Below, piece by piece: positions 1 through 34,349 of a stretch of 34,349 bases of DNA; position 1 is the stretch's first letter, and each line of letters starts with the position of its first letter. Under the pieces are notes generated by a model. That model saw only the letters and a list, made by a program, of their open reading frames with translations, ran no database searches and was not told the DNA's origin. The translations under genes were made by a program, and so were the position numbers. The DNA is from an uncultured Nitratireductor sp. (GTDB lineage Bacteria > Pseudomonadota > Alphaproteobacteria > Rhizobiales > Rhizobiaceae): the NCBI RefSeq assembly GCF_913053745.1, contig NZ_CAJXGF010000033.1, positions 1 through 34,349 of the forward strand, read 5' to 3'.

Positions 1-1
1 C

Positions 2-1621
2 GAAAAGGCCATTGAAATGACGCCGATCCTCGGCGAACTGGGGTGGGAAGAGAAACACTCGTTCAATGGCCTGCTGTCAGTGACGCCAGATGGCGGTTCA
101 CTCATGGGCGAATCCCCGGAAGTCCGCAATCTGTGGTTCTGCGAGGCGGTCTGGGTGAAGGACGGCCCGGGGGCGGGCAAGGTACTGGCAGACTGGATGA
201 CCCACGGCTCCCCTGAAATGGACCCCCACAGTATTGATATCGCACGTCATTATCCGCTGCAGAAAACACCGGACTACGTGTATAACCGCTGCTACGAAAC
301 AGCCAAAAAAATCTACACCCCGGCCGTTCACCCCCGTGAGCCCTACCTTACCGGTCGCAAGATGAGAACCAGCCCTTTCTACCTGCGGGAAGTCGGTCTG
401 GGTGCTTACTTCATGGAGGCCGCGGGCTGGGAGCGCGCCCACGGTTATGCGGTCAACGAGTCCACCCTGCTGGCGAAATATCGCGACCGGATCCCGGTGC
501 GGGAACACGAATGGGATGCCCGGCACTTCTGGGAGGTTTCCAACGCCGAGCAGCTTGAGATGAGCGAATCCGTGGGTATGATCAACCTCTCCCATTTCGC
601 CATCTTTGACATCTCCGGCGCCGACGCAGAAGCCCTGCTGGAATATCTGTCCGTTGCCAAAGTCGGCGGTACCACGCCCCACGGCAAAGGTGTCTACACC
701 CATTTCCTCGACGAGCGCGGGGGCGTACGTTCCGACCTGACCATCATTCGTCGGGGCGCCCAGGACTATCGGGTCGTCTGCGGCGGTGACACCGGCCACC
801 GCGACTACTGCTGGATCACCCGTATGGCCCGAGAGAAGGGGCTGGACAACATCCAGGTGCATGACCGCACGGACGAACTGGCGACCCTCGGCCTCTGGGG
901 TCCCAAGGCCCGGGAGACACTGGCCCAGTTCGTTACCGACCCGGACCAGTTGTCCGCGGACAATTTCCCGTTTGCCACCGCCCGGGAACTGAACATTCAA
1001 GGGGTCCCGATCTGGGCCTTCCGGATTTCCTACGTTGGCGAGCAGGGCTGGGAGCTCTATTTCCCCTTCAGCTATGGCCTGAGAATCTGGGACCTTCTCT
1101 ACGATGCGGGCGTTACGCCGGTGGGCATAGAAACCTACGCCAATACCCGTCGCCTGGAGAAAAGCCTGCGACTGCAGAACGTGGATCTGGAAACGGAATA
1201 CAATCTCTACGAAGCGGGCCTGCAGAGACCCAAGGTCAAGGAAGCTGATTTCCACGGCAAGGCCGCGTATCTGGAACAGCGGGAGTGGCCCCGGCAAGCC
1301 GCTTACCTGTGCACCATGACCATGACCGAGCACCGGGATGCCAACGGCATTCTGCGCTACCCGGTAGGCCAATGGCCGATTCTGGACCCGCAAACCGGTG
1401 AAGTCCTGGTAGATAGTCTCGGCCGCCGTTCCTACAACACCAGTGTGGCGTGGGGGCCCTCGGTGGGGAAAATCATCCTGCTCGGTTACATCCCCGCCGA
1501 GTACGCCCAGGAAGGCCGTGAACTGACCCTGGAATACTTTCAGGAGCACTACCCTGTCCGAATCGAAGCGGTGGGTTACCGGGCACTGTTTGATCCGGAC
1601 AACGAGCGGGTCAAATCCTGA
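2..1621 (+). CDS. Dimethylglycine/sarcosine dehydrogenase-like FAD-GcvT protein, C-terminal part (5' end outside window)
   Basis: The frame is open to the left edge, so the ATG at 17 is probably internal and the true start lies upstream. Visible are the tail of a DAO-type FAD oxidoreductase domain (first ~90 residues, with NGLLSVTPDGG and LWFCEAVWV), a linker of the FAO_M type (YLTGRKMRTSPFY, GLGAYFMEAAGWER), then a full GcvT aminomethyltransferase fold (about residues 155-410; GLWGPKARETL, YVGEQGWELYFP) and a GcvT C-terminal barrel (about 425-525). Proteins of this family oxidatively demethylate N-methylglycines and pass the one-carbon unit to tetrahydrofolate. The exact substrate cannot be read from the sequence. 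Serine codons are unlike the neighbours (TCC 14, TCG 2 of 24, counted by eye), suggesting foreign origin or a contig join. It converges on sdaA with a 26-bp gap. Confidence 0.85.
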   Translation, partial: EKAIEMTPILGELGWEEKHSFNGLLSVTPDGGSLMGESPEVRNLWFCEAVWVKDGPGAGKVLADWMTHGSPEMDPHSIDIARHYPLQKTPDYVYNRCYETAKKIYTPAVHPREPYLTGRKMRTSPFYLREVGLGAYFMEAAGWERAHGYAVNESTLLAKYRDRIPVREHEWDARHFWEVSNAEQLEMSESVGMINLSHFAIFDISGADAEALLEYLSVAKVGGTTPHGKGVYTHFLDERGGVRSDLTIIRRGAQDYRVVCGGDTGHRDYCWITRMAREKGLDNIQVHDRTDELATLGLWGPKARETLAQFVTDPDQLSADNFPFATARELNIQGVPIWAFRISYVGEQGWELYFPFSYGLRIWDLLYDAGVTPVGIETYANTRRLEKSLRLQNVDLETEYNLYEAGLQRPKVKEADFHGKAAYLEQREWPRQAAYLCTMTMTEHRDANGILRYPVGQWPILDPQTGEVLVDSLGRRSYNTSVAWGPSVGKIILLGYIPAEYAQEGRELTLEYFQEHYPVRIEAVGYRALFDPDNERVKS

Positions 1622-1647
1622 CCGTGTTCAGATCGGAGGCGCGGCGG

Positions 1648-3048
1648 TCAGCATTCAATGATGTTAACCGCCAGCCCTCCCCTGGCAGTTTCCTTGTATT
1701 TATCCAGCATATCGCGACCGGTTTCCCGCATGGTGTGCAGCACCTTGTCCAGGGAAACGTAATGTTTGCCGTCACCCCTCAGGGCCATGATGGCAGCATC
1801 AATCGCTTTCACCGAGGCCATGGCATTGCGCTCGATGCAGGGAATCTGCACCAGCCCACCAATGGGGTCGCAGGTCATGCCCAGATGATGCTCGAGCGCA
1901 ATCTCGGCAGCATTCTCCACCTGCTCGGGCGTGCCGCCCATGACAGCGGCAAGGCCTGCGGCAGCCATGGCCGAGGCGGAACCCACCTCGCCTTGACATC
2001 CGACTTCGGCGCCGGAGATCGAGGCATTGTGTTTGACGATCCCGCCGATGGCCGCCGCCGTCAAAAGGAAATCGCGAACGCCCTTGGCATCCGCATCCAC
2101 ATGGAACTTCCGCCAGTAGCGCATGACTGCCGGCACCACGCCCGCCGCGCCATTGGTCGGCGCGGTGACCACACGCCCGCCACCGGCGTTCTCTTCGTTC
2201 ACCGCCATGGCGAACACAGCAAGCCAATCGTTTGCCGCTAGCGGATTGGGCTTGTTCTGGCGCCAGTCTTCATCGAGCCTTTGGTGCAATTGCCGTGCCC
2301 GGCGGCGCACATTGAGCCCACCGGGCATAACGCCCTCCTGAGAAAGCCCGCGTTCGACGCATGCTTCCATCGCCTGCCAGATACGATCGAGGCCCGCATC
2401 GAGTTCGGTCCGCTCCATCCGTGTTTCTTCGTTCGCGCGTTTCATTTCGGCAATCGAAAGACCGGTCTCGGCGGCCATGGCCAGCATTTCGCGGGCATTG
2501 GCAAAGGGGAACGGAACATCGTTGCGATCCGGCTTCTTCGTCTCCGCCTTAAGCGCCTGAAGCTCCTCTTCCGAAACGACAAAACCGCCGCCGACCGAAT
2601 AATAGATTCGGCGCAGGAGCAATCGTTCGTCGGCGTCATAGGCATTAAAGGCCATGCCGTTGGCATGGCCCGGCAAAGCCTGCTTCTTGTCGAGAACGAG
2701 ATCGGCTGCAGGGTCGAACCGATAGGGCGGATGCCCCTGCGGCCGCACCGTCTTTTCTGCTTCGATCGTGGCGAGTTGCTCATCCATGCGATCGGGATCG
2801 ACGGTGAGCGGGTTATAACCGGCGAGGCCGAGGATCACAGCCCGATCCGTCCCGTGCCCGATACCGGTGAAGGCGAGCGAACCGTGCAGGCTAACCGAAA
2901 GCCTGTGCACCGCACTGCCGGACGGGCGCGGCCAGTCGTCGCCAGCAATCTCCGCCAAAAAGCGCTCCGCCGCCGTCATCGGCCCCATTGTGTGAGAACT
3001 AGACGGTCCGATGCCGATCTTGAAGAGGTCGAAAACGGAAAGAAACAT
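1648..3048 (-). CDS. sdaA: L-serine ammonia-lyase (L-serine dehydratase), single-chain, 4Fe-4S
   Basis: 466 residues, the usual length of the single-chain bacterial enzyme that deaminates L-serine to pyruvate and ammonia in the cytoplasm. The N-terminal beta domain opens with the [10 protein letters not shown] motif (residues 14-23). The alpha domain carries the three cluster-binding cysteines: C351 (VGCQGEVG), C393 (MTCDPIGG) and C404 (IPCIERN), with the same spacing as in E. coli SdaA. The last residue is a cysteine (AVNIIEC, C466), the position that in the Legionella enzyme inserts into the active site and ligates the fourth iron. The ATG at 3048 is preceded by CCCGGAGCATTCGCCC, a usable Shine-Dalgarno site. 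Upstream lies a strong hairpin (3109-3143). It faces the dehydrogenase-like gene tail to tail; together they could connect N-methylglycine breakdown to pyruvate, though the neighbour's origin is uncertain. Confidence 0.96.
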
Positions 3049-3108
3049 GGGCGAATGCTCCGGGATTTAACCGCAACGAGGATTCCAGCGGTCCACGGCC
3101 GTGGGCGG

Positions 3109-3143
3109 CTGTCGCGCGGCACGCTCTGACGTGTTCGCGACAG
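3109..3143 (-). promoter_or_regulatory. Leader hairpin upstream of sdaA
   Basis: CTGTCGCG (3109-3116) pairs perfectly with CGCGACAG (3136-3143), and inside it CACG (3120-3123) pairs with CGTG (3130-3133) around a 6-nt loop. The structure lies 61-95 nt before the sdaA start. A weak promoter-like pair on the minus strand (TTGCTT, 16 bp, TACATC at about 3147-3174) would place it at the very 5' end of the transcript. A second, 12-bp palindrome CCACGGCCGTGG sits at 3093-3104. I cannot match this to a known riboswitch. It may be an RNA structure or a protein-binding dyad. Confidence 0.35.
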
Positions 3144-3177
3144 GCCAAGATGTAGGTCATTTCCCCAAACAAGCAAA

Positions 3178-3201
3178 GGGCGCAGCGATTGCGCTGCGCC
3201 C
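3178..3201 (-). terminator. Intrinsic terminator after the 43-residue membrane protein gene
   Basis: GGGCGCAGCG (3178-3187) and CGCTGCGCCC (3192-3201) form a perfect 10-bp G+C-rich stem with a 4-nt loop. On the minus strand the stem is followed by TTTGCTTGTTT, a moderate U-tract. It lies 43 bp after the stop of the small gene at 3244-3375 and shortly before the putative sdaA promoter, so it would insulate sdaA. Confidence 0.7.
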
Positions 3202-3243
3202 TTCAACTTTCAAGAACCGATATTTTGCGGTTTTGCTGGTTGT

Positions 3244-3375
3244 TCAGCCTGCCGTGGCCACGACCGCTGCCGTTTCGGCGCCAACCAAGAGCCATGCCAG
3301 AAAGATGATTCCCGCAAGCCCGATCACTGCTTTGACGGTGACGCCCCAGCAGGATCTCTCAACGCTATCGTCCAT
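3244..3375 (-). CDS. 43-residue single-span membrane protein, unknown function
   Basis: A short reading frame in an otherwise empty interval. It starts MDDSVERSCWGVTVKAVIG, continues as one hydrophobic helix (about residues 12-33, with GIIFLAWLLVGA) and ends VVATAG. The charge pattern (acidic first residues, one Lys before the span) and length fit a tiny inner-membrane protein. The stop is followed within 50 bp by a strong hairpin terminator, which argues that something here is transcribed. Against it, the ribosome-binding site is poor: CGGAG lies more than 15 nt upstream, with only ACGGGAT close by. I do not recognise a family, and no neighbour suggests a role. Confidence 0.5.
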   Translation of the reverse strand: MDDSVERSCWGVTVKAVIGLAGIIFLAWLLVGAETAAVVATAG

Positions 3376-3639
3376 GCATATCCCGTTTTGTTATTCGATC
3401 TCCGGGCGGGATGATCCCGACCGCCGATCTGTGACGGCGGGAGATACTCCTATGGACGCGCTTCCGCAAGACCAAAAACGGCAAAATGACGGCCCGATAA
3501 CAGTTCCGATTCCCTTAAAAACGGGGCTTTCACTGCGTAATCAGTCACTTGCGCATATAAAGGAATTTTCAACAGATGTGGCTAAATACGGACATTTTTG
3601 CTGCATTGCACCATCAGACATGGAAAAGGATACTGCGAT
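3376..3639. other. Intergenic stretch between the small membrane protein gene and the YdcF-like gene
   Basis: Together with 3049-3243 this forms the only gap near 600 bp in the window. It is A+T-richer than the coding regions and holds the short dyad CGGGATGATCCCG. A plus-strand frame at 3452-3700 has a plausible GGGAG site but overlaps the 3' end of the YdcF-like gene and has atypical codons, so I do not call it. Otherwise I see nothing here. Confidence 0.5.
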
Positions 3640-4449
3640 TCAGTTATCGCTTGCGTCGGGAGCCGGGAAAAACACCTCGGTTCTGCCGGCGATGCGATAG
3701 GCTGCGAGGCCGATCCACTCACGTATTCCGACCGTCACGTTGCGCAGGGAATCGAGCGCATTGTCTTCCGCGAACCCGAATTTCTCGTTGCCCACCGTCT
3801 TATAGTCCACCGGCCAGGGTGTAACCGCGAAACCTGCCCTGCGAAAGACACCCACGGCGCGGGGCATGTGGAAAGCGGAAGTGACGAGCAGCCATGTTTC
3901 ACCCGCCTTAGGCTCAATGAGCCGCCTGGAGAAAACGGCGTTCTCGTGCGTGTCGCGCGCACGGTTTTCGAGGATGAGGCGCTCCGGCTCGATGCCAAGC
4001 GCCTTCATGAGCCGTGGCGCTGTTTCTGCATCGCCCTCACCGGTGAGGAAAACGGCGCCCTGCCCGCCGGAGATCAGTATTCTGGCCTGCGGGAACCGGC
4101 GCGCCAGAATGGCTGCTTCCACGAAACGATCGCCGCTGGAATTGAGCTCGTGACCGCCGCGCGCCAGATTGATGGAGCCTTCCAGTCCCCCGCCCAGCAC
4201 AACAATGCCTTCAACCGCCTCGGGCAAGGAGTTGGGCTTTGAGAAACGATCTTCGAGCGGCCCGAGAATAAGTGCGCCAAGTGTCGTCCACGCGGACACA
4301 AAAAGCACAAGAAAGGAAAGAGCGCCCGCCGTCATGAACAGGCGGCGACGGCCGAAGAAGGCCAAAAGAAGCGAAACCGCGATCAAGATTGCGGCAAGGC
4401 TGAGCGGCTGTAGAAACAACCAGCCAACTGCGGAAACGATATGGAACAT
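3640..4449 (-). CDS. YdcF/ElyC/SanA-family membrane-anchored protein (DUF218)
   Basis: 269 residues. Two hydrophobic helices at the N-terminus (about 5-30 and 38-60) are followed by a DUF218 domain with IVVLGGG (about 83-89), ILISGGQG, the conserved ENRARDTHENA and TSAFHMPRA. ElyC and SanA of E. coli belong to this family and affect envelope integrity; the biochemical activity is not settled, so no reaction is assigned. The two-helix N-terminus is like ElyC. It starts 41 bp after the gatA stop on the same strand and may be read through from gatCA. Confidence 0.88.
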   Translation of the reverse strand: MFHIVSAVGWLFLQPLSLAAILIAVSLLLAFFGRRRLFMTAGALSFLVLFVSAWTTLGALILGPLEDRFSKPNSLPEAVEGIVVLGGGLEGSINLARGGHELNSSGDRFVEAAILARRFPQARILISGGQGAVFLTGEGDAETAPRLMKALGIEPERLILENRARDTHENAVFSRRLIEPKAGETWLLVTSAFHMPRAVGVFRRAGFAVTPWPVDYKTVGNEKFGFAEDNALDSLRNVTVGIREWIGLAAYRIAGRTEVFFPAPDASDN

Positions 4450-4490
4450 GCCGCAGCCCTTCGTTCACGAAACGAGCCGCTCCATGGGCG

Positions 4491-5972
4491 TTACCACCAT
4501 TGCGCCGGCGCAAAGCGCCCCGCAGACTGTTCGATCACATGCGCGGTTCGGAAAAGCGTTTCTTCGTCGAACGGCTTGCCGATGAGTTGCAGTCCGAGCG
4601 GCAGCCCCTTCGCGTCGAGACCGGCCGGTACGGCAATGCCCGGTAGGCCGGCCATGTTCACCGTCACGGTAAAAATGTCGTTCAGGTACATCTTGACCGG
4701 ATCCGACGCCATGTCCTGATCGGCGACGCCGAAGGCGGCCGACGGGGTCGCCGGCGTCAGGATCGTATCCACGCCCTGATCGAAGACCTGCTCGAAATCG
4801 CGCTTGATGAGCGTGCGCACCTTCTGTGCCTTCAGATAATAAGCGTCGTAATAGCCGGCCGAGAGCACATAAGTGCCGATCATGATGCGGCGCTTGACCT
4901 CGCGGCCGAAACCGGCGGCGCGGGTTTGCTCATACATATCGGCAATGTCCTTGCCAGGTACGCGCAAGCCATAGCGCACCCCGTCATAGCGCGCGAGGTT
5001 CGACGACGCCTCGGCGGGGGCGACGATGTAGTATGCCGGCAGCGCGTATTTGGTATGCGGCAGCGAGATGTCGACGATCTCCGCGCCCGCTTCGCGCATC
5101 CATTCGATGCCCTTTGCCCATAGCGCCTCGATTTCTTCCGGCATGCCTTCCATGCGGTATTCACGCGGTATGCCGATCTTCATTCCTTTGACGGACTGAC
5201 CGATGGTCGCTTCGTAATCCGGCACTGGCAAATCGACGGACGTCGTGTCCTTGCTGTCGACCGAGGCCATGGATTTCAGAAGGATCGCGGCATCGCGCAC
5301 GTCGCGGGCAATGGGTCCTGCCTGATCAAGCGAGGAGGCGAAGGCCACCGTGCCCCAGCGCGAGCAACGGCCATAAGTCGGCTTGATGCCGACTGTGCCT
5401 GTGAAGGCGGCAGGTTGACGGATCGAGCCGCCGGTGTCGGTGGCTGTGGCCCCGGCGCACAGGAGTGCGGCGACTGCGGCGGCCGATCCGCCCGAGGAGC
5501 CGCCCGGCACCAGATCGGCGTTGGAGCCTTCGGCGCGCCACGGATTGATGACCGGTCCGTAATAGGAGGTCTCGTTGGACGAACCCATTGCGAACTCGTC
5601 CATGTTGAGCTTACCGAGCATCACCGCGCCGTCGGTCCAGAGATTGGCCGTGACGGTAGACTCGTATTTCGGCTCGAAGCCGTCGAGAATATGGCTCGCA
5701 GCCTGGGTGTGAACGTCTTCGGTTGCGAACAGGTCCTTGATGCCCAGCGGTATGCCTTCGAGCGGCCCCGCCTCACCCTTGGCGATCCTCTCGTCGCTCG
5801 CCCTGGCCATGGCGCGGGCCTTGTCATGCGTGACGGCGACATAGGCGTTGAGCTTGTCGTTGGCCGTGTCGATGGCCGAAAGATAGGCCTCCGTCAGTTC
5901 GCTGGCGGTAAAAGCCTTGGCGGTCAACTTCTCGCGCGCTTCTGCAATGGTGAGTTTGGTGAGCTCTGTCAT
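4491..5972 (-). CDS. gatA: Asp-tRNA(Asn)/Glu-tRNA(Gln) amidotransferase subunit A
   Basis: 493 residues, the family's normal length. The subunit releases ammonia from glutamine for transamidation of misacylated Glu-tRNA(Gln) or Asp-tRNA(Asn) in the cytoplasm. The amidase-signature triad is intact: K79 (GIPLGIKD), cis-Ser S159 in GGSSGGS (157-163) and the nucleophile S183 in [10 protein letters not shown]; the 24-residue spacing between the serines matches known GatA. It follows gatC on the minus strand after 63 bp. The start at 5972 has only a weak Shine-Dalgarno (GGACT), which fits translation as part of a polycistron. gatB is not in the window. Confidence 0.98.
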
Positions 5973-6035
5973 GGAAAGTCCGTGAAAATCCGTCGGCCTC
6001 TCGGGGCAAATGGGTTTGAAAGCGGATGAAGGCTT

Positions 6036-6323
6036 CTATTCGACCACCTTCGGAACGACGAAGAAATTGTCTTCCGAAGCCGGCGCATTGGCAACGATGT
6101 CGTCGGCCTTGTCGCCGTCGGTAACCGCGTCCTCCCGCTTTTTCATCGCCATCGGGATAACGGACGTCATAGGCTCGATGCCCTCGACATCCACTTCGTT
6201 CAATTGCTCGACGAAACCGAGAATGGCGTTCAGTTCGCCGGTCATGCGCTCGGCATCCGCATCGTCAACGGCGATGCGGGAAAGGCGCGCAACACGCTTC
6301 ACGGTATCGATGTCCACGGACAT
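6036..6323 (-). CDS. gatC: Asp-tRNA(Asn)/Glu-tRNA(Gln) amidotransferase subunit C
   Basis: 95 residues, typical for GatC, the small subunit that wraps GatA and GatB together. It begins [19 protein letters not shown], shows the family's [18 protein letters not shown] (about residues 31-48) and ends with the acidic tail near [10 protein letters not shown] longer frame upstream exists (to 6407), but the ATG at 6323 is preceded by CTGGAGAAAACC, a good ribosome-binding site, and gives the family's N-terminus. It is the first gene of a gatC-gatA unit. Confidence 0.97.
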
Positions 6324-6415
6324 GGTTTTCTCCAGGCGCTTATTGGCTGCGCCACGGCTATAATCGGCGCGCGAGCGGCGTGCAACCGCCAACGCACTGA
6401 CACGCACCGGATTTG

Positions 6416-7123
6416 CTATAACGAAATGGTCTCGCCGACCTTTAGCACAGGCACATTAACGCCCGAACCCTCCATCCCGTCGACGAATTTTTGAGCGGTC
6501 TGGTCGATGATGGGAAAGGTGCCGAAATGGCAGGGCAACACGGTTTCGAACTTGAAGTAGCGCCGGCAAGCGAGTGCCGCGACCGCGCCGCCCATGGTGA
6601 ACCGGTCGCCGACGGGCACGAGACCGATGTCAGGCTGGTGCAGTTCCTGGATCAGCGCCATGTCGCCGAAAATATCCGTATCGCCCATATGATAGAGTGT
6701 CTTGTCGCCGGGAAAGTGAAGCACGAGACCGGCGGGGTTCCCCAGATAGGTGTTCGCGCCACCCTTGCCTGCAGTCGACGAGGAATGCAGCGCGTTGACA
6801 AATGTGGTGGTGAAACCGCCACAATCGACCGTGCCACCGTGATTGCCTGGGTTGATGCAGTTCTCATCGACGCCCTTGCCGACAAGGAATTGACATATCT
6901 CGAAATTGGCGACCAGCATGGCACCGGTTTTCTTCAGAATCTCGGCGCTATCACCGATATGATCGTCGTGGCCGTGGGTGAGCAACACATGTGTCACCTT
7001 CTCCGCCGGTCCTTCCCATCCCTCGCTCCAGGAGGGATTCCCGCTCAGAAACGGATCGATCAGGATATGCGCATCACCTGCATCCACGCGAAACGTTGAA
7101 TGGCCGTACCAGGTCAGGTCCAT
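6416..7123 (-). CDS. UPF0173 metal-dependent hydrolase (metallo-beta-lactamase fold)
   Basis: 235 residues, slightly longer than the usual ~227 of UPF0173 (YtkL-like) proteins. The zinc-binding signature THGHDDH is at 49-55; further ligands are expected in [16 protein letters not shown] and PCHFGTFP. The cytoplasmic substrate of this family is not known. It lies upstream of gatC on the same strand with a 92-bp gap and is divergent from ruvX (127-bp intergenic region, which should hold both promoters; I see no convincing boxes there). Confidence 0.92.
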
Positions 7124-7250
7124 GGAATTGTCCTCCTTGCTTGTGTGACGCCGTCAGCTCCGCGCGTTTGCTGTTCTCGCGTGTCGGCTGCTTTTCGTGT
7201 AATCGCTGCGACGCTAAAATGATCCATAGTCGTAATCGGAGTGTACAGTT

Positions 7251-7736
7251 TTGTCAGTGGTCGACCTGCCGCAACTCCCCGCTTTTCTCGTTGCCGGCCA
7301 GACGCTGGCCGGGATCGATCTGGGGACCAAGACGATCGGCCTTTCGGTTTCCGACCGGGGCCTGTCGCTGGCGACACCCCGACCCGTCATACACCGCAGA
7401 AAATTCACGCAGGACGCCGAGGCATTGATCGCAGCCTGCGCTAGAGACAATGTCGGCGGCATTGTCATCGGGCTGCCGGTCAATATGGATGGCAGCGAAG
7501 GTCCCCGCGCGCAGTCGACACGCGCCTTCATTCGTAATCTGGAGCGGCTCACCCGGTTGCCCGTTGCCTTCTGGGACGAACGCATGTCGACGGTCGCCGC
7601 CGAGCGGGCACTGCTGGAAATGGATGTATCGCGAAGGAAACGGGCGGAGCGCATCGATTCGGCCGCCGCCGCCTTCATTCTTCAGGGAGCGCTGGACAGA
7701 TTGCGCGCTTCGGCAACGGCCTCGCCGGAGCGATAG
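7251..7736 (+). CDS. ruvX: Putative pre-16S rRNA nuclease / Holliday junction resolvase-like YqgF
   Basis: 161 residues with an RNase H-like fold: [15 protein letters not shown] (21-35, first catalytic Asp D23), [14 protein letters not shown], the [12 protein letters not shown] segment with a catalytic acid, and a C-terminal DSAAAAFIL. YqgF is essential in E. coli and linked to 16S rRNA 5'-end maturation. The likely start is TTG at 7251, since GGAG at 7236-7239 lies 11 bp before it; an in-frame GTG at 7257 is too far from that site. The 3' end overlaps the convergent gene at 7682-8014 by 55 bp. Confidence 0.95.
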
Positions 7737-8014
7737 GCGGCGCGTTTCTCCTTGAACCAGGCCCAAAGGGCACGGCGTCGCCGAAAGGCGATTATTCCCA
7801 GAAGAATGAAACTATCGAGCACGCAGGCCCGTGCGACCATGCCGGGAATGATGGTTGGATCGATCCCGAGAATGTTGCCGTAAATCCGGAACAGCAGATC
7901 GTTCATATCTCGGCTCAGAAAGGCAAAGCCGAAATTGATGTCGTTGTAGGATAGGCCGTACCAACCCCAGAACAGCCCCAGGGGTAACGCCCAGAAGATC
8001 AGCAAGTAACGCAT
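7682..8014 (-). CDS. Small conserved membrane protein (DUF6105-like)
   Basis: 110 residues with two hydrophobic spans, about 3-22 ([18 protein letters not shown]) and 59-78 (near [15 protein letters not shown]), then a basic stretch [15 protein letters not shown]. It resembles small rhizobial proteins I recall as DUF6105; the function is unknown. The start overlaps the stop of the upstream gene as TAATG (1 nt shared), so translation is probably coupled. Its last 55 bp run antisense to the end of ruvX. Confidence 0.75.
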
Positions 8015-8580
8015 TATGGGCTCCTGTCGTCATTGGCGGGCGGCGCAATTTGTAAACGATGCGGACGTGCAAGGCGCGCCACCAGCGAATCGTGCGCCTG
8101 ATCTGCAACGGTAAGGGTAGCAAGCGAGCCGGACTGTGCATGTGCGTCGTGGGGAGGCTCTGCCGCCATGGCGCCGCGTTCGCCCCGCAGGACCAGATGC
8201 GTTGCCAGCACAGCCAGAAATTTCATTGTGGTCGCCACAGACGGCGCGACGATGGCGCCATTCCCCGCCATGCCCGTGCGAAGCACCTCGACAAGCAGCA
8301 TGGCAACGGCTCCCGAACAGGCGAGCTGTGCCACATTCTCGGTTTCCGTGCGGTTGCCCGCCTCCAGAAGCGAGACAAGCAGCATCCAGGCAAAAAGGAC
8401 CGCCACGAGCGCATTGCCGAGCACGAGGCCGAGATGCCCCAGCAGACGGAGGATTTCCGGGTCGCCAGCGGTCGAACCGGTCGGCACCGCCACGCCGCCA
8501 GAAATTGCAACCGACCATGCTGCGGCGGCGAAGGCAACGGTCCAGTAGACGGACAAAAGGCTGATGAAGTTGCGGTTCAT
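8014..8580 (-). CDS. Multi-span membrane protein, unknown function
   Basis: 188 residues. Three to four hydrophobic spans are visible: FISLLSVYWTVAFAAAAWSV near the N-terminus, LGLVLGNALVAVLFAWMLLV, VAQLACSGAVAMLLVEVL and probably ATTMKFLAVLATHLVL. A hydrophilic C-terminal tail of about 60 residues is probably cytoplasmic. The frame extends to 8643, but the ATG at 8580 places the first hydrophobic segment at the N-terminus. I recognise no family. It is coupled to the small membrane protein downstream, so the pair may act together. Confidence 0.6.
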   Translation of the reverse strand: MNRNFISLLSVYWTVAFAAAAWSVAISGGVAVPTGSTAGDPEILRLLGHLGLVLGNALVAVLFAWMLLVSLLEAGNRTETENVAQLACSGAVAMLLVEVLRTGMAGNGAIVAPSVATTMKFLAVLATHLVLRGERGAMAAEPPHDAHAQSGSLATLTVADQAHDSLVARLARPHRLQIAPPANDDRSP

Positions 8581-8739
8581 GACACTCGATCTCGGATACG
8601 AGTCACACTGGCCTTCTCGAATTGAAGCCGCAACGCTTACCAACCGTTAAGGTTAATCTTCACAGCCCTGCCGGGGACAAAGCTTTACAGGCAACCGATC
8701 CGCCACTAGCAAGAAACGCCCTTGCCCGCCGGATTTTCC

Positions 8740-9678
8740 ATGTTCGTGATCTTTGAAAGCATTTTGCCGATCTTCCTGCTCATCGTCGCCGGCAATGTCC
8801 TGCGCCGGACGCCACTGATCAGGGAGGAAACGTGGCCCGGGCTGGAACAATTATGCTACTGGTTTCTCTACCCCGCACTGCTCTTCATATCGATCGCCAA
8901 TGCGGACTTTTCGAAACTCAGGATCGACGCCCTGCTTGGCGCTCTGATGATTTCTGTTTTTGCGATGATCGTCCTCGTTCTGGCGCTGTGGCCCGTCTTC
9001 AAGGCCAGTGGGCTGGTCAGGCACGGTCAATATTCGTCCGTCTTTCAAACTGCGGTGCGCTGGAACGGCTTCATGGCACTGGCGGTGGCGCAGAAACTCT
9101 TCCCGCCAGAAGGGGCTGCAGTGGTCGCATTGGTGATGGCAACGATCATCATTCCCATCAACATCGCCTCGGTGTTTGTCGTAACACGGTTTGCCGACAG
9201 CGAAGCAGCCTGGTCCAAAGTCTTCTTTGACGTCGCGCGCAACCCGATGATCCTGGCAGCAACCGCAGCGGTTGTCCTGCGCGTCATGCCGATCGATCTA
9301 TACCCGCCTCTCAACCAGACGCTCGACCTGGTTGGTCGCGCCGCGCTTGGAATGGGTCTTTTGACCATCGGTGCAAGCTTGCGCCCCGGCGATTTCATGG
9401 CTGCCAGGGCGGCGCTCTGGACATCCACGTTCCTGAAACTGATACTTTTCCCGGTGCTGATGATCTCGACCGCGCTCGTCTTCGGCGTGTCCGGCCCGGC
9501 ACTCGATTATCTGGCACTGTGCGCTGCGGTTCCCACCGCCATGAACGGCTATCTTTTGGCGCGCCAGCTCGGTGGAGATGCGCCTCTTTATGCCAGCATC
9601 ACCACACTGCAGACCGTGCTCGCCTTCTTTACGATTCCATTGGTTCTGACGATCGTCGCTCAGTTCGCCTCGGGGTAA
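8740..9678 (+). CDS. AEC-family transporter (auxin efflux carrier type permease)
   Basis: 312 residues with about ten membrane spans in two halves, as in the bile/arsenite/riboflavin superfamily's AEC members (FVIFESILPIFLLIVAGNVL at the start; conserved RWNGFMALAV; second half beginning near RNPMILAATAAVVLRV, with GLLTIGASL). Bacterial members export or import dicarboxylates, malonate or unknown solutes; the substrate is not predictable. The frame opens at a TTG at 8722, but ATG 8740 gives the normal AEC N-terminus. The last 19 bp overlap the convergent acyl-CoA dehydrogenase gene. Confidence 0.9.
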   Translation: MFVIFESILPIFLLIVAGNVLRRTPLIREETWPGLEQLCYWFLYPALLFISIANADFSKLRIDALLGALMISVFAMIVLVLALWPVFKASGLVRHGQYSSVFQTAVRWNGFMALAVAQKLFPPEGAAVVALVMATIIIPINIASVFVVTRFADSEAAWSKVFFDVARNPMILAATAAVVLRVMPIDLYPPLNQTLDLVGRAALGMGLLTIGASLRPGDFMAARAALWTSTFLKLILFPVLMISTALVFGVSGPALDYLALCAAVPTAMNGYLLARQLGGDAPLYASITTLQTVLAFFTIPLVLTIVAQFASG

Positions 9679-11288
9679 AGCACGTCGAGAATGGACGCCG
9701 CATCATGGCGGGCATCGAGCATGCCGTAAGTGCTGCGCCATTGGCCGGCAAGCCGCGTCTCGATGAAGGCATCTGCGACCCTGCCCGCCCCCATGCGCTT
9801 CAGCTCGGCCGCTGCAGCGGCGAGCGCAAGCTGTTCTGTCAGGATTCGGGCCGAGCCCTCGTCCGTCTGGCAAACCCGGGCGGCGGCGGCAAGAACCTCG
9901 AGCGTCGCCCCGCCCTTCTCGCCCAGATCGTTGCCGATCGCCCCCAGAACGTCGTCGAAGAGACCGGCATTGCGATCCAGAACCCGCAGGATATCGAGCC
10001 CCATCACATTGCCAGAACCTTCCCAGATCGCGTTGACCGGGGCTTCACGATAGTGACGGGCGAGCGGCGCTTCCTCAACGTAACCGTTGCCGCCCAGGCA
10101 TTCCATTGCCTCGTAAGTCACTGCAGGCGCCAGCTTGCATACCCAGTATTTCACAACCGGCGTCATGACGCGCGCGAAGGCTGCATCGCTACGGCTGTCC
10201 GCGGCTTCGTCGAAAGAACGCGCCAGCCGCATGGAGAGCGCCGTTGCCGCTGCGACGTCGAGCGCCATGTCGGCCAGCACCCGCAGCATCAGCGGCTGCT
10301 CGAACAGAGGCGCTCCAAAAACCTGTCGGTGCCGCGTGTGATGCACGGCTTCGGCCAATGCCGCGCGCATCATGCCGGCAGAACCGAGCGCACAATCGAG
10401 CCGTGTAAGCGTCACCATGTCCATAATGGTGCGGATCCCGCTACCCGGTTCGCTCACCAGCTCTCCCATCGTGCCATTAAACTCGACTTCCGAGGAGGCA
10501 TTGGAGCGATTGCCGAGCTTATCTTTCAGGCGCTGGAAGCGAAGGCCATTGCCGGCGCCGTCCTCGAGCACCCTGGGAACGAGGAAACACGACAATCCCT
10601 GTTCCGCCTGTGCCAGAACCAGAAACGCATCCGACATCGGCGCCGACAAGAACCATTTATGGCCGGTCAACCGATAGATCTTGCCTTCGAGGCGTTCCGC
10701 ACGCGTGGTGTTGGCGCGCACATCCGTTCCACCCTGTTTCTCCGTCATTCCCATACCGATGGTAATGCCGGTCTTCTGCGCCACGGGCTTGTTCGAATGG
10801 TCGTATTTGCGCACCGCCACACGCGGCGCCCAACGGCGGAAAAGCGTCGTGTCCGCCATCAAAGCTGCAAGCGATGCGTTCGTCATGGTAAGCGGGCAAA
10901 GGTGTCCGCATTCGAGTTGCGCGGTCAGATAAAAGCGTGCCGCCCTTACCTGATGGCGCATGCCGGCCTCGGCGTCCGTCGTTTCCCAAATCGAGGAATG
11001 CAGCCCGTTGCCAGCCGAACGGCGCATCAAAGCATGGTAGGCTGGATGATACTCAACCAGGTCGAGCCGGTTTCCGTATCGATCGTGGGTCCTCAGTTCG
11101 GGAACCTCGGAATTCGCAAGGCGCGCGAGGTCGAGCGCTTCCTGATTGCGCACGAAACGCCCAAGCGTATCGAGTTCTTTGCGCACCGGCTCGGTAAACC
11201 GCTCCCCCGCCTGCATAAGCAAAGGATCGCCCCGCCAGGCGTTTGACCCGGCGATTGGAGGCGACTGGTTGGTTACTTGGTGCGTCAC
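9660..11288 (-). CDS. aidB: AidB-type acyl-CoA dehydrogenase family flavoprotein
   Basis: 542 residues, essentially the length of E. coli AidB (541). Visible are the N-terminal AidB segment with EYHPAYHALM, the substrate-loop motif MGMTEKQGGTDVRANT, GHKWFLSAPMSDAFLVLAQ, and the C-terminal ECLGGNGYVEE followed by NAIWEGSGNV, which separates AidB-like proteins from ordinary acyl-CoA dehydrogenases. AidB binds FAD and DNA and belongs to the adaptive response to alkylation in E. coli; its enzymatic role is minor or unknown, and no ada or alkB gene lies here. The start is GTG at 11288 with a weak ribosome site. It is divergent from pyrB. Confidence 0.88.
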   Translation of the reverse strand: MTHQVTNQSPPIAGSNAWRGDPLLMQAGERFTEPVRKELDTLGRFVRNQEALDLARLANSEVPELRTHDRYGNRLDLVEYHPAYHALMRRSAGNGLHSSIWETTDAEAGMRHQVRAARFYLTAQLECGHLCPLTMTNASLAALMADTTLFRRWAPRVAVRKYDHSNKPVAQKTGITIGMGMTEKQGGTDVRANTTRAERLEGKIYRLTGHKWFLSAPMSDAFLVLAQAEQGLSCFLVPRVLEDGAGNGLRFQRLKDKLGNRSNASSEVEFNGTMGELVSEPGSGIRTIMDMVTLTRLDCALGSAGMMRAALAEAVHHTRHRQVFGAPLFEQPLMLRVLADMALDVAAATALSMRLARSFDEAADSRSDAAFARVMTPVVKYWVCKLAPAVTYEAMECLGGNGYVEEAPLARHYREAPVNAIWEGSGNVMGLDILRVLDRNAGLFDDVLGAIGNDLGEKGGATLEVLAAAARVCQTDEGSARILTEQLALAAAAAELKRMGAGRVADAFIETRLAGQWRSTYGMLDARHDAASILDVLYPEAN

Positions 11289-11468
11289 GGCTTCACTCTA
11301 TCACAACAACAGCGGTGCGTCGGGAATCAACGCCCTCTTAGCGTTCGATAGTTGCAAGCACACCTTGCCAATCGATGAAAGTCACCGACGCATCAAATCT
11401 GCACAGGTCGCATAAACACAAAACCTGTTATTTGTGCCGCCTTAATGGCGTTCATGCGCGATGCGCGC

Positions 11469-11497
11469 TTGCAGCGATTCGGACACGGGCCTATAGC
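11469..11497 (+). promoter_or_regulatory. Predicted pyrB promoter with almost no leader
   Basis: TTGCAG (11469-11474) and TATAGC (11492-11497) are separated by exactly 17 bp. Transcription would start at about 11503-11506, only 3-6 nt before the pyrB ATG at 11509, giving a nearly leaderless mRNA. No strong Shine-Dalgarno is seen before pyrB. The rest of 11289-11468 shows no clear signal. Confidence 0.45.
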
Positions 11498-11508
11498 AAG
11501 CTCTTGAG

Positions 11509-12471
11509 ATGACAAACGCCTCTTTCCCTCTCTACCCTCACCGCCACCTGCTTGGCATCAAGGGGCTTTCGCCCCTCGACATCGAAACCCTTCTCGACAG
11601 AGCCGATGCGGCCGTTGCCATTTCCCGGCAACGGGAGAAAAAAACCGCAGCACTGCGCGGCCGCACACACATCAATCTCTTCTACGAAGCCTCGACACGC
11701 ACGCAATCCTCGTTCGAGCTCGCCGGCAAACGCCTTGGCGCGGATGTGATGAATATGTCGGTCGCCAGCTCTTCGACCAAGAAGGGAGAGACGCTGCTCG
11801 ACACCGCCATCACGCTGAACGCTATGCGCCCCGACATTCTCGTGATTCGGCACGCGGCAGCGGGTGCGGCGGCCCTGCTCGCGCAAAAGGTTTCCTGCTC
11901 CGTCGTCAATGCCGGCGATGGCGCTCACGAGCATCCCACCCAAGCCCTGCTCGACGCGCTGACCATCCGCAGAGCCAAGGGCCGGATCGGCGGGCTGACA
12001 GTGGCGATTTGCGGCGACGTTCTTCATTCGCGCGTGGCACGTTCGAACATCGTCCTGCTGAATGCTATGGGCGCGCGGGTGCGGGTCGTCGCCCCATCGA
12101 CCCTGCTTCCCTCCGGGATCGAACAGATGGGCGTCGAAGCGTTTACGCGTATGGACGAGGGTCTTAAAGGAGCGGACATCGTCATGATGCTGCGCCTGCA
12201 GCGCGAGCGCATGGCGGGGTCGCTCATTCCCTCGGTGCGCGAGTATTTCCGCCATTTCGGCCTCGACTCCGAAAAACTGAAAGTTGCGAAGGACGACGTT
12301 CTCGTGATGCATCCTGGCCCCATGAACCGGGGAGTAGAGATCGCTTCGGAGATCGCCGACGGTCCTCGAAGCCTCATTCACGAGCAGGTGGAGATGGGCG
12401 TTGCGGTTCGTATGGCCGTCATGGAAGCGCTGCTCGATCCCAGGCGCAACGCCGAAGGAGGCGAGGCATGA
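11509..12471 (+). CDS. pyrB: Aspartate carbamoyltransferase catalytic chain
   Basis: 320 residues. It condenses carbamoyl phosphate with aspartate, the committed step of pyrimidine synthesis. The active site is complete: [13 protein letters not shown] with S62-T-R-T65, the neighbouring-subunit loop SSTKKGET with K91/K92, [10 protein letters not shown] (141-150), [20 protein letters not shown] and HPGPMNRG. No pyrI is adjacent. The stop overlaps the start of the following dihydroorotase-like gene by ATGA, which fits a PyrB-PyrC' complex made at fixed stoichiometry. The start agrees with the conserved [13 protein letters not shown]-terminus. Confidence 0.98.
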
Positions 12472-13754
12472 GCGCGACGGTCTTTCAGAATGCCCGCATC
12501 GTCGACCCGGCACGCGGCATCGATGAACGGGGTTCCGTAATCGTTTCGGAAGGCGTCATCCTCGCTGCCGGCGCCGGAGCCCACAACCAGGGCCTCCCAG
12601 AAAACGCGACGATCGTCGACTGCCAGGGGCACGCCGTTCTGCCGGGGCTTGTGGATTCCCGCGTCTTCATAGGGGAACCGGGCGCAGAACACCGCGAAAC
12701 CATAGCCTCGGCGAGCCGTGCCGCGGCAGCCGGCGGGGTTACCTCCGTTATCATGATGCCCGACACCACACCCGTTATAGACGACGTGGCTTTGGTGGAA
12801 TTCGTCAAACGCACCGCGCACGAAACCGCGATCGTAAACGTGTTTCCCGCCGCATCGGTCACCAAAGGCTTTGCCGGAACGGAGCTCTCGGAATTCGGGC
12901 TTTTGCACGAGGCGGGCGCTGTAATGCTGACCGAAGGCCGTTCCACGATCGCCAATGCTTTGGTGATGCGCCGAGCCCTTACCTACGCTCGCGATCATGA
13001 CATCACCATCGCGCATGAGACACAGGACCCGAATCTTGCCTCTTCTGGCGTCATGAACGAGGGGCTGTTTGCAAGCTGGCTGGGATTGCCGGGCATTCCA
13101 CGCGAAGCCGAGAGCATTCCGCTCACCCGCGATCTGATGCTGGCCGGATTGACAGGTGGCCGCTATCACGCAGCGAAGATTTCCACCGCTCTGTCGGCAG
13201 AGGCGATCACCCGCGCCAAGAACGCCGGCGCGGATGTCAGCGCCGGCGTGTCGATCAACCATCTTACGCTAAACGAAAACGACATCGGCGATTACCGCAC
13301 CTTCTTCCGGCTTTCGCCACCACTGCGCACCGAGGATGACCGGCTCGCCATGGTGGAAGCGCTGAAAACGGGAGCGATCGACGTCGTCGTTTCCTCGCAC
13401 GATCCGCAAGATGTGGACACGAAACGCCTTCCCTTCGCCGAAGCCGAAGCTGGAGCCATCGGGCTCGAAACGCTTCTCGCGGCGGCCTTGCGTCTCCACC
13501 ACAATGGTGATCTGCCGCTGATGCGCCTTGTCGAATGCCTTTCCACTGCGCCGGCGCGCCTTTTTGGCCTACCTGGCGGCTCCTTGAAGTCGGGCGCGCC
13601 GGCCGACCTTGTGCTGGTCGATCTTGACGCACCCTGGATCGTGCGCGAGGCGGAAATCCGTTCGCTTTCGAAGAACACCTGTTTCGAGGGTGCGCGAATG
13701 CAGGGGCGGGTCTTGCAAACAATGGTTGCAGGCCGCACAGTATACACGGCCTAG
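12468..13754 (+). CDS. pyrC': Inactive dihydroorotase-like subunit (pyrC')
   Basis: 428 residues with the fold and order of a type I dihydroorotase, but its catalytic motifs are broken. The metal-binding HxHxR of active enzymes is R65-V-F-I-G69 ([12 protein letters not shown]). MPNT is MPDT. The first histidine of the HH pair is N264 (VSINHL). The catalytic DHAPH is S310-H-D-P-Q314. Only H183 (AHETQD) remains of the usual ligands, while the surrounding structural sequence ([22 protein letters not shown]) is well kept. In Pseudomonas an equivalent pseudo-dihydroorotase beside pyrB does not catalyse but holds the transcarbamoylase dodecamer together. I infer the same role; a true pyrC should lie elsewhere. 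Confidence 0.92.
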
Positions 13755-13796
13755 GATCGGCAGATAACCGGTCGAAGACTTGGGGGAAAGAGCCGA

Positions 13797-14402
13797 ATGC
13801 CGGATCCCATCAGTTGGCAGCTAGCCCTGCCCTATCTCATTGCCGCGCTGGTCTTCGGATATCTGCTGGGCTCGATTCCTTTCGGTCTCGTCGTCACGCG
13901 GTTGGCCGGTCTCGGCGATGTGCGCAAGATCGGCTCAGGCAATATCGGCGCGACCAATGTGCTGCGTACCGGCAACAAAAAGCTCGCCGCCCTGACACTT
14001 CTGGGCGATGCGCTAAAGGGCACCGTTGCCGTTCTTCTGGCCGGCCTCTACGGTCCCGACCAAGCCCTTGCGGCCGGTCTGGGGGCGTTTCTGGGACACC
14101 TGTTTCCAGTCTGGCTCGGTTTTCGCGGGGGCAAGGGTGTGGCGACCTATATCGGCGCCATGCTGGCGATCAACTGGCCGGTGGGTGTGATCTTTTGCGC
14201 CGTCTGGCTGTTCATCACCCGTTACTCTTCGCTCTCCGCTCTGGTCGCGGCTGTCGCAGTGCCGACAGGCCTCTATCTGCTCGGCCATATTCAGGCAGCC
14301 GAACTCTTCGTGCTCATGAGCCTGATTGTCTTCATCAAACACCGCACCAACATCTCTCGACTGATCGCCGGTACGGAAACACGCATCGGGGGAAAAGGGT
14401 GA
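13797..14402 (+). CDS. plsY: Acyl-phosphate:glycerol-3-phosphate acyltransferase
   Basis: 201 residues, an inner-membrane protein with about seven spans that makes lysophosphatidic acid from acyl-phosphate and glycerol 3-phosphate. The three PlsY motifs are present: [10 protein letters not shown] with downstream [35 protein letters not shown], and the last cytoplasmic segment [18 protein letters not shown]. The ATG at 13797 follows GGGGGAAAG, a strong ribosome site. The stop overlaps the dprA start as TGATG. Confidence 0.97.
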
Positions 14403-15535
14403 TGAACGCGCCCGGGGCCGGGGTCGAGCTGAGCGATCGGCAACGTCTCGCCTGGCTCCAGCTTCTGCGCAGCGAGAATGTGGGACCGGCGACATTCCGT
14501 CATCTCGTCAATCACTACGGTTCCGCCGAAGCCGCTCTGCAAATGGTGCCCGAACTCGCCGAGCGCGGCGGTGCAAGGCGGCGGATCGTCATCGCCTCGC
14601 CGCTGGATGCGGAACGTGAAATGGAGACAGCACGTCGACTGGGTGCCCGTTTCGTTGCCGTTGGAGAACCCGACTATCCGCCGCTCATGCGGCGCATGGA
14701 TCAGCCGCCGCCTCTTCTGGCAATGAAGGGCGATCTGTCTGTCGCACGGAAACCGACAATAGCACTTGTGGGTGCACGCAATGCCTCGCTCACAGGCATG
14801 AAGATGGGCAGACAACTGGCGGCTGCGCTCGGCAATGCCGGGTTTTCGGTTGCTTCAGGGCTGGCGCGTGGCATTGACGCGGCCGCGCATCAGGGCAGCC
14901 TCGACACGGGCACGATCGCCGCGCTCGCCGGTGGGCTGGATAAGCCTTACCCGCCTGAAAACATCGCCCTTCTGGAACAAATCGTGGAACGTGGCGCCGT
15001 CATCAGCGAGATGCCTTTCGGATGGACACCGCGAGCGCGCGACTTTCCGCGCCGCAATCGCCTTGTCGCCGGCATTGCGTTCGGTCTCGTAGTGGTTGAG
15101 GCCGCCAAGCGCTCCGGCTCGCTGATAAGTGCCAGGTTGGCTGGTGAGATGGGGCGGCTGGTTTTCGCCGTGCCGGGATCGCCATACGACCCACGCGCTG
15201 GCGGCACGAACGCACTGCTGAAAGACGGCGCGATTCTCGTTACCGAAGCTGACGATATCATCTCCCAGATCGCACCATTGCTGGACAATCCGTTACAGAA
15301 ACCGGAAAGTTTCGAAGAACCGCCATCTTTCTCCGATGCGCAGCCTCCGAGCGACAGCGACCGAGATCGGATTGTACAAGCCCTGGGGCCGAGCCCCGTG
15401 CTGATCGACGATATTATACGCCATACCGGACTTCACCCGTCGCAGGTATTGACGGTGCTTCTCGAACTCGACCTGGCGGGCCGTCTGGAAAGGCATTCAG
15501 GAAGCGCGGTTTCCCTTCTTCCCGTCGACCTCTAG
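14402..15535 (+). CDS. dprA: DNA-processing protein DprA (Smf)
   Basis: 377 residues from the ATG that shares one base with the plsY stop. DprA loads RecA on incoming single-stranded DNA during transformation. Visible are a helical N-terminal domain (RLAWLQLLRSENVGPATFRHL), the Rossmann-like core with IALVGARNASLTG, SGLARGIDAAAHQGSL, TIAALAGGLDKPYPPEN, SEMPFG, FPRRNRLVAGI and AKRSGSLISARLA, and a C-terminal winged-helix (about 315-372). An in-frame extension to 13814 lies wholly within plsY and is not real coding. The 3' end overlaps a convergent small gene by 39 bp. Confidence 0.97.
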   Translation: MNAPGAGVELSDRQRLAWLQLLRSENVGPATFRHLVNHYGSAEAALQMVPELAERGGARRRIVIASPLDAEREMETARRLGARFVAVGEPDYPPLMRRMDQPPPLLAMKGDLSVARKPTIALVGARNASLTGMKMGRQLAAALGNAGFSVASGLARGIDAAAHQGSLDTGTIAALAGGLDKPYPPENIALLEQIVERGAVISEMPFGWTPRARDFPRRNRLVAGIAFGLVVVEAAKRSGSLISARLAGEMGRLVFAVPGSPYDPRAGGTNALLKDGAILVTEADDIISQIAPLLDNPLQKPESFEEPPSFSDAQPPSDSDRDRIVQALGPSPVLIDDIIRHTGLHPSQVLTVLLELDLAGRLERHSGSAVSLLPVDL

Positions 15536-15742
15536 GCTGAGCACGTTTCTCTGCAGACGGTGCGGACGATCGCCGCGAATAATGTCGCTCGCTTCCAGAT
15601 AGGCCATCTCGATCATGTAGGCGAGCATGTCGTAACGCTCCGCGAGCGCCATGGTCCGCAGTTGCCCGAGCAGTGCCTGCATATAGTCGAGCGACTCGGT
15701 TCGCCCTCCGACGGCTCTTCCCCCCGTAGAATATTCGCCCAT
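15497..15742 (-). CDS. Small conserved alphaproteobacterial protein, unknown function
   Basis: 81 residues, soluble and probably helical: after a Gly-rich start (MGEYSTGGRAVGGRTESLDY) comes a helix with ALLGQLRTMALAERYDMLAY and MIEMAYLEASDIIRG, then a basic tail. The ATG at 15742 has GGGAG about 10 nt before it and is preferred to the upstream ATG at 15772. I recall similar small proteins beside dprA/topA in rhizobia, but no function. It lies convergent to dprA with 39 bp of overlap. Confidence 0.7.
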   Translation of the reverse strand: MGEYSTGGRAVGGRTESLDYMQALLGQLRTMALAERYDMLAYMIEMAYLEASDIIRGDRPHRLQRNVLSLEVDGKKGNRAS

Positions 15743-16032
15743 CCGCAGACACTCCCTTTCAGCGTGCGGCACCCCTTTTTGCGTTGCCCGAACTTTGCCT
15801 GCTTCCCCGGTATTTCTCCATTAAGGACCCAAATGAACTATACACACCCTTATAAACAAATAAACGATAAATTTACGATAAACGAAAACCTGTCCACAGA
15901 GACGTCATAGCGGACGAAATTCCCATTTGCCCTTGACCGGACGATAAAGCACGGCCATTTGACGAGGCTGGATTCGTTCAAAATGCGAGGCGCCGCGACA
16001 AGCCGGATGCCTGCGGGGAAATCTAGAAGCTT
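15743..16032. other. A+T-rich intergenic region upstream of topA
   Basis: The stretch 15831-15890 is unusually A+T-rich (repeated ATAAAC/ACGATAAA elements) compared with its surroundings. It lies between the divergent small gene and topA and probably holds the topA promoter. Two TTGACC/TTGACG hexamers (15933 and 15959) lack a good -10 at the right distance, so no promoter is called. Confidence 0.4.
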
Positions 16033-18639
16033 ATGGATCTCGTTATCGTCGAGTCGCCGGCCAAGGCGAAAACCATCAACAAATATCTGGGCTCGAACTA
16101 CAAGGTTCTGGCCTCGTTCGGGCATGTGCGCGACCTTCCCCCAAAGGACGGCTCCGTGCGTCCCGACGAAGACTTCGCCATGTCTTGGAGCGTGGACAGC
16201 CCTTCTTCAAAACGGTTGAGCGACATCGCCAAGGCCGTGAAAGAGGCCGATAGCCTCATCCTTGCCACCGACCCCGACCGCGAGGGCGAGGCCATTTCCT
16301 GGCACGTTCTGGAGGTCCTCAAACAGAAGAAAGCGTTGAAGGACAAGCCGGTTCGCCGCGTTGTCTTCAATGCCATTACCAAGAAAGCGGTCCTCGATGC
16401 GCTGGCCCATCCGCGCGAGGTCGATGCACCGCTGGTGAATGCTTACCTCGCCCGCCGCGCGCTCGACTACCTGGTCGGCTTCACGCTGTCGCCGGTTCTG
16501 TGGCGCAAACTGCCCGGCGCCCGCTCGGCAGGCCGTGTTCAATCGGTTGCGCTTCGGCTCGTTTGCGACCGCGAGGCGGAGATCGAGCGGTTTATTCGCG
16601 AGGACTATTGGCAGATCGCCGCCAGGCTGGCGACCCCCCGCGACGAAAACTTCGAAGCCCGCTTGACGGCTGTCGACGGCAAGAAGCTGCAGAAGCTCGA
16701 TATCAAGAGCCAGGAGCAGGCCGACGACATCAAGGCGATGCTTGAAGGTGCCTCCTTCAAGGCGATCTCCGTGGAGGCAAAGCCCACGCGGCGCAATCCC
16801 GCACCGCCCTTTACCACCTCCACCCTGCAGCAAGCCGCGTCTTCGCGCCTCGGTTTCGGGGCGTCGCGCACGATGCAGGTGGCGCAGCGTCTTTACGAAG
16901 GCATTGATATCGGCGGTGAAACCACCGGTCTCATCACCTATATGCGTACCGATGGCGTGCAAATGGCGCCCGAGGCACTCGACCAGGCTCGCAAGGCGAT
17001 CGGCGCTGAATTCGGCGAGCGCTATCTGCCCGAAAAGCCGCGCTTTTATTCTGTCAAAGCCAAGAATGCGCAGGAAGCCCACGAGGCAATTCGCCCCACC
17101 GATTTCGCGCGCACGCCCGATCAGGTGCGCCGTTATCTCGATGCGGATCAGGCCCGTCTCTACGAGATCATCTGGAAGCGCGCCATTGCCAGCCAGATGC
17201 AGCCGGCGGAGATCGAGCGGACGACGGTCGAGATCGTGGCCGAGAATGGCGGCCGCAATGCAGCGCTGCGCGCCGTTGGCTCCGTGATCCGTTTCGACGG
17301 TTTCCTTGCTGCATACGCAATCGACAAGGACGAGAACGCCGAGGACGAGGAAAGCCGCCGCCTGCCCGAGATTCACGAAGGCGAAGCGCAAACGCGCGAA
17401 GCCATCGACGTCACCAAACACACCACAGAGCCACCGCCGCGCTATTCCGAAGCCTCGCTCATCAAGAAGATGGAAGAACTTGGCATTGGCCGCCCCTCCA
17501 CCTATGCGGCGACGCTAAAGACACTCGAAGATCGCGACTATGTGACGATCGAGAAGCGCAAGCTCATGCCCCAGGCGAAGGGACGTCTGGTAACGGCATT
17601 CCTTGAAAACTTCTTCGAGCGCTATGTCGAATACGACTTTACCGCCAGCCTTGAAGAGAAGCTCGACAAGATCTCCGACGGCCAGCTTTCCTGGAAAGAC
17701 GTGCTGCGCGATTTCTGGCAGGATTTCTCCGGCCATGTCGACGAGATCAAGGAATTGCGCGTCACCAACGTTCTCGATGCACTGAATGAGGAACTCGCCC
17801 CGCTTGCCTTCCCGGCCAAGGACGACGGAACCGATCCCCGCGCCTGCCCGCGCTGCGGGACCGGCCAGCTTTCCTTGAAGCTCGGCCGTCACGGCGCATT
17901 TGTCGGCTGTTCCAATTATCCCGAATGTGGCTTTACGCGGCAATTCGGCGAAGCCGGTAATGGCGAGAATGGCGAGAATGGCCTCGATGGTGACAAGGCG
18001 CTCGGCAAGGACCCGCACACCGAAGAAGAGATCGCCTTGCGCTCCGGCCGTTTTGGCCCCTATGTGCAGCGTGGCGAGGGCAAGGAAGCCAAGCGCGCCG
18101 GCCTGCCGAAGGGCTGGGCGCCCGATTCCATGGATATCGAGAAAGCCCTGGCCCTTCTATCGCTGCCGCGCGATGTCGGTCAGCATCCCGAATCCGGCAA
18201 GATGATCTCCGCAGGCATCGGCCGCTACGGCCCTTTTTTGCTGCACGACGGTGCTTACGCTAATCTGGAGAGCGTCGAGGACGTTTTCTCCATTGGCCTT
18301 AATCGCGCTGTCACTGTCATAGCCGAGAAGAAGGCGAAGGGCGGGCGAGGACGTTCCACCCCCGCTGCGCTGAAGGAACTTGGCGATCATCCTGACGAGG
18401 GCGGCAAGATCACCGTTCGCGACGGGCGTTACGGGCCCTACGTCAACCATGGCAAGATCAACGCCACACTTCCCAAGGGCAAGGAGCCGATGGATGTGAC
18501 GCTTGATGAAGCGGTGCAATTGATCGCCGCCAAAGCCGCCAAGGGTGGTAAGAAGAAGGCGCCTGCCAAGAAAAAGCCGGCGACGAAGAAGACGACGGCT
18601 GCGGCCAAAAAGAAAACCGCGGCCAAGAAAGAGGAATAA
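16033..18639 (+). CDS. topA: DNA topoisomerase I
   Basis: 868 residues. A TOPRIM domain opens the protein (VIVESPAKAKTINKYLG; ATDPDREGEAISWH), followed by the type IA core (RSAGRVQSVALRLVCDRE) with the active-site tyrosine Y303 in TGLITYMRTDG. One four-cysteine zinc ribbon is at about 604-633 (ACPRCG, GCSNYPECG). Three topoisomerase C-terminal repeats follow (GRFGPYVQ, GRYGPFLL, GRYGPYVN), and the chain ends in a Lys/Ala-rich tail (about 836-868). It relaxes negative supercoils. It is followed after 4 bp by rnr. Confidence 0.98.
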   Translation: MDLVIVESPAKAKTINKYLGSNYKVLASFGHVRDLPPKDGSVRPDEDFAMSWSVDSPSSKRLSDIAKAVKEADSLILATDPDREGEAISWHVLEVLKQKKALKDKPVRRVVFNAITKKAVLDALAHPREVDAPLVNAYLARRALDYLVGFTLSPVLWRKLPGARSAGRVQSVALRLVCDREAEIERFIREDYWQIAARLATPRDENFEARLTAVDGKKLQKLDIKSQEQADDIKAMLEGASFKAISVEAKPTRRNPAPPFTTSTLQQAASSRLGFGASRTMQVAQRLYEGIDIGGETTGLITYMRTDGVQMAPEALDQARKAIGAEFGERYLPEKPRFYSVKAKNAQEAHEAIRPTDFARTPDQVRRYLDADQARLYEIIWKRAIASQMQPAEIERTTVEIVAENGGRNAALRAVGSVIRFDGFLAAYAIDKDENAEDEESRRLPEIHEGEAQTREAIDVTKHTTEPPPRYSEASLIKKMEELGIGRPSTYAATLKTLEDRDYVTIEKRKLMPQAKGRLVTAFLENFFERYVEYDFTASLEEKLDKISDGQLSWKDVLRDFWQDFSGHVDEIKELRVTNVLDALNEELAPLAFPAKDDGTDPRACPRCGTGQLSLKLGRHGAFVGCSNYPECGFTRQFGEAGNGENGENGLDGDKALGKDPHTEEEIALRSGRFGPYVQRGEGKEAKRAGLPKGWAPDSMDIEKALALLSLPRDVGQHPESGKMISAGIGRYGPFLLHDGAYANLESVEDVFSIGLNRAVTVIAEKKAKGGRGRSTPAALKELGDHPDEGGKITVRDGRYGPYVNHGKINATLPKGKEPMDVTLDEAVQLIAAKAAKGGKKKAPAKKKPATKKTTAAAKKKTAAKKEE

Positions 18640-18643
18640 CGCC

Positions 18644-20959
18644 TTGGCGCGCAGCATTTCCGGCAAGTCCAGGTCCAAGCCTCGTGCCGCCGGTGCCGAA
18701 GGCAAGGTCGGCGCAAAGCTTCCAACCCGGGACGAAGTGCTGCGCTTCATCACCGACAATCCCGACCGGACGTCGAAGCGCGACATTGCCAAGGCATTCG
18801 GTCTCAAGGGCGGTGACCGTATCTGGCTGAAAGACATCCTGCGCGAACTGCAGGACGAGGGCCTGCTGAGGAAGTCCCGCAAGCGGCTTCTGCGCCCCGG
18901 CGCGCTTCCGCATGTGGTCGTGCTCGATATCTTTTCGCGCGATGCTTCCGGTGCGTTGCTCGCCCGCCCAGCCGAAAAAGCCGAGCGGGACGAAGGCGAA
19001 GGTCCCCTGCCCGTGGTGGAAATCCGCACACAGAAGAGCGGCAAGACCGCCGGCATCGGCGACCGCGTCCTAACGCGTGTCTTCCCGACGGAAAGCAAAG
19101 ACGGTCCGGCTTATACCGGCCGCGTCATGAAGGTCTTCGAAAAACGCCGGCAAAGCGTGCTCGGCGTGATCCGCAGATCGAAGGACGACGGTTTCCGAAT
19201 TGAACCCGTGGAGCGCACCCAGCGTGAGCTCTTTATCGATCCTGACGATCTGAATGACGCCCAGGACGGCGATCTGGTGGAGATTGAGCCCGCTTCGGGA
19301 GGGCGATACGGACCCTCGCGCGGCAAAGTGATTTCCGTCATCGGTTCGCTTTCCAGCGAAAAGGCGGTTTCCATGATCGCCATTCACGCCCACGAGATCC
19401 CGCATATCTTCCCTGACGGGGTAATCGCCGAGGCCGAAGCCGCAAAATCCGCCACGCTTTCGGGCCGCGAAGACTGGCGCGACATGCCTCTTATCACCAT
19501 AGACCCGGCGGATGCGAAAGATCATGACGACGCGGTCATGGCCGAACCCGATCGCGACGAGAAGAATCCAGGCGGCTACATAGCCACCGTCGCCATCGCC
19601 GACGTGGCGCATTATGTTCGGCACGGGTCGGCTCTCGACCGCGAGGCCGTGAAACGCGGCAATTCGGTTTACTTCCCGGACCGCGTGGTCCCGATGCTGC
19701 CTGAACGCATCTCCAACAATCTGTGTTCGCTGCGCGAGGGTGAAGCCCGCCCTGCGCTGGCGGTGCGAATGCGTTTTTCAGCCTCCGGCCGCAAGATCGC
19801 TCACAGCTTCCACCGGGTCATCATGCGCTCGGCTGCAAAACTGTCCTATCAACAAGCCCAGAGCGCAATCGACGGCAAACCGGACGACAAGAGCGAGCCG
19901 CTGCTTGAACCCGTGCTAAGACCGCTTTGGGAGGCCTATGCCGTTCTGAAGCGAGGTCGTGACGAACGCCAGCCGCTGGAACTCGACCTGCCGGAGCGCA
20001 AAATTCTTCTGAAGGAGGACGGCACCGTCAATCGCGTCGTCGTTCCGCCTCGCCTCGACGCGCACAAGCTCATCGAGGAGTTCATGGTGCAGGCCAATGT
20101 GGCGGCGGCCGAAACGCTGGAGGCCAAGCGGCAGGCACTGGTTTACCGCGTACACGACGCTCCCTCGCTCGCCAAGCAGGAAGCGTTGCGCGAGTTCTTG
20201 CGCACGTTCGAGATTTCTCTGGCGCGCGGTGCCCAGCTCAAGCCCGCACAGTTCAATGCCATTCTCGCCCGCGTGCGTGATACCGAACACGAACAACTCG
20301 TCAATGAGGTTGTTCTGCGCTCGCAAAGCCAGGCTGTCTATGCGCCCGAAAATCTCGGCCATTTCGGCCTGAACTTGCGACGCTATGCCCATTTCACATC
20401 GCCGATCCGCCGCTATGCGGACTTGATCGTCCACCGCGCCTTGATTGCGGCTCTCGGGCTCGGCAAGGACGGCCTCACGCAGGATGAGGAAGCCCGGCTT
20501 GAAGAAACCGCGGCAATGATCTCGGCCACCGAACGACGCGCTATGGCCGCCGAGCGCGACACGGTGGATCGGCTTGTTGCCGAACACCTTTCCGGTCGCC
20601 TTGGCGAAGAATTCGATGCGCGGATTTCCGGTGTTGCCAAGGCGGGGCTTTTTGTTCAGTTGCCGGATTACGGCGCAGATGGCTTCGTGCCCGTGTCCAC
20701 ACTGGGAGACGAATATTATATCTATGACGAAGCACGGCACGCCATGGTCGGCGAACGCAGCGGACGCGGCTTCCAGCTCGGCGACAGCGTGTCCGTCAGG
20801 CTCGTTGAAATCGCGCCGCTGGCCGGTGCAATGCGGTTCGAGATGCTGAGCAAACCCGATAAGCTGCCCGGATCGATGAAATCGCTCCATAAGGCCAAGG
20901 GCCGGCGTGGGCGCGCCACCGGCAAAAGCCGCCGCGCTACGCAAAGCAGGAGACGGTGA
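18644..20959 (+). CDS. rnr: Ribonuclease R
   Basis: 771 residues from TTG 18644, which lies 4 bp after the topA stop and 7 bp after GAGGAA at 18631-18636. The frame continues upstream inside topA as an Arg-rich shadow of its Lys-rich tail, so the TTG is the likely start. Domains: N-terminal winged helix (LRFITDNPDRTSKRDIAKAF), cold-shock domains, RNB catalytic domain with DPADAKDHDDAV (about 287-298) and HFTSPIRRYADLIVHR, and S1 domain (EFDARISGVAKAGLFVQL), then a basic tail. It degrades structured RNA 3' to 5'. The stop overlaps the next start as TGATG. Confidence 0.97.
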   Translation: MARSISGKSRSKPRAAGAEGKVGAKLPTRDEVLRFITDNPDRTSKRDIAKAFGLKGGDRIWLKDILRELQDEGLLRKSRKRLLRPGALPHVVVLDIFSRDASGALLARPAEKAERDEGEGPLPVVEIRTQKSGKTAGIGDRVLTRVFPTESKDGPAYTGRVMKVFEKRRQSVLGVIRRSKDDGFRIEPVERTQRELFIDPDDLNDAQDGDLVEIEPASGGRYGPSRGKVISVIGSLSSEKAVSMIAIHAHEIPHIFPDGVIAEAEAAKSATLSGREDWRDMPLITIDPADAKDHDDAVMAEPDRDEKNPGGYIATVAIADVAHYVRHGSALDREAVKRGNSVYFPDRVVPMLPERISNNLCSLREGEARPALAVRMRFSASGRKIAHSFHRVIMRSAAKLSYQQAQSAIDGKPDDKSEPLLEPVLRPLWEAYAVLKRGRDERQPLELDLPERKILLKEDGTVNRVVVPPRLDAHKLIEEFMVQANVAAAETLEAKRQALVYRVHDAPSLAKQEALREFLRTFEISLARGAQLKPAQFNAILARVRDTEHEQLVNEVVLRSQSQAVYAPENLGHFGLNLRRYAHFTSPIRRYADLIVHRALIAALGLGKDGLTQDEEARLEETAAMISATERRAMAAERDTVDRLVAEHLSGRLGEEFDARISGVAKAGLFVQLPDYGADGFVPVSTLGDEYYIYDEARHAMVGERSGRGFQLGDSVSVRLVEIAPLAGAMRFEMLSKPDKLPGSMKSLHKAKGRRGRATGKSRRATQSRRR

Positions 20960-21405
20960 TGGAAAAGAAGGTTTATGGCGGAGCTGCGGTCATTCCCAGG
21001 CCCGAGCGCCCTTTGATCAGCGCCATGAAGCGCGGCTTCATGGGACGCTGCCCCAATTGCGGCCAGGGCAAGCTCTTCCGCGCCTATTTGAAGACCGCCG
21101 ATCATTGTTCCGAGTGCGGTGAGCATTTCCATCACCATCGCGCGGACGACCTGCCGGCCTATTTGGTAATCTTCATTGTCGGTCACGTCGTTGTCGGAGC
21201 GTTCATGGGAATGGAAGCGCTTACCGACTGGCCGGGCTGGCTGCACCTTTCAATCTGGGTGCCGATCACGCTCATCATGTCCCTTGCGCTGATCGGACCG
21301 ATTAAGGGCGCGATCGTCGGGCTGCAGTGGGCCTATTACATGCACGGTTTCGGCGGCGAGGAGGATACGATGGAGTCACACCCCGAGCTACAGGAACGCC
21401 CCTAG
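20959..21405 (+). CDS. DUF983 membrane protein with zinc ribbon
   Basis: 148 residues from the ATG that overlaps the rnr stop (TGATG); an in-frame GTG lies one codon earlier. Two CxxC pairs (GRCPNCGQGK and HCSECGEHF) form a zinc ribbon, followed by HHHRADDLPAY and two membrane helices (YLVIFIVGHVVVGAFM and SIWVPITLIMSLALIGPI). This is the DUF983 pattern; the function is unknown. It belongs to the topA-rnr transcription unit. Confidence 0.92.
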   Translation: MEKKVYGGAAVIPRPERPLISAMKRGFMGRCPNCGQGKLFRAYLKTADHCSECGEHFHHHRADDLPAYLVIFIVGHVVVGAFMGMEALTDWPGWLHLSIWVPITLIMSLALIGPIKGAIVGLQWAYYMHGFGGEEDTMESHPELQERP

Positions 21406-21414
21406 GAGAAAGCC

Positions 21415-22176
21415 ATGAACGAGCGGCCCAACCGCATGGACGGCCTTGACAAGGCGGCGGTCGACCGCGCCGAGGCGAAGGATTTCGCGCTTGGTGGCAG
21501 GCCGATGCGCCCACGCGATGCGGCAACGCTCATTCTGCTCGACCGCAGCGGCGACCGGGTACGGGTTCTCATGGGGCGCCGCCATCGCAAGCACGCCTTC
21601 ATGCCCGGCCGCTTCGTCTTTCCCGGCGGGCGCACGGATCCGGCCGACGGCCGCATTCCGGTCGCCTCGGGCCTTCACCCGGACGAAGAGCGCCGTCTGA
21701 TCGGCACCGGCGCGCGCGCAACCGCGGCGCGTGCCCGCGCTGTCGCCATGTCGGCAATCCGGGAAACCTATGAGGAAGCGGGGCTTTTGATCGGGGAAAA
21801 AGGCGCTTTCAGCACCACGGCGAAAGACTGGCAGGGTTTTGCCGCAAATGGCGTCTGTCCATCGCTCTCCGGCCTGCGATACATTGCCCGCGCGATCACT
21901 CCTCCAGGTCGCGTGCGCCGTTTCGACACCCGGTTTCTCGCCGCATGGCGAGACGATGTGGCCGTGGAACTGCCCGATGGTGGTCCCACGCATGAACTGG
22001 AAGAGCTCGTCTGGCTGCCCATTGCGGAAGCCAGGCAAACCGAGGTTCCGCTCATCACCTGCACAATCCTCGACGATCTGGAACAGCGGCTCAAAACCGA
22101 CCCGGAACTGACACCCGGTGCACCGGTTCCGTTCTACGCGATGCGCTACAATCGTTTCGAGCGCAAACTGATCTGA
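21415..22176 (+). CDS. Nudix hydrolase with an interrupted Nudix box (NUDT19-like)
   Basis: 253 residues. FVFPGGRTD (67-75) and AIRETYEEAGLLIG (114-127) are the two halves of a Nudix box, but about 43 residues separate GG from RETYEE instead of the canonical spacing, and the Glu of Gx5E is not where expected. This interrupted arrangement recalls NUDT19-type CoA diphosphatases; the substrate is not proven. The catalytic REx2EE glutamates are present. The start follows AGGAGAAAGCC, a strong ribosome site, 9 bp after the DUF983 gene. It ends 9 bp before the convergent TauE/SafE gene. Confidence 0.9.
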   Translation: MNERPNRMDGLDKAAVDRAEAKDFALGGRPMRPRDAATLILLDRSGDRVRVLMGRRHRKHAFMPGRFVFPGGRTDPADGRIPVASGLHPDEERRLIGTGARATAARARAVAMSAIRETYEEAGLLIGEKGAFSTTAKDWQGFAANGVCPSLSGLRYIARAITPPGRVRRFDTRFLAAWRDDVAVELPDGGPTHELEELVWLPIAEARQTEVPLITCTILDDLEQRLKTDPELTPGAPVPFYAMRYNRFERKLI

Positions 22177-22185
22177 GCCCCGGCT

Positions 22186-23007
22186 TCAAACAAAACTCCA
22201 GCCGAAGCGGGCGGCAACGGCGATCATGAAGATGCCGAAAGCCGTTTCGAGCTTGCGCTTGTCGAGCGCATGGGCGATCCGCACCCCTAGCGGCGCCACG
22301 AGAAGCGTTATCGGGATGATGAGCAGAACCGCGATCCAGTTCACATAGCCCGTCGAGGCAATGGGCAGGAGCGGTTCGCCCCACCCCGCCCACACATAGC
22401 CGAACAAGCCCGGTATCGAGATCAGCACGCCCACGCCCGACGATGTCGCCACGGCCTGGTGCATCGGACGATTGAAAAGCGTCATGAAGGTGTTGTTCAT
22501 CACGCCGCCACCGATTCCCATCAAGGTCGAGAGGAAACCGATCAGCGTCCCGACAAGCGCGCGCACCGGATTGCCGGGTATCTGTGAACCGAGACGCCAG
22601 CGTTCGCGATTTAGAAGCAACCTGATCCCGACCAGAAAGGCAATAACGGCGAAGATGGCCCTCAATCCGCCACTTGACACATGGGCGGCCACCAAGGTTG
22701 CCAGCACGACGCCGACCGGAACGGCGACAACGAAATTTTTCAGCAGTTCCATATCCACCGCGCCATGCAGATAGTGCGACCGGAAGGAGCGCAATGATGT
22801 CGGCACGATGATGGCGAGTGAGGTCCCGACCGAGAGGTGCATGCGCACCGCCTCGTCGATCCCGACGAGGCCGAACACCTGGTAGAAGACCGGAACGAGA
22901 ATCGCACCGCCGCCAATGCCGAAAAGGCCGGCCAGAACGCCCGCCACGACACCAGCCGCTGCAAGCGCGCCTGCGAACACGGCGATGTCGCCCATCGGTA
23001 GATCCAT
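22186..23007 (-). CDS. TauE/SafE-family sulfite/organosulfonate exporter-like permease
   Basis: 273 residues from ATG 23007, which has GAGGGGAAAACAGC before it; an upstream ATG at 23034 is less likely. It has about eight spans in two homologous halves, each opening with the family signature (AGLFGIGGGAILVP and STLMGIGGGVMNN). Members export sulfite, sulfoacetate or similar anions; the substrate here is unknown. It follows dusA on the same strand after 85 bp. Confidence 0.92.
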   Translation of the reverse strand: MDLPMGDIAVFAGALAAAGVVAGVLAGLFGIGGGAILVPVFYQVFGLVGIDEAVRMHLSVGTSLAIIVPTSLRSFRSHYLHGAVDMELLKNFVVAVPVGVVLATLVAAHVSSGGLRAIFAVIAFLVGIRLLLNRERWRLGSQIPGNPVRALVGTLIGFLSTLMGIGGGVMNNTFMTLFNRPMHQAVATSSGVGVLISIPGLFGYVWAGWGEPLLPIASTGYVNWIAVLLIIPITLLVAPLGVRIAHALDKRKLETAFGIFMIAVAARFGWSFV

Positions 23008-23092
23008 GCTGTTTTCCCCTCGCACTCGTCTCACCGTGGCTATCGTCCGCCCGGCGCAAATGCAATTCGCAAATCACTGTAAATGAGGGTGT

Positions 23093-24115
23093 TCAGGCTG
23101 CATCGCGCCGTGTGTTCAAATCCACCGCGGCAAAGGCCGCACGAAGAACATCCGGCTCGGCTCCGGCTCGGGGCGCCTTGCTGGACAGGATCTGGCGATA
23201 ACGACGCGCACCGTCGAACCCGTGAAAAAGGCCGATCATGTGGCGGGTGACATGCGACAAACGCCCTCCGCTCTCGATATGCCGACCAGCATAGTCGGCC
23301 ATCGCATCCATCAATGCGGCAAAATCCACCCGCTCCGGCTCGTCGCCGGAAAGGAACGCATCGACTCCGGCCAGAATAACCGGATTCTGATACGCCGCGC
23401 GTCCCAGCATGACACCATCGACATGTTCGAGGTGGCGCTCGGCCTCAATAAGGTTGGAAATCCCGCCATTGATGCCGATAAAGCGATCGGGATGCGCGGC
23501 CTTCAGGCGGTAGACGCGTTCATAGTCAAGCGGCGGAACCTCGCGGTTCTCCTTCGGGCTCAACCCCTGAAGCCAGGCCTTGCGCGCATGCACCCAAAGT
23601 GCGTCGGCACCGGCAGACCAAGCAGCGTCCGCCAAGGCGTCTAGCGCGATCTCGGGATCCTGTTCGTCCACTCCGATCCGGCATTTCACCGTCACCGGTA
23701 ACGCCACCCGCGCCTTCATCGCCGCAACCCCGGCAGAAACCACTTCCGGCGTCTTCATAAGGCACGCACCGAACGTTCCCGACTGGACGCGGTCGGAGGG
23801 ACACCCGACATTGAGGTTGATTTCGTCATAGCCGAATTCCGCCCCGATCGCCGCGGCCTCTGCAAGCTTTATCGGATCGGAGCCGCCGAGCTGCAACGCC
23901 ACAGGATGCTCGCATTCATCGAAGCCAAGCAGCCGCTGGCGATCCCCATGAATCGCAGCATCCGCCACGATCATCTCCGTGTAGAGGAGCGCTCGGCGCG
24001 TCAGTCGACGATGGAAGAACCGGCAATGCCGATCCGTCCAGTCGATCATAGGGGCAACGGCAAATTTGTTTTTGTATCCAGTCATTTGCTTTGACTTATG
24101 AAACGATAACTTCAT
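23093..24115 (-). CDS. dusA: tRNA-dihydrouridine synthase A
   Basis: 340 residues from the first ATG; MTGYKNK at 24085 gives a 330-residue form and is about equally likely, since neither has a clear Shine-Dalgarno. DusA reduces U20/U20a of tRNA using FMN and NADPH. Motifs are FAVAPMIDWTDRHCRFF (18-34), LNVGCPSDRVQSG with the catalytic cysteine C105, VTVKCRIGVD, VHARKAWLQGLSPKENR and GINGGI. Both RKAWLQGLSPKENR and APMxDWTDRHCR are typical of the A subfamily. Confidence 0.97.
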   Translation of the reverse strand: MKLSFHKSKQMTGYKNKFAVAPMIDWTDRHCRFFHRRLTRRALLYTEMIVADAAIHGDRQRLLGFDECEHPVALQLGGSDPIKLAEAAAIGAEFGYDEINLNVGCPSDRVQSGTFGACLMKTPEVVSAGVAAMKARVALPVTVKCRIGVDEQDPEIALDALADAAWSAGADALWVHARKAWLQGLSPKENREVPPLDYERVYRLKAAHPDRFIGINGGISNLIEAERHLEHVDGVMLGRAAYQNPVILAGVDAFLSGDEPERVDFAALMDAMADYAGRHIESGGRLSHVTRHMIGLFHGFDGARRYRQILSSKAPRAGAEPDVLRAAFAAVDLNTRRDAA

Positions 24116-24183
24116 TCAGATGCACATAGCCGCAGAATGCATACTCCGCCCCATTTTAGCGCTGTTCTTCGCGAGGGCTGAAT

Positions 24184-25461
24184 TCAACCGGCCGTTCCCA
24201 TGAAGGCCGCCTTCACGGCTGCGGGGCCTTCGGAAATTTGCGCCGCGGTAGGTGAGAAGCCCGCCGCCAGCATCCGCCGCCCCAACATATGCTCTCCGGG
24301 GCGGTTGATTGTTTCTATAGCCACAAGACGTTCGCCAGAGAACATATAGACGCAAAACGCTCCGCTGTCGGCATCACCGGTTACGATCTCGCGATCCACA
24401 TCGAAGGGCAACCCAACCATCTGCAGCTTGCGCTCCCCCTGGTCGGACCAGAACCAGGCAACCGCGTCGAATGCAGCCTTTTGGCCAAGCATCGCCTTGG
24501 CGACGCTGCGTGCCTGATCCGTCGCGTTCTGTACAGATTCAAGCCTGAGCCGGCGTCCCGAGGTGGCGTGCGGAAAGGAGACGCAATCGCCGATAGCATA
24601 GACGTCCGGTGCACTGCTGCGCCCTTGCGCATCGACACGGATACCGTTCTCGCAGACGAGGCCTGCAGCTTGTGCAAGCGCCGTGTTCGGCGCGGCGCCG
24701 ATTCCGACGAGAACAAGGTCGGCAGGCAATTCACGACCATCGGTCGTCACAACTGCGCGCACCTTACCCGCCTCCCCGACAATCCGGCTGACACCGGTAC
24801 CGGTCGCGATCACCACGCCGAGGCTTTCGTGATAGGCATGCAGATGCTCGGCAATGCGCATGCTCACAGCCCGACCAAGAAGGCGCTCTGCTACCTCCAC
24901 CACTTGCACCTGCTTGCCGGCCATGGCCGCGGTCGCCGCCACCTCAAGCCCGATGAAGCCTCCGCCGATCACGACGATGTCCCCGGCGCGCTGCAATTCG
25001 CTTCGCAACGAACGGGCATCGGCGCAATCGCGCAAATGGCAAACGCCGGCCAGATCGGCACCGACAATCTCCAGCCGGCGCGGACGCGCGCCGGTGGCGA
25101 GAAGAAGCTTGGTCCAGCGCAGTTGTCTGCCGTCCGAAAGCGCCAATGTATGTCCGGCAGGGCTGAACCCGGTGGCCTTTGTCCCCGCGAGCAAATCGAT
25201 GTCCTGTGCCTCGTAGAATGCCTTTGCCCGCAAGATCTGCGGTTCGGCATTCGGCGACTTCAAAAACGTCTTCGAAAGCGGTGGTTTGTGATACGGCAAT
25301 TCGGGGTCGGCCGAAACCAGCGTGAGACGTCCCGTATACCCTTCCTCGCGCAGACTGGCTGCCGCTTGCACGCCACCGTGCCCCGCACCGACTATGATAA
25401 TGTGCTCGTCCAGCGTTCCGCTCCGGTCTCTCAACGTCCCGACACTACGGGGTCCCGACAT
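24184..25461 (-). CDS. Ferredoxin reductase-like FAD/NAD(P)H oxidoreductase (BphA4/CamA type)
   Basis: 425 residues from ATG 25461. The frame continues upstream to 25590 but would then run through the MFS terminator (25548-25579), so the shorter form is chosen. Features: FAD site HIIIVGAGHGGVQAA (20-34), YHKPPLSK, LLLATGARPRRL, the NAD(P)H site IVVIGGGFIGLEVA, VYAIGDC, and the C-terminal WFWSDQGERKLQMVG typical of rubredoxin/ferredoxin reductases of oxygenase systems. Its electron-acceptor ferredoxin and any oxygenase are absent from the window. It would pass NAD(P)H electrons to a [2Fe-2S] partner. Confidence 0.9.
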   Translation of the reverse strand: MSGPRSVGTLRDRSGTLDEHIIIVGAGHGGVQAAASLREEGYTGRLTLVSADPELPYHKPPLSKTFLKSPNAEPQILRAKAFYEAQDIDLLAGTKATGFSPAGHTLALSDGRQLRWTKLLLATGARPRRLEIVGADLAGVCHLRDCADARSLRSELQRAGDIVVIGGGFIGLEVAATAAMAGKQVQVVEVAERLLGRAVSMRIAEHLHAYHESLGVVIATGTGVSRIVGEAGKVRAVVTTDGRELPADLVLVGIGAAPNTALAQAAGLVCENGIRVDAQGRSSAPDVYAIGDCVSFPHATSGRRLRLESVQNATDQARSVAKAMLGQKAAFDAVAWFWSDQGERKLQMVGLPFDVDREIVTGDADSGAFCVYMFSGERLVAIETINRPGEHMLGRRMLAAGFSPTAAQISEGPAAVKAAFMGTAG

Positions 25462-25547
25462 AGAGAGCGCCGAGCGCTTGGGCAAGTCCGGTAATTCGCG
25501 GCGGCCGGAACCGAATGTGATTTCGACACCTTGACGAGGGAAAGATT

Positions 25548-25579
25548 CTGCCCTCCGGCGGGCTCCAGCCGGAGGGCAG
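25548..25579 (-). terminator. Intrinsic terminator of the OFA transporter gene
   Basis: CTGCCCTCCGGC (25548-25559) and GCCGGAGGGCAG (25568-25579) form a perfect 12-bp stem with an 8-nt loop. On the minus strand it is followed by AATCTTTCCC, a modest U-tract. It begins 18 bp after the MFS stop and separates that gene from the flavoprotein gene downstream. Confidence 0.8.
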
Positions 25580-25596
25580 TGCTGCAACAACCCCGT

Positions 25597-27249
25597 TTAG
25601 AACAGGGCCGCGGTCTTCTGCAGCGTTATCCATACGCCCCACAAGATGGGAATGCCGACGATAGCCCAGGCCAGAAGCGCCTTACCGTCGAATCCGCCTT
25701 TGCCGATTCCGAAGGAACCGGTCGGGCCGGAATCGGCGGCTGCCGACTTTGCTTGAAGTTTGGCGACCTCCTCGTCCGACATGTACCACTTGTCCGAAAG
25801 CGGCTTGACCAGCATGTTGCAGATCAGGCCGAGCAACAGCATGCCGGCGAGGATGTACATGGTGAAGTCGTAGACCTGCTCGCGCGGAATGCCCGCATTG
25901 AGCTGAGCTTCGCGAATGTAATTCACCACGACCGGTCCGATGATACCTGCCGTGGCCCAGGCCGTCAGCAGCCGGCCGTGAATGGCGCCGACAAACTGCG
26001 TGCCGAAGATATCGGCAAGATAGGCCGGCACTGTGGCAAAGCCGCCGCCATACATGGACAGAATGATGCCGAACATCAGGACGAAGAGCACCTGGCTTCC
26101 GATATGCGCGGCCGAGGGCGCGAGCGCGTAGAGGACAATGCCGATGAGGAAGAAGGCGTAGTAGGTGTTCTTGCGGCCGATCCTGTCTGACAGGGACGCC
26201 CAGAAGAACCGACCGCCGATGTTGAACAATGACAACAGACCGGCAAAGCCCGCCGCAATCGCCGCAATGGCCGATTTCTGCGAGGCATCAAGCTGGTTGA
26301 AGGTCAATTCCGGCATTCCGAGCAACCGTCCGCCGAAGATCTCCTGCAACATGGGTGAAGCCATGCCGATCACGCCGATCCCGGCAGACACATTGAGGGT
26401 CAGAACGGCCCAGATCAGCCAGAATTGCTTGGTTTTGTGGGCGTCGCGCAGGTGGACATGGCGCGAGGTAATCATCGACTTCGCGCTCTTTTCCGGTGGC
26501 GTCCAGCCTTCCGGACGCCAGCCCGACGGTGGGATACGGTAGCCGAAGGCGCCCCCCATCATGAATACGAAATAGATTGCGGCCATAACCAGAAATGTCT
26601 GCCAGACGCCAACAGAATCGGCGGTCTTGAACGTGTTCATCAGCATGTCGGCCAGCGGCGCTCCTATCATCGCACCACCCCCAAAGCCCATAATGGCCAT
26701 GCCGGTTGCCATGCCGCGGCGGTCCGGGAACCATTTGATGAGCGTGGAGACCGGCGAGATATAGCCGAGCCCGAGGCCGATACCACCAATCACGCCGGCA
26801 CCGAGCCACATCAACCAAAGTTGGTGGAGCATCACGCCCAACGCGGCGACGGCGATGCCACCGCACCAGCAAAAGGCGGCTACGACACCTGCCTTACGTG
26901 GACCGGCCCGCTCCAGCCAACCGCCCCAGATTGCCGCCGCCGATCCGAGTAACACGAAAAACAGCGTGTAAATCCAGCCGAGATCGGACACGCGCCAGTC
27001 GCAATTGGTGGTGAACAACGCACCGACCAGCGTCATATCCTCGCAAACCACCCTTTGCGAAATGCCGATCGCCTGGGTCAGCGGCAACCAGAAGACGCTG
27101 AAGCCGTAGGCCATGCCGATGCAAAGATGGATCGCCAGAGCCGCCGGCGGAACAAGCCACCGATTGAAGCCCGGCCGGGCGATTATTCTTTCCCTGTCAA
27201 GAATTCCCCCGGCGGGCGCGCCGGATAATGTTTCACTCGCTGCGGACAT
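25597..27249 (-). CDS. OFA-family MFS transporter (oxalate/formate antiporter-like)
   Basis: 550 residues with 12 spans plus an extra C-terminal helix. OFA traits include the long periplasmic loop after span 1 (ISQRVVCEDMTLVG), GLGLGYISPVSTLIKWFPDRRG between spans 4 and 5, and NIGGRFFWASLSDRIGRKN between spans 8 and 9. After a hydrophilic linker (about 490-520) the chain ends with LLAWAIVGIPILWGVWITLQ, like the separately encoded small subunit that accompanies some OFA carriers. Likely substrates are small carboxylates (oxalate, formate, pyruvate, lactate); the exact one is not readable. The start has AGGAGGAG about 6 nt upstream. A sigma-54 promoter with tandem activator dyads precedes it. 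Confidence 0.92.
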   Translation of the reverse strand: MSAASETLSGAPAGGILDRERIIARPGFNRWLVPPAALAIHLCIGMAYGFSVFWLPLTQAIGISQRVVCEDMTLVGALFTTNCDWRVSDLGWIYTLFFVLLGSAAAIWGGWLERAGPRKAGVVAAFCWCGGIAVAALGVMLHQLWLMWLGAGVIGGIGLGLGYISPVSTLIKWFPDRRGMATGMAIMGFGGGAMIGAPLADMLMNTFKTADSVGVWQTFLVMAAIYFVFMMGGAFGYRIPPSGWRPEGWTPPEKSAKSMITSRHVHLRDAHKTKQFWLIWAVLTLNVSAGIGVIGMASPMLQEIFGGRLLGMPELTFNQLDASQKSAIAAIAAGFAGLLSLFNIGGRFFWASLSDRIGRKNTYYAFFLIGIVLYALAPSAAHIGSQVLFVLMFGIILSMYGGGFATVPAYLADIFGTQFVGAIHGRLLTAWATAGIIGPVVVNYIREAQLNAGIPREQVYDFTMYILAGMLLLGLICNMLVKPLSDKWYMSDEEVAKLQAKSAAADSGPTGSFGIGKGGFDGKALLAWAIVGIPILWGVWITLQKTAALF

Positions 27250-27381
27250 AAGTCTCCTCCTCCCGCCGGATTTCCGGCAGCCGTCCTGCTGGTTACTTCT
27301 GTGAAAATTCCCGAACGATGCGATCCGCCGCCCTCCGCGCCGGATACAGCCGGGTCGGGTCCCGGCGATCGAAAGTGTCCT

Positions 27382-27401
27382 CCTCTTGCTCGATCAAGAG
27401 G
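27382..27401 (-). promoter_or_regulatory. Dyad spanning the predicted sigma-54 transcription start
   Basis: CCTCTTG (27382-27388) and CAAGAGG (27395-27401) are perfect inverted repeats around CTCGAT. Relative to the predicted start at 27393 they cover about -8 to +12. This could be an operator for a repressor or the first hairpin of the mRNA leader. A further dyad GCCGGA-TT-TCCGGC lies at 27265-27278, just before the ribosome-binding site. Confidence 0.4.
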
Positions 27402-27404
27402 TAA

Positions 27405-27419
27405 GCAATGGCTATGCCA
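27405..27419 (-). promoter_or_regulatory. Sigma-54 (RpoN) -24/-12 promoter of the OFA transporter gene
   Basis: Read on the minus strand the sequence is TGGCATAGCCATTGC, matching the TGGCAY-N5-TTGC consensus with GG and GC exactly 10 bp apart. The predicted start is 27393, giving a leader of about 144 nt. The adjacent regulator carries the GAFTGA sigma-54 contact motif, and two dyads lie upstream at -86 and -108. No convincing IHF site is seen between them. Confidence 0.82.
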
Positions 27420-27471
27420 AACAGCAGGCAGCAACGATTTCAATGGTTTGCTGATCGATAAACTGGCTCGA

Positions 27472-27486
27472 TGGACATTTTGTCCA
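27472..27486. promoter_or_regulatory. Upstream activator site 1 (perfect 15-bp dyad)
   Basis: TGGACATTTTGTCCA is a perfect dyad of TGGACA and TGTCCA with a 3-bp spacer, centred 86 bp upstream of the predicted sigma-54 start. It is the promoter-proximal of two near-identical sites and is most simply the binding site of the NtrC-type regulator encoded at 29524-30924. Confidence 0.8.
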
Positions 27487-27493
27487 AGGCGAT

Positions 27494-27508
27494 CGGACAT
27501 TTTGTCCG
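27494..27508. promoter_or_regulatory. Upstream activator site 2 (perfect 15-bp dyad)
   Basis: CGGACATTTTGTCCG differs from site 1 only in the outermost base pair, changed on both sides so that symmetry is kept. The centres are 22 bp apart, about two helical turns, which puts two regulator dimers on one face of the DNA. It ends 4 bp before the sensor kinase stop codon. Confidence 0.8.
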
Positions 27509-27512
27509 AAGC

Positions 27513-29531
27513 TTAGCGCGCCTCGGGCAGCCAGATCGTGAAGCACGTGCCTCTACCTGGTTCGCTCTCCGCCGAGATCTTGCCGCCTTGCCGGCTGACC
27601 AATGTCTGGCTGATCGAAAGGCCGAGACCGGTCCCTTCCTGGCGCTTTGTCGTGAAGAAGGGATCGAACACTTTGTCGAGCATTTCATGTGTCATACCGA
27701 TGCCGGTGTCCGAGATCTCGATCACCAATCCGGTATCGCCATCGACATCCTGATCGCGGCTGGAAAGGGACAACGTGCCCCCGTCCGGCATCGCATGAAT
27801 CGCATTCACGATCAGGTTTACGAGAACCTGCTGCAACTCCGTTCTGTTCATCAGCACGAGACGGGTCGCACAGTCATCACGCCGAACTTCGATCTCCGCC
27901 TTGTTGAGGAGATGCTGGACGAGCGGTAGCGTGTCTGAGATCACATCGGCCGGCGTGTGGCGCTCCAGAAAGCCCGCATATTCCTCCGGCTTGGCGAACT
28001 GAAGCAGCTTGGTGACGATCTGACTGATGCGGTGAATCTGCTCGTCCAGCAGCCGAAACTCCGTTCGCGCCTCACGCGCGTGTTCGCCCATTATCTGGCG
28101 CACCACTTCGAGATTGCCCTGCATTACGGCAATCGGATTGTTGATCTCGTGCGCCACGCCGGCAGTGATTTCGCCGATGGCAGCAAGCTTTTCGGACATG
28201 ATCAATTGCCGGGTGGTGGCTTCCAGTTGCCGGTTGGCAAGCCGCAATTCGCGTGTGCGCTCTTCTACCCGCGCATTCAAGGCTTCGTTCCACGCACGCA
28301 ACTGTTTGTCGCGCTCCTGCAACTGCTCGAGAAGCAGATCCAGATGCTGGGCCACGCGGCCGATCTCGTCGTCGACACCGCGAATGCCGGTCCGCGCGCC
28401 CAGATCGCCGCCCTCCACCTTTGAGATCGTGCCGGCCATGCGCTCCAGCGGCTTGAAGATTGATCGGGCCCAGCGCAGAAACAACGGTACGCTCAAGGCA
28501 GTGATTGCGAGAAACGCGACCGCGATCATCGCCAGCGTCGTGTATTTCGCTTCGGTGAACGGCGCTTCAAGGAAGCCGACATAAAGCATGCCGACGCGCT
28601 TGCCGTAACTGTCGGTGATCGGCTCGTAGGCGGAGATGTACCAGTCGTTGACGACGAAAGCGCTATCGAGCCACACACGCCCTTCGCCGAGAACTGCGGA
28701 ACGCACGATGCTCGAAACCCTTGTGCCGAGTGCCCTGCGCCCCTCGAAAAGCCGCACATTGGTGCTGATACGTACATCGTCGAGAAAGAGCGTCGCGGTT
28801 CCCTGGCTACCTTCCGGCAGGCTCGCCTCGCGATAAACCAGATCGTTGATCGTATCGATGAAAACGAGATTTCGGTTGAGAAGATTGCCGCCGACAAGCG
28901 CGGCCGCGCGACCGTCGGCCAGACGAACCGGCGTTGCCGAATGCACGACCATGCCGCGTGTTTCAGCGGCGCGCTTGGTGGGCACCGCGTTGGCCGTCGG
29001 CACCAGATCGAGCCGCGCCCGATCGGCGAGAGCCGGTGCAATCGCAGCAAGTTCCTGATCGGAGAAAATGTCGATGCCCGTGGCCGCCTCTCCAGAAAAC
29101 GCGGTATCGATGATGGGCCAATCGAACCTTGGAGCGCCGGCAAGCCGCGGGGCGGACGTCACGACCGTCCCGCCCTGGGGAACCAGATAAAGAAAATCGA
29201 GATCGAGTGCGCGGCGCTTCTCCTCCAGAAGCGTTCCGAGACCCTCGCCTCCGGCTTCGACCGTATCGCGAAAACGGGCCGACCCTCCCAGAGCCGTCAC
29301 GCGTTCACCGGTGTTCTCGAGCAACCGCGTAAAATATTGATGCGCGATTGTCAGGTCGCCATTGACCTTGGAGATAAGCGCGGCATCGAATTTCGCGTTC
29401 CACCGATAAACGGCCATACCCAGCAGCAGCGGCAAGATAACCAGCGTCGGCAGAAGCGCGATCACCAGTAGGCGGAAGCGAACCGAGCGCCCCTGGCTCT
29501 TGCGCTGCCCGGGCTCTAATCGATCAGACAT
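27513..29531 (-). CDS. Cache-domain sensor histidine kinase paired with the NtrC-type regulator
   Basis: 672 residues from ATG 29531, which overlaps the regulator stop by 8 bp; the longer frame to 29672 is antisense-like and rejected. Order: first membrane helix (about 20-42), a large periplasmic cache-type sensor (about 45-340; ends near YGKRVGMLYVGFLEAPF), second helix (AMIAVAFLAITALSVPLFL), HAMP (LERMAGTISKVEGGDLGART), a coiled-coil (NEALNARVEERTRELRLANR), HisKA with H461 (AGVAHEINNP), and the ATPase domain with N box LVNLIVNAIHAMP, G1 ISDTGIGM and G2 GTGLGLSIS. The layout is DctB-like. It should phosphorylate the regulator encoded just before it. The ligand is unknown; the neighbouring carrier suggests a small carboxylate. 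Confidence 0.94.
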   Translation of the reverse strand: MSDRLEPGQRKSQGRSVRFRLLVIALLPTLVILPLLLGMAVYRWNAKFDAALISKVNGDLTIAHQYFTRLLENTGERVTALGGSARFRDTVEAGGEGLGTLLEEKRRALDLDFLYLVPQGGTVVTSAPRLAGAPRFDWPIIDTAFSGEAATGIDIFSDQELAAIAPALADRARLDLVPTANAVPTKRAAETRGMVVHSATPVRLADGRAAALVGGNLLNRNLVFIDTINDLVYREASLPEGSQGTATLFLDDVRISTNVRLFEGRRALGTRVSSIVRSAVLGEGRVWLDSAFVVNDWYISAYEPITDSYGKRVGMLYVGFLEAPFTEAKYTTLAMIAVAFLAITALSVPLFLRWARSIFKPLERMAGTISKVEGGDLGARTGIRGVDDEIGRVAQHLDLLLEQLQERDKQLRAWNEALNARVEERTRELRLANRQLEATTRQLIMSEKLAAIGEITAGVAHEINNPIAVMQGNLEVVRQIMGEHAREARTEFRLLDEQIHRISQIVTKLLQFAKPEEYAGFLERHTPADVISDTLPLVQHLLNKAEIEVRRDDCATRLVLMNRTELQQVLVNLIVNAIHAMPDGGTLSLSSRDQDVDGDTGLVIEISDTGIGMTHEMLDKVFDPFFTTKRQEGTGLGLSISQTLVSRQGGKISAESEPGRGTCFTIWLPEAR

Positions 29532-30924
29532 TCCAGGCCGCGCATTTGCGGTCGATGGTCTTGCGGGAGATTCCGAGCTGGCGCGCGGCGGCCTCGCGGT
29601 CGCCGCCCACGCGGCCAAGCACAGCGAGGATGTGCCGGCGTTCGATGTCGGCAAGGCTTTCGCCCCCAACACCGGTTTCGGCCATCAAAGGGCCTCCACC
29701 GCCGAAATCGTCGGGAAAACGACCGAGAATGAGGGTGCGTTCGATCAGATTGCGCAATTCCCGTACGTTTCCCGGCCAGGAATAAGTAGCCAGCGCGGCG
29801 CGCGCATCCGTGCCGATGCGCACATCGGGTGTGCCCAACTGCTGCGACAGCTTCGTCATGAACAGATCGGCAAGCTCCTGAACGTCATCGCCACGATCCT
29901 TCAGCGGCGGCAGGTGAATCTGCATCACATTGATGCGGAAGAAGAGATCGGCGCGAAAATGTCCGGCCTCCACCAGTTTCTCAAGTTCCGCATTGGTGGC
30001 GAACACGAAGCGCAGATCGACCGGAATTTCGCGCTCCGAACCCACAGGCCTGATCCGGCGGTCCTCGAGCACCCGCAAGAGCTTGCTTTGCGTCGCGAGC
30101 GGCAACTCCCCGATCTCGTCCAAAAACAACGTGCCGCCCTGCGCGTGCATGAAGAGACCCTCACGGCCCGCTTCCGCGCCGGTAAAGGCACCCTTGAGAT
30201 GACCGAACAGCTCCGTTTCGATCATGTCCGGCGGGATGGCTGCGCAATTGACGGGGACAAACGGTTTGTCCGAACGGTCCGAAAGCGAGTGAAGCGAACG
30301 CGCGGCCACCTCCTTCCCGGTTCCCGATTGGCCAGTCAGCAGAACGGAAGTCGGCAGCGGCGCAACACGCGCAATGGCATCGCGCACGTCGCTGATGGCC
30401 CTGGAACGGCCGATCAGTTTGTCGCGCAGAAGCACATGGTCCGAGGTCGATTTGAGTTCATAGCGCAGAACGTAGTTTTCGCGCTGGAGGCGCATCTGAT
30501 CGAGGCACCGCGCCACGGCATTGAGAAGCTGGTTGGAGCGGAACGGCTTGAGGATGAAATCCACCGCACCGGCGCGCAGCGCCTGTATAGCGGTTTCAAG
30601 GTCCGCATAGGCGGTCATCAGGATTGCATTGGAGAAAAATCCGATGGCGCGTTGCTGGGCGAGCCAGTCGACGCCATTCCTGCCCGGCATGATGTTGTCG
30701 AGAATCACCACATCATAATGGTTGGCGTCGAGCTTCCGTGAAGCTTCTTCCGTATCGGCGGCTTCATCGAGACGCTTGCAACGCGGACCAAGCGTGCGCA
30801 AAAGAAAGTTTCGCATGCCCGGCTCGTCGTCGATCACGAGTATGGAGGCCTGGGCCAGCCACGGACCGAATTCGGGGTCGGCAGCCATGTTCCGCTGCGC
30901 CTTCGCTGCCTGTCCGTTTGCCAT
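29524..30924 (-). CDS. NtrC-family sigma-54-dependent response regulator
   Basis: 466 residues from ATG 30924, preceded by GGAGGAGAACGGGAGGAC. Receiver domain at about 27-140 with phosphoacceptor D76 (VVILDNIMPG) and KPF near 126-128. The AAA+ domain has Walker A TGQSGTGKE (197-205), the sigma-54 contact GAFTGA (245-250), Walker B TLFLDEIGELP, and SWPGNVRELRN. The C-terminal Fis-type helix-turn-helix is DREAAARQLGISRKTIDRK. It activates RpoN-dependent promoters by ATP hydrolysis. The gene overlaps its kinase gene by 8 bp. The likely target is the promoter at 27405-27419 through dyads 27472-27508. Confidence 0.96.
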   Translation of the reverse strand: MANGQAAKAQRNMAADPEFGPWLAQASILVIDDEPGMRNFLLRTLGPRCKRLDEAADTEEASRKLDANHYDVVILDNIMPGRNGVDWLAQQRAIGFFSNAILMTAYADLETAIQALRAGAVDFILKPFRSNQLLNAVARCLDQMRLQRENYVLRYELKSTSDHVLLRDKLIGRSRAISDVRDAIARVAPLPTSVLLTGQSGTGKEVAARSLHSLSDRSDKPFVPVNCAAIPPDMIETELFGHLKGAFTGAEAGREGLFMHAQGGTLFLDEIGELPLATQSKLLRVLEDRRIRPVGSEREIPVDLRFVFATNAELEKLVEAGHFRADLFFRINVMQIHLPPLKDRGDDVQELADLFMTKLSQQLGTPDVRIGTDARAALATYSWPGNVRELRNLIERTLILGRFPDDFGGGGPLMAETGVGGESLADIERRHILAVLGRVGGDREAAARQLGISRKTIDRKCAAWNV

Positions 30925-30995
30925 GTCCTCCCGTTCTCCTCCCATGCTTTGCGGCATGATTAGCCAAGCCCCGCAGGAAAGCAAATATGCACCTG

Positions 30996-32078
30996 CTACT
31001 CTCCGCCGCCCGCCTGGAAGGATTTGCGCCATTGATCCAGGAAGGCCTTACGTTTGGCTTGATCCAGTCCGACCAGCAGCGCGGGAGAAAGGGCGATGGG
31101 ACGGAAGGCGGCCTCCTCGGCGGACGGGCCGGCGCCGGTATCGATGCGGTTCAGCATTTCCGGGCCGTTGAGCGATGAAAACAGGCGCGACGGCCCCGAC
31201 AACAACCGCTGTCCGGTATCGCTCAGAGCCAAAGCGATCAGGGCGTTTGCCGCCCGTTTGTTGCGCGCGTGACGCGAAACCAGGGCGGCCCGCGAAAGAG
31301 CGAGCGTGTAATCGGACGGAAAAATGATGCCGATACGCGGATCCTCTTCCTGCCGCGCAAGCGCATAAGAACCCAGAACGTTGTAGCCCAGGACCAGTCG
31401 GCCGGTGCGGACGCCCTCGATCACATCGGAACTGCAGCAGAACAGTTGCGCCCGGTTCTGCCCCAGGCTTTCCAGCAGCCGGCCCCAGGTGGAAGCCTGC
31501 GCCGCGTCCTCGAAGGCGAAGATATAGCCGACGCCCGAGCTTTCGATATCATATGTTCCGATGCGGCCGCGAAAGCGTTCGGTCTGACGCAGAAGGTCGA
31601 CCAGTTCGAAACGGTTGCGTGGCACTTCCTCGGGTTTCAAGCCCTCCCGATCATAAACGATAACGGCCGGCTCGAAGGTGAGTCCGACCAGTTCATTGCG
31701 CCAGGCCGCCCAGTCCGGCAAATCCGCTGGCAGGTTGAAGCGAAACGGTTCCGAGCAGCCGTCATTAACGAGGCGAACCTGTTCTGGAATTGCGGATGAA
31801 ATCACAGCGTCCGCGAAAAAATCTCCGGCCTCGCAGGCTTCCGCCACCGCCGCATAGAGATCCAGGCTGGTCATCTGGCGATAAACGACCGCAGTGGTGG
31901 GATTGGCATGCTGAAACTCACGGATGAGCGGCTCGATGAAGATGAGATCGGTCACACTGCCGATAACGAGTGTTTCGGACTTGTCGCCGAGTGCCTCGAA
32001 CATCGTATCTTCCGCCATGGGGCGCCCTGGCAATAAAAGCGTTATGATTACCGAAAGGCCTATGGCTAAGCGTCTCAT
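30996..32078 (-). CDS. Periplasmic solute-binding protein co-encoded with two-component sensors
   Basis: 360 residues. A signal peptide is clear (RRLAIGLSVIITLLLPG, cleavage probably after PMA near residue 22). The mature part resembles iron/PgtC-type extracellular solute-binding proteins (LVIGSVTDLIFIEPLIREFQ, TTAVVYRQMTSLDLY, VLGYNVLGSYALA). No ABC or TRAP permease lies beside it. Its ATG overlaps the stop of the TctE-like kinase gene by ATGA, and it ends 71 bp before the NtrC-type regulator gene with no clear terminator between. It is therefore more likely a sensory receptor for a kinase than a transport component; this is inference. The ligand is unknown. Confidence 0.85.
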   Translation of the reverse strand: MRRLAIGLSVIITLLLPGRPMAEDTMFEALGDKSETLVIGSVTDLIFIEPLIREFQHANPTTAVVYRQMTSLDLYAAVAEACEAGDFFADAVISSAIPEQVRLVNDGCSEPFRFNLPADLPDWAAWRNELVGLTFEPAVIVYDREGLKPEEVPRNRFELVDLLRQTERFRGRIGTYDIESSGVGYIFAFEDAAQASTWGRLLESLGQNRAQLFCCSSDVIEGVRTGRLVLGYNVLGSYALARQEEDPRIGIIFPSDYTLALSRAALVSRHARNKRAANALIALALSDTGQRLLSGPSRLFSSLNGPEMLNRIDTGAGPSAEEAAFRPIALSPALLVGLDQAKRKAFLDQWRKSFQAGGGE

Positions 32079-33484
32079 AAGTATGCGTTTCCCTCTGTCG
32101 CGAGCGGCAGGTCCAGGCTGATGGTGAACGTGCCTTTTTGAGGTTCGAGCACAATCCGGCCATTGTGAAACTCCGCAACCTCTCGCACGATCGCCAATCC
32201 CAACCCCGCGCTTTCCGGTTTGTTGGGATTGATTGCAAAACGTTTTCCGACCTCGGCAGGGTCGCTGGCCGGCAATCCGTCGCCGCGATCGGTGACGGCG
32301 ATGCGCGCTCGCCCTCCCGTCGAGGAGATGGTGACTGCCACGGGCGGTTTTCCGTGCGCGTGGGCATTGTTCAGCAGATTCTTCACCGCCTCTCCCAGGC
32401 TGAACGCATCACCCTGCACCATGACCGGCTCCTCTGGCAGATCGAGCTGGATGCGCAGTTTTCGCCCGCCGGAAAGTTGAACGAAATCACGCTCCGCGCC
32501 GACGGCGATGCGCCGCAGATCCAACGGCTCGAGCGGCGCGGTATCGGCACGATGCGTGACCAGCGCGTGGCTCAGAAGCTGGTCCGTCAGGCGGTTCAGA
32601 CCGATGGCGCGACTACGAATGCGCCGATGGAGCGCTTTCAATCGTTGCGGGTCGTCTTCATCCAGCGCCAATTCACTATGCGCTCTGAGCGCTGTGATAG
32701 AGGTTCGTATCTGATGTGCCGAATCGGCAACGTAGTCCTGCATTGCGCGCACACGCCGATCGAGCCGGCCCATGAAACGGTTGATGGAGGCCACCAGTGC
32801 CGATACTTCGTCCGGCGCATGCATGGAAAAGGGGGATAGGTCGAGCGGGTCGCGCTCCAGGATTGCCGTCTGAATGCGTTCCAATGGGCGCATGGCGTAG
32901 CGCATCGCCAGAAGCGCCAGAACGAGGATGGCAAATCCCGCGCCCGCGATCACGGCAACCGACTGCGTGGCCATGCTGCGGGCCAACTGCTCCCGGCTGC
33001 CGGTGGTATGCGCCACGACAATATAGATGTCGCCGCTCACCGCGCGCTCGGCGAGACGCCTCAGCATGGCGTGGGCACGCACCCTTTCACCGCCGAAATC
33101 GACCTCGTAGGTGAAACCGCCCTCTGGAATATCATCGGCCTTGGGCAGCGGAAAATCATCATCGCCCGTCAGCGTCGTCCCGTCGGGCTGGGTCACGCGA
33201 TAAAAGATACGTTCGTCCTTGGCGAGCGATAAGAGCTCGAACGCCGAAACGGGAATGTCGACGCGCACATCGCCCTCGATGACGAATATGCGTTCCGCGA
33301 TCTGCAGAGCCGCCCCCTGCAGCAAACGGTCGAAGGCCTCGTTTGCCGCCTGCCGGCCATAACCGTAGGCAGCATAGATGGTGGCGGCTACCGCAAGCCC
33401 CAGTACAAGCGTCAGCGAAATGGTCAGGCGATAGGCGATCGACAGACTGCGGCCGGGCGTAGCCTCCCGTCTCGGATTCGTCAT
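32075..33484 (-). CDS. TctE-like sensor histidine kinase (2CSK_N domain)
   Basis: 469 residues. The first membrane helix is at about 18-38, then a periplasmic domain with FDRLLQGAALQIAERI and FYRVTQPDGTTLTGDDDF, typical of the two-component sensor kinase N-terminal domain found in TctE. The second helix is at about 175-197, followed by a HAMP linker and HisKA with H257 (ADSAHQIRTSI, where the usual HQLRTP Pro is Ser). The ATPase domain has VKNLLNNAHAHG, VTDRGDGLP and AGLGLAIVRE. Both ends overlap neighbours by ATGA, so regulator, kinase and binding protein are translationally coupled. Confidence 0.94.
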   Translation of the reverse strand: MTNPRREATPGRSLSIAYRLTISLTLVLGLAVAATIYAAYGYGRQAANEAFDRLLQGAALQIAERIFVIEGDVRVDIPVSAFELLSLAKDERIFYRVTQPDGTTLTGDDDFPLPKADDIPEGGFTYEVDFGGERVRAHAMLRRLAERAVSGDIYIVVAHTTGSREQLARSMATQSVAVIAGAGFAILVLALLAMRYAMRPLERIQTAILERDPLDLSPFSMHAPDEVSALVASINRFMGRLDRRVRAMQDYVADSAHQIRTSITALRAHSELALDEDDPQRLKALHRRIRSRAIGLNRLTDQLLSHALVTHRADTAPLEPLDLRRIAVGAERDFVQLSGGRKLRIQLDLPEEPVMVQGDAFSLGEAVKNLLNNAHAHGKPPVAVTISSTGGRARIAVTDRGDGLPASDPAEVGKRFAINPNKPESAGLGLAIVREVAEFHNGRIVLEPQKGTFTISLDLPLATEGNAYL

Positions 33485-34161
33485 CGACCTCCCGTCTCCA
33501 TCGTTACCGCCTGATAGCCGAGGCCGCGCAACGTGCGGATTTCCAGGCCCGATCCCTCGATTTTGCGGCGCAGACGACCGACATAGAGTTCGACCGCATT
33601 CGGGTTGCGCTCCTCGTCATGTCCGAAGAGACGGACAAGCAGGTCCTCCTTTTCAAGCACCCGGTCCCGATTGGTCAGAAAAATCTCCAAAAGCGTCTGC
33701 TCGCGCCGTGTCAGGTCGCACGGTTTCCCATTGATCAGAACTCGGCGCGCTGCCATGTCGAAGGTGAGTTTCCCCACCGACAGCGTGCGGTCTGCCTCGC
33801 CGCTGCGTCGACGTATGATTGCGCGGATGCGCGCTTCCAGTTCACCGAGATCGAACGGTTTGATCATGTAATCGTCGGCACCCAGATCGAGTGCGTCGAT
33901 CTTTTCGTTAACGGCCAATCGCGCCGTCAAAACCAGGACGGGAACTCTATTTCCCCCGGACCTGAGTTTCTTGAGGAAGGCCATGCCCGACCCATCCGGC
34001 AAGTTGATGTCCAGAACGACCAGGTCGTGATGTGCCATTGCCACGAAGTGCTCGGCGTCTTCCAGAGTTTCTGCACGATCGCTGACATGGCCGGCCTTCT
34101 CGAGCCGTCTTTCGATTGCCTCTGCGACGTCGCGCGTGTCTTCAACGATCAAGAAATGCAT
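33481..34161 (-). CDS. OmpR/TctD-family response regulator
   Basis: 226 residues from ATG 34161 (MHFLIVEDTRDVAEAI); an in-frame TTG at 34173 adds four residues but has no ribosome site. Receiver with phosphoacceptor D51 (DLVVLDINLPDG) and K101 (MIKPFDLGELEARI). The C-terminal winged helix ends NAVELYVGRLRRKI and IRTLRGLGYQAV. It overlaps its kinase gene by ATGA. TctD-type regulators commonly control a divergent substrate-binding-protein or transporter gene, which fits the gene starting at 34331. Confidence 0.95.
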   Translation of the reverse strand: MHFLIVEDTRDVAEAIERRLEKAGHVSDRAETLEDAEHFVAMAHHDLVVLDINLPDGSGMAFLKKLRSGGNRVPVLVLTARLAVNEKIDALDLGADDYMIKPFDLGELEARIRAIIRRRSGEADRTLSVGKLTFDMAARRVLINGKPCDLTRREQTLLEIFLTNRDRVLEKEDLLVRLFGHDEERNPNAVELYVGRLRRKIEGSGLEIRTLRGLGYQAVTMETGGR

Positions 34162-34173
34162 CTTCCCCGACAA

Positions 34174-34190
34174 TGACAGCTTTTTGACAG
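34174..34190. promoter_or_regulatory. 11-bp-period direct repeat in the divergent regulatory region
   Basis: TGACAG occurs at 34174-34179 and again at 34185-34190, a period of 11 bp. OmpR/PhoB-family regulators typically bind tandem half-sites at this spacing. The repeat lies directly upstream of the regulator gene and 140 bp before the divergent gene, so it could serve autoregulation and target control. Confidence 0.4.
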
Positions 34191-34236
34191 GCTAACTCTA
34201 TAGGGTCCGTTCCGCCATGAGAACAATCTCCTTGGC

Positions 34237-34269
34237 ATACCGCTCCGGACATTGGGAGGACAGCGGTAT
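34237..34269 (+). promoter_or_regulatory. Inverted repeat upstream of the right-edge gene
   Basis: ATACCGCT (34237-34244) and AGCGGTAT (34262-34269) are perfect 8-bp inverted repeats with a 17-nt interval, 61 bp before the ATG at 34331. It may be an operator or a leader hairpin. Confidence 0.35.
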
Positions 34270-34330
34270 CGAAAAGTTTGAGGAGAGGTCTGCCAATTCC
34301 CGGCGGAACCACTCGAGAGGAGGAATTTCG

Positions 34331-34349
34331 ATGAAAAAGCTAATCGGCC
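34331..34349 (+). CDS. Start of a divergent gene (first six codons only)
   Basis: ATG at 34331 is preceded by a perfect AGGAGG (34318-34323) with a 7-nt spacer. The visible residues are MKKLIG, which look like the start of a signal peptide. Position opposite a TctD/TctE pair suggests a periplasmic binding protein (TctC-like or ABC type), but the product cannot be identified from six residues. Confidence 0.6.

Follow-up and report, generated by a model that had tools for sequence, protein, structure and literature searches.

Why should the gene of a secreted solute-binding protein (SBP) be tied to the genes of a two-component system, and does its product serve the kinase or a transporter? The question is raised by an operon on the minus strand of contig C33 of an uncultured Nitratireductor sp.; the entire contig, 34,349 nt, was analyzed and is called the window here. 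The operon consists of three genes:

33481..34161, minus strand: OmpR/TctD-type response regulator, 226 aa, with Response_reg (87.5 bits) and Trans_reg_C (64.5 bits)
32075..33484, minus strand: TctE-like sensor histidine kinase, 469 aa, with 2CSK_N, HisKA (H257) and HATPase_c
30996..32078, minus strand: secreted, kinase-linked SBP of the 3c9h/MctA family, 360 aa, with sequence matches to 3c9h and MctA

The sequence-only reading had described a regulator-kinase-binding protein trio coupled by two 4-base ATGA overlaps, and this is borne out by the open reading frames, the domain profiles and both junctions, the end of the regulator gene overlapping the start of the kinase gene, and the kinase gene being joined in the same way to the SBP gene. 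The best NCBIfam model for the regulator is TctD, at 195 bits and below the cut-off of 337. The kinase exceeds the cut-off for 2CSK_N (PF08521; 116 bits against 23.2), which we take to be the mark of the TctDE/BctDE kinase family, and falls slightly short of that for HAMP (24.7 against 25). Its 2CSK_N domain is flanked by two long helices that appear, by reading, to cross the membrane, and H257 is invariant among 35 kinases. The predicted structure of the kinase has a mean pLDDT of 87, and a fold search with it returned, among the 50 matches listed, mostly kinase cores and nothing that was put to use for the sensor domain. The SBP begins with a hydrophobic stretch that reads as signal-like, and its Pfam matches (SBP_bac_8/6/11) are weak and barely above cut-off. 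A downstream NtrC-type regulator, DctB-like kinase and MFS gene were considered as further parts of the system and rejected, because this module was detected in only two of the four other Nitratireductor loci and the trio in all four.

Comparison across genomes supports the view that the SBP goes with the kinase rather than with a transporter of its own. Among 165 homologues, taken from an order set and a named set that share genomes (e.g., L055 and L213), so that the counts are not independent, 111 immediately follow such a kinase gene in the same orientation (45/84 in the order set and 66/81 in the named set) and another 19 are fused to it (12/84 and 7/81), a gene order that is not chance; the named set, made up of the 80 best among at least 595 hits for a single conserved motif, leans towards close relatives. 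The kinase gene is on the opposite strand, at most 5 kb away, in 22/84 and 3/81 cases, respectively, and no kinase was seen for 10/165 homologues, several of them at contig edges. In 150 genomes of the order, a 2CSK_N kinase occurs within 8 kb of 38/38 homologues, the window's included, and 18 of the 55 strong 2CSK_N kinases lack an SBP of this kind within the same distance, both counts taking the two 150-genome order sets as identical (G000-G149); the kinase type can therefore work without an SBP. The coupling is conserved across alphaproteobacteria and some gammaproteobacteria. Transporter-linked relatives do exist: in four homologues (L114, L117, L121 and L227) a permease and an ATPase gene follow one SBP gene, and these form a separate clade (97, starred) on a tree of 165 rows, 163 of them different, from which L120, a contig-edge fragment, was left out. 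The SBP operon on C33 carries no permease and ATPase of its own, and a same-strand ABC permease is rare in relatives, occurring within 2 kb in 0/45 operon-type loci of the order set, 0/19 fused loci and 2/66 operon-type loci of the named set (L165 and L221), where the permease is preceded by another ORF (436 and 362 aa, respectively) that reads as a further secreted binding protein. The permease counts come from a second profile, the first having been too insensitive: PF00528 proteins of L086 and L117 had escaped it.

The 19 fusions tie the two proteins together more directly. Between kinase and SBP each has a hydrophobic, signal-peptide-like segment, and 5/19 have no internal start codon between the kinase core and this segment. 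On the tree, the fusions need four label changes, at least three of which are forced by starred branches. The fused protein would comprise a periplasmic sensor, a cytosolic kinase core, a third membrane segment and a C-terminal periplasmic SBP. In 16/19 cases the segment has an A-x-A motif behind it, so some fusions may be cut by signal peptidase, which would release kinase and SBP in equal amounts. In the predicted structure of a natural fusion the domains are confident and their arrangement is not (pTM 0.51, with a low-confidence linker). In Azospirillum brasilense MTCC4038 the annotation of the fused gene reads only "extracellular solute-binding protein," which conceals the kinase from its readers.

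What, then, would such a system control? The sequence-only reading held that no ABC, TRAP or TTT permease accompanies the SBP, and took its tight coupling to the kinase as a sign that it serves the kinase and not a transporter. The second half of that reading gains from the constant company of the kinase, the fusions in 19/165 homologues and the separate ABC-linked clade; the first half failed, as the permease appears to be absent only because the contig ends 19 nt inside a divergent tctC gene, and relatives carry tctCBA there:

34331..34349, plus strand: 5' end of tctC, first 19 nt (MKKLIG plus one base) from the ATG at 34331, cut by the contig end

AGGAGG stands immediately upstream of this ATG. 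All four named Nitratireductor loci fetched have divergent tctC, tctB and tctA genes at the corresponding place, with TctC proteins starting MKKLIG, MKKLLG or MKKLVG, the form of the window being found in L155 and L157. A second contig of the same genome (C92) ends in the remaining part of tctC, with tctA behind it, and the gap between the contigs, which falls within tctC, is estimated by synteny at about 314 bp; it is thus by synteny across a contig gap that the tctCBA operon is placed next to the trio. The 141 ABC permease matches (PF00528) listed for the genome all lie outside C33. More widely, a TctA or TctC gene occurs within 7 kb in 98/111 operon-type loci, TctC in 92 of the 111, and in 87 of these 92 it is divergent; neither gene was seen within 7 kb in 13/111 operon-type and 3/19 fused loci, some of which have short flanks. 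The transporter has a TctC of its own, unrelated to the binding protein of the trio, and the second binding protein would therefore be a part of the sensor.

Two elements between the regulator gene and tctC suggest how the two operons may be connected:

34174..34190, plus strand: putative regulator box TGACAGCTTTTTGACAG, read on the tctC strand, a perfect TGACAG-N5-TGACAG
34199..34204, plus strand: -10-like TATAGG of a candidate tctC promoter, 8 bp behind the box

The box is a direct repeat, and its perfect form is present in 50/87 operon loci with divergent tctC, compared with 2/24 without and 11/2600 control chunks; it is rare in the fused group (1/19). CTATAGG also follows the box in 4/4 other Nitratireductor loci. 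The repeat is a putative binding site of the regulator.

The family of the SBP points to the probable ligand. The window protein matches PDB entry 3c9h, from Agrobacterium, with E=9e-64 and the MctA entries (the 7f6 series) with E values of 3e-39 to 1e-37, and the SBP part of a fusion model from Aureimonas, through which the fold was compared, superimposes on 3c9h with a TM score of 0.91 by target length. The same part also matches the fold of PDB 6lkg, presumably HptA. The titles of the MctA entries give Mg2+-citrate or citrate as the bound ligand, and from these titles the six residues mutated by the depositors (S26, D28, S79, S164, T199 and Y221) would line the ligand site. Four of the six are kept in 155 to 164 of the 165 homologues, and D28, S79, S164, T199 and Y221 correspond to D44, S95, S181, S216 and Y238 of the window protein. 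S26 is replaced by V42 and is variable in the family (S in 37/165), so the ligand may differ. On the strength of these titles, we infer that a di- or tricarboxylate is bound, with citrate or metal-citrate as the likeliest candidates. Literature searches for MctA and for "3C9H" yielded no paper.

Taken together, we consider it likely that the trio is a three-component di- or tricarboxylate sensor, most probably for citrate or metal-citrate, that controls the divergent tctCBA importer. The secreted SBP would catch the ligand in the periplasm and, in the closed state, dock on the kinase's 2CSK_N domain; the kinase would then phosphorylate the TctD-like regulator, which would bind the TGACAG-N5-TGACAG repeat, standing in for a -35 element, and turn on tctCBA, the docking contact and the sign of the switch being presumed along with the ligand. 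Our best reading is that the system would work like BctC-BctE or HptRSA, with the difference of a second, sensor-only binding protein. In HptRSA of Staphylococcus aureus, too, the binding protein serves the kinase and the regulated importer is another gene, but the ligand is hexose phosphate, the target UhpT and the kinase of another type. In Bordetella pertussis, as described in the excerpt used of PMC5812351, a TctD/E-type pair (BctDE) likewise stands beside a tctCBA-type operon (bctCBA) and the kinase receives the ligand signal through a periplasmic binding protein, BctC. That protein is the TctC-type component of the transporter itself, whereas in the window the signal would come from a second protein of another family, encoded in the regulator operon. 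TctDE of Salmonella and Pseudomonas aeruginosa resembles the proposed system in its OmpR-type regulator of tctCBA, with tctD opposite to tctCBA in Salmonella, but the portions of PMC5812351 and PMC4513871 at hand describe no third, kinase-linked binding protein; in P. aeruginosa, TctD acts on tctD and opdH-tctCBA (PMC4513871, in part). CuaDSR of Ruminiclostridium cellulolyticum has a second SBP beside its kinase-regulator pair, a transporter with its own SBP, and an SBP that binds its kinase, as proposed here, but it differs in ligand (cellobiose) and target (an ABC transporter) (PMC10384115, in extract).

Other accounts of the locus must be set against this one. The 2CSK_N domain could itself sense the carboxylate, as in TctDE systems lacking an SBP, and the SBP could only tune the response, by buffering the ligand or by holding the kinase off when empty. 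The 2CSK_N kinases without a nearby SBP would fit this account, as would CuaSR, which according to the extract of PMC10384115 perceives cellobiose without CuaD, although the three-component strain is more efficient; yet a kinase stands near every one of the 38 homologues in the order, and repeated fusion suggests a tie closer than tuning, and we regard this account as unlikely. That the SBP feeds a transporter, be it an ABC permease encoded elsewhere or the neighboring TctAB with the SBP in place of TctC, seems to us very improbable: the family has ABC-linked members and the MctA entries are titled as ABC transporter proteins, a point in which MctA differs from the window protein despite the common family and fold and mostly kept ligand-site residues, but the ABC-linked members stand apart on the tree, the operon-type and fused loci have next to no same-strand permease, and TctC itself is mostly close by.

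We give the least credence to the notion that the genes are operon neighbors without a functional tie, the SBP binding its ligand and never touching the kinase. There is precedent in P. aeruginosa, where, in the part of PMC11113362 drawn on, the kinases AgtS and AruS were not found to be activated by the SBPs whose genes lie near theirs, and the fusion model has no confident domain arrangement; against this stand the natural fusions of kinase and SBP, spread over several parts of the tree, and a coupling conserved beyond the alphaproteobacteria. The three-component sensor is therefore preferred. Whether these systems make up a widespread and distinct sensor class, namely TctDE-type systems with a second, sensor-only SBP, akin to ABC ones, that has repeatedly been merged into the kinase, we judge to be evenly balanced; literature searches around the trio or such fusions gave no paper that we recognized as describing them.

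To conclude, the locus is an example of a contig end mimicking a biological absence. SBPs that activate a sensor kinase numbered only about ten characterized cases as of 2022, according to the passages used of PMC9602780, and neighborhood of SBP and kinase alone has misled, as with AgtS and AruS (PMC11113362, in part). The natural fusions offer evidence beyond gene neighborhood, and they do so in a family some of whose members have been solved with Mg-citrate bound; it is this evidence, together with the rarity of characterized cases, that makes the system matter.

The regulator, kinase and binding protein trio described by the sequence-only reading, with its two ATGA overlaps linking the three genes, is present on the minus strand at 30996-34161, and consists of the following genes:

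33481-34161, minus strand, OmpR-type regulator; best NCBIfam model TctD, below threshold
32075-33484, minus strand, kinase; 2CSK_N domain, kinase core complete
30996-32078, minus strand, secreted binding protein; weak SBP_bac_8/6/11 scores, clear matches to PDB 3c9h and the MctA entries

The closest named genomes are those of Nitratireductor, the binding protein being 86% identical to that of N. aquimarinus, and the structure model of the kinase has a mean pLDDT of 87 and a pTM of 0.60. Behind the trio, also on the minus strand (25597-30921), is a module of an NtrC-like (sigma-54-type) regulator, a DctB-like kinase with a Cache domain, and an MFS transporter of the oxalate/formate or L-lactate type (NCBIfam SfMCT just under its cut-off), detected in two of the four other Nitratireductor loci. 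At the opposite end, a plus-strand frame (2-1621) that runs in from the contig start would encode, by reading only, the C-terminal part of an aminomethyltransferase- or dimethylglycine dehydrogenase-type protein.

The same reading held that no permease accompanies the binding protein, a claim that does not survive inspection of the contig end. The window covers an entire contig, C33 (34349 bases). Its final 19 bases, ATG AAA AAG CTA ATC GGC C, encode MKKLIG and are preceded by AGGAGG; at the matching place, all four named Nitratireductor loci carry a divergent tctC, beginning with MKKLIG (twice), MKKLLG or MKKLVG and followed by tctB and tctA. At the end of another contig of the window genome, C92 (18911 bases), lies a TctC without its N terminus, followed by TctA (508 bits). 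In blastn comparisons with one of the Nitratireductor loci (L154), the C92 end stops matching at base 5413 and the match of the window end begins at base 5728, which leaves about 314 bp of tctC missing between the contigs. This gap was measurable on L154 only; on the other three loci, the alignment breaks off 100 bases or more short of the window end. Synteny thus suggests that the two contigs join inside tctC, and, with the start of the gene on one contig and its remainder and TctA on the other, the absence of a permease is an assembly edge.

A search of 297 genomes of the order (E ≤ 1e-30) returned binding protein homologues in 80, the window genome included. Loci were annotated by profile and BLAST in two sets that share genomes: an order set of 83 regions with 84 homologues, the window's genome left out, and a separately fetched named set of 80 loci with 81 homologues. 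A kinase gene immediately precedes that of the binding protein, in the same orientation, for 45/84 (order) and 66/81 (named) homologues; fusion to the kinase accounts for a further 12/84 and 7/81, a kinase on the other strand within 5 kb for 22/84 and 3/81, and homologues without a kinase, some at contig edges, for 5/84 and 5/81. TctA or TctC was found within 7 kb in 38/45 and 60/66 of the operon-type loci, 12/12 and 4/7 of the fused, 15/22 and 2/3 of the kinase-near and 1/5 and 4/5 of the no-kinase loci. The window genome holds seven TctA genes in 4.63 Mb, so a 15-kb stretch of it would by chance contain about 0.02. Of the 92 operon loci that have TctC, 87 encode it and the binding protein on opposite strands. 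In a group of 23 members, to which L060, L070, L073, L080 and other kinase-near loci belong and which contains genomes of the window's family, regulator and kinase are encoded on one strand and the binding protein on the other; in the 17 of these loci with TctC within 7 kb, the binding protein runs in the same direction as TctC. An AbrB-family (PF05145) gene occurs in the fetched stretch around the binding protein in 24 loci (12 operon type, 10 kinase near and 2 fused; e.g., L082).

Dependence between the partners is one-sided. In 150 genomes of the order, among them the window genome, a 2CSK_N kinase lies within 8 kb of all 38 binding protein homologues. Of the 55 2CSK_N kinases that score at least 80 bits and so count as strong, 37 have a binding protein gene at this distance or closer and 18 lack one; none of the 19 weaker kinases in these genomes has it. 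Around five of the 18, viewed within approximately 1.5 kb, a regulator adjoins, and these stretches gave no match to the trio binding protein, TctA or TctC. The binding protein accompanies the kinase; kinases of this type can also stand without it.

Upstream of the regulator start, read on the tctC strand, is a repeated motif, TGACAG-N5-TGACAG:

34174-34190, tctC strand, putative regulator box, 8 bp before TATAGG

Perfect copies occur in 50 of the 87 operon loci that have a divergent TctC (at most one mismatch in 64/87) and in 2 of 24 without one; among fused loci the counts are 1/8 and 0/11. Of 2600 random chunks of the same loci, 11 contain a perfect copy, and the true site may lie partly in some of the chunks. 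On the opposite strand it reads CTGTCA-N5-CTGTCA, which resembles the Pho box. Pseudomonas aeruginosa TctD and PhoB have target promoters in common, according to PMC4513871. We infer that the trio regulator binds the putative box.

For 19 homologues, a single open frame of 816 to 875 amino acids covers both partners, kinase first, with a hydrophobic segment between them in every case and, in 16 of the 19 (loose pattern), an A-x-A behind it, resembling a retained signal peptide. This order would imply that the kinase core lies in the cytosol and that a third segment then crosses the membrane to a C terminus in the periplasm. Five fusions (L062, L065, L071, L180 and L209) have no ATG, GTG or TTG between the kinase core and the hydrophobic segment, so that independent translation of the binding protein is unlikely in them. 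In the tree built from 165 binding protein domains, the fused label requires four changes, at least three of them forced by starred branches, and fusion was therefore gained or lost more than once. The model of the Aureimonas fusion (mean pLDDT 91, pTM 0.51, linker 463-483 under 50) predicts folded domains and no particular arrangement, and speaks neither for nor against contact. In Azospirillum, 11 plasmid records show an unbroken match to the fusion (seven at 93-96% identity, four at 52-71%) and, where annotated, call it "extracellular solute-binding protein"; the gene order in A. brasilense MTCC4038 is tctC-tctB-tctA-terC-usp-regulator-fusion. In this locus, L267 (NZ_CP032343.1, 2635-7526), the fused gene is annotated only as an extracellular solute-binding protein, and between tctA and the regulator stand the genes for a TerC-family protein and a universal stress protein.

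Four homologues (L114, L121 and one each in L117 and L227) have permease and ATPase genes next behind, and group in a single starred clade, separate from the remaining 161 rows of the tree. In L117 and L227, this binding protein-permease-ATPase set occupies one strand and a regulator-kinase-binding protein set the other, placing transporter and sensor paralogues, with binding proteins of one family, side by side. The pattern fits recruitment of a transporter binding protein into sensing, on an unrooted tree that gives no direction.

With regard to the ligand, the titles of the MctA PDB entries describe a metal-citrate-binding protein that has Mg2+-citrate or citrate as its bound ligand, and list the mutants S26A, D28A, S79A, S164A, T199A and Y221A/F. 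The aligned window residues are V42, D44, S95, S181, S216 and Y238. Of the 165 homologues, 162 keep D28, 162 S79, 155 S164 and 164 Y221; the T199 position is S or T in 144, and the S26 position is S in 37. Kinship to MctA and these residues, together with tctCBA next door, favor a tricarboxylate, while the variable S26 position leaves room for others.

Signal passing from a binding protein to a kinase is established, as for BctC-BctE (PMC5812351) and CuaDSR (PMC10384115), and about 10 such cases were counted by 2022 (PMC9602780); as a caution, AgtS and AruS were not found to interact with neighboring binding proteins (PMC11113362). Our literature search, with most subscription papers outside its reach, found no published description of such a trio or of the fusions. 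Distinctive of the present system are a second, kinase-linked binding protein of a family other than TctC, with TctC mostly still present, and the natural kinase-binding protein fusions.
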